Part shown: piece after piece, positions 1 through 64,000 of the stretch
Numbering within the stretch: position 1 is the stretch's first letter
How the letters are laid out: every line of letters begins with the position of its first letter
Origin: Bacteroidota bacterium
GTDB lineage: Bacteria; Bacteroidota; Bacteroidia; UKL13-3
Length of the DNA: 64,000 bases
Assembly (NCBI GenBank): GCA_040388375.1
Contig: JAZKBU010000007.1
Coordinates: 374,823 to 438,822 of the forward strand
Direction: 5' to 3'
Translations under genes and position numbers: made by a program
The notes under the pieces: model-generated
The model's database searches: none
The model's input: the letters and a program-made list of their open reading frames with translations, nothing else
Told to the model about the DNA's origin: nothing

Positions 1-561
1 TTGCGGATTTTGTTTTACATACTCAATAATTAATGGCAATACCTGCTCGGCTTTATCCCACTCAGGTTGTAAGTATAGTTTGCAGGTGCTGTTTACCTGA
101 CTTGCATATTTTTCAGCCCACTCAAAATCAGTTTTATTAAACACAACTACTTTCAGTTCGTTGGCTTTTTCAATTACTTCACTAATCGGGGCTTTAAATT
201 TTTTAGGCGATAAACAAATCCAATCCCAATGGCCGCTTAATGGACTAGAGCCACTTGTTTCAATATTTGTTTCAATATTATTTTGCTTAAGCAAAGCAGT
301 TAAAGCATCCAAGTTATGTAATAAAGGTTCGCCACCTGTAATTACAGCCAATTTTGCTTTAGCTGTTGTTATATATTCTAAAATGGTATCAATGTTTACT
401 TGCGGATGCTTGGCAGCATCCCAACTTTCTTTTACATCGCACCACACACACTCTACATCGCAACCACCAAGGCGTACAAAATAAGCAGCGCTACCTGTAT
501 GGTAACCCTCCCCCTGTATGGTATAAAAATGTTCCATTAAAGGAAGTTGACTACTATTCAT
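1..561 (-). CDS. queE: 7-carboxy-7-deazaguanine synthase QueE, C-terminus beyond the left edge
   Basis: This radical SAM enzyme forms 7-carboxy-7-deazaguanine from carboxy-tetrahydropterin in the queuosine/preQ0 pathway. The 187 visible residues read on the minus strand from an ATG at 561. They show the substrate segment FYTIQGEGYHTG (about residues 12-23), then RLGGCDVECVWCDVK, which holds the shortened cysteine cluster usual in QueE, then ITGGEPLL and the IETSG strand. The protein runs off the window start, so roughly the last 10-25 residues are missing. It is divergent from ruvB, with about 215 bp between them. Family assignment is secure from the glycine and cysteine motifs; the exact end cannot be seen. 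Confidence 0.93.
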   Translation of the reverse strand, partial: MNSSQLPLMEHFYTIQGEGYHTGSAAYFVRLGGCDVECVWCDVKESWDAAKHPQVNIDTILEYITTAKAKLAVITGGEPLLHNLDALTALLKQNNIETNIETSGSSPLSGHWDWICLSPKKFKAPISEVIEKANELKVVVFNKTDFEWAEKYASQVNSTCKLYLQPEWDKAEQVLPLIIEYVKQNPQ

Positions 562-614
562 TATGTTAAAAAAGGACTGCAATATAATTAATAATGCTTA
601 TAAATTAATTGTTA

Positions 615-756
615 ATGCTTGTACAACAAAACTATGGGGTTACCATACATGTGCCAATGGTTTACATAGAAGGAGAAAAAATATAAAAGCGCCATTTCAG
701 TAATTACAGAAACAAAAGCCGGTAAACAAATTACAACCTATACTATTTTTAAGTAA
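615..756 (+). pseudogene. Small protein or gene remnant interrupted by a +1 frameshift at an A6 run
   Basis: An open frame from ATG 615 reads into NYGVTIHVPMVYIEGEK and stops at 684-686. The frame one base over, entered at the AAAAAA run 676-681, continues as [16 protein letters not shown] and ends at TAA 754-756. Joined as if one A were removed, the two halves give a continuous 46-residue peptide with alternating beta-strand character. I do not recognise the family. It could be a decayed C-terminal gene fragment, a small gene with a real or sequencing-derived homopolymer indel, or chance. The protein-like composition on both sides of the A run is the only support. Confidence 0.3.
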
Positions 757-775
757 AAAACTTACATTCGTAGCT

Positions 776-1798
776 GTGCGAAATCCCAATTTAGATCCTG
801 AAGATACTAACCTAACCAATGCAGAAAAAGAACTTGAACGCGTATTAAGGCCAAGGCTCTTTGATGATTTTACGGGTCAAGAGAAAACCATTGAAAATCT
901 AAAAATATTTGTACAAGCCGCTAAGCAACGTGACGAAGCACTTGATCATGTTTTATTACACGGCCCTCCAGGCTTAGGAAAAACTACTTTAAGCAATATA
1001 ATTGCTAACGAACTAGGTGCTAATATAAAAACTACCAGTGGACCTGTATTGGAAAAAGCAGGCGATTTAGCCGGTTTATTAACCAACCTAGAAAAAGGTG
1101 ATGTACTTTTTATTGATGAAATACATCGTTTAAGTCCGGTGGTTGAGGAGTTTTTATATTCAGCCATGGAAGATTATAAAATAGATATTATGATTGATAG
1201 TGGGCCAAATGCACGCAGTATTCAATTAGAAATAGAACCCTTTACCTTAATTGGTGCTACCACCCGTTCCGGTTTACTTACTTCGCCATTGCGTGCCCGT
1301 TTTGGTATCAATGCGCGTTTGCAGTACTACGATAAAAAATTAATGAAAACCATTATTGAACGTAGTGCTACTATTATGCAATCCATTATAGACGAAGAAG
1401 CCGCTTGGGAAATAGCACGCAGAAGCCGGGGAACGCCTCGTATTGGCAATGCATTATTACGCAGAACCCGCGATTTTGCGCAGGTGAAAAGCGATGGTAT
1501 TATTAATTTAGCCATTGCCCAATATGCTTTAGATGCTTTAAATGTGGATAGCGAAGGATTGGATGAAATGGATTCACGTATTCTGAAAACATTAATAGAA
1601 AAATTTAAAGGAGGCCCTGTTGGTTTAAACACGCTGGCTACTGCTATTGGCGAAGACGGTGGTACTATAGAGGAAGTATACGAACCCTATTTAATTCAGG
1701 AAGGTTTTTTAATGCGTACTCCCCGTGGACGTGAAGCCACAGAAAAAGCATACCAACACATGGGTTTTACACCCAGCTACAAAAATAAACTTTTCTAA
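776..1798 (+). CDS. ruvB: Holliday junction branch migration ATPase RuvB
   Basis: RuvB is the hexameric AAA+ motor that, with RuvA, drives branch migration of Holliday junctions during recombination repair. The 340-residue product has the usual family length. Visible motifs are Walker A GPPGLGKT (residues 63-70), Walker B with DEIH (114-117), the sensor segment [19 protein letters not shown] (about 159-177, including the arginine-finger region), and a C-terminal winged helix with [19 protein letters not shown] and the late RTPRGREAT. The start is GTG 776, just before the conserved N-terminal region; no ATG fits. It stands alone, divergent from queE, with a weak hairpin after its stop. Confidence 0.97.
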
Positions 1799-1831
1799 AT
1801 TTTAATTAAAAACTATCAAACTGAATTTAGG

Positions 1832-1855
1832 GCAATTAAAAAAAATTGCGTTTAT
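1832..1855 (+). terminator. Probable weak rho-independent terminator after ruvB
   Basis: The arms GCAATT (1832-1837) and AATTGC (1844-1849) are perfect complements around an A6 loop, followed by a T-rich stretch. The stem is short and AT-rich, so this is only a likely end point for the ruvB transcript. The rest of 1799-2096 is very AT-rich and holds no gene that I can support. Confidence 0.4.
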
Positions 1856-2096
1856 TTAATAATAAATGTTGTAAAAATGCCTTTTTATACAGTTCATTTT
1901 ATTTGCACTTTACACGCAAAGCCTAGTTTAAATGCGACTTTAGCTTCCATTTTACTCATTTTTATAATAATTGTATCTTGTTCGCATAGTGAAAACCCCA
2001 CATTTTTCAATTTGAAACAATTAAAACTGAATTATACTATACATAATTTGCATATAAATAATACTATTGTATTGTTTAGCAAAATTTAAAAGTAAT

Positions 2097-2816
2097 ATGA
2101 AAGTTCTTATTGTAGAAACTTCAAACTTCTTTTGTTACGTAATGGTAACAAATTTAAAAAGTATAGGATTTAATGACATTGAGATATTAAAATATCCATT
2201 GGATACAGACGAAGAAATATTTTATTTAGAATCTGTTTTAGTTATAGCAAATATTGATTTAAACGATGGATCTGTTATCGATTTTATTGATTCACTTAAG
2301 AAGTGTAAACCCCACATAAAAGTTTTAGGGTATACACTTAATGATATCAATGGAATTATTTCTCATTTAAAAAAGGTTGGTTTTAACGGTTTGTTTTTCA
2401 AACTGGCTAATAATAAAACCATAGAAACTGCTGTTAATTCCATGAATAATGATATTTTCTTTATTGACTCCTATTTTAAGAATTTGGAGTACAAAAAAAC
2501 AATTGTGGCAGATGATGATGACATGCAGGTAACGGACAAAAACATACAGGACGCTACCAAAGAAAGCCATCAATTAAACAATAGAAAAATAGGGCTGGTA
2601 AGTGCCCTTTTCTATGGTAATAAAAACAAAGAAATTGCAGAATTAATGGGTATTTCTGAAAAAGGAGTTGATGCCCTGAAAAAACGTTTAAAAGAAAGTT
2701 TGAATATTGAAAAAACGCCTGACTTAATAAGATATTTTTTAGAAAAAGGTTTAATTACCGATAAATACAAAATGTTGTTAAAACCGAATACGGATAACTA
2801 CAAAAAATTAAACTAA
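2097..2816 (+). CDS. LuxR-type response regulator with a degenerate (pseudo-)receiver domain
   Basis: The 239-residue protein has a receiver-like N-terminal half (about 1-125) and a C-terminal helix-turn-helix of LuxR/NarL type (about 170-215, containing NKNKEIAELMGISEKGVDALKKR with the usual EIA and GIS spacing). In the receiver half the strand that should carry the phosphorylated Asp reads LVIANIDLNDGS, which places Asn52 at that position. The N-terminal acidic pair is reduced to one Glu (VETSN), while the conserved Lys in FFKLAN is kept. It probably does not take phosphate in the usual way. The ATG at 2097 is preferred to a TTG ten codons upstream because it directly precedes the first receiver strand. 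No cognate kinase is adjacent, so the targets are unknown. Confidence 0.7.
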   Translation: MKVLIVETSNFFCYVMVTNLKSIGFNDIEILKYPLDTDEEIFYLESVLVIANIDLNDGSVIDFIDSLKKCKPHIKVLGYTLNDINGIISHLKKVGFNGLFFKLANNKTIETAVNSMNNDIFFIDSYFKNLEYKKTIVADDDDMQVTDKNIQDATKESHQLNNRKIGLVSALFYGNKNKEIAELMGISEKGVDALKKRLKESLNIEKTPDLIRYFLEKGLITDKYKMLLKPNTDNYKKLN

Positions 2817-2818
2817 AA

Positions 2819-2845
2819 AGGCTTTCCATTATATATAGAAAGCCT
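2819..2845. terminator. Bidirectional terminator between regulator and kdsA
   Basis: AGGCTTTC (2819-2826) pairs perfectly with GAAAGCCT (2838-2845) around an 11-nt AT loop. A T-rich stretch follows on the plus strand and T residues flank the stem on the minus strand. It lies between two convergent genes, so it can serve both. Confidence 0.75.
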
Positions 2846-2869
2846 ATTTAGTTTATAATAAGTATTTAC

Positions 2870-3700
2870 TTAACGGTAACTTACTTCTAAGTTGTGTAAC
2901 TCAATTAAGGGTTTTAAAAACTCTTCTAATTGGTACACACTTAATTGTGAAGCAGCATCACATAAAGCTTTTTCAGGGTCAGGATGCGTTTCAATAAACA
3001 CCCCATCAACTCCTGCAGCTACACCTGCCCTGCTCAATACCGGTAAAAACTCACGTGCTCCACCTTTGGCATCAGCACTTGGAATACCATATTTACGGAT
3101 ACTATGGGTAATATCAAATACCACCGGGTAACCGATTTGTCCCATTAAAAACATACTGCGTGGATCAACCACCATATCGTTATAACCAAATGTGTAACCA
3201 CGTTCCGTTAATATAATCTGGTCGTTACCGCTATCGATACATTTTTGTACCGGATGTTTCATATTTTCAGGAGCTAAAAACTGCCCATGTTTAATATTAA
3301 CTACTTTACCTGTTTTTGCAGCTGCTACCATTAATGTAGACTGCATACATAAGTAGGCAGGTATTTGTAATACATCACACACTTCACCTGCTGCTGCAGC
3401 CTGATCAGGGTAATGAATATCGGTTAACAATGAAAAACCAAACTGCTCTTTTACTTTGGCTAAAATGGCTATTCCTTTAGCTAAGCCCGGTCCGTCATAG
3501 TATTTTAAACTGCTGCGGTTATCTTTTTGAAATGATGATTTGTATATTATTTTAATATTCAGTTTTTCTGAAACTTCTTTTAGCTTTTCAGCTGTTTTCA
3601 TCATAATAGATTCATCTTCTATTACACATGGGCCTGAAATAAGAAACAACTCATCGCTTCCACATTCAATATTGCCAACTTTTACTATTTTTTTTGTCAT
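2870..3700 (-). CDS. kdsA: 3-deoxy-8-phosphooctulonate synthase (Kdo-8-P synthase), metal-dependent type
   Basis: The enzyme condenses phosphoenolpyruvate with arabinose 5-phosphate to Kdo-8-phosphate, the first committed step of the inner-core sugar of lipopolysaccharide. The 276 residues match the family length. Signature segments are KSSFQKDNRSS, NIKHGQFLAPENMKHP, GYNDMVVDPRSM, FDITHS and FIETHPDPEKALCDAAS. Cys25 (SGPCVIE), His199, Glu237 and Asp248 have nearly the spacing of the metal ligands Cys11, His185, Glu222 and Asp233 known in the Aquifex enzyme, so this looks like the metal-dependent class. The gene starts 7 nt after the stop of the upstream DUF349 gene, so the two are probably cotranscribed. 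Confidence 0.97.
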   Translation of the reverse strand: MTKKIVKVGNIECGSDELFLISGPCVIEDESIMMKTAEKLKEVSEKLNIKIIYKSSFQKDNRSSLKYYDGPGLAKGIAILAKVKEQFGFSLLTDIHYPDQAAAAGEVCDVLQIPAYLCMQSTLMVAAAKTGKVVNIKHGQFLAPENMKHPVQKCIDSGNDQIILTERGYTFGYNDMVVDPRSMFLMGQIGYPVVFDITHSIRKYGIPSADAKGGAREFLPVLSRAGVAAGVDGVFIETHPDPEKALCDAASQLSVYQLEEFLKPLIELHNLEVSYR

Positions 3701-3707
3701 GTTATTT

Positions 3708-5828
3708 TTATTTACTTTCTGCTGGTTTACCTACTTGATTTTTTAACTCTCTAATTGTTTTTACTTTCTCATCAAGCTCCTTAATCATACGTTTAGCAGC
3801 AGCAATCTTGTCGTGTATTTGGGTAACCATATCGTTTTTAGCGTTACCATTTTTAAAGAAACCTAAATTATTATCCCACGTATCAATATCCGATTTTAAA
3901 CCTTTTATACGCTCTATCAATACTCTTTCTTCGCGTTGTAAACGTTGTGCACCATCATTGTTATTGGCTAATGACTCAAAATGGGCTTTATCGTCTGCCT
4001 GGCGCATGTTTTTACGCAACTCACGGTTTCTACCATATATTTTATCCAATAATCCATTATACGTTTTAGTAATGGTATCTTTATCTTTATTGGGTACAAA
4101 ACCTATTTTGCTCCATGCATCCTGAATAGCTTTTAAATCGTTAAACACATTGGCATTATCACTTTCGTCAGCAACCATTGCTTCCAATTTTACTATCAAT
4201 TCTTTTTTAGCTATTAAATTAGTTCCCTGTTCTGCATTTTGCTCAGCAAAACGTTCTGCTTTCTTTTCAAAAAACAAATCACAAGCAGCTCTGAATTTTT
4301 TCCAGATATCGTCATTAAACTTATCAGGCACCGGCCCTATTTGTTTCCACGATTCTTGTAAGTTTTTGATAGTAGCCGTTTGTTTACCCCAATCAATTGG
4401 TGCTGCAGCTATATTTTCAGCTTCTTTAACCAAATCAGTTTTCTTTTTTAAATTTTCGTTGCGAACCGCATTGAAAGATTTAAACCAGTTATTCTTGTTA
4501 TTGAAAAAGGTATTACGTGTATTTTTAAATTCTTCCCATACTTTCTCTCTTTCAGCTAAAGGCACATAACCAATTTTTTTCCACTCTTCCATTAATTCAT
4601 TGGCTTCTTTTGTTTTTTCCAACCAATCCTTAATACGAGTAGTGCTATAGTCCGCCAAGCCTTTGGCTTTTTCAATTAAAGCTAATTTCAAATTTAAATT
4701 TGCCTGACGAACAACTTCGTTCTTTTCTGTTTCAGCTTTTATGTAAGCAAATACTTTATCAACTTCTGCTTTAAAACGTGTCCATATATCTTCATTGGCT
4801 TCTTTAGGTACAGGACCTATATTACGCCAATCTTCCTGGTATTTTTTTACAGCAATTAAAGCTGATTTTATACTTTTCTCTTCTGATAACTCACTTACTT
4901 TTTTGCATAAATCAATTTTTGCATCCAAGTTACGTTCCCTGTCTAATTGGGCTATTTCATTATTAATGCTAAGCTTATCGTAAAATATTTCGTTTAAAAC
5001 ACGATAGCTTTCCCATAGGCGCTCTACATGTTCTTTTGGAACATTTTTAACAGATTTCCATTCTGTTTGTAATTCCTTCAATTTAGCCAAACTATCTTTG
5101 GTTTCTTCTGAACTGTTTAACAGTTTTATCTTTTCTAAAATGGTTTCTTTTGCTTGTAAATTCTTTAGTCTGTCTGCTTCGGCAATGGCTTTTGCTGTAG
5201 CTATTTTATCACGTAAATCTTTGATGGCCTTGTTAAATTTATCGCGGGCGGCTACACCTGATTTAAACTCAAAATCATTTTTATCACCACCTTCTTCTAC
5301 AAATTTTTGAAGTGCTAACTCTTGTTCTTCATGTAATGAAGCATCAAAAAATGGTTTTACATCTTTAAATATCTGTAAGGCCTCACTTGGCACTTTATCT
5401 TTAGCGGCTTCAATAGCTATAACTAATAATTCATCTTTCGTTTTACTAGCGTAGTTATTGGTTTCACTTGATTCTGCCGATTCAATAGCAGCTAAAACTT
5501 CATCATGTTCATGCTCATCAATAGCAATTTCAATTACATCAGTAGCTAAATTTAAGTCACTTTCAACTTTTGTTTCAACCGGTTTTGTTTTTTCTACAGG
5601 TTGCGTTTCAGTCGTGGCAGTTACTTCTGCTTCTACAGCACTTTCAATAGGCTTAGTTTCTGCATTTGCTTCAACTGCTGTTGTTTCTTCTACTGTTTGT
5701 GTTTCAGTTGTAGCAGTTAGTTCTGTTTCTACAGCATTTTCAATGGGCTTAGCTTCTGCATTTGTTTCAACAATTGGTTCTGCATTTAAAGCAGCATCAG
5801 AAGGATTCAATTCGTTTAATTCAGTCAT
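3708..5828 (-). CDS. DUF349-repeat protein with an acidic, repetitive N-terminus
   Basis: The 706-residue protein consists of a low-complexity N-terminus (about 1-125), rich in Glu, Thr, Ala and Val, followed by about 480 residues of tandem DUF349 units and a coiled-coil-like C-terminus rich in Lys and Glu. Each DUF349 unit of roughly 70 residues carries a WK.IG.VP core, for example WRNIGPVPKEAN, WKKIGYVPLAER and WKQIGPVPDKFN. No signal peptide or membrane segment is seen, so it is probably cytoplasmic. The N-terminal region contains a roughly 40-residue duplication (two copies of AEAKPIENAVE-type and ATTETQ units). DUF349 proteins have no settled function. It is first gene of an operon with kdsA and has a plausible promoter at 5876-5904. 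Confidence 0.88.
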   Translation of the reverse strand: MTELNELNPSDAALNAEPIVETNAEAKPIENAVETELTATTETQTVEETTAVEANAETKPIESAVEAEVTATTETQPVEKTKPVETKVESDLNLATDVIEIAIDEHEHDEVLAAIESAESSETNNYASKTKDELLVIAIEAAKDKVPSEALQIFKDVKPFFDASLHEEQELALQKFVEEGGDKNDFEFKSGVAARDKFNKAIKDLRDKIATAKAIAEADRLKNLQAKETILEKIKLLNSSEETKDSLAKLKELQTEWKSVKNVPKEHVERLWESYRVLNEIFYDKLSINNEIAQLDRERNLDAKIDLCKKVSELSEEKSIKSALIAVKKYQEDWRNIGPVPKEANEDIWTRFKAEVDKVFAYIKAETEKNEVVRQANLNLKLALIEKAKGLADYSTTRIKDWLEKTKEANELMEEWKKIGYVPLAEREKVWEEFKNTRNTFFNNKNNWFKSFNAVRNENLKKKTDLVKEAENIAAAPIDWGKQTATIKNLQESWKQIGPVPDKFNDDIWKKFRAACDLFFEKKAERFAEQNAEQGTNLIAKKELIVKLEAMVADESDNANVFNDLKAIQDAWSKIGFVPNKDKDTITKTYNGLLDKIYGRNRELRKNMRQADDKAHFESLANNNDGAQRLQREERVLIERIKGLKSDIDTWDNNLGFFKNGNAKNDMVTQIHDKIAAAKRMIKELDEKVKTIRELKNQVGKPAESK

Positions 5829-5875
5829 TTTAAAAATAAATAAAAATAGTGTTTACGTTTCTTTTTTTAGAGAAG

Positions 5876-5904
5876 CGAATTTACAGTTTTTTCCTAAATG
5901 TCAA
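5876..5904 (-). promoter_or_regulatory. Candidate Bacteroidota promoter for the DUF349-kdsA operon
   Basis: On the minus strand, TTG (5904-5902) lies 18 nt before TAAATTCG (5883-5876). This matches the phylum consensus TTG-N(17-23)-TAnnTTTG at all but one fixed position. It would start transcription about 40 nt ahead of the ATG at 5828. Confidence 0.45.
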
Positions 5905-6041
5905 GACAGTATTATTTAGGGTGGTATTAATATTCTGTTATGGAATAAAACATGAAAACAACTAGCTTAACTCGCTAATTAATAAACAACAAAGTTATTT
6001 ATCACAGTCAAAACTAATTTACAAAGGCCAAAAAGCACCTA

Positions 6042-6071
6042 TTGTATAAGGCTATTTAATTGCTAAATTTG
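6042..6071 (+). promoter_or_regulatory. Candidate Bacteroidota promoter for the 6110-8838 pair
   Basis: TTG (6042-6044) is followed after 19 nt by TAAATTTG (6064-6071), a perfect fit to the Bacteroidota primary sigma consensus. The predicted transcript begins about 30 nt before ATG 6110. Nothing else stands out in the 5829-6109 gap beyond this and the opposing promoter. Confidence 0.6.
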
Positions 6072-6109
6072 TTTAGATAAACTGAACAAAAACCGCTCGA
6101 ATATTACAT

Positions 6110-6478
6110 ATGAAAATAAGAATAAAAGGAAACTCCATCAGAATAAGATTAAGTAAAACAGAGGTAGATAATTTTGCTTTACAAGGTTATTTAGAGGAAC
6201 GCACCCAATTTATAGATAATGCATTAATTTATGCGTTAGAAGCTAGTAATACTGTAAGTGAATTATCGGCTAAAATAGATGGCGCAAAAATAACTGTTCA
6301 GGTACCACTCCTTATAGCCAATAACTGGACAAGTACAGAGCAGGTAGGCTTCGAAAATAAAATGAGTTTAGGCAACGAACAGTCGTTATTTCTTTTGGTT
6401 GAAAAGGATTTTGTTTGCCTTGATAACACTTTTGAAGACCAAAGCGATATGTTTCCTAATCCCAATGCTGTTTGTTAA
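6110..6478 (+). CDS. Small conserved protein (DUF7009-like) preceding a molybdopterin oxidoreductase
   Basis: The 122-residue soluble protein begins MKIRIKGNSIRIRLSKTEVD, has a middle rich in short beta strands (KITVQVPLLIANNW) and ends with an acidic segment and EDQSDMFPNP. There is no signal peptide or membrane segment. I recognise the general pattern as the small uncharacterised family called DUF7009 in Bacteroidota, but this name is from memory and is not certain. It lies 38 bp before the YdeP-type oxidoreductase gene on the same strand and behind one promoter, so it may be a partner, maturation factor or small subunit of that enzyme. No catalytic residues can be proposed. Confidence 0.65.
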   Translation: MKIRIKGNSIRIRLSKTEVDNFALQGYLEERTQFIDNALIYALEASNTVSELSAKIDGAKITVQVPLLIANNWTSTEQVGFENKMSLGNEQSLFLLVEKDFVCLDNTFEDQSDMFPNPNAVC

Positions 6479-6516
6479 AATCAATTTAAAAATCTTTCGT
6501 AATCAGTCACAAATAC

Positions 6517-8838
6517 ATGTCAGAAGATAACAATAAACCTAATCCTGAAAATCCGGAAGAATTTTTAGATATTAAGCTAACCGAACCTAAACTAACGGCT
6601 GCGGGAATTCCTGCTGTTATATCATCGGTTAAACATGTATTTAGCGAAATGGGCCCCATTCGTGGCTTCAAAGCTTTGGCAAAGCTAAATCAGAAAGACG
6701 GATTCGATTGTCCGGGTTGTGCATGGCCTGACCCTGACGATGAGCGTTCTCCTATTGCAGAATACTGCGAAAACGGAGCAAAAGCAATTGCGGAAGAAGC
6801 TACCACAAAAGCTCTATGGGCTTCTTTTTTTGCAGAAAACAGTGTAGTTGATTTATCCCAATTAGACGACTATAAAATTGGTAAAAAAGGCCGTGTAGCG
6901 GAACCTATGTATTTACCCAAAGGTGCTACCCATTACCAACCCATTACATGGGAAAATGCTTTTAAATTAATTGCTAAAAATTTAAATGCCTTACCTACTC
7001 CGGACGATGCTATTTTTTATACATCAGGACGAACAAGTAATGAAGCTGCTTTTTTATACCAACTTTTTGTACGTGAATTTGGCACCAACAACTTGCCCGA
7101 TTGTAGCAATATGTGCCACGAAAGTAGTGGTGTAGCATTAAACGAAAGTGTGGGCATTGGCAAGGGCTCAGTAACTTTAGAAGATTTTTACGAAGCAGAG
7201 GCTATTATTATTTTAGGACAAAACCCGGGTACCAATCATCCTCGTATGTTAAGTGCATTGCAAAAAGCCAAACAAAACGGTTGCACCATTATATGTGTAA
7301 ACCCATTAAAAGAAACAGGTTTGGTTGGTTTTAACAATCCGCAAAAACTGAATGGCGTATTGGGTATTAAATCGCAACTGACGGATATTTTTTTACAGGT
7401 TAAAATAAATAGTGATTTAGCACTTATAAAAGCCATTGAAAAAGTACTATGGGAAGATGAAAGTAAAGCTCCCGGTAGTATTTTCGATTTGGAGTTTATT
7501 AAAAACCATACTTCTGGGTACGATGAGTTAATAGAAACTTTTGATGAATATAGTTTAGATGAATTAAGTGAAGCTTGTGGAATTGGTATTGATGATATAA
7601 GGAAAACGGCTGAAGTATTTAAACATAAAAACAAAATTATAGCCTGTTGGGCTATGGGTTTAACGCAACATAAAAATGCAGTTGACACCATAAAAGAAGT
7701 AGTTAATTTATTGTTGTTAAAAGGCAGTATTGGTAAACCCGGAGCGGGCACTTGTCCTGTGCGTGGTCATAGCAATGTGCAAGGCGACAGAACGATGGGT
7801 ATTTATGAAAAACCTTCTAAAATGTTTATTGATAAACTAAATACTGTTTTCAATATCAATGCTCCTTACGAACATGGTTTGGATGTGGTGGATGCCATAA
7901 AAAAAATGCATGAAGAAAAAGGCAAAGTATTTATAGCCATGGGTGGTAATTTTTTATCGGCTACACCTGATACTAAATATACAGCACAGGCTTTACAAAA
8001 TTGTAAATTAACGGTTCATATCAGTACCAAGCTAAACCGAAGCCACTTAATTACTGGTGAGGAAGCACTGATTTTGCCTACTTATGGCAGGAGCGATAAA
8101 GACATTAATACCAAAGGGGAAGAACAATTTATAAGTTGCGAAAACTCAATGGGTGTAGTACAAATGAGCAAGGGCAATTTAAAACCGGTAAGCAATCATT
8201 TAATGAGCGAAAGCGTAATGGTTTGTCAATTGGCTAAAGCCACTTTGGGTACTAAAAGTAAAGTAAATTGGAGTTTATATGAAGAGGATTACGACCATAT
8301 AAGAAACGATATTGAACGTACTATTAATGGTTTTAATGACTACAACAAACGTGTGCGTGAATCGGGAGGATTTTATTTACCCAACGGTGCTCGTGAAGGT
8401 AAATTTAACACACTTAGCACCAAAGCTAATTTCAATGTAGCCAAGCTTACCTTTAACTATTTAGCTCCTGATGAATTAATGATGATGACGATACGTACCC
8501 ACGACCAGTTTAACACGACTATTTATGGACTGGATGATCGTTACCGTGGTATATTTAATGAGCGTAGGGTTGTACTCATGAACGAAAATGATATACGTAA
8601 ATTGGGCTTACAGCATGGTGATGTGGTTGATTTATTTAACTACCACGACAATATTGAAAGGGTAGCACATAAGTTTATGGTTATAAAATACAATATTCCC
8701 GAACAGTGCACGGCTACTTATTTTCCTGAAACCAATGTATTGGTTCCTATTGGCTCTGTAGCCGATAAAAGCAATACGCCAACCAGTAAATATGTAGTTA
8801 TTAAAATTAAAAAGCATATTGATTTAAGTAATAACTAA
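6517..8838 (+). CDS. FdhF/YdeP-family molybdopterin oxidoreductase
   Basis: The 773-residue protein belongs to the bis-MGD oxidoreductases related to formate dehydrogenase H, in the YdeP branch. The N-terminus has CPGCAWPDP (Cys65, Cys68) with a further Cys84. The cofactor-binding part shows YTSGRTSNEAAFLYQ, then SNMCHESSG (197-205), where Cys200-His201 align with the Sec/Cys-His active-site pair of formate dehydrogenases. ILGQNPGTNHPRM and RGHSNVQGDRTMG follow. The C-terminal domain contains MTIRTHDQFNTTIYG, typical of the molydopterin dinucleotide domain. There is no twin-arginine signal, so it is cytoplasmic. E. coli YdeP has been linked to acid resistance, but the substrate of the family is unknown. 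It is cotranscribed with the small gene before it. Confidence 0.9.
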   Translation: MSEDNNKPNPENPEEFLDIKLTEPKLTAAGIPAVISSVKHVFSEMGPIRGFKALAKLNQKDGFDCPGCAWPDPDDERSPIAEYCENGAKAIAEEATTKALWASFFAENSVVDLSQLDDYKIGKKGRVAEPMYLPKGATHYQPITWENAFKLIAKNLNALPTPDDAIFYTSGRTSNEAAFLYQLFVREFGTNNLPDCSNMCHESSGVALNESVGIGKGSVTLEDFYEAEAIIILGQNPGTNHPRMLSALQKAKQNGCTIICVNPLKETGLVGFNNPQKLNGVLGIKSQLTDIFLQVKINSDLALIKAIEKVLWEDESKAPGSIFDLEFIKNHTSGYDELIETFDEYSLDELSEACGIGIDDIRKTAEVFKHKNKIIACWAMGLTQHKNAVDTIKEVVNLLLLKGSIGKPGAGTCPVRGHSNVQGDRTMGIYEKPSKMFIDKLNTVFNINAPYEHGLDVVDAIKKMHEEKGKVFIAMGGNFLSATPDTKYTAQALQNCKLTVHISTKLNRSHLITGEEALILPTYGRSDKDINTKGEEQFISCENSMGVVQMSKGNLKPVSNHLMSESVMVCQLAKATLGTKSKVNWSLYEEDYDHIRNDIERTINGFNDYNKRVRESGGFYLPNGAREGKFNTLSTKANFNVAKLTFNYLAPDELMMMTIRTHDQFNTTIYGLDDRYRGIFNERRVVLMNENDIRKLGLQHGDVVDLFNYHDNIERVAHKFMVIKYNIPEQCTATYFPETNVLVPIGSVADKSNTPTSKYVVIKIKKHIDLSNN

Positions 8839-8846
8839 GCTGGTTA

Positions 8847-9767
8847 TTATTTCTTCACTAATTGTTGCAATGCTTCTTCTATGGTATAAAAATTAAATGT
8901 AAAACCCGCTTGCTGTAGCCTTTCAGGTACAACCCACCTGCTTTTTAGTATTAACTCTGTTTCTGTTTTTATAAGCTTTGCGCCTATTGTCAATAACCAT
9001 TTGGGTTGTGCTAATCCAATAGGTATATGCATTTGTTTACGTAAGCAACGCATAAAAACTTTATTGGTAATTGGCTTGGGTGATGAAATATTATACGCCC
9101 CGGTACAGCTATTTTTATGTATTAAAAAATCAATTGCCCTGCAAACATCATCAATATGAATCCAGCTGAACATTTGTTTACCACCGGCTGCTTTACCTCC
9201 TAAACCAAAATTTACCAGGTTAGTAAATGGTACCATTACACCTTTATTCTTACCCAATACAATAGCAGTACGCAAAGCAATTTGGCGTACTCCTAAGTAG
9301 GAAAAACTATTAAACATCTGTTCCCATTTTTTACATACATCTACACTAAAACCTTTTCCTAAATCGCCCGTAAGCTCTGTCATGGGCCTATCTTCAGCAT
9401 GCCTGTATATAGTCGCTGACGATGAGTTAAGCCACACTTGGGGCTTTATTAAACATTTTTCAATGGCTTTACCCAATATATAAGTACTGTTTAACCTTGA
9501 GTTATAAATTTCGTCTTTATTGGTTTGGTTATACCGACAATCAACTGAACGGCCTGTCATATTAATCAATGCAGCAATACCTTCTAATTCTCTTTGCCAA
9601 TACCCAAGTGTTTTTCCATCCCAATACACATACCTTATCCCCTCTTCATCTACCAGATTGTTTCGGGATAGAATAACTACATCATATTTTGATTTAAAAT
9701 AACTAGCCAGTGCTTTACCAATAAAGCCACTACCGCCTGCTATTACTATTTTTTCTTTTACACTCAT
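8847..9767 (-). CDS. TIGR01777-family NAD(P)-binding epimerase-like protein
   Basis: The 306-residue protein has an SDR Rossmann fold with GGSGFIG at residues 11-17, the segment LINMTGRSVDCRY typical of the TIGR01777/SDR39U family, SSSATIY near the active site, and RTAIVLGKNKGVM followed by FSWIHIDD. The C-terminus carries the DUF1731-like end (VPERLQQAGFTF). The family is not true sugar epimerases and has no settled substrate. It is the last gene of the minus-strand cassette, 4 nt after the DCC gene, and is convergent with the oxidoreductase gene only 8 nt away with no visible terminator between them. Confidence 0.88.
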   Translation of the reverse strand: MSVKEKIVIAGGSGFIGKALASYFKSKYDVVILSRNNLVDEEGIRYVYWDGKTLGYWQRELEGIAALINMTGRSVDCRYNQTNKDEIYNSRLNSTYILGKAIEKCLIKPQVWLNSSSATIYRHAEDRPMTELTGDLGKGFSVDVCKKWEQMFNSFSYLGVRQIALRTAIVLGKNKGVMVPFTNLVNFGLGGKAAGGKQMFSWIHIDDVCRAIDFLIHKNSCTGAYNISSPKPITNKVFMRCLRKQMHIPIGLAQPKWLLTIGAKLIKTETELILKSRWVVPERLQQAGFTFNFYTIEEALQQLVKK

Positions 9768-9771
9768 TGTA

Positions 9772-10605
9772 TTAATAAATAAAAACCAATGGATAAATTA
9801 ATAACCTAAATATTATCCAGCTTACACATAAATATTTGCTCCAACGGTATAAACCAACTCTACGCCAATGCTCATAAAACATAAACATATATACTATTCC
9901 GTAACTGACAGTAGCCAATAATTCTATTTGAATTCCGAAGTAAGATAATAAAACCAAACCTACTCCTAATAAGCCTAATAATAAAGCACCTAAAAAGGCA
10001 GTAAATGAAAGTTGTCCGGCATAATCGTAGAAATTTGTTTGCTTTAATGCAATAAAAACAATGCCTTGAAAAACAATTTGTGCTACAAATAAAACAACAT
10101 CGGGTATATGTATTCCGCTATGCATATACTGGCTTAAGAAATTTTTAAAATACCAGGTAACTATAACATGTACCACTACAGCATTGAAGGCAATAAATAA
10201 TACACGCCATGTTATAGAAGGAGAAGGCTCACAAACTTGTTTGTTATTGATAGCAGCCGGTGCTACTACTTTTCGGTTATAGGAAATAAACTGATACAGT
10301 AATGTAAGGAAAATATGAACCCATTTAAACCTGCTTATTGTACCTATAAATTTATACCTGTAAGAAAGTACTTTTAATAAGCTATCAATACCATAAGCTG
10401 TCTCACCTGTTTGGGTATTGAGCAATACAATTTTATTAGCCGCCAATTCTTTATCTATTAATGGGTATTTGTCAAAACCCATAGTTTGATAGGCTGTCCT
10501 CCCCTCTTTATCTAACAAACCACGTTTAATAAACTGGCTGGTGTAAGCCTCACAAAGTGGGCATTCTTCATCGTAAATTAAGGTATGTTTGTTTAAGGTT
10601 TTCAT
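9772..10605 (-). CDS. DCC/DUF393 thiol-oxidoreductase-like protein with a multi-span membrane domain
   Basis: The first 100 or so residues form a DCC (DUF393) domain with the signature IYDEECPLCEAY, giving a C15-x2-C18 pair, and a later YGIDSLLKVLS helix. The remaining part (about 130-277) has five hydrophobic segments, so the protein is an inner-membrane protein with a cytoplasmic thioredoxin-like head. DCC proteins are suspected thiol-disulfide oxidoreductases; this is family knowledge and not shown here. The fusion to a membrane domain, and the place between two small membrane proteins and an SDR enzyme, suggest a membrane-bound redox cassette. The start ATG 10605 is directly before the first beta strand. 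Confidence 0.85.
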   Translation of the reverse strand: MKTLNKHTLIYDEECPLCEAYTSQFIKRGLLDKEGRTAYQTMGFDKYPLIDKELAANKIVLLNTQTGETAYGIDSLLKVLSYRYKFIGTISRFKWVHIFLTLLYQFISYNRKVVAPAAINNKQVCEPSPSITWRVLFIAFNAVVVHVIVTWYFKNFLSQYMHSGIHIPDVVLFVAQIVFQGIVFIALKQTNFYDYAGQLSFTAFLGALLLGLLGVGLVLLSYFGIQIELLATVSYGIVYMFMFYEHWRRVGLYRWSKYLCVSWIIFRLLIYPLVFIY

Positions 10606-10652
10606 AAATGTTACTATTAAAAACTGGCGGCTATTTTCAAAAAGGCCTATAC

Positions 10653-11045
10653 TTAACTTACTCTGTTTTGTATGCTCATTTCTCTTAATTGGTTTTCTTT
10701 TGATTTACGTTTACCTCTAAAAAATAAATATAAATTCAAGAACAGCATTAAACCTAAGTAAATTGAAAAGCCTCCAATTTTCAAGCTTAATACTTCTAAT
10801 AAAGTCTGTCCGCTATCTACACTGTAATTGGTTTTAAGCATTAACATGGCAAAGCCAATATTGAGTAAATAAAATCCTACTCTTAATAAATGATTGGTTG
10901 ATTCTGCTATTTCAGTACGCCCTTTAAATATATCAAGCATAAATATTTTAGCATTGTTAAAAAGGGTTTTAGCTACATAGTAAGTTAAAAATAATGTAAC
11001 AGGTAAATAAACTCCGTAAGCTGCAATTAACATGTTGTTGTTCAT
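10653..11045 (-). CDS. Small membrane protein, paralogue of its upstream neighbour
   Basis: The 130-residue protein has four predicted membrane segments (about 7-27, 54-72, 86-110 with a break, and a C-terminal one) and a basic tail (FRGKRKSKENQ). It resembles the next upstream gene: both begin MNN, both have YLPVT, a Phe/Tyr-Tyr-Leu-x-Asn-x-Gly motif (FYLLNIGFA versus YYLVNLGYA), SVDS, and a late LN-x-Y-x-F. This points to tandem duplication followed by divergence. I do not recognise a function. It lies 19 nt downstream of its paralogue and 47 nt upstream of the DCC gene. Confidence 0.75.
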   Translation of the reverse strand: MNNNMLIAAYGVYLPVTLFLTYYVAKTLFNNAKIFMLDIFKGRTEIAESTNHLLRVGFYLLNIGFAMLMLKTNYSVDSGQTLLEVLSLKIGGFSIYLGLMLFLNLYLFFRGKRKSKENQLREMSIQNRVS

Positions 11046-11064
11046 AATGGTACTTTTTAAATTG

Positions 11065-11433
11065 TTATTGATTGTGTTGATAAAGTTTTTGAATTTGTTT
11101 GCTGAAATGAGAGAAGGTGTACATATTAAAATAATGTAATACGGCTAAGCCAATTATAATAATGCCTAAGCGTTTACTCAACTCTTCGGCTAGCTGCAAA
11201 TAGGAATCAACGGATGAAAATGTATTAATTGAAATGGCTGCATAGCCTAAGTTTACCAGATAATATCCAACCAGTAAAAACTTATTCAATACTTCGGCTA
11301 ATTCTTTGTTTCCGTTAAAAGCATCACTTAAAAAAACAATCCCGTTGGTATAAAATACTTTACCTATAAACACGGTTATATAAAAGGTGACAGGTAAATA
11401 AATGAGGTAGCTTATTAAATTATAATTATTCAT
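11065..11433 (-). CDS. Small membrane protein, first structural gene of the GbsR-linked cassette
   Basis: The 122-residue protein has about four hydrophobic segments and no recognisable catalytic motif. YLPVTF, YYLVNLGYA, SVDSYLQLAEELSKRLG and FNMYTF are shared in position with the following gene. Its ATG at 11433 lies just downstream of a hairpin terminator that follows the regulator gene and of a copy of the regulator's palindrome. This suggests that the membrane genes have their own regulated promoter. The function is unknown; a small membrane partner of the DCC protein is one possibility. Confidence 0.75.
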   Translation of the reverse strand: MNNYNLISYLIYLPVTFYITVFIGKVFYTNGIVFLSDAFNGNKELAEVLNKFLLVGYYLVNLGYAAISINTFSSVDSYLQLAEELSKRLGIIIIGLAVLHYFNMYTFSHFSKQIQKLYQHNQ

Positions 11434-11446
11434 ATAGTTTCTGTAT

Positions 11447-11464
11447 TTTCAATTATTTTTGAAA
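11447..11464. promoter_or_regulatory. Second copy of the TTTCAAT-ATTGAAA palindrome (candidate operator O2)
   Basis: TTTCAATTATTTTTGAAA matches the core of the palindrome at 12035-12058 at 16 of 18 positions. It lies 14 nt before the ATG of the first membrane gene. A repressor bound here would block the structural genes. I could not find a convincing TAnnTTTG element for this unit. Confidence 0.55.
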
Positions 11465-11474
11465 CTTTATATTC

Positions 11475-11498
11475 TAAAAAAACTCCACTTAAGGAGCT
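11475..11498 (-). terminator. Terminator or attenuator between gbsR-like gene and membrane genes
   Basis: On the minus strand AGCTCC, a 6-nt loop and GGAGTT form a six-pair stem (one G-T) followed by a run of T residues. It begins only a few bases after the regulator's stop codon at 11503. It should separate the regulator transcript, at least partly, from the structural genes. Confidence 0.6.
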
Positions 11499-11502
11499 AT
11501 CA

Positions 11503-12009
11503 TTATTTAATCATTTTTAAAATGGTTCCAAAAAACCAGCTTTCATCTGCTTTAAGCATCATATCAACCGATTTATCCATTTTACCTACAAAGCTGCTTA
11601 GGTTTTCAATGGTCTCGCTAAATGCTTTTACATCTTTGTCTTTTTTATCGCCTTCTACTTCTTTTAAGGTATTTAATATTTTAAGTACCGGTTCTATTTC
11701 TCTGCGTTTTCTTTCACGAGCTATAATGCGTGCTATTTCCCAAATGTCTTTTTCGGCTACAAAGTACTCTTTTCTATCACCGGGTATTAGTTCTTTATTT
11801 ATTAATGTCCAATTCATCAACTCACGCAAATTCATATTGGCATTACCACGTGAAATGTTCAACTCATCCATTATGTCTTCAGTACATAAAGCACTGCTGC
11901 TTATTAACAATAGAGAATGTACTTGTGCCATAGTTCTGTTTATACCCCACTCGCTCCCTAAAGTTCCCCATGCTTGGATAAATTGTTTTTTGGCTTCAGT
12001 CAGTTTCAT
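11503..12009 (-). CDS. GbsR/MarR-like winged-helix transcriptional regulator
   Basis: The 168-residue protein has a winged-helix domain at about residues 15-90 with a GbsR-like pattern: an N-terminal AWGTLGSEWGINRTMAQVH helix, recognition part DIMDELNISRGNANMNLREL, and wing WTLINKELIPGDRKEYF. An amphipathic C-terminal part is suited to dimerisation. Members of this family are usually local repressors. The perfect palindrome over its own promoter (12035-12058) and its near-copy before the next gene are the obvious binding sites. The ATG at 12009 may be at or next to the transcription start, so the mRNA could be leaderless. The inducing signal is unknown. Confidence 0.88.
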   Translation of the reverse strand: MKLTEAKKQFIQAWGTLGSEWGINRTMAQVHSLLLISSSALCTEDIMDELNISRGNANMNLRELMNWTLINKELIPGDRKEYFVAEKDIWEIARIIARERKRREIEPVLKILNTLKEVEGDKKDKDVKAFSETIENLSSFVGKMDKSVDMMLKADESWFFGTILKMIK

Positions 12010-12013
12010 AGCA

Positions 12014-12043
12014 CAAATGTAATTTCATTTTCCAAACTTTCAA
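12014..12043 (-). promoter_or_regulatory. Candidate promoter of the gbsR-like gene, possibly leaderless
   Basis: On the minus strand TTG (12043-12041) precedes TACATTTG (12021-12014) by 19 nt, an exact consensus match. The last G of the -7 element is only 4 nt ahead of the ATG at 12009. Transcription would therefore begin at or within a base or two of the start codon. Confidence 0.6.
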
Positions 12044-12058
12044 TAATTATTGAAAGTT
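12035..12058. promoter_or_regulatory. Perfect 24-bp palindrome (candidate GbsR-type operator O1)
   Basis: AACTTTCAATAA is followed directly by its exact reverse complement, with no spacer. The palindrome overlaps the -33 TTG of the predicted promoter, which is the standard position for autorepression. Additional TTTCAAT half-sites lie near 12075 and 12095, towards the divergent lipoprotein gene. Confidence 0.75.
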
Positions 12059-12156
12059 AAATATATTGAATTAGTGATTTCAATCTAACAGTCAGATTTT
12101 CAATAGCAAAATTTTATATATAAAACCATTGTTCTATTTAAATCGTAAATAGAGTT

Positions 12157-12849
12157 ATGAAATTTCTATTTTCAACAGTATTGTTTACTTTACTTGGTTG
12201 CAAAAAACCAGCACAAACTACTATGACCGTAAATACTTTTAAACCTGTTACTGTTAAATACCTGGCATTAGGCGATTCGTATACCATAGGCCAGTCGGTT
12301 GATGAAGCTGATAATTTCCCTTCGCAGCTAATTAGTAAACTAAACCACAGCGACTCTATTGATATTACTTCGACACAAATAATTGCAAAAACGGGTTGGA
12401 CTACTCAAAAATTATTAAACGCTATGGCCAGTGAAAACTTAACTGATACATTTGGTTTGGTTTCTTTACTCATTGGTGTTAACAACCAATACCAAGGCAA
12501 GGATACTGGTGAATATGCTGTACAATTTGAAAGCTTATTAAACAAAGCTATTTCATTGGCCGGAGGGATTAATAAAGATGTAGTTGTTATAGCTATTCCT
12601 GATTATGGGTATACTCCTTTTGGACAAAGCAATCAGCAATCTATTTCAAAAGAAATAGATTTATTCAATAGCATTAACCAACGAATAGCCAATAGGTATC
12701 AAATAACTTATTTTAACATTACCCCTATTTCACGCAATTATGATACGGATTTAGTAGCTAACGATGGGCTACATCCTTCTGCCAAACAATATGGACTTTG
12801 GGTTGATTTGATGTATAATCAAATAAAGAAACAATTGCTTATTCAATAA
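12157..12849 (+). CDS. SGNH/GDSL-family hydrolase, probable lipoprotein
   Basis: The 230-residue protein starts with a short hydrophobic signal ending in the lipobox LLGC (Cys15) and should be anchored to a membrane facing the periplasm or outside. The esterase fold shows block I LALGDSYTIGQS with the nucleophile Ser41, a middle LIGVNNQYQG block that supplies the Asn, and block V DGLHPSAKQY with the catalytic Asp-x-x-His. The substrate could be an acyl ester on a lipid or polysaccharide; the sequence does not decide. The 3' end overlaps the convergent map gene by 11 bp. It is divergent from the GbsR-like gene and shares the intergenic region with its palindrome. Confidence 0.88.
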   Translation: MKFLFSTVLFTLLGCKKPAQTTMTVNTFKPVTVKYLALGDSYTIGQSVDEADNFPSQLISKLNHSDSIDITSTQIIAKTGWTTQKLLNAMASENLTDTFGLVSLLIGVNNQYQGKDTGEYAVQFESLLNKAISLAGGINKDVVVIAIPDYGYTPFGQSNQQSISKEIDLFNSINQRIANRYQITYFNITPISRNYDTDLVANDGLHPSAKQYGLWVDLMYNQIKKQLLIQ

Positions 12850-13603
12850 CTATTCCGTTGGCTTGGGTAAATATGACGGGCTTACCATCGGTTACCATAA
12901 TAGTATGTTCATGTTGTGCCACCAAGCTATTATCGGCTGTATAAAGTGTCCATTTATCAGGTTTAGTTTTAATATGCCTGGCTTTGGTTGAAATAAATGT
13001 TTCTATAGCCACTACCATTCCTTTTTCAAACTTTGTTTTGATGGTTTTATCGTAATAACAAGGTATGTGTTGAGGATGTTCATGTAACCTCTTCCCTACT
13101 CCGTGTCCCGTTAAATCATATATAACATTATAGCCTAAATTTTTAGCGGTTTGCTCCATTAAATAACCAACATCGCTAATTTTAACACCATGCCTAATTT
13201 GACTTATAGCAACAGATAATACTTTAAGCGAAGCATTGCAAAGGCGCTGTTTATGGCTATTACTACCTACCACAAAACTGCAACCGTTATCGGCAAAATA
13301 ACCATTCACTTTTGCCGATACATCTATATTAACCAAATCACCTTCCTGTATTATTTTCTTAGCAGAAGGAATACCATGGGCTACCTCGTTATTTACACTG
13401 ATACAAGTTGCGCCCGGAAACTGGTATAAAAGCAATGGTGCTGCCTGTGCGCCAAATTGCAGCAATAAGTCATTGCCAAAATCATCAATTTGTTTGGTTG
13501 ACATACCTACCTTGGTATATGCCACCATTTGCTTTAATGTTTCGCCTACTACATAACCAGCATGCTTTAACGCTTCAAATTCCTCTGCTGTATTTATTGT
13601 CAT
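12839..13603 (-). CDS. map: Methionine aminopeptidase, type I
   Basis: The enzyme removes the initiator Met from nascent proteins. The 254 residues form the M24A fold with ATCISVNNEVAHGIP, the metal ligands in VNIDVSAKVNGYFADNG (two Asp), TGHGVGKRLHEHP (His), VVAIETF (Glu) and the final QHEHTIMVT (Glu), all intact. The start ATG 13603 is one base after the stop of the upstream aminopeptidase P gene, so the two are cotranscribed. The usual ribosomal neighbours of map (secY, infA) are absent here, so a second copy could exist elsewhere in the genome; the window does not tell. Confidence 0.95.
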   Translation of the reverse strand: MTINTAEEFEALKHAGYVVGETLKQMVAYTKVGMSTKQIDDFGNDLLLQFGAQAAPLLLYQFPGATCISVNNEVAHGIPSAKKIIQEGDLVNIDVSAKVNGYFADNGCSFVVGSNSHKQRLCNASLKVLSVAISQIRHGVKISDVGYLMEQTAKNLGYNVIYDLTGHGVGKRLHEHPQHIPCYYDKTIKTKFEKGMVVAIETFISTKARHIKTKPDKWTLYTADNSLVAQHEHTIMVTDGKPVIFTQANGIVIE

Positions 13604-13604
13604 A

Positions 13605-14888
13605 CTATGAATTCATTAATTCTTCAATGTCTGCTGCTTCAATGGGAACTGTTTCCATTAAATCTATTATTCCATTTTCGGTTAATACTATATTATTTTC
13701 AATGCGGATACCTATATTTTCTTCATTGATATAAATACCTGGCTCGTTTGTTAAAACCATACCTACCACTAACTTTTGGTTGTAGTCTCCTACATCGTGA
13801 ACATCAAGGCCTATAAAGTGTGAAAAATTGTGCCCGCAATATTGCTGAATATAAAACAACGAGCCTTTCAACTTAATGTCATTCATACTACAAACACCTA
13901 AAGCTACCAATTGTTCTATCAGTAATTCGTTACAATGGTTTTGTAAATCTTTCATTAATGCCCCCGGTTTTAAAAGCATTTTCATTTGCTTATGCATATA
14001 TAAAACGGCATTATACACTTCTTTTTGTCGGGCTGAGTATTTACCATTTGCAGGAATGACGCGCGTTAAATCTGCATTGTAACCTTCAAAAGCTGCGGCT
14101 GCATCTATTAAAATCAATTCATTGTTTTGTATAACTTTATGATTGTAGTTACAATGTAAAATACAGGTATCGGCACCCGAAGCTACTATGGGTTGATAAT
14201 CGGCCCAGGTACCTAAGTATTGCATGTACTCATGAATCATTTCTGCTTCTACCTGCTTTTGATGCACACCAGGTTTTATAATCTTTAAAACTCTTCTAAA
14301 ACCTTTTTCCGTTATAAATGCAGCTTGCCTAAGTAACGCTATTTCTTCGTCCTGCTTAATTACACGTAAGCCTTGTATAAGGGGTGCTAAACGTTCGTAA
14401 TTATGTAAAGTGTAGGTTGTTTTGCACCAGGTTAAAAATCTGTCGTCACGTGTTTTTATACTTAGTTTTGCACGAGTATGTTCATTGGTATTTATACAAA
14501 TGGTTTGTGCCTGAACTGCCAATTGCTTAAAAATGCTTTTAAACTCCCTCAAATAACGCACTTCGCTAATACCTGATATTTTACTGGCTTCTTCTTTGCT
14601 TAGCTTATGACCTTCCCATTTAATATGTAAAGCATTTGGTTCTAAAATAAACAGTATTTCTTTTTGCGAATTTTCTAATGCATCCGGAAACAATAACAAA
14701 ATAGTTTCTTCCTGCTTAATGCCTGTTAAATAATATAAGTCGTTGTTTTGTTTGAATGGAAAAGTACCATCGGCATTGGTTGGTAAAATATCATTGCTGT
14801 TAAACACAGCAATTGATTGTTGCTTTAATAAAGCAACTAAACGTTTCCTGTTATTGGTAAAAAATGAATTACTTAAATTTGATTCCAT
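13605..14888 (-). CDS. pepP: Xaa-Pro aminopeptidase (aminopeptidase P, M24B)
   Basis: The protein cleaves the N-terminal residue from peptides with proline in position two. The 427 residues comprise the N-terminal creatinase-like domain (about 1-165, with NDLYYLTGIKQEE) and the pita-bread catalytic domain. Metal ligands appear in LIDAAAAFEGYNADLTRVIP (two Asp), GHNFSHFIGLDVHD (His), TNEPGIYI (Glu) and GIRIENNIVLTENG (Glu). The ATG at 14888 is preferred to an in-frame TTG five codons upstream. The gene is directly upstream of map, so two related N-terminal peptidases are expressed together. Confidence 0.94.
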   Translation of the reverse strand: MESNLSNSFFTNNRKRLVALLKQQSIAVFNSNDILPTNADGTFPFKQNNDLYYLTGIKQEETILLLFPDALENSQKEILFILEPNALHIKWEGHKLSKEEASKISGISEVRYLREFKSIFKQLAVQAQTICINTNEHTRAKLSIKTRDDRFLTWCKTTYTLHNYERLAPLIQGLRVIKQDEEIALLRQAAFITEKGFRRVLKIIKPGVHQKQVEAEMIHEYMQYLGTWADYQPIVASGADTCILHCNYNHKVIQNNELILIDAAAAFEGYNADLTRVIPANGKYSARQKEVYNAVLYMHKQMKMLLKPGALMKDLQNHCNELLIEQLVALGVCSMNDIKLKGSLFYIQQYCGHNFSHFIGLDVHDVGDYNQKLVVGMVLTNEPGIYINEENIGIRIENNIVLTENGIIDLMETVPIEAADIEELMNS

Positions 14889-14940
14889 TGCACAAAATTG
14901 CAATGTCTATTCTGAATTTCAGGTGTAAAAACACGACAAT

Positions 14941-15804
14941 TTACATGGTAGTAAATCGTTTGTAGTCTTTCATAAAATGAGAGAAATCGTAAAAGCCCAA
15001 TGCTTCATAATCCGCAGTGGAGCCTTGCAAACCGTAGCTTTTTAGTGCTTGTCTGAAACGCAATATGCTTAAACATTGTTTAGGGCTCACTCCTATTTCT
15101 TGCTTAAAATAGCGCTCTAATGAGCGTTTGGTAACATGCAATTGTTGGGCTAATACATCAACGGAAAAGAAAGATGTTTTTTGCATTACTTTATGCAAAG
15201 CATTACACACATATTGGGTTTTATAAGGTATGTGAGTTTGCTTATTGAGCTGCAGCAATAAAACAGTATCTAATAGTGTAGTTTGTTCCTTAAATGTATT
15301 TGCCTGTAATAGCTGTTCTTCTATAAACTGGTTACGCAAAAAATAAGTAGCATCTTCTACATGGTTGTTTAAATCTGCCGATGATATGCCAAATAATAAG
15401 TTAATGCCGGCAGGTTTAAATTTGATGCCTGTTAAAAAATTATTGCTGAAATGTTTATAGGTAAAGGTTTCTGTATGGTGTCCTATTAATACACTTGATT
15501 TAAGTTGCTGCTGTTGCTTATGTGCATTTACTGTAAAAGCAGTGCCTAAGTTAAATACCATTGAAGCATTTAAATTAGCAAATATGTGTTCAGCAAAATC
15601 ATCATCCACGAAACAATTACCCCGTAAATCTAATTGCCAGTAATATTCAATTACATTGCTTAAAGCTATATGAGGAGCAACAAATTGGTATTGTTTCTCA
15701 AAATATAATTGATCTATTATTTCGGTATGATTAAATGACACTGCAACAAAAGTACTATTTATACTTTTTACTTGGTTATGATTTCTTCTTTTATCTCTCC
15801 GCAC
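14941..15804 (-). CDS. AraC-family transcriptional regulator with a DUF6597-like N-terminus
   Basis: The C-terminal 100 residues hold two helix-turn-helices of the AraC type (VLAQQLHVTKRSLERYFKQE, then GVSPKQCLSILRFRQAL and DFSHFMKDYKRF). The N-terminal half (about 40-180) looks like the sensor domain called DUF6597 in Bacteroidota (PHIALSNVIEYYWQLD; TGIKFKPAG). The longest frame begins at GTG 15804 and overlaps the preceding lipoprotein gene by 37 nt. A second GTG at 15741 avoids the overlap and may be the real start. The ligand and targets are unknown. It follows the DUF3347 lipoprotein in the same direction, so it may be cotranscribed with it. Confidence 0.82.
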   Translation of the reverse strand: MRRDKRRNHNQVKSINSTFVAVSFNHTEIIDQLYFEKQYQFVAPHIALSNVIEYYWQLDLRGNCFVDDDFAEHIFANLNASMVFNLGTAFTVNAHKQQQQLKSSVLIGHHTETFTYKHFSNNFLTGIKFKPAGINLLFGISSADLNNHVEDATYFLRNQFIEEQLLQANTFKEQTTLLDTVLLLQLNKQTHIPYKTQYVCNALHKVMQKTSFFSVDVLAQQLHVTKRSLERYFKQEIGVSPKQCLSILRFRQALKSYGLQGSTADYEALGFYDFSHFMKDYKRFTTM

Positions 15805-16289
15805 TTAAGCATATCGTCACCAAAATAAGGATTGCGGATTTGTTTTTCGGTCGATACCCAATAGGCTCCTTTTCCATTGTTAGCCATGGAGCAAAACTCA
15901 ATATATACTTTACCTTTTTGTAAATTTTCTTTTTGTACAGCTCGTACAAATGAACTACTTAATAAAGTAAACAAACCTCTTTGCGCTGTCAGGTCAGTTG
16001 TCTGGCTTATTTTAATAGCTAATTCTGCTTCTTTAGCTAAATTACATTTAAACAACTGGGTTGCTAAGAATATAGCAATTTCAGCCGCTCCTTCATTGTT
16101 ATCTAAAATAAATGCATCTTTTAAATCTAAATATGTTTGAAAAGATTTATCAAACAAAGTATCTTTAAAATTAGGATTATTACCCCTGTCTTCAACGGCT
16201 ACTACCCCCGCATTATTACTAGCGGAATTGTTATTAGTACACGCAACATAAATAAGTAATGGAGCAATGAATAGTATTATTTTTTTCAT
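15768..16289 (-). CDS. Lipoprotein with a DUF3347/CusB-like C-terminal metal-binding motif
   Basis: Starting at ATG 16289, the 173-residue product has a signal peptide ending in the lipobox IYVAC (Cys17). The helical middle region (about 45-125) is of DUF3347 type. The end has the pattern EFCSMANNGKGAYW and RNPYFGDDMLKCGE, placing Cys133, Met135, Met160 and Cys163 in a layout like the C-terminal extension of CusB-type proteins that bind Cu or Ag. A periplasmic role in copper handling is therefore plausible, but it is inferred. An in-frame TTG or ATG extension to 16322 would spoil the signal peptide. No efflux pump genes are adjacent. Confidence 0.82.
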   Translation of the reverse strand: MKKIILFIAPLLIYVACTNNNSASNNAGVVAVEDRGNNPNFKDTLFDKSFQTYLDLKDAFILDNNEGAAEIAIFLATQLFKCNLAKEAELAIKISQTTDLTAQRGLFTLLSSSFVRAVQKENLQKGKVYIEFCSMANNGKGAYWVSTEKQIRNPYFGDDMLKCGEIKEEIITK

Positions 16290-17020
16290 AGTGAAAGCTA
16301 TAGATGTCCAACGATTGACCATTTGTTTTATTATAAATAACTTTTATTGGGGTTAATTATTATTTAAAGTCCCCCAAATTAAATACTAAAAAACCTAACA
16401 TGACTTTAAAATAAGAATTGCATAATTAATTATTTTTGAGATTAAAACCATTTCACGGTAATAATATTTTGAATTTATTAATAATTACATTTTGCAAACC
16501 TCAGTTAAAAAAAATCGTATACCACTAAGACTTACTGATACGCTCTAATTTGCAATAAAGTTGGGGTGTCAATAACTTTAAACTATTTTAGTATACGTGT
16601 AAAGCTAGCTTAATGCAAACATTTTACCATTACAACTTGTCGCAATTAAACCCCTTATAACTACCATTTAAATAATTTTTTTAATAATTTTTACTTAATC
16701 ATTAAAAAATGACGCAATAAACTTTGCCCTTATTATTAAAATTTTAATTTAGCTGCTCGAAAGTTTCGTTAAATCGATTAATTACTAAATGAAAGATACT
16801 ATTCTTTTACGTATACAAATAATAGCCGCGTCATCTCAATACGCGCATTGGAAGTCCACTGTGTGGAACGTTTAGTACGCTGTAGTAAAAACTAACTGAT
16901 TACTTTTTTATTCCTCATTCGTAAATATAGTGTGATTTTTTTCATGAACTCCATGAAAAAATAATGGCGTTTCGGTGTCTAACTATTTTATCAACTTTAA
17001 AAATAAAATTAAATAAATAT
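16290..17020. other. Long AT-rich gap with no supported gene
   Basis: These 731 bases separate the divergent DUF3347 lipoprotein and giant T9SS cargo genes. The only short frame with an ATG is 16789-16875 (28 codons), which has no recognisable motif. A TATTTTTG box at 16431-16438 resembles a -7 element but lacks a TTG at the right distance. Several poly-A/T tracts and a short TCCAC-TGT-GTGGA hairpin (16855-16867) are present. The length suggests a long untranslated leader or regulatory region for the cargo gene. Confidence 0.5.
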
Positions 17021-20000
17021 ATGAATAGAACAACAACAAAACAAAACCTAGTAGCCAAAATACTCAGTATATGTATTTTGAGCCTACTATTCTGTGGCAC
17101 TGCGTTTAGCCAAGTGCTCACAGGAACAAAAACAATTCCAGGAGATTACTCTTCTATTGCAAATGCCCTAACTGACATCAATACAAATGGTGTTGGAACC
17201 GGTGGGGTAACTTTTAATATAGCTGCAGGCTATACTGAAACCATTACAGCTAAGTTATTACTTACGGCAACTGGAACAGCAACCGACTCTATTATTTTTC
17301 AAAAAAGTGGTGCGGGACCAAATCCTTTAATAACTGCTCATGTAGGAACAGCAACCGTAACCAGTGCAAGTCCTGATGGCATTTGGGCTATTGCCGGTTC
17401 TGATTATGTTAGAATTGATGGAATTGATTTATTAGATCCTACTACCAATACAACTGCCACTACTTCTATGGAGTATGGTTATGGTATTTTTAAAGTATCT
17501 GCTACCAATGGTGCTCAAAACAACATTATTAAAAATTGTACTATTACTTTAAACCCTGTAAATAATACGACATGGACAGTTGGTCATATCGGATCAAGCG
17601 GTATTGTAATGCACAATACTACTCATGCCGCTGCTGCTACAAATATTACTATTACTTCTGCTGCAGGTAGAAGTGCTTTTAATAAATTTCACAGCAATAC
17701 TATTAAAAACTGTAATGCAGGTATCTCACTTGTAGGTTATGCTGCCAGCTCTCCTTTTACTTTAGCAGATACGCTAAATGATATTGGTGGTAATTCTTTG
17801 GCAACAGGAAATTCTATCATAAACTTTGGAGGCGCTGCTGCTGCTGCCAATGCTGCGACAGGTATTTATTCAATCAACCAATGGGGTATCAATTGCTCTT
17901 ATAATACTTTAAATAATAATGATGGAAGTGGTGTAAACCATGTGAATACTTTAAGAGGTATTTATCTAAACTCAGCTACAAGTGCTGCAGGAAATTGTAA
18001 TTACAATACTGTAACACTTAAAGGAGGGGGAACAACACAAACCCTTTATGCTATAGATGTGGAATTTGGTGCTACTGCTACTACAAATACCGTTAACATA
18101 AATAACAACACGGTAGAAAACTGTACTTATACCACTGCTACTTCAGGTCCATTTTATGGAATTTATGCCTCTACTACTCCAGCTACACTTAATATTAACA
18201 ATAATATTGTACGTAATAATAGTATCAGTGCATCAACCGGTTTGCTTTATGGTATTAACTGGACCAGCCCTACAAACTTATCTATTCAAAATAACCAAGT
18301 ATATAGTTTATCGAGAAGTGGAGCAGGAACAACAGGGGGAATATATAGTGCTAGTGGTTCTACCAATGAAGTGATTAATAACAATACTGTGTATGATCTA
18401 ACAAACACTAATACTTCATCAACGTCATCAACAATATATGGCATTTACCAAAATACTGCTGGAGGAACAAAAGAGTTTAAAAACAATACGGTTTATAACT
18501 TATCTGCTGTTGGCAGTACTGCTACAGGAAATACCATTATTGGTATGAATATTTTAAGAGCCACTACTCTTGATATTAGCTCAAATACGGTTTATGGAAT
18601 AAGTGGCACGGGTTCAACTGTAACCGGAATTTCATTACCTGCAGCTGTAGTCGGAACATACACCGCTTATAAAAATAAAGTATATGATCTTTCGTCAACC
18701 ATTGCAGCGCCTTTAATTTCAGGAATTTCTATTGCAGGAAGTACAGCAAGTACTACTTTTAACATTTATAATAACCTTATTGGTGATTTAAGGGCCTCTG
18801 CAGCCAGTGGTGCTGACATAATTAGGGGTATAAATATTACAAACTCTTCGGCAACCAGTACTATCAATGTTTTCTATAATACTATTAACATCAGTGCTAC
18901 TTCTAGCGGAACTAACTTTGGAACAAGCGGTATTTTCCATACTACAAGCACAACGGCTACTACTGCTACTTTAAATTTAAGAAATAATATTATTGTAAAT
19001 ACCTCTGTTCCTAATGGAACAGGATTAACTGCAGCTTACAGAAGATCAAGTACAACACTGACTAACTATGCAACAACATCAAACAATAATCTTTTTTATA
19101 CTGACTTAACTGGTAACAGAACTATATTTTATGATGGAACCAATAAAGATTCAACTATCAGTTTATTTAAAACGAGAATGGTAACCCGTGACCAAGCTTC
19201 TATAACTGAAAATCCAACATGGGTTAGTATTAGTGGTTCTAATACAAACTTTTTAAATTTAGTAACTTCAACACCTACTCAAATTGAAAGTAAAGCATTA
19301 AATATTACTTCTCCTGCTATTACAGTTGATTTTAACGGTAATATTCGCCAGGGCAATGTAGGCTATCCAACTCAGGTAAACGGTGGTGGAACTGCTCCTG
19401 ATTTGGGTGCATGGGAATTTGACGGAACGCCATTATCGGCACCTACCATTTCAAGTCCAGTAACTACTCCTGCAGGTAACCAATGTACTGCAAGTTCACG
19501 CACCATTGATGTAACTGTTACAAATATTTCAGGAAGCATTACTTCAGTAACTTTAAATTATGCTTTCAATGGAGTTGCACAAACTCCGGTTACCATGACC
19601 AATACTACCGGAAATATATGGGAAGCTATTATTCCGGTTGCAAGTCCGGCTAATGCCTCTGTAACCTGGAGTGTTACTGCTACTAACAGCGTTCCTTTAT
19701 CTAATACATTCGTGGGTACTTCTTATGGTGATGAACCTTTAACCGGTTATTTAACAACAATATCGGCTCCTGCGGGCCCGGTTTGTGCAGGTCAGCCTAC
19801 AACAGTAAGCGCGATTGTATATAAACCCGGAGTTAGCCCTGTTGTTGGATTAGGAGCCACCACAAGTGCAACTTATCCAAACCCATTTTATAGCTTATGG
19901 TCAAATACCCATAACCAGTATTTGATTACTGCAGCCGAACTAATTGCAGGTGGCGTTTCAGCAGGTAATATTACTTCACTTGGAATTGATATTACGGTTA

Positions 20001-23000
20001 CCAATTTAGCATTAAACGCTTTAAGTATTAAAATGGCTAATACAACAGCTACCAATGTAAGTTCTTTCTTAGCCGCTTCGTTTACTACTGTATATAGTGC
20101 AGCCACTTATACACCAATAGTTGGATTAAATACTTTAACTTTCAGTACCCCTTTTAACTGGGATGGTGTTTCAAATGTAGTAATTGAAATTTGCCATGGT
20201 AATTCAGGTAGTTCTGCAACTATGAATAGTACAGCATTGGTAGATAACACATCATATGTTTCTACTATTCATACACATGTAAGTGCGTCTTCGGCAGGTT
20301 CCGCTACTTGTGCTGATTTAACTTCAAATCTTACAACATATTCTATAAGACCCAAATTTACTTTTGGAGGTCTTGCAAATAATCCACTTAGTTCATACAC
20401 CTGGACCGATGGTTCAACTACTGTTGGGACTGGCAACCCGTTAATTGTTTCTCCAACTGTTAATACAAGTTATAGCTTCACTGCAACAGATGCCAACGGT
20501 TGTTCAATCGCATCTACTACTCCAGCATCGGTAACAGTAACAACCAGCACTTTTTCAGGAACAATGAGTGTTGGTGCCGGACAAACTTATACTACTATAA
20601 CTGATGCGGTAAACGCATACAATACAGCTTGTTCTATAAGCGGCCCGGTAGTTTTTGAATTGATAAATGCTACTTATGGTGCAGGTGAAACATTCCCTAT
20701 TGTTATCAGTCCGAAACAACCAGCTACAGCCAGCAACGGATTAACCATCAGACCAGCAAGTGGAAACAACGTAACTATTTCAGGTAAATCTCTTACCTCA
20801 ATATTCAAATTAGATGGTGCTGATTACTTTACATTGGATGGTTCAAATAATGCGACCAGCTCAAGAAACTTAACCATTATAAACGACTCAAACACTACTG
20901 CTGGAAGTGCTGTTATATGGTTGGCAAGTACAAGCGCAAGCAATGGAGCTAATAATAATTCCATTAAAAACTGTATACTTCAGGGAAGAGATTCAGCAAC
21001 AACAGAAATTGTTGTTTTCTCAGGGGGAACTACCGGTATTGGCGCAGGTACATTTAATGCTTTAACCAATAACAACAACAACCTAATACAAAACAATGTT
21101 ATACAACGTGCTAAATACGGTATTTGGTTAAAAGGAACTTCTACAACTGTATTAGATTCAAACAACAGAATTATCAATAACCAATTAGGTCTTGCTACTT
21201 CTAATGGATTTAATTCGGGAGGTATTGTTATTCAATTCCAAAAAAATGGTCTGGTTCAAAAAAATAATGTAAGAGGTGTAAGAGGTACAGGAGGTCTTAC
21301 CAACGCAGGAGGCTCTAGTCCTGTTATTACAGCTCTTTACTTAAGACAATGTATTAACACTAGTATTAATGCCAATAGCATTTCTGCATTTAACTATACA
21401 GGAACTGGTACTAACAGATCGCATGTTTTATATGTAGAATCACCCGCATTTTCAACAGTAGGAAATCCATCAAATAATATTATTTCTAACAATGCTATTT
21501 TTGATGCAAGAGTTAGCTCAACAGGCCCATCAACATGGACTATTACCGGCTTAAGCTTAAATGGAGGTTATGGCGATAAAATTTACTTTAACTCTGTAAA
21601 CTTAACAGGTGTAGTAAATGTAACAGCCGGACCTGCTGCTGCATTTAGTAATGGTAACGCTGAACAAACTACCTTAACCAGTACTATTGATTTGCGTAAT
21701 AACATATTTGTTATTAACGGTTCATCAACTACAACAGCTACATTCTATTCAAACTACTGGCAATCGGCCAGCTACGCAGGCAGCACACTGAACTACAATT
21801 TATTACGTTCTGTTTCAACAGCTTCAGCAACAGCTAATATTGGATATAACGGTTCAGCACAAGCTACATTAGCCGCATGGAAAACAGCAACTTCACAAGA
21901 AGCTAATTCAATAAATGTTGATCCGCTTTTTGCCTCTAATACAGTGCTTGTACCAGGCTTGGGAAGTCCAGCAGTAGCTGCAGGTATTGCTATTACTAAT
22001 TTCACAATTGATATTGTTGACTCGGTAAGAAGTAACCCTCCTACAATTGGTGCTTACGATAAAGCAATTGATGTTTCTGGACCGGTTATTACTTATACCA
22101 ATCTTACAAACATCAATCAACTAACTAACAGAACTGTTACCGGTTTTGCTACTATTACCGATGTTAGCACGGTAGATGTAGGTACAAACAAACCTAGAAT
22201 TTACTTCAAAAAAGGTTCTGACGCCAATGTATTAGGCACCTACCCTGCTGATAATAATTCATCATTCAATGGATGGAAATATGTGGAAGCAACAAACACA
22301 ACTTCACCATTTAACTTCACCATTGATTATTCACTTTTATTAGGTGGTGCAAGTGTTAACTTTAATGATACTATTTTATATTTTGTTGTTGCACAGGATG
22401 CTTTAGGCAATGTAAGCAGTAATCCATCTGCAGGCTTTACCGCTACTTCGGTATCAGCATTAACAGCAGTACCAACTACACCAAACGGTTACTTAATAGT
22501 CGATGCTCCAATGACAGGTACTTATACTGTTGGTGTTAGTGGCAATTATCCTAACTTAAACAGTGCTGCATTTGCTTTAAATACAAGAGGCGTGCAAGGT
22601 GATGTAAACTTTAATATTATCAGTAATATTACAGAACCAGCTACAGTTGTTATTACACAATGGACAGAAACAGGTGCAGGTAATTACAAAGTACGTATTG
22701 CCCCTACCGGTACTGATACTATTTTTGCTAACTCTGCCAACTCAGGTGTTATTGTTCTTTTTGGTGCAGACAGGGTTACTATTGATGGTAGAATTGGTGG
22801 TACAGGAAATAACCTTACTATTGTTAATACCAATACTGCTGCTATAAGCGTAGGTATTTTAGTAGCAAGTGCCGGAACTGGTTTAGGTTGTGTAAACGAT
22901 TCTATTGTTAATGTAAATATATTAGCTGGAACCAACACTGCTAACGCTATTGGTATCCAAGCACAAGGGGATAACAATAACAATTTGGTTATTCAAAACA

Positions 23001-26000
23001 ACGTAATTAAACGTGCTCAAATTGGTGTTAACGTGTTTACGACTAATTACCCTGCGGGAGCTAATACAGGCTTAAACATTTCAGGTAATATAATTGGTGA
23101 TGTTTTAAATACTTTAAATGTAAATATAGGTGGTATTAACATTGCTAATTCTCCACAAGCCAGTATTGCTCAAAACAAAATTTACAATGTAAACAGTACA
23201 GGAAGTACCAATAACTATGGTATCCAGGTTGGTGCTAATTCAAGTAAATCTACTATCATAGGAAATAAAATTGATACCGTTACCAATGCCAGCACAAGTG
23301 GCTATGGAGCATACGGTATTAATATAGCTGGTTCAGATACATTGACTATTGCCAATAATATAGTTACAAGAATGGCTATTTATAATTACTCTACTACCAG
23401 TACTACTTATAATCCTTTTGGAATCAGGATTGCATCAGGTAGCGGGCACCGTATTTATTACAATAGTGTAAATTTATATGGTTCTTCTCTTGGTGGTGGT
23501 ACAACAGGTACTTTATCAGCTGCTCTATTAACCGTAGTTGGAAGTAACTTAGATATCCGTAATAATATTTTTGCAAATAGTTATGTTGGTGTATCAGGCT
23601 CACAAAGTTTTGCTGTATACAATTCAGCTATTACTCCTTATGCCATCATTAATAACAACAACTATTATGCATCGGGTACATATGGTGTACTAGGGTATTA
23701 TACTGCAAACAGAACAACTATTGGTGCGTGGAGAACTGCTGTTGGCCAAGATGTTATTTCTATCAGTGCTAATCCTTCATATACCAGCAACAATGATTTA
23801 ACTATTAATTCAGGTGCCACAGCTAATCAAATGGAATCTGCTGGTGCTACCGTTGCAGTAACAACTGATTTTAACGGAGACCCACGTCCTAAAACAATAC
23901 CTACCAGTTATAATGGCAACACAGCTCCTGATATGGGTGCAATTGAATTTGACGGACAACCAATTGATTTAATTCCTCCTACTATTACTTACACTACTTT
24001 TACCAACACATCATTACTGACTAATAGAAGTATAACAGCAACTATTATCGATTTACAATCAGGTATTGATAGTATTGGAAACTCACCAAGGGTTTATTTC
24101 AAAAAAACAACCGATGCCAATACTTTTGGAGGAAACACTGCAAGTGATAATGGTTGGAAATATACTTCAGCTACCAAGTCGGGTAATAACTTTACTGCAA
24201 CTATTGACTACAGCATTATTAATACAGGTGTTGTTAATGTAAATGATACTATTCAATACTTTGTAGTAGCTCAGGATTTAGCTACTGTACCTAATGTTAT
24301 TGCTAATCCTTCAACAGGTTTTGTAGCAACAAGCGTTAGTTCCATTACTGCTGCTCCTACTACACCAAACTATTATGTAGTAACAGCGGCTCCGCTTGCT
24401 GGTAGTTACACAGTTGGTGCCGGTGGTAATTTTATTACTTTAACAGATGCAGTTAATAACTTAAACTTAAGAGGTGTTAGTGCTAACGTAACATTTGAAC
24501 TAACAGATGCAACTTATACTACTCCTGCTGAAACATTCCCGCTTACCATTAACCAAATAAGTGGTGCAAATGCCGGTAGTAGATTTACGATTAAACCTTC
24601 GTCAGGTAATACAACTACTATTACAGGAAGTAATGCTTTATCTATCATCAAATTAAATGGAGCTGATTATGTTACTATTGATGGTTCAAACAATGGAACT
24701 ACAACCAAAGATTTAACCATTATCAATACCAGCAATACAGCTAATTCAGCTACTATTTGGTTAGCCAGTTTAGGTGCAAACAGCGGAGCAACAAACAATA
24801 AAATACAAAATACCATTATTAACGGAGCTTCAACTTCTACAGTAAGTGTATTTGGTATTTACTCTGCCGGTAACACCATTTCAAATACAACAACCGGTGA
24901 AGACAATGATACATTAACAATTGACAACAATGAATTCAATACACTAGGTGTTGGTATTTATTTATCAGGAACAAGCACTAATAACCATAAAAACATAACT
25001 ATTACCAACAATACTATAGGAAATAGTACTGTGGCAAATACTGTAATCAGTTTAGGTATTTATGCTTTAAGAGTAAATGGATTAGTGATTGCCAACAATT
25101 TAGTTAAAAACATTGTGGGTGCTAATACAGGAAGTCCGATTAACTCAGATGGTACTGAAGGTATTTTATTAGAATCTGGTGTATCAAATGCAACAATAAC
25201 CAAAAACACTGTTGACAATGTTGTATATACCGGAACTGGTGGATACGGAGGAAAAGGTATTGATATCAACACAGGTATTGCTAACAGTAATATTGAAGTT
25301 ACTAATAATATGGTATCAAATATGATGGGAGACGGATGGAGTGCGTTGGGTACTGATGCAATAGTAGGAATACGTATATTAGGTACAACGGGGAATGTTC
25401 GTTTATACCATAATACAGTCCATTTAACAGGTATTGCCAACAGAACATCTGCTACCGTTTCAGCAGCCGTTTATGCTGCAGCAGGAGTTACTAATTTAAA
25501 TGTTAGAAATAATATTTTTATGAATGGAATAGTTAATAACACAACTGCTTCAAAAGCTTTCGCTGCAGGTACTGATATTACCAATCCGGCTACTATAACT
25601 ATTAATTATAATAACTATTTTGTTTATGGAACACAAGGTATCTTTGGTTACTTAGGTGGTGATGTAGCTTCACTTACAGCATGGAAAGCCGCTATTGGAC
25701 AAGATGCAAACTCAATTAACGATTCAACAAGATTTGTATCATTAACCAATTTGCATTTAACAAGTACATCAATTGGAAACTTTAGTATGAAAGCAGCTCC
25801 AATAAGTGGAGTAAATACTGATATTGATAACCAAGCGCGTACTGCACCATTCTATTATATGGGTGCTGATGAAATTCCAAGTTCTCCACTTCCTGTAACA
25901 TTAACTTCATTAACAGCCAATGTTAAAGAAAACAATGTACTTGTTTCGTGGACAACAGCTTCAGAAGTTAACAACAAAGGTTTTGAAGTAGAACGCTCAA

Positions 26001-26458
26001 TTGATGGTACTGAATTTGCTACAATAGCCTTTGTTAAAGGTGCTGGTAATAGTAGCAATGTAAATAGCTATAGCAAATTGGACTTAAATGCATTCAATAC
26101 AACAGCAAGCAATACTATTTACTATCGCTTAAAACAAGTTGATTTTGATGGTAAATACACTTACTCGCAAATAGTTAAAGTTTACAAAAACCTAGAAGCA
26201 TTTAGCGCAGTAGCAATTTACCCTAATCCGTTTGTTAGCCAAGTAACAGTTTCATTTAATGCAGCTACTCAATCAACTGCTGTTATTGAAATTCTAGATA
26301 TACAAGGTAAAGTAGTAGCAACCAAAATAGCTAACACCGTAAATGGTACTAACACTGTTGAAGTTAATAATACTGACAACTTACAAGCAGGTATCTATTT
26401 TGCTCGTTTAACCTTAAATGGAGAGTCGCAAGTAATAAAACTTGTTAAAACCAACTAA
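17021..26458 (+). CDS. Giant type IX-secreted protein with repeated beta-helix modules
   Basis: The 3145-residue protein has a signal peptide (hydrophobic core ILSICILSLLFC, cleavage expected after AFSQ near residue 31) and a C-terminal T9SS type A sorting domain (AIYPNPF at about 3065, GIYFARLTLN, ending IKLVKTN). In between are four large units. Each opens with a G-T/S-Y-x-V-G-x-G-x-Y/F-x-x-I/L-x-D-A motif at about residues 30, 1180, 1832 and 2461. They are followed by long Asn-, Thr- and Ser-rich parallel beta-helix stretches (N-N-x-I-x-N turns) and shorter Ig-like linkers. A Fn3-like segment (SWTTASEVNNKGFEVERS, about 2975) precedes the sorting domain. The ATG at 17021 is used because the frame before it lacks signal features. 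It is probably a cell-surface or released adhesin or glycan-binding protein; no lyase catalytic residues could be assigned. Confidence 0.9.
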   Translation: MNRTTTKQNLVAKILSICILSLLFCGTAFSQVLTGTKTIPGDYSSIANALTDINTNGVGTGGVTFNIAAGYTETITAKLLLTATGTATDSIIFQKSGAGPNPLITAHVGTATVTSASPDGIWAIAGSDYVRIDGIDLLDPTTNTTATTSMEYGYGIFKVSATNGAQNNIIKNCTITLNPVNNTTWTVGHIGSSGIVMHNTTHAAAATNITITSAAGRSAFNKFHSNTIKNCNAGISLVGYAASSPFTLADTLNDIGGNSLATGNSIINFGGAAAAANAATGIYSINQWGINCSYNTLNNNDGSGVNHVNTLRGIYLNSATSAAGNCNYNTVTLKGGGTTQTLYAIDVEFGATATTNTVNINNNTVENCTYTTATSGPFYGIYASTTPATLNINNNIVRNNSISASTGLLYGINWTSPTNLSIQNNQVYSLSRSGAGTTGGIYSASGSTNEVINNNTVYDLTNTNTSSTSSTIYGIYQNTAGGTKEFKNNTVYNLSAVGSTATGNTIIGMNILRATTLDISSNTVYGISGTGSTVTGISLPAAVVGTYTAYKNKVYDLSSTIAAPLISGISIAGSTASTTFNIYNNLIGDLRASAASGADIIRGINITNSSATSTINVFYNTINISATSSGTNFGTSGIFHTTSTTATTATLNLRNNIIVNTSVPNGTGLTAAYRRSSTTLTNYATTSNNNLFYTDLTGNRTIFYDGTNKDSTISLFKTRMVTRDQASITENPTWVSISGSNTNFLNLVTSTPTQIESKALNITSPAITVDFNGNIRQGNVGYPTQVNGGGTAPDLGAWEFDGTPLSAPTISSPVTTPAGNQCTASSRTIDVTVTNISGSITSVTLNYAFNGVAQTPVTMTNTTGNIWEAIIPVASPANASVTWSVTATNSVPLSNTFVGTSYGDEPLTGYLTTISAPAGPVCAGQPTTVSAIVYKPGVSPVVGLGATTSATYPNPFYSLWSNTHNQYLITAAELIAGGVSAGNITSLGIDITVTNLALNALSIKMANTTATNVSSFLAASFTTVYSAATYTPIVGLNTLTFSTPFNWDGVSNVVIEICHGNSGSSATMNSTALVDNTSYVSTIHTHVSASSAGSATCADLTSNLTTYSIRPKFTFGGLANNPLSSYTWTDGSTTVGTGNPLIVSPTVNTSYSFTATDANGCSIASTTPASVTVTTSTFSGTMSVGAGQTYTTITDAVNAYNTACSISGPVVFELINATYGAGETFPIVISPKQPATASNGLTIRPASGNNVTISGKSLTSIFKLDGADYFTLDGSNNATSSRNLTIINDSNTTAGSAVIWLASTSASNGANNNSIKNCILQGRDSATTEIVVFSGGTTGIGAGTFNALTNNNNNLIQNNVIQRAKYGIWLKGTSTTVLDSNNRIINNQLGLATSNGFNSGGIVIQFQKNGLVQKNNVRGVRGTGGLTNAGGSSPVITALYLRQCINTSINANSISAFNYTGTGTNRSHVLYVESPAFSTVGNPSNNIISNNAIFDARVSSTGPSTWTITGLSLNGGYGDKIYFNSVNLTGVVNVTAGPAAAFSNGNAEQTTLTSTIDLRNNIFVINGSSTTTATFYSNYWQSASYAGSTLNYNLLRSVSTASATANIGYNGSAQATLAAWKTATSQEANSINVDPLFASNTVLVPGLGSPAVAAGIAITNFTIDIVDSVRSNPPTIGAYDKAIDVSGPVITYTNLTNINQLTNRTVTGFATITDVSTVDVGTNKPRIYFKKGSDANVLGTYPADNNSSFNGWKYVEATNTTSPFNFTIDYSLLLGGASVNFNDTILYFVVAQDALGNVSSNPSAGFTATSVSALTAVPTTPNGYLIVDAPMTGTYTVGVSGNYPNLNSAAFALNTRGVQGDVNFNIISNITEPATVVITQWTETGAGNYKVRIAPTGTDTIFANSANSGVIVLFGADRVTIDGRIGGTGNNLTIVNTNTAAISVGILVASAGTGLGCVNDSIVNVNILAGTNTANAIGIQAQGDNNNNLVIQNNVIKRAQIGVNVFTTNYPAGANTGLNISGNIIGDVLNTLNVNIGGINIANSPQASIAQNKIYNVNSTGSTNNYGIQVGANSSKSTIIGNKIDTVTNASTSGYGAYGINIAGSDTLTIANNIVTRMAIYNYSTTSTTYNPFGIRIASGSGHRIYYNSVNLYGSSLGGGTTGTLSAALLTVVGSNLDIRNNIFANSYVGVSGSQSFAVYNSAITPYAIINNNNYYASGTYGVLGYYTANRTTIGAWRTAVGQDVISISANPSYTSNNDLTINSGATANQMESAGATVAVTTDFNGDPRPKTIPTSYNGNTAPDMGAIEFDGQPIDLIPPTITYTTFTNTSLLTNRSITATIIDLQSGIDSIGNSPRVYFKKTTDANTFGGNTASDNGWKYTSATKSGNNFTATIDYSIINTGVVNVNDTIQYFVVAQDLATVPNVIANPSTGFVATSVSSITAAPTTPNYYVVTAAPLAGSYTVGAGGNFITLTDAVNNLNLRGVSANVTFELTDATYTTPAETFPLTINQISGANAGSRFTIKPSSGNTTTITGSNALSIIKLNGADYVTIDGSNNGTTTKDLTIINTSNTANSATIWLASLGANSGATNNKIQNTIINGASTSTVSVFGIYSAGNTISNTTTGEDNDTLTIDNNEFNTLGVGIYLSGTSTNNHKNITITNNTIGNSTVANTVISLGIYALRVNGLVIANNLVKNIVGANTGSPINSDGTEGILLESGVSNATITKNTVDNVVYTGTGGYGGKGIDINTGIANSNIEVTNNMVSNMMGDGWSALGTDAIVGIRILGTTGNVRLYHNTVHLTGIANRTSATVSAAVYAAAGVTNLNVRNNIFMNGIVNNTTASKAFAAGTDITNPATITINYNNYFVYGTQGIFGYLGGDVASLTAWKAAIGQDANSINDSTRFVSLTNLHLTSTSIGNFSMKAAPISGVNTDIDNQARTAPFYYMGADEIPSSPLPVTLTSLTANVKENNVLVSWTTASEVNNKGFEVERSIDGTEFATIAFVKGAGNSSNVNSYSKLDLNAFNTTASNTIYYRLKQVDFDGKYTYSQIVKVYKNLEAFSAVAIYPNPFVSQVTVSFNAATQSTAVIEILDIQGKVVATKIANTVNGTNTVEVNNTDNLQAGIYFARLTLNGESQVIKLVKTN

Positions 26459-26484
26459 TAAAATAGTTAAATAAATTTACTAAA

Positions 26485-26518
26485 AAGGCGGGCTCATATT
26501 TTTGAGTCCGCCCTTTTT
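26485..26518 (+). terminator. Strong terminator after the T9SS cargo gene
   Basis: GGCGGGCTCA (26487-26496) pairs with TGAGTCCGCC (26503-26512), with one G-T pair and a 6-nt loop, followed by CTTTTT. It is GC-rich against an AT-rich background. Confidence 0.88.
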
Positions 26519-26699
26519 ATTGCCTTTGTTTTCGGTTAGGTTTTGATACATTTATTCCCTTTTTAAGTAGGCTGTAAACTTGGAAAAAGACAAAATGCAT
26601 TCATTAACAGATAATTATTTTAATATTTTTTTAAAATAAAATTAGTCTTTATCAAATTATTAGTTTACCCTTGCATCTCATATTTAATAAATTAATACA

Positions 26700-26891
26700 A
26701 TGCAAGAAGGAAAAGTGAAGTTCTTTAATGAAACAAAAGGCTTCGGATTTATTTCTCCGAATGAAGGAGGAGATGACATTTTCGTACACTCATCAGGTAT
26801 CGTTGATCGTATTCGCGAGAATGACACAGTAGTATTTGAAACAGAAAAAGGCCCAAAAGGCATCAATGCAGTAAGGGTAAAATTGAAATAA
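26700..26891 (+). CDS. Cold-shock domain protein, CspA type
   Basis: The 63-residue single-domain OB-fold protein binds single-stranded RNA or DNA. RNP1-like KGFGFISP and RNP2-like DIFVHSSGI are present, along with the usual GKVKFFNETKGFG opening and a C-terminal GPKGINAVRVK strand. This is the expected length. It is monocistronic: the upstream gap contains the terminator of the giant gene, and a perfect palindrome with a T-run follows it. The AT-rich upstream region (26520-26699) could carry an RNA leader of the kind known for cold-shock genes, but no specific structure was identified. Confidence 0.95.
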   Translation: MQEGKVKFFNETKGFGFISPNEGGDDIFVHSSGIVDRIRENDTVVFETEKGPKGINAVRVKLK

Positions 26892-26913
26892 TATTTTAAT
26901 GATCGTTACGAAG

Positions 26914-26942
26914 AAGTATACCAATTGGTATACTTTTTTTTT
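26914..26942 (+). terminator. Terminator after the cold-shock gene
   Basis: AAGTATACCAA and its exact reverse complement form a 22-bp palindrome (26914-26935) followed by a run of T to 26942. It also lies before the stop of the convergent beta-barrel gene. Confidence 0.85.
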
Positions 26943-26968
26943 GCCCTTTACTGAACTGAAATAAACAG

Positions 26969-27775
26969 CTAAAAATTAAAAACCAATTCATTTATAAAGT
27001 TGTACCACAACTCATTAACAGGCACAACCGGGTTATAATCATTCATGACGCGTAAGGTTAAATTATACGACAAATTTTTATTTATTCTATAGCCAAATCG
27101 GGTATGAGCCCCCAATCTGGGATTAGAAAAACTTGGTAATACACGTAAATAATAATAAACAGCTGCATCAATGGTAATCGTATTATTGATGAAATGATCG
27201 TAACTAAAATAACAGTTAAAACGAGGGTTAATTACCTCAACCGGGTTTGTATTAAGTGGTAATCGTTCAGTGGGCACACCATCGTAATTCCACTTTTCGT
27301 ATTCCAATAAAAAACCGGCACCCGCAGCCAATGAAAGAGTAGTATCCCTGTATATTCTTTTTCGCATATTGGCTGTACCTGATATTTTACTTTGTAAGCC
27401 ACGTGCTTCAAGCCATTGGTATTGTGCAAAATATTCAGGATACAAAGAGCGCGTTATATCCTTTCTAAACCTGGCAAACAAATAGCCACCGCTAATTACA
27501 GTAGTATTTCCATTGGTTATTATTTGTGTATTATTGGCTAAAGTGAGTATGTTTTTCTTTAACCTAATGGCTACCTCTGCCCTCCCCGAAAACTGGTTCA
27601 CCACCTCTTTTTGTGTTTGCGAGCTAAAAGAACCAGCAAAAGAGCCGGCATAGTGTTGATTGGTATCCAAAGGAATTAAAACAAAACCTTCCGGAAATAA
27701 AAACTGGCTAAAACCAGTAAAAGGAATAAAAACCAATACCCAAAATGAAAAAAAACAACGAAAAACTGCAGCCAT
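26969..27775 (-). CDS. Probable outer-membrane beta-barrel protein (DUF481-like)
   Basis: The 268-residue protein has a signal peptide (FWVLVFIPFTGFSQ) and then alternating polar and hydrophobic segments ending on aromatic residues, with the terminal strand ELVFNF. This is typical of a barrel that inserts in the outer membrane. The pattern of a wound-up salt-induced YdiY-type DUF481 protein fits (KNILTLANNTQI, GGYLFARFRKDI, GAGFLLEYEKW), but the identification is by general appearance. Two methionine starts are very close, and the signal peptide supports the one used. It is convergent with the cold-shock gene. Confidence 0.7.
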   Translation of the reverse strand: MAAVFRCFFSFWVLVFIPFTGFSQFLFPEGFVLIPLDTNQHYAGSFAGSFSSQTQKEVVNQFSGRAEVAIRLKKNILTLANNTQIITNGNTTVISGGYLFARFRKDITRSLYPEYFAQYQWLEARGLQSKISGTANMRKRIYRDTTLSLAAGAGFLLEYEKWNYDGVPTERLPLNTNPVEVINPRFNCYFSYDHFINNTITIDAAVYYYLRVLPSFSNPRLGAHTRFGYRINKNLSYNLTLRVMNDYNPVVPVNELWYNFINELVFNF

Positions 27776-28012
27776 AATAATTCACAAAATAAAATAGGCA
27801 GAGGCAGTTTAGCTACTCATTATACGGCTAAAAAACTGTTAATAGTTTCCATTAGTAGCCACTTAACTTCTAGTTATTATGTTCTTTTAAAATTTTATTT
27901 CATAAAAAAATAAGAATCTTTTAAGGGAATGCAGCGTTTTATTTGTCCTATCAGTCTAACCATTTACTGAAAACAAAAATTGTCTTTAATAATAAAGCAT
28001 AAAAAATCGGGG

Positions 28013-28567
28013 ATGACCGATAACGAGTTGGTACAGGCCTGTATTCAAAATGATAGTATTGCTCAAAAACAGCTTTTTGAGCAGTATGCCTCTATGCTCC
28101 TGGGTGTATGTTTTAGGTATGCACACAATCAGGAAGAAGCAGAAGAAATATTACAACTCGGATTTATTAAAATTTTTAAAAACATAAAAAAATTCAGGTT
28201 TGAATCCGCTTTAAAAACTTGGATGATACGCATTATTATAAATACTGCACTTAATTATGTAAAAGCCAATGAAAAAGTAAAATGGGAAAGCGATATTGAT
28301 GTTTTACTAGACAATAACTCATTTTCAGTAGAACAATTACACCAAATTGACTTGCATACTTTAATGAAATGCATTCAAGAATTGCCAACAGGATATCGTT
28401 TAGTTTTAAATTTATTTGCTATTGAAGGGTATTCACATAAAGAAATTGCAGAAGAATTAAATATAAACGAAAGTACCTCCCGCTCACAATTTTCGCGTGC
28501 AAAAATTTTATTGCAACAAAAATTACAAGAGCTGGGATTTGAAATAAAAAATTATGCAAAAAGATAA
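28013..28567 (+). CDS. ECF-type RNA polymerase sigma factor
   Basis: The 184-residue protein has sigma region 2 at about 22-90 (FEQYASMLLGVCFRYAHN, then EEAEEILQLGFIKIFKNI) and region 4 at about 115-170 (LPTGYRLVLNLFAIEGYSHKEIAEELNINESTSRSQFSRAK), with no region 1 or 3, as in extracytoplasmic-function sigma factors. The ATG at 28013 precedes the first helix; an in-frame TTG at 27980 is less likely. It overlaps the next gene by 14 nt, so translation is coupled, and that gene has a single membrane helix near its N-terminus, which is where an anti-sigma factor is expected. Confidence 0.93.
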   Translation: MTDNELVQACIQNDSIAQKQLFEQYASMLLGVCFRYAHNQEEAEEILQLGFIKIFKNIKKFRFESALKTWMIRIIINTALNYVKANEKVKWESDIDVLLDNNSFSVEQLHQIDLHTLMKCIQELPTGYRLVLNLFAIEGYSHKEIAEELNINESTSRSQFSRAKILLQQKLQELGFEIKNYAKR

Positions 28568-29936
28568 TTTTAACGACATATTACAAGAAAGAGCAAAAGA
28601 GTTTACAGTTAAACCCTTGTATACAAATTTTGAATCAATAGTTATCGAACAACAAAAAAAACAATTCAAAATAAAAACAAGGATTTTAGTAGGCTTACTA
28701 TTGCTATTAATTTCGGTGGTTATAGCTTTAAAATTACAATTTACCCAAACTAATATACCGCAAGAAGAAGAGTTAACCTCTTCAAATAAAGAAACAGCAA
28801 TACCTAATCAAAGTACTACTCAACAAGCCCATTCATCCTCAACAAACACACCAAGTGCAAGTAAAATTATAGTACCAAAAAGCGAGAAATTAAATACTGA
28901 AAAAATAATAGTTTCTACTAATAAACCATTAGTAGTTAATAAACCTAATCCAGTAAATAACAAAAATAACAGCACTCCGGCTGCTATGGTTAATAATATA
29001 GAAAACAAAGAAAAGCCAAATACAAGTAGCAGTACTCCTAAGTTAGCAAATACTGTAGCCATTAATAATAATCTTAATCCTATTACAGAAACAGCAGCTA
29101 TTGCTACTCAGGAACCCGTATCTGACACATCAGAAAACATTATTAACACGCTAGACAAGAAAGATACTGTGGTTGCCAATGCAAATAAAGCACAAGCAAC
29201 AACTCCATCTGATAGTTTGCATAACATTTATAAAAACAAAAAACAAAAAAGCAATTACAGTTTTTCAATAGCTGCTTTTAACAGATATATGCTTGTAAAC
29301 AATGCTTACAACGGAGCCAACAATTCAGTTATTAAAGATGAATATGGAATTGATTTTAGTGAAAAAGCAAAATCAAGTATGAGCACCGGAATGAGTTTCT
29401 ATATCAATAAAAATAATTTTAGCTTAGGTGTAGGATTAGCTTATACAACCATTCAATTCAATAAAATTTATAATGCCTCCGATATTTATAACAATAAATC
29501 CGCTGATAGTATTTTAACAAATGAGCTTGCTACCAAAAGTCCTGCGGGTTATAAAAGAAATATTATAGACCAAAACTTACGCTATATTGAAATACCAGTA
29601 AGCTTATCGTATAAATTTGGAAACAAAGCATTCCATTTCAGTAGCCAGGTTGGGGCATCTTTCCAATGGCTTTTGAGTACCGAAACCTACCTGTTTGAAA
29701 CTAACAATAAGCAAATTGATTTTAAAACAATTGATGATGCTAAGGACCAACGATTCCAACATTTTCAAATTACCTATTTTACTTCGGTACATGCCAATTA
29801 CCAAATAAGTAAATGGAGCTTCTTTGCAGGGCCAATTATAAAACTACACCAAAATCAATTGTATAACAATGATTTTATAAAAAGAACCCCTCCCTTATTT
29901 ATAGGTATAGAATCTGGTATTAAATTCAACTTTTAA
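28554..29936 (+). CDS. Membrane-anchored protein with a linker and an outer-membrane-barrel-like C-terminal part
   Basis: The 460-residue product starts with a short cytoplasmic region (1-42), then one membrane helix at about 43-60 (ILVGLLLLLISVVIAL). A long disordered Ser-, Thr-, Asn- and Pro-rich linker (about 65-215) follows, with a C-terminal domain (about 230-460) of beta-barrel style (SFSIAAFNRYM, LGVGLAYTTIQF, YIEIPVSLSYKFGN, GIESGIKFNF). Gene overlap with the ECF sigma factor and the topology suggest an anti-sigma or sensory role, with the periplasmic part being barrel-like but soluble or reaching the outer membrane. No zinc-binding anti-sigma motif is present. Proteins of this layout next to sigma factors recur in Bacteroidota; the mechanism is not known to me. 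Confidence 0.72.
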   Translation: MQKDNFNDILQERAKEFTVKPLYTNFESIVIEQQKKQFKIKTRILVGLLLLLISVVIALKLQFTQTNIPQEEELTSSNKETAIPNQSTTQQAHSSSTNTPSASKIIVPKSEKLNTEKIIVSTNKPLVVNKPNPVNNKNNSTPAAMVNNIENKEKPNTSSSTPKLANTVAINNNLNPITETAAIATQEPVSDTSENIINTLDKKDTVVANANKAQATTPSDSLHNIYKNKKQKSNYSFSIAAFNRYMLVNNAYNGANNSVIKDEYGIDFSEKAKSSMSTGMSFYINKNNFSLGVGLAYTTIQFNKIYNASDIYNNKSADSILTNELATKSPAGYKRNIIDQNLRYIEIPVSLSYKFGNKAFHFSSQVGASFQWLLSTETYLFETNNKQIDFKTIDDAKDQRFQHFQITYFTSVHANYQISKWSFFAGPIIKLHQNQLYNNDFIKRTPPLFIGIESGIKFNF

Positions 29937-30009
29937 CCATACTTGGTTTCCATCTTTTTGGAGATAGACAATATCTAGTTTTACTTCATCAGTAGTCAAT
30001 AAATTATGA

Positions 30010-30031
30010 CATTGTTTATTATAAAACAATG
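30010..30031. repeat. Inverted repeat between barrel-like protein and lipoprotein genes
   Basis: CATTGTTT (30010-30017) and AAACAATG (30024-30031) are perfect complements around ATTATA. It could be a weak terminator or an operator for the following lipoprotein gene; no T-run follows. Confidence 0.4.
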
Positions 30032-30082
30032 CATCACTAAAGCATTAAGCCTTGTCAAATAAGGTATAATAAAAATACTCAT

Positions 30083-30835
30083 ATGAAAAAAGCAGTTTTA
30101 ATCGGAAAGTCAATTATAGTATTGACATTAATTTTTAGTTTAGGTTTTACCAGTTGTAAAAAACAATGGTGGGGAGATGAAGAAGGCAACGGAGGTGGGT
30201 CAAATGGAGGAGGAAACCCCAACAATACTGCTATAAAAGGTACAATGGTACGTATATCCTGTGGTGCCAGTATTTATGATAACTTATGGATACAAACAGA
30301 CGATGGAAAATTATTGCAACCCTGTGCACAATCATTTCAAACCTTATGCCCTATCCTTTTACACGAAGGCGATAGAGTTGATTTCAAATACAGGCCATTT
30401 TCAGGCTTTAGCTATATTGACAGCATGTATATCTGTAACATGGTATTGCCCGCTTGCAAACGAGTTATTATTGACTTTATTAATGCTACAAATTCCTGCA
30501 CACCTATAAAAATAACTCCTGCTTTCAATACACCCAAAAGTGATAATGTAACTATTTTAGGAGCACAAAAAAACGGGACTTGCTTACAACTAAAAATGGG
30601 TTTTGGTGGCTGTAACGAAAATACCAAACGTTTCCAGTTAATTACTACAGGTAAGTTATTATCAAGTTACGGACCTCCTGTTTATGCAGCCAAAATAATA
30701 GATACAGACCCACAAGACTGCAAAGCCTATTTTGAAAGAGAAACCGGTTACGATATAAGCGTACTAACGGCTAATAAAAAACAAACTGTTTATTTAAAAC
30801 TGGAAGGCTATAGCCCACTCATTGCTTTAAATTAA
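30083..30835 (+). CDS. Putative cysteine-rich lipoprotein of unknown function
   Basis: The 250-residue protein has a signal peptide with the lipobox FTSC, followed by a Gly-, Asn-rich spacer (GGGSNGGGN). The mature part appears to be two related beta-rich halves (about 55-140 and 150-250), with Cys in pairs (RISCGASIYDNLWIQ; GTCLQLKMGFGGC), consistent with an exported disulfide-bonded domain. I recognise no family. It lies 146 bp after the sigma factor/anti-sigma-like pair on the same strand and could be its target. It ends at a strong palindromic terminator. Confidence 0.7.
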   Translation: MKKAVLIGKSIIVLTLIFSLGFTSCKKQWWGDEEGNGGGSNGGGNPNNTAIKGTMVRISCGASIYDNLWIQTDDGKLLQPCAQSFQTLCPILLHEGDRVDFKYRPFSGFSYIDSMYICNMVLPACKRVIIDFINATNSCTPIKITPAFNTPKSDNVTILGAQKNGTCLQLKMGFGGCNENTKRFQLITTGKLLSSYGPPVYAAKIIDTDPQDCKAYFERETGYDISVLTANKKQTVYLKLEGYSPLIALN

Positions 30836-30840
30836 TCAGT

Positions 30841-30880
30841 AAAAGAAAAGGCTATTTGAATTCAAATAGCCTTTTCTTTT
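30841..30880. terminator. Perfect 40-bp palindromic bidirectional terminator
   Basis: AAAAGAAAAGGCTATTTGAA is followed directly by its exact reverse complement. The hairpin serves the upstream lipoprotein gene on the plus strand and the convergent DUF4197 gene on the minus strand. Confidence 0.88.
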
Positions 30881-30901
30881 TACAAGTAATCTTGTATAAA
30901 A

Positions 30902-31654
30902 TTATTTTCCAAAAACACGTTTCAATATATCCGTTACCCTATGAAATGGGTCTTGGCGTATTTTAGCTTCTTCTTGGCTTACTTTTAAAAACAAGCCATC
31001 CAAAGCCTTTTGAGTAGTATAAGTTGCTAACGAATTTTGTTTAATGGGTGTCCATAACGAACCACCAATAGAAGCCAGATTATAAGCATCAATCAATTGT
31101 TGATAAGCTTTCTCTGCAGAATAACCAAGTACTATCGGCTTGCTTAACGAAGTGCGTATACGTGGTGCAAATGCATCCGTTAATTGTTGGTACGTATTGT
31201 TTTTTAAATAAGTAGTAGCAGCACTATTGCCACCATTTAAAATAGAAAAACCATCTTGAATAGTAATTTTAGAAATAGCATTGATAAAGATAGTTTTAGC
31301 CTGAGGAGCGGCATCTTCGGCAGCCCTGTTAATGGCTAATATCGCATCGTTAACTAATTTTTGACCACCTGGAATTTTACTTAAATTATTTACAATAGGT
31401 TGCGCCTCGCTTGGCAATGCCAGTTTAATTAGCGCATCGCTAAAAAAACCATTTGTTCTGCCCAAAATAGAAACAGAGCTATCAGTACCTACACTTAAAG
31501 CTGAACGTAAGCCTTTAATTACCTCATCGTTACTTAAAGGTATATTAGTTGATTTGGCTAAACCACCAGCTTGCTTTTGAATTTGTTCCAGCATCTTCGG
31601 GTCACAGGCACTAAACAATGCTAATAAACTACATCCTAAAATTAATTTCTTCAT
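30902..31654 (-). CDS. DUF4197-domain lipoprotein
   Basis: The 250-residue protein starts MKKLILGCSLLALFSAC with the lipobox Cys at 17. The rest is helical and matches the DUF4197 family layout: LSNDEVIKGLRSALSVGTDSSV, GRTNGFFSDALIKLALP, ILNGGNSAATTYLKNNTY and DGLFLKVSQEEAKIRQDP. The ATG at 31654 is preferred to a TTG three codons upstream. The family has no known enzymatic role and is usually a periplasmic or outer-membrane lipoprotein. It is divergent from the first POT transporter gene. Confidence 0.9.
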   Translation of the reverse strand: MKKLILGCSLLALFSACDPKMLEQIQKQAGGLAKSTNIPLSNDEVIKGLRSALSVGTDSSVSILGRTNGFFSDALIKLALPSEAQPIVNNLSKIPGGQKLVNDAILAINRAAEDAAPQAKTIFINAISKITIQDGFSILNGGNSAATTYLKNNTYQQLTDAFAPRIRTSLSKPIVLGYSAEKAYQQLIDAYNLASIGGSLWTPIKQNSLATYTTQKALDGLFLKVSQEEAKIRQDPFHRVTDILKRVFGK

Positions 31655-31750
31655 ACACCGCAATTTTAGTCAAATGTTTGTATAAAAAAATTGCTTTTGA
31701 ATATAGCTTGTATATATTGCAATCAATCAAAAAAATAAAAATATAACAAT

Positions 31751-33661
31751 ATGAGTAATTCTTCTACTGGACATCCAAAAGGGTTGTATCTATTATTTAT
31801 AACTGAAATGTTTGAAAGATTCAGTTATTATGGAATGAGAGCCATTTTTATCCTATTCCTAACCAAAGCTTTGTTATATGATAAAGTACTGAGTTCTGAT
31901 ATTTATGGAAGTTATACTGGATTGGTATATTTAACACCATTATTAGGTGGCTATATGGCCGATAGATACTGGGGAAACAGAAAATCAATCGTTATTGGAG
32001 GTATTATGATGGCTATTGGTCAATTTTTTATGTTCTTAAGTGGCTCTTTTTATACACAAATAGAAATTGCACGTGTACTAATGGTTGGAGGTTTAGGCAT
32101 GTTGATTTTTGGGAATGGCTTTTTCAAACCTAATATTTCAACAATGGTTGGTCAGCTTTACCCAAAAGGCGATAAAAGAATAGATTCTGCTTTTACCATT
32201 TTTTATATGGGAATAAATTTAGGTGCATTTTTATCTCCACTCGTTTGCGGAGGACTTGGAAATACTGGAGATCCTGCCGATTTTAAATGGGGATTCTTAG
32301 CAGCATCAATAGGAATGGTTATAAGTACTTCCATATTTGTTTGGCTCAAAAACCACTATATCGTTAGCCCAGAAGGTGAGGCTATTGGAGCTATTCCTAA
32401 TGCCAATAGAAATTCAAATCAAGCAACTAAAGATAAAACAAAATCAGATTTTACCCAACAACAAGTTTTTACTTGGCTAGGTATTGAAATTGCGCTATTC
32501 GTTTTATTCTACTTTCTTGGTCAAGGTGTTATTGGCTCTTTCATATTCTCACTTTCTATTGCCGCTCCAGGTTTTATTATTTCCGATAAAAGTTTAAGTA
32601 AAGAAGAAAAGGAACGTATTTGGGTTATTTATATAGTTGCTTTCTTTGTTATTTTCTTTTGGGCAGCTTTTGAACAAGCAGGTGCATCTCTTACTTTCTT
32701 TGCCGATGAACAAACACAAAGAGAAATTGGCTTACATTTATCTAAAAGCACATTAACCATGCTATATGGCTTTATTATAGCTATATTAGGGCTAGTAGGT
32801 TTTAATGTATTCAACAAAATGAAAAATGAGCAAAAGGGTGTTAGAGAACTCATTCTTCTATTAATCGCTGCAGGAATAGGCTCATTGGTTTATCTAATAA
32901 GTGGTATTGCAAATGAAGGAATGGATATTCAAACTATCCCAGCTAGTGCTTTTCAATCGGTAAATGCTATTGCAATTGTAATATTTGCACCTATATTCTC
33001 TATTTTGTGGACAGTACTTGGTAAAAGAAACATAGAGCCTGCTTCCCCATACAAACAATCAATTGGCTTATTATTATTAGCCATAGGTTATGCCGTAATT
33101 GCGCTCGGAGTAAAAGGAATTGAGCCTTCAACTAAAGTAAACATGATGTGGTTATTAAGTCTTTACCTCATTCATACTTTTGGTGAATTATGTCTCTCTC
33201 CTATTGGTCTTTCTATGGTTAATAAATTGGCTCCTGTAAAATTTGCTTCATTATTAATGGGTGTTTGGTTTTTATCTACTGCTTCAGCAAACAAATTTGC
33301 TGGAACATTAAGTTCTTATTACCCAGAAACAATGCTTGCTGTTTCAGCGGTTCAAAATGAACAAACAGCTAAAAACTTTGTAATATGTGAGAAGCTAGAT
33401 AAAAAAGAAACAATTAATGGAACAGACTTCATAAGTATTGATTTGATTAATTTAGAATCTATTAAAGACAAAGATGTAAAAGCAGAAGTTGTAAAAAACA
33501 TTTTTACCAATTCTGTAATAAAAGAGAAATCTTTTTTAGGGTATAAAATAAATAGCCTTTACTCATTCTTCATGCTTTTTGTATTCATGGCAGGTATAGC
33601 TGCAATTATATTATTTTTTCTAAGCAAAAAATTATTGACTATGATGCACGGCATTTCATAA
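31751..33661 (+). CDS. POT-family proton-coupled peptide transporter with a large C-terminal insert
   Basis: The 636-residue protein is a major facilitator of the proton-dependent oligopeptide transporter family, importing di- and tripeptides. Family signatures are TEMFERFSYYGMRAIFIL (TM1, the ExxERFxYYG motif), YGSYTGLVYLTPLLGG, NGFFKPNISTMVG and FYMGINLGAFLSP. It has about 14 predicted helices. It is longer than the usual 450-520 residues because of a hydrophilic stretch of about 70 residues near 545-610 (VQNEQTAKNFVICEK to FTNSVIKEKS), which probably faces the periplasm. Such inserts are known in Bacteroidota POT proteins. It is separated from the next POT gene by a strong terminator. Confidence 0.92.
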   Translation: MSNSSTGHPKGLYLLFITEMFERFSYYGMRAIFILFLTKALLYDKVLSSDIYGSYTGLVYLTPLLGGYMADRYWGNRKSIVIGGIMMAIGQFFMFLSGSFYTQIEIARVLMVGGLGMLIFGNGFFKPNISTMVGQLYPKGDKRIDSAFTIFYMGINLGAFLSPLVCGGLGNTGDPADFKWGFLAASIGMVISTSIFVWLKNHYIVSPEGEAIGAIPNANRNSNQATKDKTKSDFTQQQVFTWLGIEIALFVLFYFLGQGVIGSFIFSLSIAAPGFIISDKSLSKEEKERIWVIYIVAFFVIFFWAAFEQAGASLTFFADEQTQREIGLHLSKSTLTMLYGFIIAILGLVGFNVFNKMKNEQKGVRELILLLIAAGIGSLVYLISGIANEGMDIQTIPASAFQSVNAIAIVIFAPIFSILWTVLGKRNIEPASPYKQSIGLLLLAIGYAVIALGVKGIEPSTKVNMMWLLSLYLIHTFGELCLSPIGLSMVNKLAPVKFASLLMGVWFLSTASANKFAGTLSSYYPETMLAVSAVQNEQTAKNFVICEKLDKKETINGTDFISIDLINLESIKDKDVKAEVVKNIFTNSVIKEKSFLGYKINSLYSFFMLFVFMAGIAAIILFFLSKKLLTMMHGIS

Positions 33662-33678
33662 TTGAAATACATTTTAAT

Positions 33679-33720
33679 AAACAAACAAAGCCTCTTTACA
33701 TAAAGAGGCTTTGTTTGTTT
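33679..33720 (+). terminator. Terminator between the two POT genes
   Basis: A 20-bp perfect stem (AAACAAACAAAG at its base, GCCTCTTTA at its tip) pairs with TAAAGAGGC and CTTTGTTTGTTT. The two arms are separated by only CA, so the real loop is larger. A T-rich stretch follows. Confidence 0.85.
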
Positions 33721-33822
33721 ATAGACCCTTTAAACAGTCAGCTATTATCTTTATAAAGTAAAACTTCCATTTTATAAAGAATATTTGCATGGCTTAAATT
33801 ATTTTTTAAATTCGCCCTTAAC

Positions 33823-35454
33823 ATGAACAAAAAACACCCTATAGGTCTTCCATTTCTGTTTTTTACAGAAATGTGGGAACGTTTTGGCTACTACTTAATG
33901 ATTGGCATTTTTCAATTGTACTTAACAACTTCAATAGAAAATGGCGGATTAGAAATGACCCGAGGTGAAGCAGCCGATATTTACGGTACTTTTATAGCCT
34001 TTGTTTTCCTAACTCCTTTTTTGGGCGGTTTGTTAGCCGATAGGGTTTTAGGTTATAGTAAATCTATTTTCTTAGGTGGTATTTTAATGGGATTGGGTTA
34101 TTTAGGCTTAGCTATTCCCGGCACTACCTACTTTTATATTGCTTTGTTTTTAATTGTATTGGGTAATGGTTTTTTTAAACCCAATATTTCAACGCTTTTA
34201 GGTAATTTATACAATGACGATAAGTATAAACATTTAAAAGACTCCGGTTATAATATATTTTATTCAGGCATCAATATAGGTGCGGCCAGTTGTACATTTA
34301 TTGCAGCCTTTATGCGTAATAAGTATGGGTGGAGCTATGCTTTTGCCACTGCCGGTGTAGGAATGTTTGTAGGGCTTATTGTTTATTATATTGGTTTAAA
34401 AAACTATAAACATGCCGATGTTTTAAAACCCGCCCAAAAAGAAGATATGCCAATGGCAAAAATTTTCACTACCGTATTTTTACCGGCCATAGCAGTTGGT
34501 ATAGGAGCATGGTTTATACCTGGCGATATTTTTGGCAGCAACAGCACCGATGCTTTTATTTTTGGAACTATTCCCGTAGTTATATTCTATGTTGGTTTGT
34601 ACGTAAAAGCCAGTTTAACCGATAAAAAACCAATTGCTGCATTATTGGTTATTATGTTAGTTTCTGTTATGTTTTGGGCTATTTTCAAACAAAATGGAAC
34701 CGCTTTAACTACTTGGGCTCAATATTATACTGACAGGGAAACACCAACGCTTGTAAAATCGACTGCGGAGAACTTATATTTGGTAGAAAAGGTTACTAAT
34801 AAAGTAGACTCGGTAGAGGCCTTTAACGATAAATTTTCCATTATAAAGGAAAATGGTAAAGTAAAACGGGTTTGGGATAAAAATATTTATTTCAGAAATT
34901 TACAACCCGCTCTTACCCCTGCTGAAAATACAGAAATCGCCTTATTTAATACCGAGTTATTTCAATCTATTAACCCACTTTGGGTTATTTTATTAACTCC
35001 CGTTGTGGTCGCATTTTTTGCTTTCCTGAAAAAACGTAATAAGGAACCAAGCACTGCTTCAAAAATTGCAATTGGCTTACTCATTTCTTCATTCAGCACA
35101 TTGATAATGGTGGGCGCTGTTTATTATTGTAACAATGGTTTGGACAAGGCTTCAGCCTGGTGGCTAATTGGTTGTTATGGAGTGGTTACCATTGGCGAGT
35201 TATTTTTAAGCCCAATGGGCTTGTCATTGGTTTCAAAACTAAGTCCTAAGCGCTTAACTGCTTTAATGATGGGTGGGTGGTTTTTGTCTACTTCAATAGG
35301 TAATAAACTATCAGGAATTTTGGCTAAAACATGGGATATATATGACAATAAAGCCAATTACTTTTTGGTTAATTTCATGTTATTGGCATTTGCCACGGTA
35401 ATTATGTTTATGCTTTTAAAATGGTTGAACAAAATTTTAAAAGAGCATATTTAA
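33823..35454 (+). CDS. POT-family peptide transporter, second copy with a central insert
   Basis: The 543-residue protein has FFTEMWERFGYYLMIGIF, LTPFLGGLLADR, NGFFKPNISTLLG and FYSGINIGAASC. In TM1 the motif is FGYYLM rather than the family's YYGM, which may alter substrate choice. A hydrophilic insert lies near residues 307-385 (RETPTLVKSTAENLYLVEK through NTELFQSINP), unlike the C-terminal insert of the preceding POT. The two transporters are therefore paralogues that have diverged in loops. It precedes the polysaccharide locus by 24 bp, but with no evident functional link. Confidence in the family is high; the substrate is not known. Confidence 0.92.
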   Translation: MNKKHPIGLPFLFFTEMWERFGYYLMIGIFQLYLTTSIENGGLEMTRGEAADIYGTFIAFVFLTPFLGGLLADRVLGYSKSIFLGGILMGLGYLGLAIPGTTYFYIALFLIVLGNGFFKPNISTLLGNLYNDDKYKHLKDSGYNIFYSGINIGAASCTFIAAFMRNKYGWSYAFATAGVGMFVGLIVYYIGLKNYKHADVLKPAQKEDMPMAKIFTTVFLPAIAVGIGAWFIPGDIFGSNSTDAFIFGTIPVVIFYVGLYVKASLTDKKPIAALLVIMLVSVMFWAIFKQNGTALTTWAQYYTDRETPTLVKSTAENLYLVEKVTNKVDSVEAFNDKFSIIKENGKVKRVWDKNIYFRNLQPALTPAENTEIALFNTELFQSINPLWVILLTPVVVAFFAFLKKRNKEPSTASKIAIGLLISSFSTLIMVGAVYYCNNGLDKASAWWLIGCYGVVTIGELFLSPMGLSLVSKLSPKRLTALMMGGWFLSTSIGNKLSGILAKTWDIYDNKANYFLVNFMLLAFATVIMFMLLKWLNKILKEHI

Positions 35455-35478
35455 ACAAATACAATTAATTACTAACCA

Positions 35479-36000
35479 ATGGAATTAAGCCGAGAAGTAA
35501 ATAAATGGTATTTGTTATACACCGCACCAAGGGCAGAAAAAAAAGTCAATATTGAGTTAAGTAAAAAAGGCTTTACTACCTTTTTGCCATTACAAAAAAA
35601 ATTAGTTCAATGGAGTGATAGGAAGAAATGGATTGAAAATCCGTTGTTTAACTCTTACATCTTTGTATTTACTGCATTAAGTAAGTATTATGAACTTTTA
35701 AATACCACTGGAATTGTTAAATTTGTAAGCTTGCAGGGGGTTCCCGTTGAAGTAAGTCAGCAGCAAATTGACTTAGTTAAACTCATGGTTTCCAGCTATC
35801 AAGATATTGAAGCCGTTGAAGAATTCATTGCACCAGGGCAAAAAATTAAAATTATTGCAGGACCCTTAATAGGACAAGAAGGAGAGCTAGTTGAGTATAA
35901 GTCTCAGAAAAGAGTTCTTATACGTGTTAATAACATTGGCTTCTCTATTTTAGTTCAGGTTCCTAATAATATTTTAAGAAAAACGCTCCAAACAACCTAG
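35479..36000 (+). CDS. NusG-like antiterminator of UpxY type heading the polysaccharide locus
   Basis: The 173-residue protein has an N-terminal NGN domain (about 8-95; KWYLLYTAPRAEKKV, then NSYIFVF) and a KOW-type C-terminal domain (about 120-165; APGQKIKIIAGPLIGQEGELVEY). This is the specialised NusG paralogue used in Bacteroidota to let RNA polymerase read through long capsule operons. The position as first gene before the OPX-Wzc pair agrees with that role. The 5' distance to the preceding POT gene is only 24 bp, so its promoter must lie inside that gene or the two are cotranscribed. The 160-nt stretch that follows probably contains its recognition site. Confidence 0.9.
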   Translation: MELSREVNKWYLLYTAPRAEKKVNIELSKKGFTTFLPLQKKLVQWSDRKKWIENPLFNSYIFVFTALSKYYELLNTTGIVKFVSLQGVPVEVSQQQIDLVKLMVSSYQDIEAVEEFIAPGQKIKIIAGPLIGQEGELVEYKSQKRVLIRVNNIGFSILVQVPNNILRKTLQTT

Positions 36001-36160
36001 TAACCAGTTATATATTTTTTGTTAAATGTAACTGACCTGGCGAAGCTTTGCACTAAAATGAAAAATATCATTTTATCCACTTCCAAATTAACCCGTATAT
36101 AACACCATCTTACAAACAAGTCCTGTTTGAAAGCATAAGAATTTAAAACTCAAATAATAC
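36001..36160 (+). promoter_or_regulatory. Leader between UpxY-like gene and export gene, candidate antitermination site
   Basis: The gap holds an AAAATGA/TCATTTT hairpin (36055-36074), a CAAACA-AGTCC-TGTTTG hairpin (36113-36129) and a GCGAAGCTTTGC near-palindrome (36040-36051). The second hairpin displays a 5-nt loop, similar in style to paused structures that UpxY/RfaH-like factors recognise. I see no consensus promoter. The role is inferred from position. Confidence 0.4.
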
Positions 36161-36967
36161 ATGCATAAACTATTAAAAATATTTCTCATTTGTGCTACAG
36201 TAGGCTTGGCCTCTTGCGTATCTAATAAGAACTACGTATTGGTACAAAATATGCCCAAAAACGCGGCAGCAAGCGATACAAACAATTTTGGTGTTCAGGC
36301 ACAAACCAATTATAAAGTTCAGGCAGGCGATGTTATCTTTATTCGTTTTACCACCAATGACGAAAAAATAAACGCCATTTTTGCCGGAACAGGTCAAATG
36401 TTACAGATGGCCGCCAATTCATCCAATGGAACACCATTGTACTATACAGGTTATATTATAGATGCACAGGGTTTTATACATTTACCTATTGTTCATGCAT
36501 TACCTGCATCAGGTAAATCAGTAGCTGAAGTTTATTCAATGATAGAAACTGAATTCAAAAAGTATTATAAAGAGTTTAACTTAATTGTAAACCTGGCCGA
36601 ATTCAAAATAAATATTATTGGAGAAGTAAATAAACCCGGACGATATAGCTTTTTACAATCCAATGTAAACATATTGGAATTAATAGCCACTGCCGGTGAC
36701 CTTAAAGACTTAGCAAATAGAAAATCAATCCATATTATTAGAAAAGAGAGCGGTAAAAATAAAGTTATTGATATTGACCTAACTCAAGGTAATTTAATCA
36801 ATACCGAGTTTTACTATCTTCAACCAAACGACATTGTTTATGTAGAGCCTTTGGGTGTAAGGAAATACGGTAATTTAACATCAGGACAAAATACCATTGG
36901 TTTTTTACTCCCACTTTTAAGTACAGCTTTATTGGTACTTAATACCTACATCATTTTAAATAAATAA
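36161..36967 (+). CDS. Polysaccharide export outer-membrane lipoprotein (OPX, Wza-like)
   Basis: The 268-residue protein has a signal peptide with the lipobox GLASC (Cys19), then a Poly_export domain (about 45-150; YKVQAGDVIFIRFTTND) and a SLBB domain (about 150-215; INIIGEVNKPGRYSFLQSNVN). A hydrophobic C-terminal segment (about 243-265, LLPLLSTALLVLNTYIIL) is present, as in the Bacteroidota OPX proteins that lack the Wza helical barrel. It should form the periplasmic-to-surface channel or ring for the polymer together with the Wzc-type kinase. Its stop lies 8 bp before the next gene start. Confidence 0.92.
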   Translation: MHKLLKIFLICATVGLASCVSNKNYVLVQNMPKNAAASDTNNFGVQAQTNYKVQAGDVIFIRFTTNDEKINAIFAGTGQMLQMAANSSNGTPLYYTGYIIDAQGFIHLPIVHALPASGKSVAEVYSMIETEFKKYYKEFNLIVNLAEFKINIIGEVNKPGRYSFLQSNVNILELIATAGDLKDLANRKSIHIIRKESGKNKVIDIDLTQGNLINTEFYYLQPNDIVYVEPLGVRKYGNLTSGQNTIGFLLPLLSTALLVLNTYIILNK

Positions 36968-36975
36968 CGGTTAAT

Positions 36976-39477
36976 ATGGAAAAAGAAAATATTCAAACTA
37001 ATTCAACTGAAAGACAAACCATTTTTGACGAAAACTCATTAAGTGTTAGGGTAATACTTGCCAAGTTTTTGGTTTTTTTACCTTATTTTATAATCAGTGT
37101 TTTTATAGCTATAACCTTTGCTTATTTTATTAACAGATACGCTACTCCCCGATTTGCTTTAAAAACAACCATTTTAATTAAAGATAAAGGCCGTAACTCT
37201 TTTGACGGATCTGAAACATTTTTACAAGGTTCATCTTTAATCAATGCCTCAAAAAATATTGAAAATGAAATTGGTATTATCAAATCTCGCTTCTTGGTAG
37301 AGGAAACCATTAACAATCTGAATTTTGGCATTTCATACTACTATCAGGGAAAAGTAAAAACATCTGAATTGTATCCTAATGCTCAATTTCTTATTGAAAT
37401 GGATACAAACCATTTACAACCTTATGGTGTACCTATTTATATTCACTTTTTAGCCAACAACCAAGTTGAGCTAAGCAGTAAAAACAAGAGCGGTTCGGTA
37501 TTAATACCTTATAATGAAGAAAAAATAAATAACGTTTCGGGTGCTATTCCAAAACAAAAATTCAACTTAAATGAAGATATAAAATCAGAGAATTTTAAAT
37601 TTAAAATTATTCTTTTAGACCCTTCTTTAGTGAATGACGATGAAAACATTTACTACTTTGTATTGAATACAAAAACCACATTGGTTAACCAGTATGCAGG
37701 TAGTTATGGGGTTAAACCTATTAATAAAACATCATCAATAGTTGAAATAACAAAAGAAAGTGGTTATCCTGAAAAGGATGTGGTTTTCTTAAATAAATTA
37801 GGTGAAACTTATATCAATATGGGCTTGGAAGAAAAAACCCGTATTTCAAAAAATACGGTTGGTTTTATAACTGACCAGATTAACGATATACAAGACTCTT
37901 TAAAATTCATTGAAGACAATTTACAAAGCTTTAGGGCAACCAATAAAATTGTAAATATCAGCGATGAGGGTAAGTACATCATGGAAAAATTAACTTCTAT
38001 TGAAAAGAACAAAGCAATAGAAGAATCTAAACTGAATTACTATACCTACTTATCGGATTACATTAGCAAAAACAAAAAGATAAATGAAATTATAGCGCCT
38101 AGTTCTATGGGTATTGGCGACCCTTTACTGAATTCTTTAATACTTAGCTTATCAGAATTATATGTAAAAAGAATAACGTTACAAAACAGCATGCAATCTG
38201 CAAACCCTGCTTTGGCTGAAATTGATAACGATATTTTAAACATCAAACAAACCTTAGTTGAAAACGTAAAAAATATTAAAAAGCAATCGCAAATAGTGAT
38301 TGAAGATTTTGACAAACAAGTAGGCGAAATTGAAAAAGAACTTAATATTTTACCTAATACAGAGCGTCAATTATTAAACCTAAACAGGAAGTTTACCATT
38401 AGCGATAAACTATATACTTATTTATTGGAAAAAAGAGCAGAAGCAGGCATTGCAGGTGCATCTGTTGTAGCTGATAATAAATTTGTAGATAAAACCATTG
38501 TAACGGGACGTACTTATCCGAAAGCAAGTAATAATTATCTTATTGCTTTGCTAATAGGTATATTGATACCTGCTGTTGTTATTTCTTCATTAGAAGCATT
38601 CAATACCAAAATAAATAACCACAAACAACTACAAGCGGCCTCGTCTATACCATTGATTGGAAATATTATCCATAACGTAAAGAAGAATCCATTGGTTATA
38701 CAAGAAAGCCCGAAATCAAGTATTGCAGAATCGTTTAGAAACTTAAGGAGTAACTTAGGTTATTTTATTAAGAAACAAGACAAACAGGTTATTTTAGTTA
38801 CCTCAACCGTGAGTGGTGAAGGAAAAACTTTCGTTTCTATGAACTTAGCTTCGGTTATTGCTATCAGTGGAGCCAAAACTATTCTTTTGGGGGTGGATTT
38901 ACGTAAACCCAAAATTTTCCAGGATTTTAAATTAGATAACTCTATTGGTTTAACCAATTACTTAATTGGCAGAGCATCAAAAGAACAAATTATTCAAAAA
39001 ACAAAAATCAGTAGCTTGGATGTAATTACGGCCGGCCCCACTCCACCAAACCCATCTGAATTATTAATTACCGATAAGTTTTTTGATTTATTGGTTGAAC
39101 TGAAAAAAGATTACGAATACATTATATTAGATACACCACCTATTGGATTGGTAGCTGATGGATTGGATTTAATGAAGTATTCTGATATTATTTTATACAT
39201 TGTTCGTCAACGCTTGAGTCGTAAAAATTATTTAAACTTAATCAACGATGTGCGCAATGGAGATAAAACCAAAAACATAGGTTTGGTATTTAACGATGTG
39301 AACTTTGCTCCTATTTATGGCTATGGCTACACCTATGGTTACGGTTATGGCTATGGTTACGGTTATGCATATGGATACGGTTATGGCTACAGCTACGGTG
39401 CTAATTCATCATACAGTTATGGCGACAACATTGAAATAGATAAAAAACCTTTCTGGAAAAAACTATTAGGCTATTAA
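36976..39477 (+). CDS. Wzc-type co-polymerase and BY-kinase with a Tyr-Gly-rich C-terminal tail
   Basis: The 833-residue protein controls chain length and export of the polymer. The N-terminal Wzz part has TM helices near 35-53 and 514-534, flanking a long periplasmic region with coiled coil. The cytosolic bacterial tyrosine kinase domain shows Walker A TSTVSGEGKT (about 609-618), a Walker A' variant LLGVDLRKPK (near 636-645, GVD where the family usually has D-x-D) and Walker B YIILDTPPIG (near 715). From about residue 779 the tail is an almost pure (Tyr-Gly)n run of over 15 Tyr, followed by KPFWKKLLGY. Tails with several tyrosines are autophosphorylation sites in BY-kinases, but a run this long is unusual. 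Confidence 0.94.
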   Translation: MEKENIQTNSTERQTIFDENSLSVRVILAKFLVFLPYFIISVFIAITFAYFINRYATPRFALKTTILIKDKGRNSFDGSETFLQGSSLINASKNIENEIGIIKSRFLVEETINNLNFGISYYYQGKVKTSELYPNAQFLIEMDTNHLQPYGVPIYIHFLANNQVELSSKNKSGSVLIPYNEEKINNVSGAIPKQKFNLNEDIKSENFKFKIILLDPSLVNDDENIYYFVLNTKTTLVNQYAGSYGVKPINKTSSIVEITKESGYPEKDVVFLNKLGETYINMGLEEKTRISKNTVGFITDQINDIQDSLKFIEDNLQSFRATNKIVNISDEGKYIMEKLTSIEKNKAIEESKLNYYTYLSDYISKNKKINEIIAPSSMGIGDPLLNSLILSLSELYVKRITLQNSMQSANPALAEIDNDILNIKQTLVENVKNIKKQSQIVIEDFDKQVGEIEKELNILPNTERQLLNLNRKFTISDKLYTYLLEKRAEAGIAGASVVADNKFVDKTIVTGRTYPKASNNYLIALLIGILIPAVVISSLEAFNTKINNHKQLQAASSIPLIGNIIHNVKKNPLVIQESPKSSIAESFRNLRSNLGYFIKKQDKQVILVTSTVSGEGKTFVSMNLASVIAISGAKTILLGVDLRKPKIFQDFKLDNSIGLTNYLIGRASKEQIIQKTKISSLDVITAGPTPPNPSELLITDKFFDLLVELKKDYEYIILDTPPIGLVADGLDLMKYSDIILYIVRQRLSRKNYLNLINDVRNGDKTKNIGLVFNDVNFAPIYGYGYTYGYGYGYGYGYAYGYGYGYSYGANSSYSYGDNIEIDKKPFWKKLLGY
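39310..39426 (+). repeat. Coding microrepeat of TAY-GGN units (Tyr-Gly tail)
   Basis: About 18 repeats of a six-base unit (TATGGT or TACGGT and variants) encode the alternating Tyr and Gly residues of the kinase tail. Synonymous codons alternate between TAT/TAC and GGT/GGC, so the protein repeat is kept while perfect DNA repetition is reduced. Confidence 0.9.
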
Positions 39478-39507
39478 TAATAACTCAACTATTTTATTAA
39501 AAACATT

Positions 39508-40767
39508 ATGAACAATCATACAATTGCGGTAATTGGATTAGGCTATGTTGGGCTACCTCTTGCTGTTGAATTTGGAAAACATTTTAATACTTTTGGTTTC
39601 GATATTCATCAAACACGTATTGATGAACTAAAAAAAGGTTTTGACAGAACTTTAGAGTCAAATGAAGAATCAATTCTATCATCTAAAAACCTTGTTTTTA
39701 CCAATCAATTGCAAGACTTAAAAGCGGCTACTATATTTATTGTAACGGTGCCCACTCCTATTGATAAAAACAATAAGCCTGATTTAAAACCATTAATCAG
39801 TGCCAGCAGCAGTGTTGGACAGGTATTAAAAAAAGGCGATATTGTAATATATGAATCAACTGTTTATCCTGGATGTACAGAAGATGATTGTGTGCCTGTA
39901 CTAGAGAAATTTTCAGGTTTAAAGTTTAACGAAGACTTTTATTGTGGTTACTCACCGGAGCGTATTGTGCCGGGTGATAAGGAACGTACATTAACCAAAA
40001 TAAAAAAAATAACTTCCGGTTCTACTCCGGAAATAGCTGAAACGGTAGACCAATTATACAAAAAAATTATAGTGGCCGGTACTTATAAAGCAGCCAGCAT
40101 GAAAGTAGCTGAAGCCGCCAAAGTAATTGAAAACTGCCAGCGTGATTTAAATATTTCGTTTGTTAATGAACTGGCTTTGATATTTGACCGAATGAATATT
40201 GATACAACGGAAGTATTGGAAGCGGCAGGTACCAAATTTAATTTCCTTCCATTTAAACCAGGATTAGTTGGCGGACATTGTATTAGTGTTGATCCTTATT
40301 ATTTAACAACCAAAGCCGAATCTCTTGGCTATTACCCGGAAGTAATACATAGCGGACGAAGAATTAACGACAATATGGGCGAGTTTATTGCCAATAAAGT
40401 GGTTAAGCTAATGATTCAAAAAAACCTGATTATAAAAGGTGCCCATGTTTTGGTAATGGGTATTACCTTTAAAGAAAACTGCCCTGACTTACGCAACTCA
40501 AAAGTAATTGATGTAATAGCTGAGTTAAAGGAATTTGGAATACAGGTTGATATTTACGACCCACAGGCAGATAAAGAAGAAGTAAACCATGAGTATGGCT
40601 TAAGCTTAATTGACAATTTAGCCAATAACCATTATCAGGCTGTTATACATGCAGTTTCTCATACAGAGTTTCAAGCTATCAATATAAAAAATTTACTAAG
40701 CGAAAACGGAGTTATTTATGATGTAAAATCTGTACTGCCAAAAGAAATGGTAGATGGCAGGTTGTAA
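39508..40767 (+). CDS. Nucleotide sugar dehydrogenase (WbpO/TviB type)
   Basis: The 419-residue enzyme oxidises the C6 hydroxyl of a UDP-hexose or UDP-HexNAc to the uronic acid with two NAD+. It has IAVIGLGYVGLPLAVEFG (Rossmann), VTVPTPIDKNNKPDL, YESTVYPGCTEDDC, GYSPERIVPGD and the catalytic Cys258 in GLVGGHCISVDPYYL. The last domain has MGITFKENCPDLRNS. It resembles UDP-GalNAc/GlcNAc dehydrogenases (WbpO, TviB, VipA) rather than UDP-Glc dehydrogenase, judged from general pattern and not alignment. Its uronic acid product would be the natural substrate for the locus's three amidotransferases. Confidence 0.9.
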   Translation: MNNHTIAVIGLGYVGLPLAVEFGKHFNTFGFDIHQTRIDELKKGFDRTLESNEESILSSKNLVFTNQLQDLKAATIFIVTVPTPIDKNNKPDLKPLISASSSVGQVLKKGDIVIYESTVYPGCTEDDCVPVLEKFSGLKFNEDFYCGYSPERIVPGDKERTLTKIKKITSGSTPEIAETVDQLYKKIIVAGTYKAASMKVAEAAKVIENCQRDLNISFVNELALIFDRMNIDTTEVLEAAGTKFNFLPFKPGLVGGHCISVDPYYLTTKAESLGYYPEVIHSGRRINDNMGEFIANKVVKLMIQKNLIIKGAHVLVMGITFKENCPDLRNSKVIDVIAELKEFGIQVDIYDPQADKEEVNHEYGLSLIDNLANNHYQAVIHAVSHTEFQAINIKNLLSENGVIYDVKSVLPKEMVDGRL

Positions 40768-40799
40768 TCGAATAGCATAAAAACAAATATTAAACTATT

Positions 40800-41570
40800 A
40801 TGAAAGTTGTATTATTAGCCGGAGGATTAGGCACCAGATTAAGTGAAGAAACATCGCTAAAACCAAAGCCAATGGTTGAAATAGGCGGTATGCCTATTTT
40901 ATGGCACATCATGAAAATTTATTCAAGTTACGGATACAATGATTTTATTGTTTGCCTTGGATACAAAGGATACTTGATTAAAGAATACTTTGCTAATTAC
41001 TTCTTGCATAAATCAGATGTAACCATTGATATGAATGACAACTCTATCAAAGTACACGATTCGAAAGCTGAGCCTTGGAAAATCACATTGGTTGATACCG
41101 GTATTAACTCTATGACGGGCGGACGTATTAAACGCATTGCACCACACGTAAATGGAGAAGCATTTATGCTAACCTATGGCGATGGAGTTGGTAGTATTGC
41201 TATTGATAAACTGGTAGCACACCACAAACAAAGTGGCAAGTTATGTACCGTAACAGCTGTACAACCTTCAGGTCGTTTTGGCGCTTTAAATTTAAACGAA
41301 AACAACGATGTGCTTTCTTTCCTTGAAAAGCCTAAAGGCGATGGTTCATGGATTAATGGCGGATTTTTTGTTTGTGAGCCTAAGGTATTTGATTATATAG
41401 ATGGTGATAGCACTATTTGGGAAAGAGAGCCTATGGAAAAAATAGCCAGTGATGGACAAATGACTTCCTTTAAACATGATGGCTTTTGGAAACCAATGGA
41501 TACCTTACGTGATAAGCAAGAGCTAGAATCGGATTGGAACGACAATAAAGCTCAGTGGAAAATTTGGTAA
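40800..41570 (+). CDS. rfbF: Glucose-1-phosphate cytidylyltransferase
   Basis: The enzyme forms CDP-glucose from glucose 1-phosphate and CTP, the first step toward CDP-3,6-dideoxyhexoses. The 256 residues carry the nucleotidyltransferase signature LLAGGLGTRLSEETSLKPKP, YGDGVGSIAIDKLVAHH, PSGRFGALNLN, NGGFFVCEPKVFDYIDGDS and FWKPMDTLRDKQELE, all as in RfbF/DdhA. It is followed 43 bp later by rfbG, the next enzyme. Confidence 0.95.
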   Translation: MKVVLLAGGLGTRLSEETSLKPKPMVEIGGMPILWHIMKIYSSYGYNDFIVCLGYKGYLIKEYFANYFLHKSDVTIDMNDNSIKVHDSKAEPWKITLVDTGINSMTGGRIKRIAPHVNGEAFMLTYGDGVGSIAIDKLVAHHKQSGKLCTVTAVQPSGRFGALNLNENNDVLSFLEKPKGDGSWINGGFFVCEPKVFDYIDGDSTIWEREPMEKIASDGQMTSFKHDGFWKPMDTLRDKQELESDWNDNKAQWKIW

Positions 41571-41613
41571 TACGATACCAAACTCAATAAACTATTAAAG
41601 CATCATTTCTCAA

Positions 41614-42678
41614 ATGGATTTTTCTATTTATAAAAACAAAAAAGTATTTCTAACAGGACATACAGGCTTTAAAGGCTCATGGATGTTGGCCTGGTTACAT
41701 CAATTGGGTGCAACCGTAAAAGGTTATTCATTAGCCCCTGAAAATGCTTCTGATTTATACCACACCATTAATGGGGATTCTCTTTGCGAATCGGTTATAG
41801 CTGATATAAGAAACAAACAAAAACTGGAAGAGGAAATACTTTCCTTTCAACCCGATTTTATTTTTCATTTAGCAGCACAACCATTGGTACGTTTATCGTA
41901 CGAAATTCCGTCAGAAACTTTTGAAGTAAATGCCATTGGTACTGCGCATGTATTGGATGCGGTAAGAAAATTGGAAAAACCATGTACAGTGGTTTTAATA
42001 ACTACTGATAAAGTATATGAAAATTTAGAATGGCATTACCCTTACCGCGAAAATGATCGCTTAGGCGGTTACGACCCATATAGTGCGAGTAAAGCTTGTG
42101 CTGAATTGGTAATAAGTAGCTACCGCAATTCTTTTTTTAATACGCAACATTACGATGAGCACAAAAAAAGTATAGCCAGTGCCAGGGCAGGAAACGTTAT
42201 TGGTGGCGGAGATTGGGCCAAAGACAGAATTATACCTGATATAGTGAAAGCTTTGCAGAAAAATGAAACCATCACTGTTCGCAATCCTAAATCAATCAGA
42301 CCATGGCAGCATGTATTGGAACCAATAGCCGGTTATTTACACTTAGGTTTAAAGTTATTGGAAAACCCGGTAACTTATGCTGATGCATGGAACTTTGGCC
42401 CTTTTGCTGAAGATAATTTAGTGGTGGAAGATTTAGTAAAAATAGCTTTGAAAATATGGGGACATGGCGAATACCATACTCCTACCCTCACGAAACAACC
42501 ACATGAAGCGGGTTTATTGAAACTGGATATTAATAAAAGTATCAATGACCTGCATTGGAAACCAAAATGGAATGCCAAGGAAGCCATTGAAAAAACACTT
42601 ACTTGGTACTTTAATAATAAACCTGAATTGAGCTATCAACAGGTAATTAATGATATTGAAAGCTACCAAAAACTGTAA
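41614..42678 (+). CDS. rfbG: CDP-glucose 4,6-dehydratase
   Basis: The NAD-dependent SDR dehydratase converts CDP-glucose to CDP-4-keto-6-deoxyglucose. The 354-residue protein has GHTGFKGSWMLAWLHQLG, LAAQPLVRLSY, TTDKVYEN with the YDPYSASKACAELV active-site segment (Tyr-x3-Lys), SARAGNVIGGGDWAKDRI and RPWQHVLEP. All are diagnostic of RfbG/DdhB. It is embedded in the order rfbF-rfbG-acyltransferase-reductase-rfbH. Confidence 0.96.
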   Translation: MDFSIYKNKKVFLTGHTGFKGSWMLAWLHQLGATVKGYSLAPENASDLYHTINGDSLCESVIADIRNKQKLEEEILSFQPDFIFHLAAQPLVRLSYEIPSETFEVNAIGTAHVLDAVRKLEKPCTVVLITTDKVYENLEWHYPYRENDRLGGYDPYSASKACAELVISSYRNSFFNTQHYDEHKKSIASARAGNVIGGGDWAKDRIIPDIVKALQKNETITVRNPKSIRPWQHVLEPIAGYLHLGLKLLENPVTYADAWNFGPFAEDNLVVEDLVKIALKIWGHGEYHTPTLTKQPHEAGLLKLDINKSINDLHWKPKWNAKEAIEKTLTWYFNNKPELSYQQVINDIESYQKL

Positions 42679-42684
42679 GTAAAT

Positions 42685-43773
42685 ATGCTAAAGTATATTG
42701 ATATAATCAGGGGATTAGCAGGCTTGTTTGTTTTCATTACGCATTTTAAACAATTTTTATATGCTAATTATCCGAATACATGGTTGCTAAGACCTATTGC
42801 TATTTTAGATGATAGTTTTCTTTTTGTTTTTGGTGCTAACAAAGGGCTTCATCCGGCAGTAATTATATTTATAGTATTAAGCGGATTTTGTATTCACTTA
42901 CCGCATGCTAAAAAAACCAATTTTGATGGCGCATTCTGGAAAAACTACTTTGCCAGGCGCTTTATAAGGATATTCCCTACTTATATATGGGGTTGTATTT
43001 TAGGTATTATTGCTATCAATTTATTTGCAACTACCAGTGTTTCGTTTATACAAACCATTGTTAAGGATTTAATAGTTATAGTACAATACCCATTTTTACC
43101 CAATATTGATGTACCATTGGGAAACCCTGTATTGAGTACGGTTATTGTTGAAATGCTATTGTATGTATTTTACCCAATATTTATTTATACGAGAAAGAAA
43201 CTGCAGATTATACCGCTGGCCCTTGGGTTTATGTTGTATTGCTTAAATATATTGTTTGCCTTAAAAGGTTACGATACTACCTGGGTTGGTCGTAACTTTT
43301 TTGCTTTTTATATATTCTGGGTTTTGGGAGCTTATGCTGCTGATTGGTACTATAAATTTACGGTTGAAAAAACCACTATTAACCTGAAACTATACAATGG
43401 GCTTATAATACTTTCATTAGGTGTTTATATACTATTGGGTTCATTCGTTCAGTTAAAAGGTATTCACTTGTTATACTCCTTACTATTAGCTGTTATTACC
43501 GGGGGGGCTTTACTTACCTTAAGCTTATTAGAAAAACAGCAGCCCAGCAATAGCAAACTAGTTGACTGGATTTGTAAATTAAGCTTAGTGAGCTATACCA
43601 TTTATGCAACGCATTTTGCATTGATTGAAATTGTAAATAAAGTAACCACCCGATTTAATGTAAACAACCCATCATTAATTTTGCTGATAATAATTGTTTG
43701 TATGTTGTTATCGTACCTGTTTGTTGAAAAACCTAGCCATATTTGGGCTAAAAAACTAAAAACTAAATCTTAA
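42685..43773 (+). CDS. Membrane acyltransferase (acyltransferase 3 family)
   Basis: The 362-residue protein has about ten predicted membrane helices and begins with IDIIRGLAGLFVFITHF, with His in the RGxAxxFVxxxH motif, then ARRFIRIFPTYI, matching the R-x10-H and RxxR motifs of acyltransferase 3 proteins that O-acetylate surface glycans. It starts 6 bp after rfbG and sits inside the dideoxysugar genes. This suggests it acylates the dideoxyhexose or its neighbour, as Salmonella OafA does with abequose. The acyl group and position are not readable from sequence. Confidence 0.85.
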   Translation: MLKYIDIIRGLAGLFVFITHFKQFLYANYPNTWLLRPIAILDDSFLFVFGANKGLHPAVIIFIVLSGFCIHLPHAKKTNFDGAFWKNYFARRFIRIFPTYIWGCILGIIAINLFATTSVSFIQTIVKDLIVIVQYPFLPNIDVPLGNPVLSTVIVEMLLYVFYPIFIYTRKKLQIIPLALGFMLYCLNILFALKGYDTTWVGRNFFAFYIFWVLGAYAADWYYKFTVEKTTINLKLYNGLIILSLGVYILLGSFVQLKGIHLLYSLLLAVITGGALLTLSLLEKQQPSNSKLVDWICKLSLVSYTIYATHFALIEIVNKVTTRFNVNNPSLILLIIIVCMLLSYLFVEKPSHIWAKKLKTKS

Positions 43774-43780
43774 AAATAGC

Positions 43781-44674
43781 ATGCAAAAACACAAGGTATT
43801 GGTTTTAGGGGCTACAGGTTTTGTGGGTAGTCATATTTTCGAAGACTTAAGTAGTGCTTTTGATACGTATGGCAGTAGCAGGAAAGCAAACGGTGCTAAT
43901 CAGATTCAATTTGATATTACAGATGAAACCACATGGTCATCTGTTTTAGCTATTGAGCCAACTATTATAGTGAACTGTATTGGTTATGGTGTAGTAAAGA
44001 ATGAGTTGGATGTAAAACAAATGTTCGATATAAACTATACTTTAACGAGCAAGTTGTTTGATTTTATTTTTAGCAAACTACCCGATACTTTTTTATTTCA
44101 TATAGGCACTGCTTTTGAATACAGTCTTAATCAAACCAAACTAACAGAAGACAGTATTTGTTGCCCGCAAACTTATTACGGCATTAGTAAGCTAATGGCT
44201 TCGCATTATTTATTAAGCCATAAGAATTTTACAAATTATACCATTTTAAGGCCTTTCAGCATGTTTGGACCTTATGAGCATGAAAGTAAAATAATACCTT
44301 ATTTAATAAGCGCTCAAAAAAATAAACAAGCCATTCCTTTGTCAGCCGGTACGCAACAACGCGACTATTTTTTTGTAAAGGATTTGAGCAACTTTATTAA
44401 AACATTAATTAACAAACCCCATAACAGCATACCCAACCTACTCAATGTTGGAAGCGGAAAAACGTATTCTTTAATTGATTTAGGAAAAGCCATTGCGGCT
44501 CAATTACCTGATTTCAATGAGGAGTATTGGCAATGGGGTAAAATACCCTCAAGAGTGGGTGAAAGCGATGCCTTTTACAATGCATCCAATTTAGCTTTTG
44601 ACAATGGCTTTGAAATAAGTCCATTAAACAAAGGTTTTGAACAAACAATAAAATATTATTTAGAAAATGTATAG
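43781..44674 (+). CDS. SDR-family reductase/epimerase, probable last step to the CDP-3,6-dideoxyhexose
   Basis: The 297-residue SDR protein has [43 protein letters not shown] (Tyr-x3-Lys) and [15 protein letters not shown]. It is compatible with RfbJ/RfbS-like (abequose or paratose) synthases, which reduce CDP-4-keto-3,6-dideoxyglucose, but other SDR sugar enzymes look similar. The gene overlaps rfbH by 8 bp and follows the acyltransferase. The gene order supports a CDP-dideoxysugar reductase; the product stereochemistry is open. Confidence 0.72.
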
Positions 44675-45971
44675 CAACTTTAACGGCAGTATTGAAGATT
44701 CATTAAGAGCCATTGCACACAACAAAACAACTAAAACCTACGAACCGGGTAAAGATTATTTACCTGTTACAGGAAAGGTATTAGATGCTGATGATTTATT
44801 ACATGGAGTAGATGCAGTATTAGACGGCTGGTTAACTACCGGCAGGTTTGGACCTAAATTTGAAAAAGAGTTTGCCCAGTATTTTGGCTCACGCTTTTCC
44901 TTCTTAGTAAACAGTGGTTCATCGGCTAATTTATTGGCTTTTTATGCGCTTACCTCGCCTAAATTGGGTGAACGTGCTATTAAGCCCGGTGATGAAATAA
45001 TTACGGTAGCTGCTGGCTTTCCTACCACGGTTAACCCAATGATTCAGTTTGGTTGTATACCCGTTTTTATTGATGTAGATATACCTACTTACAATATAAA
45101 AACTGAGTTATTAGAAGAAGCTTTAAGCCCTAAAACAAAAGGTATTATGTTGGCGCATACGCTAGGTAATCCGTTTAATTTAGATGCGATTATGGCTTTT
45201 GCTAAAAAACATAATTTATGGGTAATTGAAGATGATTGCGATAGTTTAGGCGCTACTTATAAAGATAAAAAAACGGGCACTTTTGGCGATTTAGCCACTG
45301 TTTCCTTCTACCCTGCCCACCATATTACCATGGGTGAAGGTGGTGCGGTATTGGTAAACAATGCGCAACTAAAAAAAATAACCGAAAGCTTCAGAGATTG
45401 GGGACGCGACTGCTGGTGTGAGCCGGGTAAAGACAATACTTGTGGCAAACGTTACGACCAGTGTTTAGGAGAATTACCACATGGGTATGACCATAAATAT
45501 ACTTACTCGCATATCGGGTTTAACTTAAAGGTAACTGATATGCAAGCAGCTATTGGCTTAAGCCAATTGAAAAAAGCTGATTATTTTGTACAACGCAGAA
45601 GAGAAAATTATGCTACTCTTTATGAAATGCTTAAACCATTTGAAGAGCATTTTATATTACCAGAACCAACGCCTCATAGCAATCCTAGTTGGTTTGGTTT
45701 TTTAATTACCATAAAAGATAGCAGCCCTCTTGATAGAAATAAACTGGTTCAGTATTTAGAAGAAAATAAAATTGGTACCCGTTTATTATTTGCTGGTAAC
45801 TTATTACGCCAACCTGCATACAAAGGTGTTGAACACCGTATAGTTGGTGGTGGTTTAACCAATACTGATACCATTATGAATCGTTCATTCTGGTTGGGTG
45901 TTTGGCCCGGATTAGAGGTTAGACATTACGAATACATTATTGATAAACTAAAAGCTTTCATTAACAAGTAA
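44667..45971 (+). CDS. rfbH: CDP-4-keto-6-deoxyglucose-3-dehydratase (E1, RfbH)
   Basis: E1 uses PMP and a [2Fe-2S] cluster to remove the C3 hydroxyl. The 434-residue aspartate-aminotransferase-fold protein has [49 protein letters not shown] and [17 protein letters not shown] with His218-His219 in place of the usual PLP lysine, which marks the dehydratase rather than aminotransferases. The cluster cysteines appear in [19 protein letters not shown]. The pathway requires an E3 reductase (RfbI-like); none is seen in this window. Confidence 0.95.
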
Positions 45972-45973
45972 CA

Positions 45974-46930
45974 TTGGATAATCAAGAGGTTTTTATTTCT
46001 GTTTGTATTCCAACTTATAACAGGGCTGATTTTTTAGTAAGCTGTATACAGAGCGTATTAAATCAAAACTATAGCAATTACGAAATTGTAATTTGCGATA
46101 ACCAAAGTACAGACAATACGGAAGAAATAGTTAAATCGATTACTGACTCAAGAATACGTTATATAAAAAACAGTGCTAACGTAGGGCTTTGGGGCAATCA
46201 CAATGAATGTATAAAAAATGCCAAAGCCAATTGGATATTTTTTCTGCACAGTGATGAACTGCTGGAAAATAAAGAAGCCTTACTGGTATTCTCTAACACT
46301 ATTCAACAGGTTAATGATGACGTAGCCGTTATTATTACCTCGGGTGACAGGCCTGCCATTAATGAGTACCAGGCTTTAAAACCTGATGCAGCATTGATTG
46401 AACCAACTGAAGCTTTGTTTCTTTCCTTAACAGGCATTGGAAGTCCATCGGGTATGTGTTACAATAAAAATGCATTGCATAAAACCGGTGAATTCAGAAC
46501 AGCCAATGAGTTAATATGTACCAGCGACCATGAACTACTAGCCAGATTTTCGGCTCTTAATTATCAATTCTATCTTATCAATACTCAAATACTAAAGGTA
46601 ATTGAAGGTGATCACCGAATGACCAATAAGGTAAACAAGTTTGATTACATCAATGGATTTAAAATATTGTATGGCGATGCAAAGTCGAATCCGAACTATG
46701 CAAAAACGTTGGCGTTTTTTTATAACAACACAAAACATTGGTCAGGCCATTTTATAGCACTTTTTATATTAAGGCTTAGTTATGTGGAAAGCAAAACCAC
46801 TTTGCTAAGGTTTATATTACTGGCTTTTAAAAAGCGTTCTTTGTTAACGAACAACATTTTTTATTATGGCTTAGCTAACTTTATGTTTGGTAAAAACAGT
46901 CATTATAAACTACTTAAATACGTAGGTTAA
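45974..46930 (+). CDS. Family 2 glycosyltransferase
   Basis: The 318-residue GT-A protein opens with VFISVCIPTYNRADFLVSCI, followed by VICDNQSTDNTEEI and the metal-binding-like FFLHSDELLENKEA, then TGIGSPSGM and ICTSDHELLARF. The start is TTG 45974, three bases past the rfbH stop, because no ATG lies before the catalytic domain. It is a likely cytoplasmic-side transferase that builds the repeat unit; donor and linkage cannot be told. The stop overlaps the flippase start by one base. Confidence 0.88.
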   Translation: MDNQEVFISVCIPTYNRADFLVSCIQSVLNQNYSNYEIVICDNQSTDNTEEIVKSITDSRIRYIKNSANVGLWGNHNECIKNAKANWIFFLHSDELLENKEALLVFSNTIQQVNDDVAVIITSGDRPAINEYQALKPDAALIEPTEALFLSLTGIGSPSGMCYNKNALHKTGEFRTANELICTSDHELLARFSALNYQFYLINTQILKVIEGDHRMTNKVNKFDYINGFKILYGDAKSNPNYAKTLAFFYNNTKHWSGHFIALFILRLSYVESKTTLLRFILLAFKKRSLLTNNIFYYGLANFMFGKNSHYKLLKYVG

Positions 46931-48471
46931 TGAACCAAAACGCACAAAAAAAACGTGGTGTATTTGTTCAGTTAATTGCATCTTATACCAATACAGCTTT
47001 TGCTGTTATTAGCGGTTTGTTTTTTGTACCGCTTTACTTCAGGTATATTGACATAAACACATATGGTAGCTGGCTGGCTTCGGGTAATGTTTTAAATATG
47101 CTCAGCATTATAGAAGGTGGGGTTGCTATTGTTTTTTCGCAAAAGGTGGCTGCTTTTTATGGAGCAGGCAAAGGCAAAGAATTTGCTGTTAGCACTGCTT
47201 CCGGCATAAGTATCAGTTTTTCTATTGCGTTCTTAATTATGATAGCTGCTTTATCATTATCACCCTGGGTTCCTTATTGGGTTAAAGCTGATGCAGCAAA
47301 TATATCAGGTATAAGATGGGCTTTTTTATTTGCAGGCTCAGGTAGTGCATTAGCTATTATTAATTCAGCCATCGTTGTAATACCAAGAGCCTGGCACAAA
47401 AACGAATTCACTTCTATTACTGCTTTGGTGGCATCATTAATGGGTTTGTTAGCTATTTTTTGCTCACTTACTTTTTTCAATGCAGGCATTGTATCGCTGG
47501 GTATTGGTTCATTTACCAGAAGCTTAATAAACCTGGTGGGTAACAGCTTTTATACCATAGGTAAATGGAAGCATCATTGTTCGTTTAAACCAGCATTTCA
47601 GTTTAACGATTTAAAACAATTAATGGTAACAACACTCCCCGTATTTGGCAGTAACTTTTTAGGCGCATTGCTCAATAATTCAAAAGAGTTGTTATTAGCA
47701 ATTTTAGTAAACCCGGCTAGTGTAAGTATTTTATCTATTACGGCCAGGTTATTTGGTTTAATTGTAATGGTTATCAACCCACTTTCCTCTTCTTTATTTT
47801 CGGCACTTTCAAGCCTTTCATTGAATAAAGAAAAGTTGTTTTACTGGATTCCAAAATTGTTCAGAACCTACAATTTTGCTTCGGGTATTATGTTTGGTAT
47901 GGCCATATCAGTTAATGCATGGTTTATTAGTTTTTGGGTAGGTGCTGATAAATTCGGAGGTATTGAACTATCAATATTGCTGGGTATTTCGGCTTGGTTA
48001 ACTACCAAATGTAATATGAATATTATGCTCTTAAACGTGCAATCTATATTTAAGCCTACTTCGTTTATTTCGGTTGTCGATATTTCAATCAGGATATTTT
48101 TTATAGGCCTCTTGGTTTTATCGGGCATCCAATTTAAAATAATTTACCTCCCATTAATTGAGTGCTTTTCTATCCTATTCTCAGTGCTTTACCTAGAGTA
48201 TAATTTATCGAAAAGCTTAAACGACAATAGCTCATTTAAAAACAATGCATTCCATTTCTTTTACTCATTAATACAGTATGTAATTATTGCAGTATTGGTG
48301 TATTGGGTAGCCAATTATGGTTTAATAAAAGTAAGTTATTTAAACAGCTTATATCAACTGGTACTAGCCTCGTGTGTTAGTTTAATAGGGTTTGGTTTAT
48401 TCATAGCCCTTTACCCTAAAAACAGGGCAATGGTTCAGGAAACATGGGCATTAATAAGAAAGAGAAGTTAG
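46930..48471 (+). CDS. Polysaccharide flippase of the Wzx/MATE-like superfamily
   Basis: The 513-residue protein has 12-14 predicted membrane helices (for example TAFAVISGLFFVPLYFRYI and SIAFLIMIAALSLSPWVPY) and is basic at the ends. It has the general pattern of PST/MOP-superfamily transporters, which move undecaprenyl-linked repeat units across the inner membrane. Its presence together with a Wzy-like polymerase and a Wzc-type protein supports a Wzx/Wzy-dependent pathway. Overlap of one base with the preceding glycosyltransferase gene indicates a tight operon. Confidence 0.85.
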   Translation: MNQNAQKKRGVFVQLIASYTNTAFAVISGLFFVPLYFRYIDINTYGSWLASGNVLNMLSIIEGGVAIVFSQKVAAFYGAGKGKEFAVSTASGISISFSIAFLIMIAALSLSPWVPYWVKADAANISGIRWAFLFAGSGSALAIINSAIVVIPRAWHKNEFTSITALVASLMGLLAIFCSLTFFNAGIVSLGIGSFTRSLINLVGNSFYTIGKWKHHCSFKPAFQFNDLKQLMVTTLPVFGSNFLGALLNNSKELLLAILVNPASVSILSITARLFGLIVMVINPLSSSLFSALSSLSLNKEKLFYWIPKLFRTYNFASGIMFGMAISVNAWFISFWVGADKFGGIELSILLGISAWLTTKCNMNIMLLNVQSIFKPTSFISVVDISIRIFFIGLLVLSGIQFKIIYLPLIECFSILFSVLYLEYNLSKSLNDNSSFKNNAFHFFYSLIQYVIIAVLVYWVANYGLIKVSYLNSLYQLVLASCVSLIGFGLFIALYPKNRAMVQETWALIRKRS

Positions 48472-48475
48472 TTAA

Positions 48476-49399
48476 ATGAATTCGGGGAAAAAGTTTGGGG
48501 TAATGATATTGTTTTTTGATTGCGAGCAATTCATTTTAAAAACAATTGAAAACTGCGCTCCTTTCGTTGACAAAATATATATTAGTTATAGTCCACAACC
48601 TTGGTCAGCTTATAATGCTGATGCGCCTAGTTTGTATGCCAATCGGTCAAACCCCGAAATACTAAAACAATCGGTTTATTTTGATAAGCTGGAACTGGTA
48701 CAAGGAGTTTGGGAAACGGAGGAAGCACAAAGAAATGCCTGCCGCACAAAAGCCATTGCCGATGGTATGGATTATTTAATAGTGCAGGATGCTGATGAGT
48801 TTTATTTGCCTGAAACCTACCAACAAAATATTGACGAAATATTAGCTAACCCACAATACAATATGTATCAATGCCCGTGGATGATTTTTTGGAAGGATAC
48901 AAAACATGTTATCCTACACCGGGAACATTTAGGCGAAAGAAATACTATATATGCGGCTTGCCCATTGTTTGCCATTAACCTGCATGTTGACAATCCATTT
49001 ACAAGCCGCAGGCTGACAAAGGATATTGATAATAAATTGATTTTACAAGGCATGTGCTTTCACTTATCGTATGTTTTTTCGGATGAAGAAATGGTAAGGA
49101 AAATAAATACCTGGGGACACTCGCACCAGGTAAATAAAAACTGGTTACGTTGGAAATGGCTTGCCTGGAATCCGCAAACCAAGTATTTGAATCCATTTAA
49201 CAGTACGCAATGGATTAAAGCGGTTCCGTACACAGGAAAATTACCTAAAGAATTAATTGATTTTCCTACACCACCTCAAACTATCATTCCATTAAGTTTA
49301 TTGGAGCAAATTAAATGTAACTGGCAAGACACTATTAGCTTGGGTTCTTTTCAGTTAAGGCAATTGTCTAAACAAGTAAAAAGGCTCTTAAAAAATTAA
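48476..49399 (+). CDS. Glycosyltransferase-like protein of GT-A type (family-2-related)
   Basis: The 307-residue protein begins GVMILFFDCEQFILKTIEN, then EEAQRNACRTKAIADG and the DxD segment DYLIVQDADEFYLPETY. This combination occurs in glycosyltransferase family 2-like proteins that act on surface glycans. Later are MYQCPWMIFWKDT and a helical C-terminus. The short spacing (4 bp to each side) puts it firmly in the operon. The exact family is uncertain because N-terminal family 2 motifs are weak. Confidence 0.72.
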   Translation: MNSGKKFGVMILFFDCEQFILKTIENCAPFVDKIYISYSPQPWSAYNADAPSLYANRSNPEILKQSVYFDKLELVQGVWETEEAQRNACRTKAIADGMDYLIVQDADEFYLPETYQQNIDEILANPQYNMYQCPWMIFWKDTKHVILHREHLGERNTIYAACPLFAINLHVDNPFTSRRLTKDIDNKLILQGMCFHLSYVFSDEEMVRKINTWGHSHQVNKNWLRWKWLAWNPQTKYLNPFNSTQWIKAVPYTGKLPKELIDFPTPPQTIIPLSLLEQIKCNWQDTISLGSFQLRQLSKQVKRLLKN

Positions 49400-49403
49400 T
49401 AAT

Positions 49404-50501
49404 ATGCTCATAATATTACCAACATTTAAGCGAATAGAAACTGTTTATTGGGTTATCATTTCAATTATTAATAATGATTTACCTGCACTAGACGAAAAGC
49501 CTCGCCTGTTAATTGTAAACAATTACCCGCCCAATAAAGAAGCCATTGAAAACATGGTGGATTCTCTTCAAAAAAAATACCCTGAAAAGGCGGCACTATG
49601 GGAGTGGATTCAATTGCACCGTAAAGAAACATTAACACCGGTAGCCAACTGGTATTCGGCTTTGGAAGAATTTGCCAAGGAAGACGAAGTAGCTTTTTTT
49701 GTGGGCGATGATGACCCATTACCTAAGTGGAGTATAAAAGTACGTTACGAGCAACTGGTATTAAACAAAGCAGATTTTATTTCGGGTAGGTTATGTTCGG
49801 GTATTTTCTTCTATCAGAATGGAAGCAAACTGCATTTTGAAGGCGAAACACCCCAATTAAGCAGCAATACTAAAACAGAAATAATAGATTACAGCAACGT
49901 ATGGAGCTGGCCTACGGTGCATTTAAGCAACCATTGTTTTGTATACAACGATACTTTTAAAAAATCGCTGGCAATGGTATATGACTGGTTTGAAAGCCAG
50001 CCTGAAATAGGCGAATTTAACCGCACTTTATTCATTACTTTTTATGTTCCGCTGGCCTTATTGGTAAATAATGCCAAGATGATTGGTATTGAAGAAATTG
50101 TAGTGTACAGGGGCCAGAGTGTAGAAGAAATTATTGACAGTAAATTTGGTATCAGGTCATGGAATTTAGGTTTCATTTCTATGTTGTGTTACGATGTAAT
50201 GCAAACCTTTTTACCCAACGAAAAAGGCTTAACAGGCGTAAAAAACCATTTTATTGAAACCTATAAAAAATGGTATTTAACTACCTTTTTCGACCCAAGA
50301 ATCAGCCCTGCTGAAAACAAATACATTCAATCTAAGTACAAGTCGATTATCAATGAATTAACGGTAAGCGACAGACTGTATGCGGTTAAATTAATACTAA
50401 AAGACTGGTTAAAAATTAAAGGGCTTCCTTTAAAAGTAAAAGCTTTTTTGGGTGCGCAGTCAGCCGATAAAGTGTTTAAAAAGCTATTGCAAATTGATTA
50501 A
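49404..50501 (+). CDS. Putative GT-A glycosyltransferase
   Basis: The 365-residue protein starts MLIILPTFKRIETVYWVI, a family 2-like opening, and carries a PRLLIVNNYPPNKEA strand and FFVGDDDPLPKWS (acidic DDD in the metal-binding position). The remainder has helices and WPTVHLSNHCFVYNDT. It is cytoplasmic and part of the operon. It is more divergent than the neighbouring family 2 protein, so only the fold is assigned. Confidence 0.72.
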   Translation: MLIILPTFKRIETVYWVIISIINNDLPALDEKPRLLIVNNYPPNKEAIENMVDSLQKKYPEKAALWEWIQLHRKETLTPVANWYSALEEFAKEDEVAFFVGDDDPLPKWSIKVRYEQLVLNKADFISGRLCSGIFFYQNGSKLHFEGETPQLSSNTKTEIIDYSNVWSWPTVHLSNHCFVYNDTFKKSLAMVYDWFESQPEIGEFNRTLFITFYVPLALLVNNAKMIGIEEIVVYRGQSVEEIIDSKFGIRSWNLGFISMLCYDVMQTFLPNEKGLTGVKNHFIETYKKWYLTTFFDPRISPAENKYIQSKYKSIINELTVSDRLYAVKLILKDWLKIKGLPLKVKAFLGAQSADKVFKKLLQID

Positions 50502-50539
50502 TAAAGCAGCTTATACTACTCTCATTACTTAAAACATCT

Positions 50540-51313
50540 ATGAAAAACTTACTTAAACGCATATATAAATTATTTAACTCGTTGTTATTTGATCCATTGG
50601 CCATATACCGCAAATGGAGGGCATTGCCACATTTTATAAGAAACATTTTTGCTTATAAAAGTAAACAACAAGCTAATTCCAGTTTTAAAATAAGCACCAA
50701 AGACTTTTATTTTACTACGGCTGATAAGTTTCAATCATCGGGTAATTCATATGGTCATTATTTTTTACAGGATTTATGGGCTGCCAATAAAGTGCACCAA
50801 TCGGATGCAAAATTACATATTGATGTGGCCTCAAGAATAGATGGTTTTGTAGCGCATTTACTTCCTTTTTGCAAGGTTGAGTATGTTGACATCAGGCCTA
50901 TGGAATCGAAAATAAACAACCTTACTTATGTGAAAGGTGATATTTGTAATTTACCATACGAAAGCAACACGGTTGATAGTTTAAGCTGTTTACATGTATT
51001 GGAGCATATAGGTTTAGGACGTTATGGTGATGATATAGACCCGGACGGACATCTAAAAGGAGCTAAAGAATTAGCCCGAATTTTAAAGCCGGGTGGCACT
51101 TTGTATTTTGGCACTCCGGTTGGTAAAGAGCGTTTATGTTTTGATGCACACAGGGTTTTTAACCCGGAAACAATTGTTAAAATATTTGGCGATTTAAAAT
51201 TGGTATCGTTTAGTTTAATTGACGATAAAGCGGAACAGGTTTTTGAAAATGTAAACTTAGCTGATGGAGCCCATTTAAATTACGGATGTGGCCTTTATGT
51301 ATTTACCAAATAA
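50540..51313 (+). CDS. DUF268-like SAM-dependent methyltransferase
   Basis: The 257-residue protein has a Rossmann methyltransferase core in which the SAM loop reads HIDVASRIDGFVAHL, then VKGDICNLPYESNTVD, SCLHVLEHIGLGRYGDD, LKGAKELARILKPGGTLYFGTP. The LEHIGLGRYGD motif points to the DUF268 group, which is found with polysaccharide genes. The N-terminus has a cluster of aromatic and basic residues that may touch the membrane. It may methylate a sugar or the chain end. It is followed with no gap by the GT11-like gene. Confidence 0.8.
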   Translation: MKNLLKRIYKLFNSLLFDPLAIYRKWRALPHFIRNIFAYKSKQQANSSFKISTKDFYFTTADKFQSSGNSYGHYFLQDLWAANKVHQSDAKLHIDVASRIDGFVAHLLPFCKVEYVDIRPMESKINNLTYVKGDICNLPYESNTVDSLSCLHVLEHIGLGRYGDDIDPDGHLKGAKELARILKPGGTLYFGTPVGKERLCFDAHRVFNPETIVKIFGDLKLVSFSLIDDKAEQVFENVNLADGAHLNYGCGLYVFTK

Positions 51314-52207
51314 ATGATTAGCGTTCGTATTTTAGGCGGTTTAGGAAATCAAATGTTTGCTTATGCAAGTGCTAAAGCTATTGCTAAGTTTAATAAAACC
51401 GGTTTGCAGTTGGATACACACTCCGGCTTTAGAAACGATGCTTACAAAAGAAATTATGCGCTTGACCATTTTAATATAAAAGCCACTATAGCCAATAATA
51501 TCAGTAACTATAAAAAGCTGTTTGGTCATTACCGCCAGTTTGTAGAACGTAAAATCAATTTATATTTACCCAATACATTTAAGTGGTATTGGCACGAAAC
51601 ACATTATACCTTTCATAAAGAATTATTAACCAAACCCAATAAACATTTGTATTTGGATGGTTACTTTCAGGCTCCTGCCTATTTTGACAGTATAAAAAAT
51701 GAATTACAGGAAGAGTTTACTATTAAAAATCCACCTACCGATGAACTCAACCAAAGTATATTCAATAGAATTAAAGCAAGCCAGAATGTGGTTTGTGTGC
51801 ATGCACGCAGGCTGAGAGCTTTGGCGGCTGATGGTTCTGTAGTAAGCACTAACGATAATAAAATACTAGGATTAGGTTATTACCAACAAGCCATTGCTTA
51901 TATGCGTAGCCACTTAAACAACCCAACTTTTGTGTTATTTGGTGACGACCCTATTTGGTTACAAGAAAACTTATCGTTAAACGAAAATGAATGTATAACG
52001 GTAGGCCATAATAAAGGCGATGAAAATAATTACAAAGACTTTTGGTTGATGCAACATTGCCAACATTTTATACTTTCTAACAGTACTTTTGCCTGGTGGG
52101 CAGCTTACTTATCGGAAGCTAACAACAAAATAACCGTGGCCCCTCCTATTCGCTTTTGGGAAAACGATTCTATTTTAAACGACAGAACTTATCAAATTAT
52201 AGACTAA
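51314..52207 (+). CDS. Alpha-1,2-fucosyltransferase-like protein (GT11) with an altered motif
   Basis: The 297-residue protein fits GT11: RILGGLGNQMFAYASAKAIA at the start, YLDGYFQAPAYF, VLFGDDPIWLQENL and HFILSNSTFAWWAAYL. The donor-binding motif that is usually HxRRGD reads VCVHARRLRALAADG here, so the GD part is missing. It may use a different GDP-sugar or a different acceptor. No GDP-fucose synthesis genes are seen in this window. It starts one base after the methyltransferase stop. Confidence 0.82.
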   Translation: MISVRILGGLGNQMFAYASAKAIAKFNKTGLQLDTHSGFRNDAYKRNYALDHFNIKATIANNISNYKKLFGHYRQFVERKINLYLPNTFKWYWHETHYTFHKELLTKPNKHLYLDGYFQAPAYFDSIKNELQEEFTIKNPPTDELNQSIFNRIKASQNVVCVHARRLRALAADGSVVSTNDNKILGLGYYQQAIAYMRSHLNNPTFVLFGDDPIWLQENLSLNENECITVGHNKGDENNYKDFWLMQHCQHFILSNSTFAWWAAYLSEANNKITVAPPIRFWENDSILNDRTYQIID

Positions 52208-52229
52208 TTGATTTACTGCTAAAAACAAT

Positions 52230-53591
52230 ATGTTTTTTTCCCTAACCATTATACTCATAACACTGTTCATATTTATAAAGGCTATAAAATTGCCTTCGTT
52301 TATACCTACGCTATTAAGTATTTTGCCCTTACAACAAAGTATTTTTATTTGTTATGCTTATTTTTTTAAGGAGGGACTATTTGCGGAATACTTTATTCAT
52401 AATGATATTCTGAACGATGCAGGCATTTATTATATACTCATCAATTACTGCTTATATGCAGCCTTTATTTATGGTATTTCATTTCTAGTATTAAAGAAAA
52501 TAAGGTTTAATAACAACTCACTTCAGTGGTTGCAACTATCGAGTTTTAGCTTTTCGTTAGAGAAATTAATCATTGTGTACTTAGGCTTATCTATGTTGTT
52601 TTTAACCTCTACAGCATTAGATGGTTTTATTCCAAAAGTAACCCGTATAGCTTATTCGTACATGAGTTTTGTACCCATATTAGTTGGCTATTTTATTAAA
52701 AAGCTGGAACGAAAAATAGTGCTGTTATTTTTTATAGTAGTAGGCCTTTTTGTGGGTGTTAATTTATTAGCTGGTGGTAGAGGCTATTTAGTAACCATTG
52801 TTATTTCATTTACGTTGGGTCTTTTGGCTAATAAAGAAAATTACAACCTACGTAGAAAATACTTTATCACCATTGGTATTATTGCGGTGCTAGCCTTTCC
52901 ATTACTTAGTTTTATTGAGCAATTCAGAACTGAAAATGAACGTGTAAGTTTTGAAGAGGTAGATGGACAAAGGCTTAATTCTTTGGTTTCGGAATACAAA
53001 ACCAATACCAATAGCAAAGAGACCAACAATGATGGAATAGCCCGTTTAATTACCTGGCCTACCTTATCCGTTATACTACTTACTGATGTTACGGTACCAA
53101 CAGTGGGTTTCAGCAATATTGGTAACGATTTACAGTTTATTTATACCAATACTTTTATTACCGGAAAAGGTGTGGAAGAGTCGCGTGAACAATACATAGA
53201 AAATTTATGGGGATCCTCCCCTTCCAACTTATATGATTACAACGTAAACTTATCAAATAGCGTAGAGTTTTCGTTAATGGCTGATGGTATTTGGCGGTAT
53301 GGACAATTGGGTTTCTTTTACAATTTGATTATTATTATTTTAATAGCTTTACTCATTGAAAACTATATTGTAAACTCCATTAGCACAAACAATATCAGTT
53401 CATTTAAACTATTTATTTTAGGTAATACCTACCTAATTATGTACAATTCAGTAGGAGCAGAACCGCTTATAAGTATTGCGAGAAGTTTAATTTACAATAT
53501 GTTCTTCTCCTTTCTGTTTTCTAAAATTATCGATTTCTATTTACATAAACATGTACTAAGAAAAGCCTTAAATACTATAGAAAATCTGTAA
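52230..53591 (+). CDS. Putative O-antigen/capsule polymerase (Wzy-like)
   Basis: The 453-residue membrane protein has about 10-12 helices (FFSLTIILITLFIFIKAI, ILINYCLYAAFIYGISFLV) and a large hydrophilic loop at about 228-365 (LSFIEQFRTENERVSFEEVDG, REQYIENLWGSSPSNLYDYN). A NLLAGGRGYLVTI segment precedes the loop. This is the usual Wzy layout, which is poorly conserved in sequence, so the call rests on topology and context. It would link repeat units on the periplasmic side. Confidence 0.75.
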   Translation: MFFSLTIILITLFIFIKAIKLPSFIPTLLSILPLQQSIFICYAYFFKEGLFAEYFIHNDILNDAGIYYILINYCLYAAFIYGISFLVLKKIRFNNNSLQWLQLSSFSFSLEKLIIVYLGLSMLFLTSTALDGFIPKVTRIAYSYMSFVPILVGYFIKKLERKIVLLFFIVVGLFVGVNLLAGGRGYLVTIVISFTLGLLANKENYNLRRKYFITIGIIAVLAFPLLSFIEQFRTENERVSFEEVDGQRLNSLVSEYKTNTNSKETNNDGIARLITWPTLSVILLTDVTVPTVGFSNIGNDLQFIYTNTFITGKGVEESREQYIENLWGSSPSNLYDYNVNLSNSVEFSLMADGIWRYGQLGFFYNLIIIILIALLIENYIVNSISTNNISSFKLFILGNTYLIMYNSVGAEPLISIARSLIYNMFFSFLFSKIIDFYLHKHVLRKALNTIENL

Positions 53592-53620
53592 CGTAAAATT
53601 CATTCAAAACTATTTTTAAC

Positions 53621-55450
53621 ATGTGTGGCATAGCAGGAATAATAGGAAACAATCATAGTCATGAATTAATTTATACTATAGTTGAAAAAATAAAACACAG
53701 AGGCCCTGATGGTAATGGCGTAGCATTTAGAATTAATGATAAGTCCGTTACGCTGGCTCATGTAAGGTTAAGTATTATTGATTTAAGCACTAACGGGGCA
53801 CAACCCATGTTAAGCGAAAACAATGGGAACGTAATAACATTTAATGGCGAAATTTATAATTACCGCCAGTTAAAAGAAGAACTTAAATACCATTATACTT
53901 TTAAAACCAGCAGCGATACAGAAGTAATATTAGCCGCTTATGCCCATTGGGGTGTGGAGGCTATTAGCAAACTGCAAGGTATGTTTGCCCTTGCCATATA
54001 CGATAAAAGCAAAAACAAAATATTAATAGCCAGAGACCGGGTCGGTATTAAACCTTTTTATTACAGGCAATACAAAGGCAATTTTTTATTCTGCTCCGAA
54101 ATAAAAGGTTTGCTTGGTTTACCCGATACGCAACATACTTTAAACTTAGCCAAAACAGGTAAGTTTATTGGATACCGACAACTGGATGTTGACTACGAAA
54201 CTTTTTACAATGAAGTAAAACAATTGCCTTCGGCACATTACGCCTGGGTAAATGAATCAGGTGAAATGGAAACACCCACAGCTTATTGGGATTTTCCAAA
54301 ACAAGGCTATAAACATTTTGATGCCCAAACTGATAAAGATGCTTTGGTTGATTTGTTTAGAGAAACACTCAACCTGCATATGATTTCAGATGTAGAAGTA
54401 GGTGCTTTTGTATCGGGCGGTATAGACTCATCATCGGTAGCCAGTTTTGCTTTACAAAGCAATGAACAAGAAGTGTTACACACTTTTTCAGCCATACAGG
54501 TAGAGCAAAACAGCGAGAATACTTTAATAAAATACATTGTTGATCAACCCAAAATTAAACACCATTCCTTTTTACTGGATGGCACCGGTTTTTTTGATGA
54601 GTTGGCTAATGTTATTTATCACCACGATGAACCCTTATTAGATGGTTCCATGTATTCACACTATAAACTTTGCCAAATGGCATCGCAACACAAAATAAAA
54701 GTATTGCTGTCAGGTGCAGGTGGCGATGAATTGTTTGGTGGTTATCTTTCGCATGTAAGTGCTTATTTGGGTACTTTATTAAGTGAAGGTAAAATAGGTG
54801 CACTTAACAATGCCATTGGTATTATTGCCAATAACAGCGAATACAGCGTAAAACAATTATGGTTAAAAGCCATACAGGAAGCTACGCCTGTTGCATGGAA
54901 ACAGTCGTTTAAAAACAAACAGTTTAATAAAAACACCGCTATACTTAACGTAGATGCGAGTGATTTAAACAGTACTTTTTATTACCATAAAGCAGATACA
55001 GCTTGGGAAAGTAATTTCTTAAACAACTATAAAAGTTGGACAGTGCCACCTTACCTGCATTACGAAGATAGAAACTCGATGGCTTTTGGTGTAGAAATAA
55101 GAGTACCTTTTTACGACCATCGCTTAATTGAGTTTGTTCGACAATTTGATACCGCTTCTCTCATGAATGGAGCAAGCAAAAGTTTAATCAGGCAATCGTT
55201 TAAAGGAATAGTACCTGAACCTATTTTACAACAAAAAGGAAAATATGGCTTCCCTTCGCCTATTGATAATTTATTAAAAAACGATAAACGTAGCAAAGAA
55301 TTATTTTACGATTTGGTTCCAACAAATCCTTTTATGAAAAAAGAGTTAGCTATTCAGTTAGGTGATGATTTTTATAGTGGTAAAGCAGATTTAGGTTTAT
55401 TCTGGCGTGCTTTATCATTTAGTGTGTGGTACAACAAAAACTTTGCATGA
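53621..55450 (+). CDS. Asparagine synthase-type amidotransferase 1
   Basis: The 609-residue protein has an N-terminal glutaminase (class II) with Cys2 (MCGIAGIIG), KHRGPDGNGVAFR and FNGEIYNYRQLKEEL, and a C-terminal ATP-pyrophosphatase domain with FVSGGIDSSSV (SGGIDS at 265-270) and LLSGAGGDELFGGY. All catalytic motifs are intact. In a polysaccharide locus such enzymes convert the carboxylate of a uronic acid or of an amino acid substituent to an amide, as WbpS-like enzymes do. An outside role in free asparagine synthesis cannot be excluded. Its TGA overlaps the next ATG by 4 nt. Confidence 0.9.
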   Translation: MCGIAGIIGNNHSHELIYTIVEKIKHRGPDGNGVAFRINDKSVTLAHVRLSIIDLSTNGAQPMLSENNGNVITFNGEIYNYRQLKEELKYHYTFKTSSDTEVILAAYAHWGVEAISKLQGMFALAIYDKSKNKILIARDRVGIKPFYYRQYKGNFLFCSEIKGLLGLPDTQHTLNLAKTGKFIGYRQLDVDYETFYNEVKQLPSAHYAWVNESGEMETPTAYWDFPKQGYKHFDAQTDKDALVDLFRETLNLHMISDVEVGAFVSGGIDSSSVASFALQSNEQEVLHTFSAIQVEQNSENTLIKYIVDQPKIKHHSFLLDGTGFFDELANVIYHHDEPLLDGSMYSHYKLCQMASQHKIKVLLSGAGGDELFGGYLSHVSAYLGTLLSEGKIGALNNAIGIIANNSEYSVKQLWLKAIQEATPVAWKQSFKNKQFNKNTAILNVDASDLNSTFYYHKADTAWESNFLNNYKSWTVPPYLHYEDRNSMAFGVEIRVPFYDHRLIEFVRQFDTASLMNGASKSLIRQSFKGIVPEPILQQKGKYGFPSPIDNLLKNDKRSKELFYDLVPTNPFMKKELAIQLGDDFYSGKADLGLFWRALSFSVWYNKNFA

Positions 55451-56469
55451 AATTAAACTTGCTTTATGTAGGCGATTTATGGACAGGCAGCACTGCTTTA
55501 CAAAGGCTTGATGCACTAAAAACACTGAACTATAATATTGTTGAAATAGACTCGACACAGGTTTTAAATAAAATACAACAATTACTTTTTCGAATAAGCT
55601 TTAAACTAAAATGGCCTATTGATTTTATTGGACTCAATAAAAAAATAATTGATACTATTAATCAACAAGCCTTTGATGTACTCTGGGTAGATAAAGGTTT
55701 ATTCATTAAACCAGATACACTAAAACTAGCCAAACAAAAAGGCATAAAATTAGTAAACTACAGTCCGGACGATATGATTAATAAAAACAATCAGTCCAAT
55801 TACTATTTAGCAGCTATGCCTGTTTACGATGTACATGTAAGTACTAAATCGTATAACATGGAAGAGTTAAAACAACTGGGTGCTAAAAAAGTTATTTTTA
55901 GCGACAAAGGTTTTGACCCGACATTACACCACCCTGTACAACCAACAGAAAGTGAATTGCGTGAACTAGGTAGCTTGGTTGGCTTTATTGGTAGTTACGA
56001 AGATGACCGTGCAGAAAGTATAAAGTACTTATGTAAAAACGGTATTGAAGTAAGAGTATACGGGTCAACTTGGGCGCATTTAAAAAATAAAATCCCTAAT
56101 TTAATAGTCGATAGCAATAGTTACTTTCATAGAAGTTATGTTACCGTATTAAACTGCATTGAAATCAATTTATGTTTTTTAAAAAAACAAAACCGCGATT
56201 TACAAACCCAGCGCAGTGTTGAAATAACAGCTTGCGGCCGCTTTATGATTGGAGAAAGAACAGCAGAGCATTTGCGTTTATTTAAAGAAAACGAAGAAGC
56301 CGTTTATTTTGATAATGACAACAAAGAAGAACTGTTAGAAAAAGTGCGTTATTATTTAGATAAAAAAGAATTACGCGATAAGATAGGGCAAGCTGCAAGA
56401 GCGCGCTGCATTGAATCGAAATACGACATTAACAGCAGACTAGAACAAGTTATACATTCCATTAACTAA
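55447..56469 (+). CDS. CgeB-like glycosyltransferase (GT-B)
   Basis: The 340-residue protein starts MKLNLLYVGDLWTGSTALQRL and has the GT-B late segment RDLQTQRSVEITACGRFMIG, then EAVYFDNDNKEELLEKVRYYL. These match the CgeB/DUF3880-like transferases with a Glyco_trans_1 C-terminal half. The ATG at 55447 overlaps the asparagine synthase stop (ATGA), so translation is coupled. The GTG seven codons upstream is less likely. The acceptor is unknown. Confidence 0.82.
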   Translation: MKLNLLYVGDLWTGSTALQRLDALKTLNYNIVEIDSTQVLNKIQQLLFRISFKLKWPIDFIGLNKKIIDTINQQAFDVLWVDKGLFIKPDTLKLAKQKGIKLVNYSPDDMINKNNQSNYYLAAMPVYDVHVSTKSYNMEELKQLGAKKVIFSDKGFDPTLHHPVQPTESELRELGSLVGFIGSYEDDRAESIKYLCKNGIEVRVYGSTWAHLKNKIPNLIVDSNSYFHRSYVTVLNCIEINLCFLKKQNRDLQTQRSVEITACGRFMIGERTAEHLRLFKENEEAVYFDNDNKEELLEKVRYYLDKKELRDKIGQAARARCIESKYDINSRLEQVIHSIN

Positions 56470-56476
56470 TTAAACC

Positions 56477-57196
56477 ATGAATTATAAAAAAGCGGTATAC
56501 GACTCATACCTCAGTTTTCATAATAAGCACTTATACGGAGCACCTTCTTTGGAAAGGTTTAATGCCCACAAAGCTGTTAATGATTTTTACTTAAACCCAT
56601 TTTTACCAAACAACAAACAGGCAGCTATTTTAGATATTGGCTGTGGCGATGGTAATTTGGTTTATTGGTTGCAACAAAAAGGCTACCAACAAGCACAAGG
56701 TGTTGATGTATCAGCCGAGCAAATAGAATCAGGTTTAGGTTTAGGTATAACCAATTTATTTATTGGCGACTTAACCGGCTTTTTGCAAGACAAAGAGAAC
56801 AAATATGATTTGATTATAGCCCGCGATGTATTTGAACATTTTACCAGACAAGATTTTTTTGAGGCTTTGATTGTAATAAAAAAAGCATTGAGTAAAAATG
56901 GAAAGCTGGTTATTCAGGTGCCCAATGGTGAAGGACTTCATTATACCAGTATATTTTTTGGCGATATAACCCACGAAATGGCTTATACCATGGGTTCATT
57001 GCGCCAGTTAACAATGGCTGCCGGATTTAGTCAGGTAAAAGTATTTCCAGTTAATCCTTACCCAAAAGGTATAAAAGGATTTATAAGAAGCACATTATGG
57101 AAATATAAAGTACTCGTTACCCGTTTTTGGCAAACAGTTGAACGTGGAGGTTCAAGTGGCATATTTACTGCTAATTTAATTGCGCAAATAGAGTGA
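56477..57196 (+). CDS. Class I SAM-dependent methyltransferase
   Basis: The 239-residue protein has ILDIGCGDGNLVYWL (motif I), QGVDVSAEQIESG, DLIIARDVFEHFTRQDFFEAL and NGKLVIQVPNGEG. It is a Methyltransf_11/23-type enzyme, probably O-methylating a sugar of the repeat. The final codons overlap the next start by 4 nt. The substrate is unknown. Confidence 0.9.
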   Translation: MNYKKAVYDSYLSFHNKHLYGAPSLERFNAHKAVNDFYLNPFLPNNKQAAILDIGCGDGNLVYWLQQKGYQQAQGVDVSAEQIESGLGLGITNLFIGDLTGFLQDKENKYDLIIARDVFEHFTRQDFFEALIVIKKALSKNGKLVIQVPNGEGLHYTSIFFGDITHEMAYTMGSLRQLTMAAGFSQVKVFPVNPYPKGIKGFIRSTLWKYKVLVTRFWQTVERGGSSGIFTANLIAQIE

Positions 57197-58176
57197 TAAC
57201 CGTAGCTTTACTTTTTAGAGAAAAAAGACCTAACGGTTTTTCGATTGAAGAGATATTTAAAACCATTGAACGGGAACTTGCACAACAGGTGGTGTTCAAA
57301 AAGTTTTATGTCAATAAATCAAAATCGAAATTCTGGAATATTAAAGCGGTAGCTAAAATAAAAGCTGACGTGTACCATATAACGGGCGATTGTAACTATT
57401 TGGCTTTAGGCATACCACCTGAAAAAACCATATTAACCGTACATGATATTGGCCATTATGAAAACACTTTAAGTGGTTTAAAAAAATGGCTTTATGGTTT
57501 GTTTTGGTTTAAATGGCCTTTACAAAAAGCCCATCATATAACGTGTATTTCTAATTTTACTAAAAGTAAGCTCATTGAGTATTTTAAAATTGATGCTGCT
57601 AAAATTAATGTTATTTATAATCCATACCCTGCATTATTCAAAGCCAATTTAAAAACATTCAGAACCAAAACACCTATTATATTACAAATAGGTGCCGGCC
57701 ATAATAAAAATACTGCCCGATTAATTGAAGCCATAAAAGGTTTAGATTGTAAGCTATTGCTTATAAACGGGCTCAATGAAAATATAGAAAAACAACTTAA
57801 ACAAAATCAGATTTCATATATCAGTAAATCAAAATTATCATTTGATGAAGTATATGAAGCCTACTGTTTTGCTGATATTGTATTTTTTGCTTCCACTTAC
57901 GAAGGTTTTGGATTACCCATAGTAGAAGCCAATGCAACCGGAAGAGTTATTATTACTTCAACCGTTGCTTCCATGCCCGAAATTGCAGGCGACTCTGCTT
58001 ATTTAGTTAATCCATTAAGTGTGGAAGAAATAAGAACCGCTCTACAAAACATAATAGAAAACGCAGACTTAAGAAGCCAATTAATAAAAAATGGTTTTGA
58101 AAACATTAAACGTTTTGAGTCGTACGAAATTGCAAACCAATATTTTCAATTGTATTGTAAAGTAGCACAAAAATGA
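57193..58176 (+). CDS. Family 1/4-type glycosyltransferase (GT-B)
   Basis: The 327-residue GT-B protein has DVYHITGDCNYLALG, ILTVHDIGHYENTL, HHITCISNFTKSKLIEYF, and the donor-site segment FFASTYEGFGLPIVEANATG and VASMPEIAGDSAYLVNP. All are typical of glycosyl transferases group 1. The GTG start at 57193 overlaps the preceding stop. It overlaps the following glycosyltransferase gene by 4 bp. Donor and linkage are not predicted. Confidence 0.9.
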   Translation: MITVALLFREKRPNGFSIEEIFKTIERELAQQVVFKKFYVNKSKSKFWNIKAVAKIKADVYHITGDCNYLALGIPPEKTILTVHDIGHYENTLSGLKKWLYGLFWFKWPLQKAHHITCISNFTKSKLIEYFKIDAAKINVIYNPYPALFKANLKTFRTKTPIILQIGAGHNKNTARLIEAIKGLDCKLLLINGLNENIEKQLKQNQISYISKSKLSFDEVYEAYCFADIVFFASTYEGFGLPIVEANATGRVIITSTVASMPEIAGDSAYLVNPLSVEEIRTALQNIIENADLRSQLIKNGFENIKRFESYEIANQYFQLYCKVAQK

Positions 58177-59255
58177 AATTATTAGTTTTATACGCAGAGT
58201 TAATGCCCTACAACATGGCTTGTTTTAAAAGTCTGGTGAATAATTGGGAGACAACTATTCATGTAGTAAGGTGGGATAAAAAAGTATTAACTCCTTATCA
58301 ACCGGAAAATATTGATGGTGTTACTTACTATAATCGTTCTGCTTTTTCATTAGAACAAATAAAATCTTTATACAACACACTCCAACCCGATGCCATTTTT
58401 GTAAGTGGCTGGATGGATAAAGACTATTTGAAAATATGTAAAATAGCCAAGCTAAATAAAGTACCTGTTATAACCAGTGCCGACAGCCAATGGACAGGTT
58501 CCATAAAACAACGTTTAGGAGCCATTAGTGCTAAATTTTATTTTAAAAAGCTGTTTGATTATATCATGATTCCTGGTGCTTATCAATTTGAATTTGCCAA
58601 AAGAATTGGTTTTAAAAATAACCAGATTTTATTCAATTTATATGCCGGTGATGTTTCTTTTTATTCAAAATTATACCAGGAACATTTACCACAAAAAACC
58701 AATCAATATCCCAAAAACATTCTTTTTTTAGGTCGCTTTGCCGATGTAAAAAATTGCAGGTTACTCATTGATGCTTTTACAGAATTAACACATCCGCAAA
58801 AGGCAGCATGGAAAATATACTTTATAGGAAATGGACCGCTTGAAAAAGATATTCCCGTAAACGATAATTTTAAAATATATCCTTTTATGCCACCACTAGA
58901 GTTGGTTAAAGTGTTACCGAAGATTGGGTTTTTTTGCTTACCGAGTAAAAAAGAACCTTGGGGGGTTGTAGTGCATGAAATGGCAGCTTACGGGTTGCCT
59001 TTATTGATATCAAACGCATGTGGCGCAGCAACAGCATTTGTAAAAAATGCATATAACGGTTTTACTTTCCAATCAGAAAACAAAGCATCATTACAATTTC
59101 AATTATTACAACTGTTTAATAAAACCGATGAAGAGTTACTGGCAATGGGCAAAAAAAGCAACCAGTTAGCCAAACAAATACTACCCGATATATGGGCCAG
59201 TGAAATGGTTCATATTATGCAAACAAAAATAAACCATACTATAGAACAAGCGTAA
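58173..59255 (+). CDS. Glycosyltransferase, family 1/4-like (GT-B)
   Basis: The 360-residue protein has a GT-B C-terminal half with YPKNILFLGRFADVKNCRLLI, WKIYFIGNGPLEKDI and KEPWGVVVHEMAAYGLPLLI. The N-terminal half (LYAELMPYNMACFKSLV; DAIFVSGWMDKDYLKI) is the acceptor domain. It follows the preceding transferase with ATGA overlap and precedes asparagine synthase 2 by 2 bp. Another sugar in the repeat is likely built by it. Confidence 0.9.
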   Translation: MKLLVLYAELMPYNMACFKSLVNNWETTIHVVRWDKKVLTPYQPENIDGVTYYNRSAFSLEQIKSLYNTLQPDAIFVSGWMDKDYLKICKIAKLNKVPVITSADSQWTGSIKQRLGAISAKFYFKKLFDYIMIPGAYQFEFAKRIGFKNNQILFNLYAGDVSFYSKLYQEHLPQKTNQYPKNILFLGRFADVKNCRLLIDAFTELTHPQKAAWKIYFIGNGPLEKDIPVNDNFKIYPFMPPLELVKVLPKIGFFCLPSKKEPWGVVVHEMAAYGLPLLISNACGAATAFVKNAYNGFTFQSENKASLQFQLLQLFNKTDEELLAMGKKSNQLAKQILPDIWASEMVHIMQTKINHTIEQA

Positions 59256-59257
59256 AT

Positions 59258-61102
59258 ATGTGCGGAATTAGCGGATACATCAATACCAACTTATCAAAAG
59301 AAAAACTACAAAACATGTTGCTTTGCATGAAGCACCGTGGGCCTGACGATGATGGTATATTTATTTCGGCTAATGAAAAAGTGGGATTAGGACAAGTACG
59401 CTTAAGTATTATTGATTTAAGTATGCATGGCCACCAGCCTTTGTTTAGTGACGATGGAAACTGGCTTATCGTTTTTAATGGTGAGATTTATAATTTTAAA
59501 GATATAAAAGCAAAACTGCAAGCTGCAGGGCATGAGTTTAAATCAAACTCCGATACAGAAGTATTGTTACATGCTTACCAAAAATGGGGTATTGATTGTT
59601 TACAGGAGTTGAATGGTATGTTTGCTTTTGCCATACACAATATCCGCGAAAACACCACTTTTATTGCCCGTGACCGCTTTGGCGAAAAGCCATTGTATTA
59701 CCAGCAAACGGCTGATAACGGATTTATTTTTGCTTCTGAAATACGTTCATTGCTGGCATCAACAGTGGTTAAACCAAAATTAAACAGGGCAGTATTACCT
59801 GAGTTTTTAGCACAACAAACCGTACATTACCCCAATACACTCATTGAAAATGTATATAGTTTAGAGCCTGCTCACTATATATTAATTGATGAAAATACTT
59901 TTGAGAAAAAATGTTACTGGCAGGCACAAATTAATCCTGTTGAAATAAGCCATGAACAAGCACTTAAGCAAGTAAGAGATTTATTTATAGACTCGGTTGA
60001 TAAACGCTTAATCAGCGATGCTCCTTTAGGCGCTTTCCTTTCAGGTGGAATAGACTCTACTATTTTAGTGGGAGTAGCAGCTAACATTAACAAAACAAAA
60101 TTCAATACCTATACCGTAGCTTTCGATAATCCCGCATTTAAAGATGGCTACTATTCGCAAATTGCAGCCAAACATTTTGGTACCATTCACCACGAAATAA
60201 AGTTAAGCTTAAACGATGTTTTGCATGAAATACCGCAGGCATTGCAAAGCATAGATCATCCGTCAGCCGATGGCGTAAACTCCTATTTGGTTTCAAAAGC
60301 AGTAAAACGTGCAGGCTTAAAAGTAGCCCTTTCAGGTTTGGGTGGTGATGAAATATTTGGCGGATACGCCAGCTTTAAGCAGCTATCAAACCTAGCCCAA
60401 AACAACAAATTTGTTAAACTGGTTCCTCAAGGCATTAGAAAAGGAATAAGCAATGCTGTTGTCAACACAAACTCAAGTATTAAACTGCAAAAAATAAGCG
60501 CTTACTTACAATCAGACTTAAGCATTGAAAGCAATTATACCATTACACGCCAATACTTTTTTAACAACCAGATAAAAGAGTTAAGTAAAAACAAATTTGC
60601 TGGCTATAATATTCCAAAAGAGAATATACCTCAAGCATACTCCTACTCTACTATTTCAAAACTAGAGTTAGATTATTATATGCACGATGTATTGTTACGT
60701 GATACAGACCAAATGAGCATGGCAAACTCATTAGAAGTACGTGCACCTTTTCTCGACCATCGTTTACTGGAATTAGTACTTTCTATTGAAAACAGTTATA
60801 AAACTGACCCTAGAATAAATAAATCGTTGTTTGTAAAAGCCCTGATTGATTTTATACCGGAAGAATTATTATACCGTCCAAAACAAGGCTTTGTAATGCC
60901 TTTTGACAATTGGATGCGTAATGAATTAAACACCTACTGCAAACAAAAACTAACATACCTGAAAGAAAAGGATATATTTGATGCACATGCAATAGACCAT
61001 TACTGGCAATGTTATCTGAACAAAACGGGCAATGTAAATTGGGCCCGTTTGTGGTTATTGGTAAGCCTTGCAAACTGGCTTGAAACAAATAATATTAACT
61101 AA
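59258..61102 (+). CDS. Asparagine synthase-type amidotransferase 2
   Basis: The 614-residue protein starts MCGISGYINTN (Cys2 as glutaminase nucleophile), with KHRGPDDDGIF and FNGEIYNFKDIKA. The synthetase domain has FLSGGIDSTIL (SGGIDS at 262-267) and ALSGLGGDEIFGGY, with SLEVRAPFLDHRL near the C-terminus. All catalytic motifs are intact. Sequence differs throughout from amidotransferase 1, so it is not a recent tandem copy. Probable role is amidation of one uronic acid or N-substituent in the glycan. Confidence 0.9.
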   Translation: MCGISGYINTNLSKEKLQNMLLCMKHRGPDDDGIFISANEKVGLGQVRLSIIDLSMHGHQPLFSDDGNWLIVFNGEIYNFKDIKAKLQAAGHEFKSNSDTEVLLHAYQKWGIDCLQELNGMFAFAIHNIRENTTFIARDRFGEKPLYYQQTADNGFIFASEIRSLLASTVVKPKLNRAVLPEFLAQQTVHYPNTLIENVYSLEPAHYILIDENTFEKKCYWQAQINPVEISHEQALKQVRDLFIDSVDKRLISDAPLGAFLSGGIDSTILVGVAANINKTKFNTYTVAFDNPAFKDGYYSQIAAKHFGTIHHEIKLSLNDVLHEIPQALQSIDHPSADGVNSYLVSKAVKRAGLKVALSGLGGDEIFGGYASFKQLSNLAQNNKFVKLVPQGIRKGISNAVVNTNSSIKLQKISAYLQSDLSIESNYTITRQYFFNNQIKELSKNKFAGYNIPKENIPQAYSYSTISKLELDYYMHDVLLRDTDQMSMANSLEVRAPFLDHRLLELVLSIENSYKTDPRINKSLFVKALIDFIPEELLYRPKQGFVMPFDNWMRNELNTYCKQKLTYLKEKDIFDAHAIDHYWQCYLNKTGNVNWARLWLLVSLANWLETNNIN

Positions 61103-61129
61103 TAAGCTATATACTTTACAAAACATATT

Positions 61130-62278
61130 GTGAATTTACCCAAACCAAAAATTTTAGCTTTCTTCGATTTTTTCTTCCCTGCCTATAAATCAGGAGGGCC
61201 CGCAAGGTCTTCATTAGGCTTGGTGGAAACATTAGGAATGTATTATGATTTTGAGATTTTTACCCGTAGTACTGACAAGGATTTTAAAGAGAAACTACAA
61301 GGCATTGAAAGTGCTAATTGGTGCGATGTAAAAGGGGCAAAAGTATTTTACTCAACCAATGCTATTCAAATACTAAAAGCTGCTAAAAAAGTAGAGTACG
61401 ATGTGTATTACTTTAATAGTTTCTTTTCAGCAGCATACACTATTTTACCATTGCTGCTCATATCGTTAGGCATACTACCCGAAAAGCCAATTATACTAGC
61501 TCCAAGAGGTGAATTTTCAGAGAATGCATTGGCCATTAAAAACTGGAAGAAAAAAATTTATCTAAAACTGTTCAACTCCTTTTTATACAACAAAGTTATT
61601 TTCCATGCTTCCTCTAATTTTGAAAGATGGGACATTATAAAAGCTACCCGGGTTAAATACTCACAAGTACGCGTAGCACTTAATTTAAGGCCTATTTCAG
61701 AGTTTTCGGCCATACAATACAAACCCATCACCAAAGAAAGTGGTGAGTTAAAACTGGTGTTTATTTCACGTATATCAGCCATGAAAAATATTGATTTTGC
61801 ATTAAGAGTACTTAAAAACTGCAAAACAAATATTACCCTTGATATATATGGTATTGTTGACGATAAAGCTTACTGGAGCGAATGCAAAACCTTAATAGCT
61901 GAATTACCTGCCCATATTAAAGTAGTTTACAAAAGCGAGGTTTCACAAAAAAATGTATTTGGTGTTTTACAAAACTACCATGTTATGTTTTTACCTACAC
62001 GGGGCGAAAACTTCGGGCACTCCATATTAGAATCATTTATGGCCAATAGGCCGGCATTAATTAGCAATGTAACTATCTGGCGTAATTTAGAACAGCAAAA
62101 AGCCGGATGGGATTTAACCCTTCATGATGAAAACCTTTTTGTTCGTAAATTAGATGAACTGAATGCAATGGATAATGACACCTATCAGCAGTTTGTTTCA
62201 GGTGCACACCAAATGGCACAAAACTATTTTTACGATAGTGAAAAAGTAAACGCTTATAAAAAATTATTTGATTATTAA
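61130..62278 (+). CDS. Family 4-like glycosyltransferase (GT-B)
   Basis: The 382-residue protein begins PKPKILAFFDFFFPAYKSGGP (the Gly-Gly-Pro loop near the N-terminus is common in this group), and has LAPRGEFSENAL, KLVFISRISAMKNIDFAL and FLPTRGENFGHSILESFMAN. The start is GTG 61130; no ATG lies before the catalytic loop. It is separated from amidotransferase 2 by 27 bp and is followed 3 bp later by amidotransferase 3. Confidence 0.88.
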   Translation: MNLPKPKILAFFDFFFPAYKSGGPARSSLGLVETLGMYYDFEIFTRSTDKDFKEKLQGIESANWCDVKGAKVFYSTNAIQILKAAKKVEYDVYYFNSFFSAAYTILPLLLISLGILPEKPIILAPRGEFSENALAIKNWKKKIYLKLFNSFLYNKVIFHASSNFERWDIIKATRVKYSQVRVALNLRPISEFSAIQYKPITKESGELKLVFISRISAMKNIDFALRVLKNCKTNITLDIYGIVDDKAYWSECKTLIAELPAHIKVVYKSEVSQKNVFGVLQNYHVMFLPTRGENFGHSILESFMANRPALISNVTIWRNLEQQKAGWDLTLHDENLFVRKLDELNAMDNDTYQQFVSGAHQMAQNYFYDSEKVNAYKKLFDY

Positions 62279-62281
62279 GAT

Positions 62282-64000
62282 ATGTGCGGAATTGTTGGAA
62301 TAGTTAGTAAAGAATCAGATCAGTTGATAGACAACTTGGTTCGCTCCATTGTGCATAGAGGCCCTGACGATTATGGTTGCTATAATGGCAATGGCATTTC
62401 ATTGGGTCACAGACGTCTTTCTATTGTTGATTTAAGTCCTTTAGGGCATCAGCCCATGATTTCAGCCGATGATGATTATGTATTAATTTACAATGGTGAA
62501 ATTTATAACCACAGTATTATAAGAGAACGTTTATCAGAAAAAGGCTACACCTTTAAAGGCACAAGCGATACAGAAACACTTTTGTATGCTTACATAGAAT
62601 ACGGACCTAAAATACTCAATGAGTTAAACGGAATTTTTGCTTTTGCTATTTATTCAAAAAGTAAAAATGAACTCTTTATAGCCCGCGATCAGTTTGGCGT
62701 AAAGCCATTGTATTACATGGCCGAAAAAGATACTTTTTTGTTCTCGTCAGAGCTAAAAAGCTTAATAAAACATCCAACACTTAATAAAAGTATTGACCAT
62801 ACTGCTATTATGGACTATGTAAATTATTTATATAGTCCTGCAGAAAAAACACCCTTTTCGCAAATACAAAAAGTAGCACCCGGTCATTACATAATATACG
62901 ATTTAAATACTCATACTTACAAGCAACACCAATACTACGATATTCCATTTACCGGAAAAGTAAATTCAGCAAGTTTGGAAGAGCTTAGTTTTCAGTTAGA
63001 GAAAAAACTATTTGATGCTGTTGAAAGGCAATTAATGAGTGATGTGCCGGTTGGCTTTTTCCTTTCAGGTGGACTTGATTCAAGCTTAGTAGCAGCTATT
63101 GCCCAACAGCTTAATCCTGATAAGCCACTGACTTGTTTTACTATTGACTCCGGTGAGGGAAAGGTAACCGAAGAAGGTTTTGCCAATGATTTACTATATG
63201 CTAAACTATTAGCCGATAAATTCAACTTTAACTTACATATAGTAGATGCTAAAGTTGATATTTTAAAAGACTTTGATAAAATGATTTGGCACTTAGATGA
63301 GCCACAAGCAGACCCTGCCCCGCTTAATGTATTAAACATTTGCCAGGCAGCAAGAGGCAAAGGAATTAAAGTTTTATTAGGCGGAACCGCGGGCGATGAT
63401 TTGTTTTCGGGTTATAGAAGACACCAGGCTTTACATTACGAAAAACTTTTCACCTATATACCAAGCACATTACGAACAACAGCCAAAGATGTTAGCAAAA
63501 GGTTAGATGCATCAAAACCTATTAACAGGCGTTTAAGAAAGTTTTTGCATGATGCAGATAAAAGCAAATTAGAACGTATGGCAGGCTATTTTGCATGGCT
63601 GCCTTACGAAAATAATTTAAGCCTTTATTCGGATAAAGTAAAAAAAGAATTAAGTACCTACAGACCTAATCAAATATTATTTGACCTGTTAAGAAACATT
63701 CCAAACGAAACAGCAGACTTAAACAAAATGTTGTATTGGGAAATGAAAACCTTTTTAATGGGACATAACCTGAACTATACCGACAAAATGAGTATGGCTG
63801 TTGGTGTTGAAGCACGTGTACCCTTTTTAGATTTAGAGTTGGTAAACTTTAGTACAACCATACCCGACCACTTTAAACTGAAGGGACAAACAACTAAGTA
63901 TATTCTAAAAAAAGTAGCTGAAAAATACCTTCCCCATGAAATTATATACCGCCCAAAATCAGGCTTTGGAGCACCGGTAAGGAAATGGATAACAGAAGAC
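62282..64000 (+). CDS. Asparagine synthase-type amidotransferase 3, cut by the right edge
   Basis: The 573 visible residues start MCGIVGIVSKESDQ with Cys2, then VHRGPDDYGCYN and YNGEIYNHSIIRERL. The synthetase domain has FFLSGGLDSSLV (SGGLDS at 262-267). The second ATP-site motif reads LLGGTAGDDLFSGY, a variant of the SGxGGDExFGGY seen in the other two copies. GVEARVPFLDLELVN and PKSGFGAPVRKW are present near the end. It is cut at base 64000 before a stop. It has diverged enough from copies 1 and 2 to suggest a different acceptor. Confidence 0.9.
   Translation, partial: MCGIVGIVSKESDQLIDNLVRSIVHRGPDDYGCYNGNGISLGHRRLSIVDLSPLGHQPMISADDDYVLIYNGEIYNHSIIRERLSEKGYTFKGTSDTETLLYAYIEYGPKILNELNGIFAFAIYSKSKNELFIARDQFGVKPLYYMAEKDTFLFSSELKSLIKHPTLNKSIDHTAIMDYVNYLYSPAEKTPFSQIQKVAPGHYIIYDLNTHTYKQHQYYDIPFTGKVNSASLEELSFQLEKKLFDAVERQLMSDVPVGFFLSGGLDSSLVAAIAQQLNPDKPLTCFTIDSGEGKVTEEGFANDLLYAKLLADKFNFNLHIVDAKVDILKDFDKMIWHLDEPQADPAPLNVLNICQAARGKGIKVLLGGTAGDDLFSGYRRHQALHYEKLFTYIPSTLRTTAKDVSKRLDASKPINRRLRKFLHDADKSKLERMAGYFAWLPYENNLSLYSDKVKKELSTYRPNQILFDLLRNIPNETADLNKMLYWEMKTFLMGHNLNYTDKMSMAVGVEARVPFLDLELVNFSTTIPDHFKLKGQTTKYILKKVAEKYLPHEIIYRPKSGFGAPVRKWITED

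Follow-up and report, generated by a model that had tools for sequence, protein, structure and literature searches.

Repressors of the GbsR family of MarR-type regulators, described as GbsR, OpcR, and YvaV in B. subtilis, OpuAR in B. infantis, and CydE in Alishewanella, adjoin the genes which they control (PMC6207618, PMC6096048). A choline aromatic cage was defined at residues 93-101 of OpuAR, and a survey of GbsR proteins reported no consistent neighbourhood for the members from Bacteroidetes (PMC6207618). In case of Chlamydia, YtgR bound between trpR and the downstream genes of trpRBA was reported to end read-through transcripts (PMC6504234). Repressor roadblocks are also described for LacI, CodY, CcpA, and PurR, where RNA polymerase is halted by the repressor on the DNA and transcription may be terminated as a result (PMC10310618).

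Here we analysed a gbsR locus within a 64-kb window, i.e., the whole stretch of DNA under study, from a member of the Bacteroidota. With a probability of roughly 0.6, judged from comparative sequence analysis, this locus represents a Bacteroidia-wide regulon under a GbsR-type repressor, in which a first operator (op1) would serve autoregulation, a second operator (op2) would act as a roadblock, and the effectors would modify lipids or isoprenoids.

Gene inventory and the regulator protein

In the ORF listing of the window, the genes gbsR, M1, M2, DCC, and SDR follow each other in this order with short gaps between them, all on the minus strand (Table 1). The SDR gene begins 4 nt past the DCC gene and falls just beyond the interval covered by the initial annotation, which had assigned a GbsR-type regulator, two paralogous small membrane proteins, a DCC-domain membrane protein, and an SDR enzyme to one compact unit. 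All of these assignments hold. The regulator profile matches MJ223 (PDB 1ku9) at E=1.5e-22, which indicates the winged-helix fold by sequence, the M2 profile retrieves M1 at E=1e-22, and the models PF04134 (30.6 bits, gathering cut-off 27.8) and TIGR01777 (261.3 bits, cut-off 207.35) are both exceeded. Likewise, the described palindrome is perfect, and the second site ahead of M1 is present.

Table 1. Annotated and predicted features of the gbsR locus (window coordinates)
Feature	Position	Strand	Basis
gbsR, GbsR/MarR-type winged-helix repressor, 168 aa	11503-12009	-	ORF and profile match; single copy in genome
M1, membrane protein, 122 aa, M2 paralogue	11065-11433	-	ORF
M2, membrane protein, 130 aa, most conserved effector	10653-11045	-	ORF
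DCC-domain membrane protein	9772-10605	-	ORF; Pfam PF04134, E=8.5e-7
SDR of family TIGR01777 (YfcH-like, DUF1731), terminal gene of the unit	8847-9767	-	NCBIfam
op1, perfect 24-bp palindrome AACTTTCAATAATTATTGAAAGTT, predicted operator on the gbsR promoter	12035-12058		Conservation
-33 TTG of the gbsR promoter, within the right arm of op1	12041-12043	-	Same geometry in 46/72 op1 loci
-7 element TACATTTG (TAnnTTTG)	12014-12021	-	Start codon 4 nt downstream
op2, second predicted operator, TTTCAATTATTTTTGAAA, 13 nt ahead of the M1 start codon	11447-11464		16/18 match, differs at 2 of 18
Hairpin AGCTCC-TTAAGT-GGAGTT, terminator-like, just past the gbsR stop	11481-11498	-	z about -4.6
T7 run with its end 11 nt ahead of op2; putative tract for pausing or termination	11476-11482	-	T-run conservation

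Due to the fact that it reaches only 41.6 bits with the model of the choline regulator CudC/GbsR, far under the cut-off of 218, the gbsR product is not regarded as the choline equivalog. That it responds to choline or betaine in osmostress, like GbsR of B. subtilis, is very improbable, even though it belongs to the same family and the CudC model is weakly matched. Residues 87-106 (KDIWEIARIIARERKRREIE), which cover the cage region according to an approximate mapping via the CudC model, contain no or one aromatic residue in most of the 86 proteins compared below, and the stretch equivalent to the cage corresponds approximately to ARIIARERK in the protein of the window, with zero aromatics. Furthermore, neither osmoprotectant nor cyd genes were identified beside gbsR in the neighbourhoods examined. 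In the alignment of the regulators no cysteine column exceeds 6%, which makes a cysteine-based redox switch in this protein improbable.

Conservation and distribution of the operator sites

For the class-wide comparison, gbsR loci were gathered by protein similarity alone without use of the motif, and removal of near-duplicates left 86 non-redundant loci. The 18-mer TTTCAAT-N4-ATTGAAA was scored out of 14 in fixed flanks (for op2, at most 130 nt after gbsR) with the reversed motif as control. A score of at least 12 was reached for op1 in 62 of the 86 loci (control 0/86) and for op2 in 42 (control 2/86), mostly 15-25 nt past the gbsR stop codon; half of the loci lack a good op2. At a threshold of 11, op1 was found in 72 loci, in 52 of them at -44 to -47 relative to gbsR. 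Related sequences among the 86 loci are not fully independent, but kinship does not explain the contrast with the control. Among family-level groups, op1 occurs in at least 27 and op2 in 20, so that the predicted layout with two switches is shared by 20 or more bacterial families. Gene order and palindrome, for which the initial annotation had proposed a search in other genomes, are strongly conserved in relatives, and the second operator it had placed ahead of the effector genes is supported by the same comparison.

In the own genome of the window, the 18-mer occurs 11 times with at most one mismatch, compared to 10 times for the control pattern. The significance of the sites hence derives from their conservation across loci, since the motif alone is not rare. 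A large regulon in this genome was rejected, as the motif is not enriched over the control and 7 of the 9 other sites are intragenic.

The palindrome op1, which is the second-longest perfect palindrome of the window, overlaps the -33 TTG of the gbsR promoter, as initially proposed. On the minus strand, this TTG is followed by 19 nt, TACATTTG, another 4 nt, and the ATG (12009), in agreement with the criterion used for Bacteroidota primary-sigma promoters (-33 TTG, -7 TAnnTTTG, spacing of about 19 nt). The pattern TTG-N17-21-TAnnTTTG was found in 46 of the 72 op1 regions. Both the placement of op1 and its class-wide conservation support its predicted function as autoregulatory operator. Since the -7 element ends only 3-4 nt from the start codon (39 of the 52 loci having this element), the gbsR mRNA is probably leaderless. 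In F. psychrophilum, 5.5% of the mapped mRNAs are leaderless (PMC9723704).

Two further perfect palindromes occur in the window, a 40-bp palindrome at 30841-30880 (AAAAGAAAAGGCTATTTGAATTCAAATAGCCTTTTCTTTT), possibly a two-way terminator, and a 22-bp palindrome at 26914-26935 (AAGTATACCAATTGGTATACTT), possibly another operator. The divergently oriented GDSL lipase gene (12157-12849), which faces gbsR across op1, was rejected as a target; it is not located beside gbsR in relatives.

Within the order to which the window belongs, the regulator is present in 23 of 64 genomes. In the two main genera, and in a third one, gbsR is followed by M1-M2, in the genus of the window mostly also by DCC-SDR. 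Both operators are usually retained in the genera of this order with gbsR-M1-M2; genera with gbsR in other positions mostly lack the motif. An exception is given by genome G032 with the motif on both sides: at its locus L049, gbsR adjoins mutS, with operator-like sites on either side and no M1-M2. In another genome (L144), M1-M2 are located next to a divergent gene of similar size (859 aa).

A class-wide search of 295 genomes revealed M2 in 37 and gbsR in 99, with M1-M2 being widespread, above all in Flavobacterium. The Flavobacterium operon combines varying subsets of gbsR, small membrane proteins, DUF2071, M1, M2, DCC, SDR, desaturase, and SRPBCC. Most operons of this type carry the operator 47 nt before gbsR, with regulators only about 48% identical to that of the window. 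Four loci (L278, L280, L281, and L282) have op1-like sites and GbsR proteins that are more divergent and about 175-187 aa long; here, gbsR is followed by the gene of a conserved protein (about 160 aa) in which DLHARESMRLGWYR occurs.

Nearly all op1-positive regulators share the recognition helix SRGNANMNLR or a close variant, and the six members of family f43 have SRGNVSINLR and lack the motif. The match of helix and motif is considered supportive only, because some motif-negative regulators retain the same helix.

M1-M2 copies away from gbsR allowed a test in trans. All genomes with an operator before an unlinked M1 (G074, G139, G146, G270, and, with a weaker site, G284) possess gbsR elsewhere (E<1e-67); in G146 no clear operator is found at gbsR itself. 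M1-M2 of G063 (99% complete) lack the operator, and this genome has no gbsR. G308, without operator and with only a weak and partial gbsR match, fits the test loosely, and G178, where gbsR and M1 are present without operators, is contrary to it. In G139, a promoter of the op1 type comes first, then a hairpin with T6, then op2 and the unlinked M1-M2, with no gbsR in between; the site pair therefore travels with the effectors and not only with gbsR. Taken together with the operator conservation, the trans test makes the DNA logic look like autoregulation of a repressor plus a second site gating the effectors.

Proposed control of transcription at the second operator

A run of six to eight T residues ends 9-13 nt upstream of op2 in 32 of 48 loci, compared to 6 of 72 for op1 (Fisher p about 1e-11 for the two proportions); the background frequency in random windows is 2.6%. 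In most of the remaining 16 op2 loci, i.e., about a third of the total, an A-tract is found instead, a feature compatible both with DNA bending and with a weak RNA:DNA hybrid. The T-run stays before op2 also where M0 instead of gbsR is the upstream gene. These M0 genes (L040, L041, L042, L043, and L044 of genus g2) encode an extra small membrane protein between gbsR and op2, and their C-terminal Phe-Phe codons make up the T-run. The hairpin that had been noted as a terminator after the regulator is real in the window, where it is combined with the T-run, and it is present in the genus of the window, but hairpins of -4 kcal/mol or better precede the T-run in only 13 of the 32 loci; the general feature is the A/T-tract 9-13 nt before op2.

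Strong comparative evidence supports the prediction that GbsR binds TTTCAAT-N4-ATTGAAA and that, at op1, it would cover its own -33 element and thereby repress gbsR together with the genes behind. At op2, GbsR would block no promoter and would instead stop RNA polymerase that has started at the gbsR promoter. Stalling may then take place over the A/T-tract, here T7 and, in the genus of the window, also a hairpin, and be followed by release of the polymerase. A ligand that frees GbsR would open both sites together, resulting in co-expression of M1, M2, DCC, and SDR. Such a roadblock on read-through is favoured because op2 has no standard promoter yet is preceded by an A/T-tract at 9-13 nt. A more specific version, in which op2 and the A/T-tract form a repressor-gated terminator and GbsR halts the polymerase where the RNA:DNA hybrid is weakest, is put forward tentatively. 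If it applies, GbsR itself would choose between short transcripts (gbsR only) and long ones (gbsR and effectors), and Bacteroidia would possess a widespread, undescribed device of regulated termination which does not need RNA structure.

The initial annotation had instead regarded the effectors as separately controlled. In such a model, op2 would cover a promoter of their own, either read by another sigma factor or having a weak -7 element, so that one repressor would serve two transcription units. In some genera, gbsR is indeed followed by a hairpin and T-run resembling a true terminator, which would require a new promoter for the effectors, and the operator at the unlinked M1-M2 of G074 (L188) carries its own TATATTTG. 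However, op2 usually lies only 17-20 nt past the gbsR stop codon and about 15 nt ahead of the next start codon. Moreover, TTG-N17-21-TAnnTTTG, the pattern so frequent at op1, was found in none of the 48 op2 regions, and the TAnnTTTG box by itself is no more frequent there than expected (2/48, compared to 4.2 in shuffles). The effectors are thus probably not separately promoted, and we regard this model as doubtful. Bridging of op1 and op2 by GbsR, by which about 570 bp of DNA would be looped and the A/T-tract would be a bend aiding the loop or the binding rather than a termination element, is a still weaker candidate. It would account for the nearly constant spacing of the two sites (556-587 bp) and for the fact that T7 and A7TTT are both A-tracts ending about one helical turn before op2, but the constant spacing follows already from the fixed length of gbsR, and the distances do not fall into one sharp helical phase. 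In addition, an inserted M0 shifts op2 several hundred bp further, and the two sites at M1 of G139 are only 88 bp apart.

Effector genes and comparison with described systems

Neither M1 nor M2 reaches the gathering threshold of any Pfam model. The AF2 model of M2 consists of three long helices (pLDDT 85.7), for which a fold search against PDB returned nothing better than E=0.8. In DCC, the motif D-x-x-C-x-x-C (D12, C15, and C18) is invariant in the alignment, and the predicted model combines a thioredoxin/glutaredoxin-like N-terminal part with five helices of transmembrane length; the fold search gave only weak glutaredoxin-like matches. Among 75 core loci, many of them covered over a length of only 1.5 kb, SDR was counted in 31, M2 in 30, DCC in 26, M1 in 24, a CMAS-like methyltransferase in 10, SRPBCC in 9, and DUF2071 in 5. 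Single cases in sister operons are a desaturase, a DoxX-like protein, and a polyprenyl synthetase; the gene of the latter (L275:1182-2138) is situated after gbsR with a perfect op2-type site directly before it.

With respect to their role, the initial annotation had suggested a thiol-redox or membrane-lipid response. The lipid idea gains support from the desaturase, the CMAS-like methyltransferases, and the polyprenyl synthetase, together with DoxX, in the sister operons, i.e., from guilt by association, and modification of membrane lipids or isoprenoids is our leading, albeit tentative, assumption for the effector theme. The effectors might modify these compounds under some envelope stress, drawing on an interchangeable pool of enzymes and small membrane proteins. 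A thiol-redox or disulfide-stress system centred on the DCC protein appears rather unlikely: the invariant DxxCxxC motif, the thioredoxin/glutaredoxin-like model, and the frequency of DCC among the partly read core loci speak for it, but many operons with these operators lack DCC, among them those of the g2 genera in the family of the window, and the regulator has no conserved cysteine. A link to light or photolyase was rejected, since the sole photolyase gene of the genome (C4:308943) is not at the locus and no paper in the open-access literature searched links these families with one another.

With its operator, a layout of two sites, and a recurring pool of effectors, the Bacteroidetes branch of GbsR obtains a consistent neighbourhood and a concrete candidate regulon in a class which includes Flavobacterium and in which it is testable in F. 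johnsoniae. At the same time, the uncharacterised families M1/M2, DUF2071, DCC, and TIGR01777 gain a common regulatory context, and the A/T-tract before op2 suggests a simple coupling of a repressor to transcript termination. This is a conserved regulon, apparently undescribed in the open-access literature searched, with a known regulator family and a distinctive two-site layout.

Compared to the described members of the GbsR family, with which the regulator shares the fold, the proteins analysed here have no choline aromatic cage and no osmoprotectant or cyd genes found alongside, and their genes are associated with the conserved TTTCAAT-N4-ATTGAAA operator pair. Unlike in roadblocks in general, the operator is preceded here by an A/T-tract whose distance from it is fixed and which is conserved in many families; we know of no precedent for this. 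Similar to YtgR and trpRBA, a predicted repressor site separates the regulator gene from the genes that follow it in the operon. The chlamydial intergenic region, however, spans 348 bp with an alternative promoter, and its blocker is not encoded by the first gene of the operon, whereas at op2 no promoter is visible and the proposed blocker is itself the product of the first gene, gbsR.
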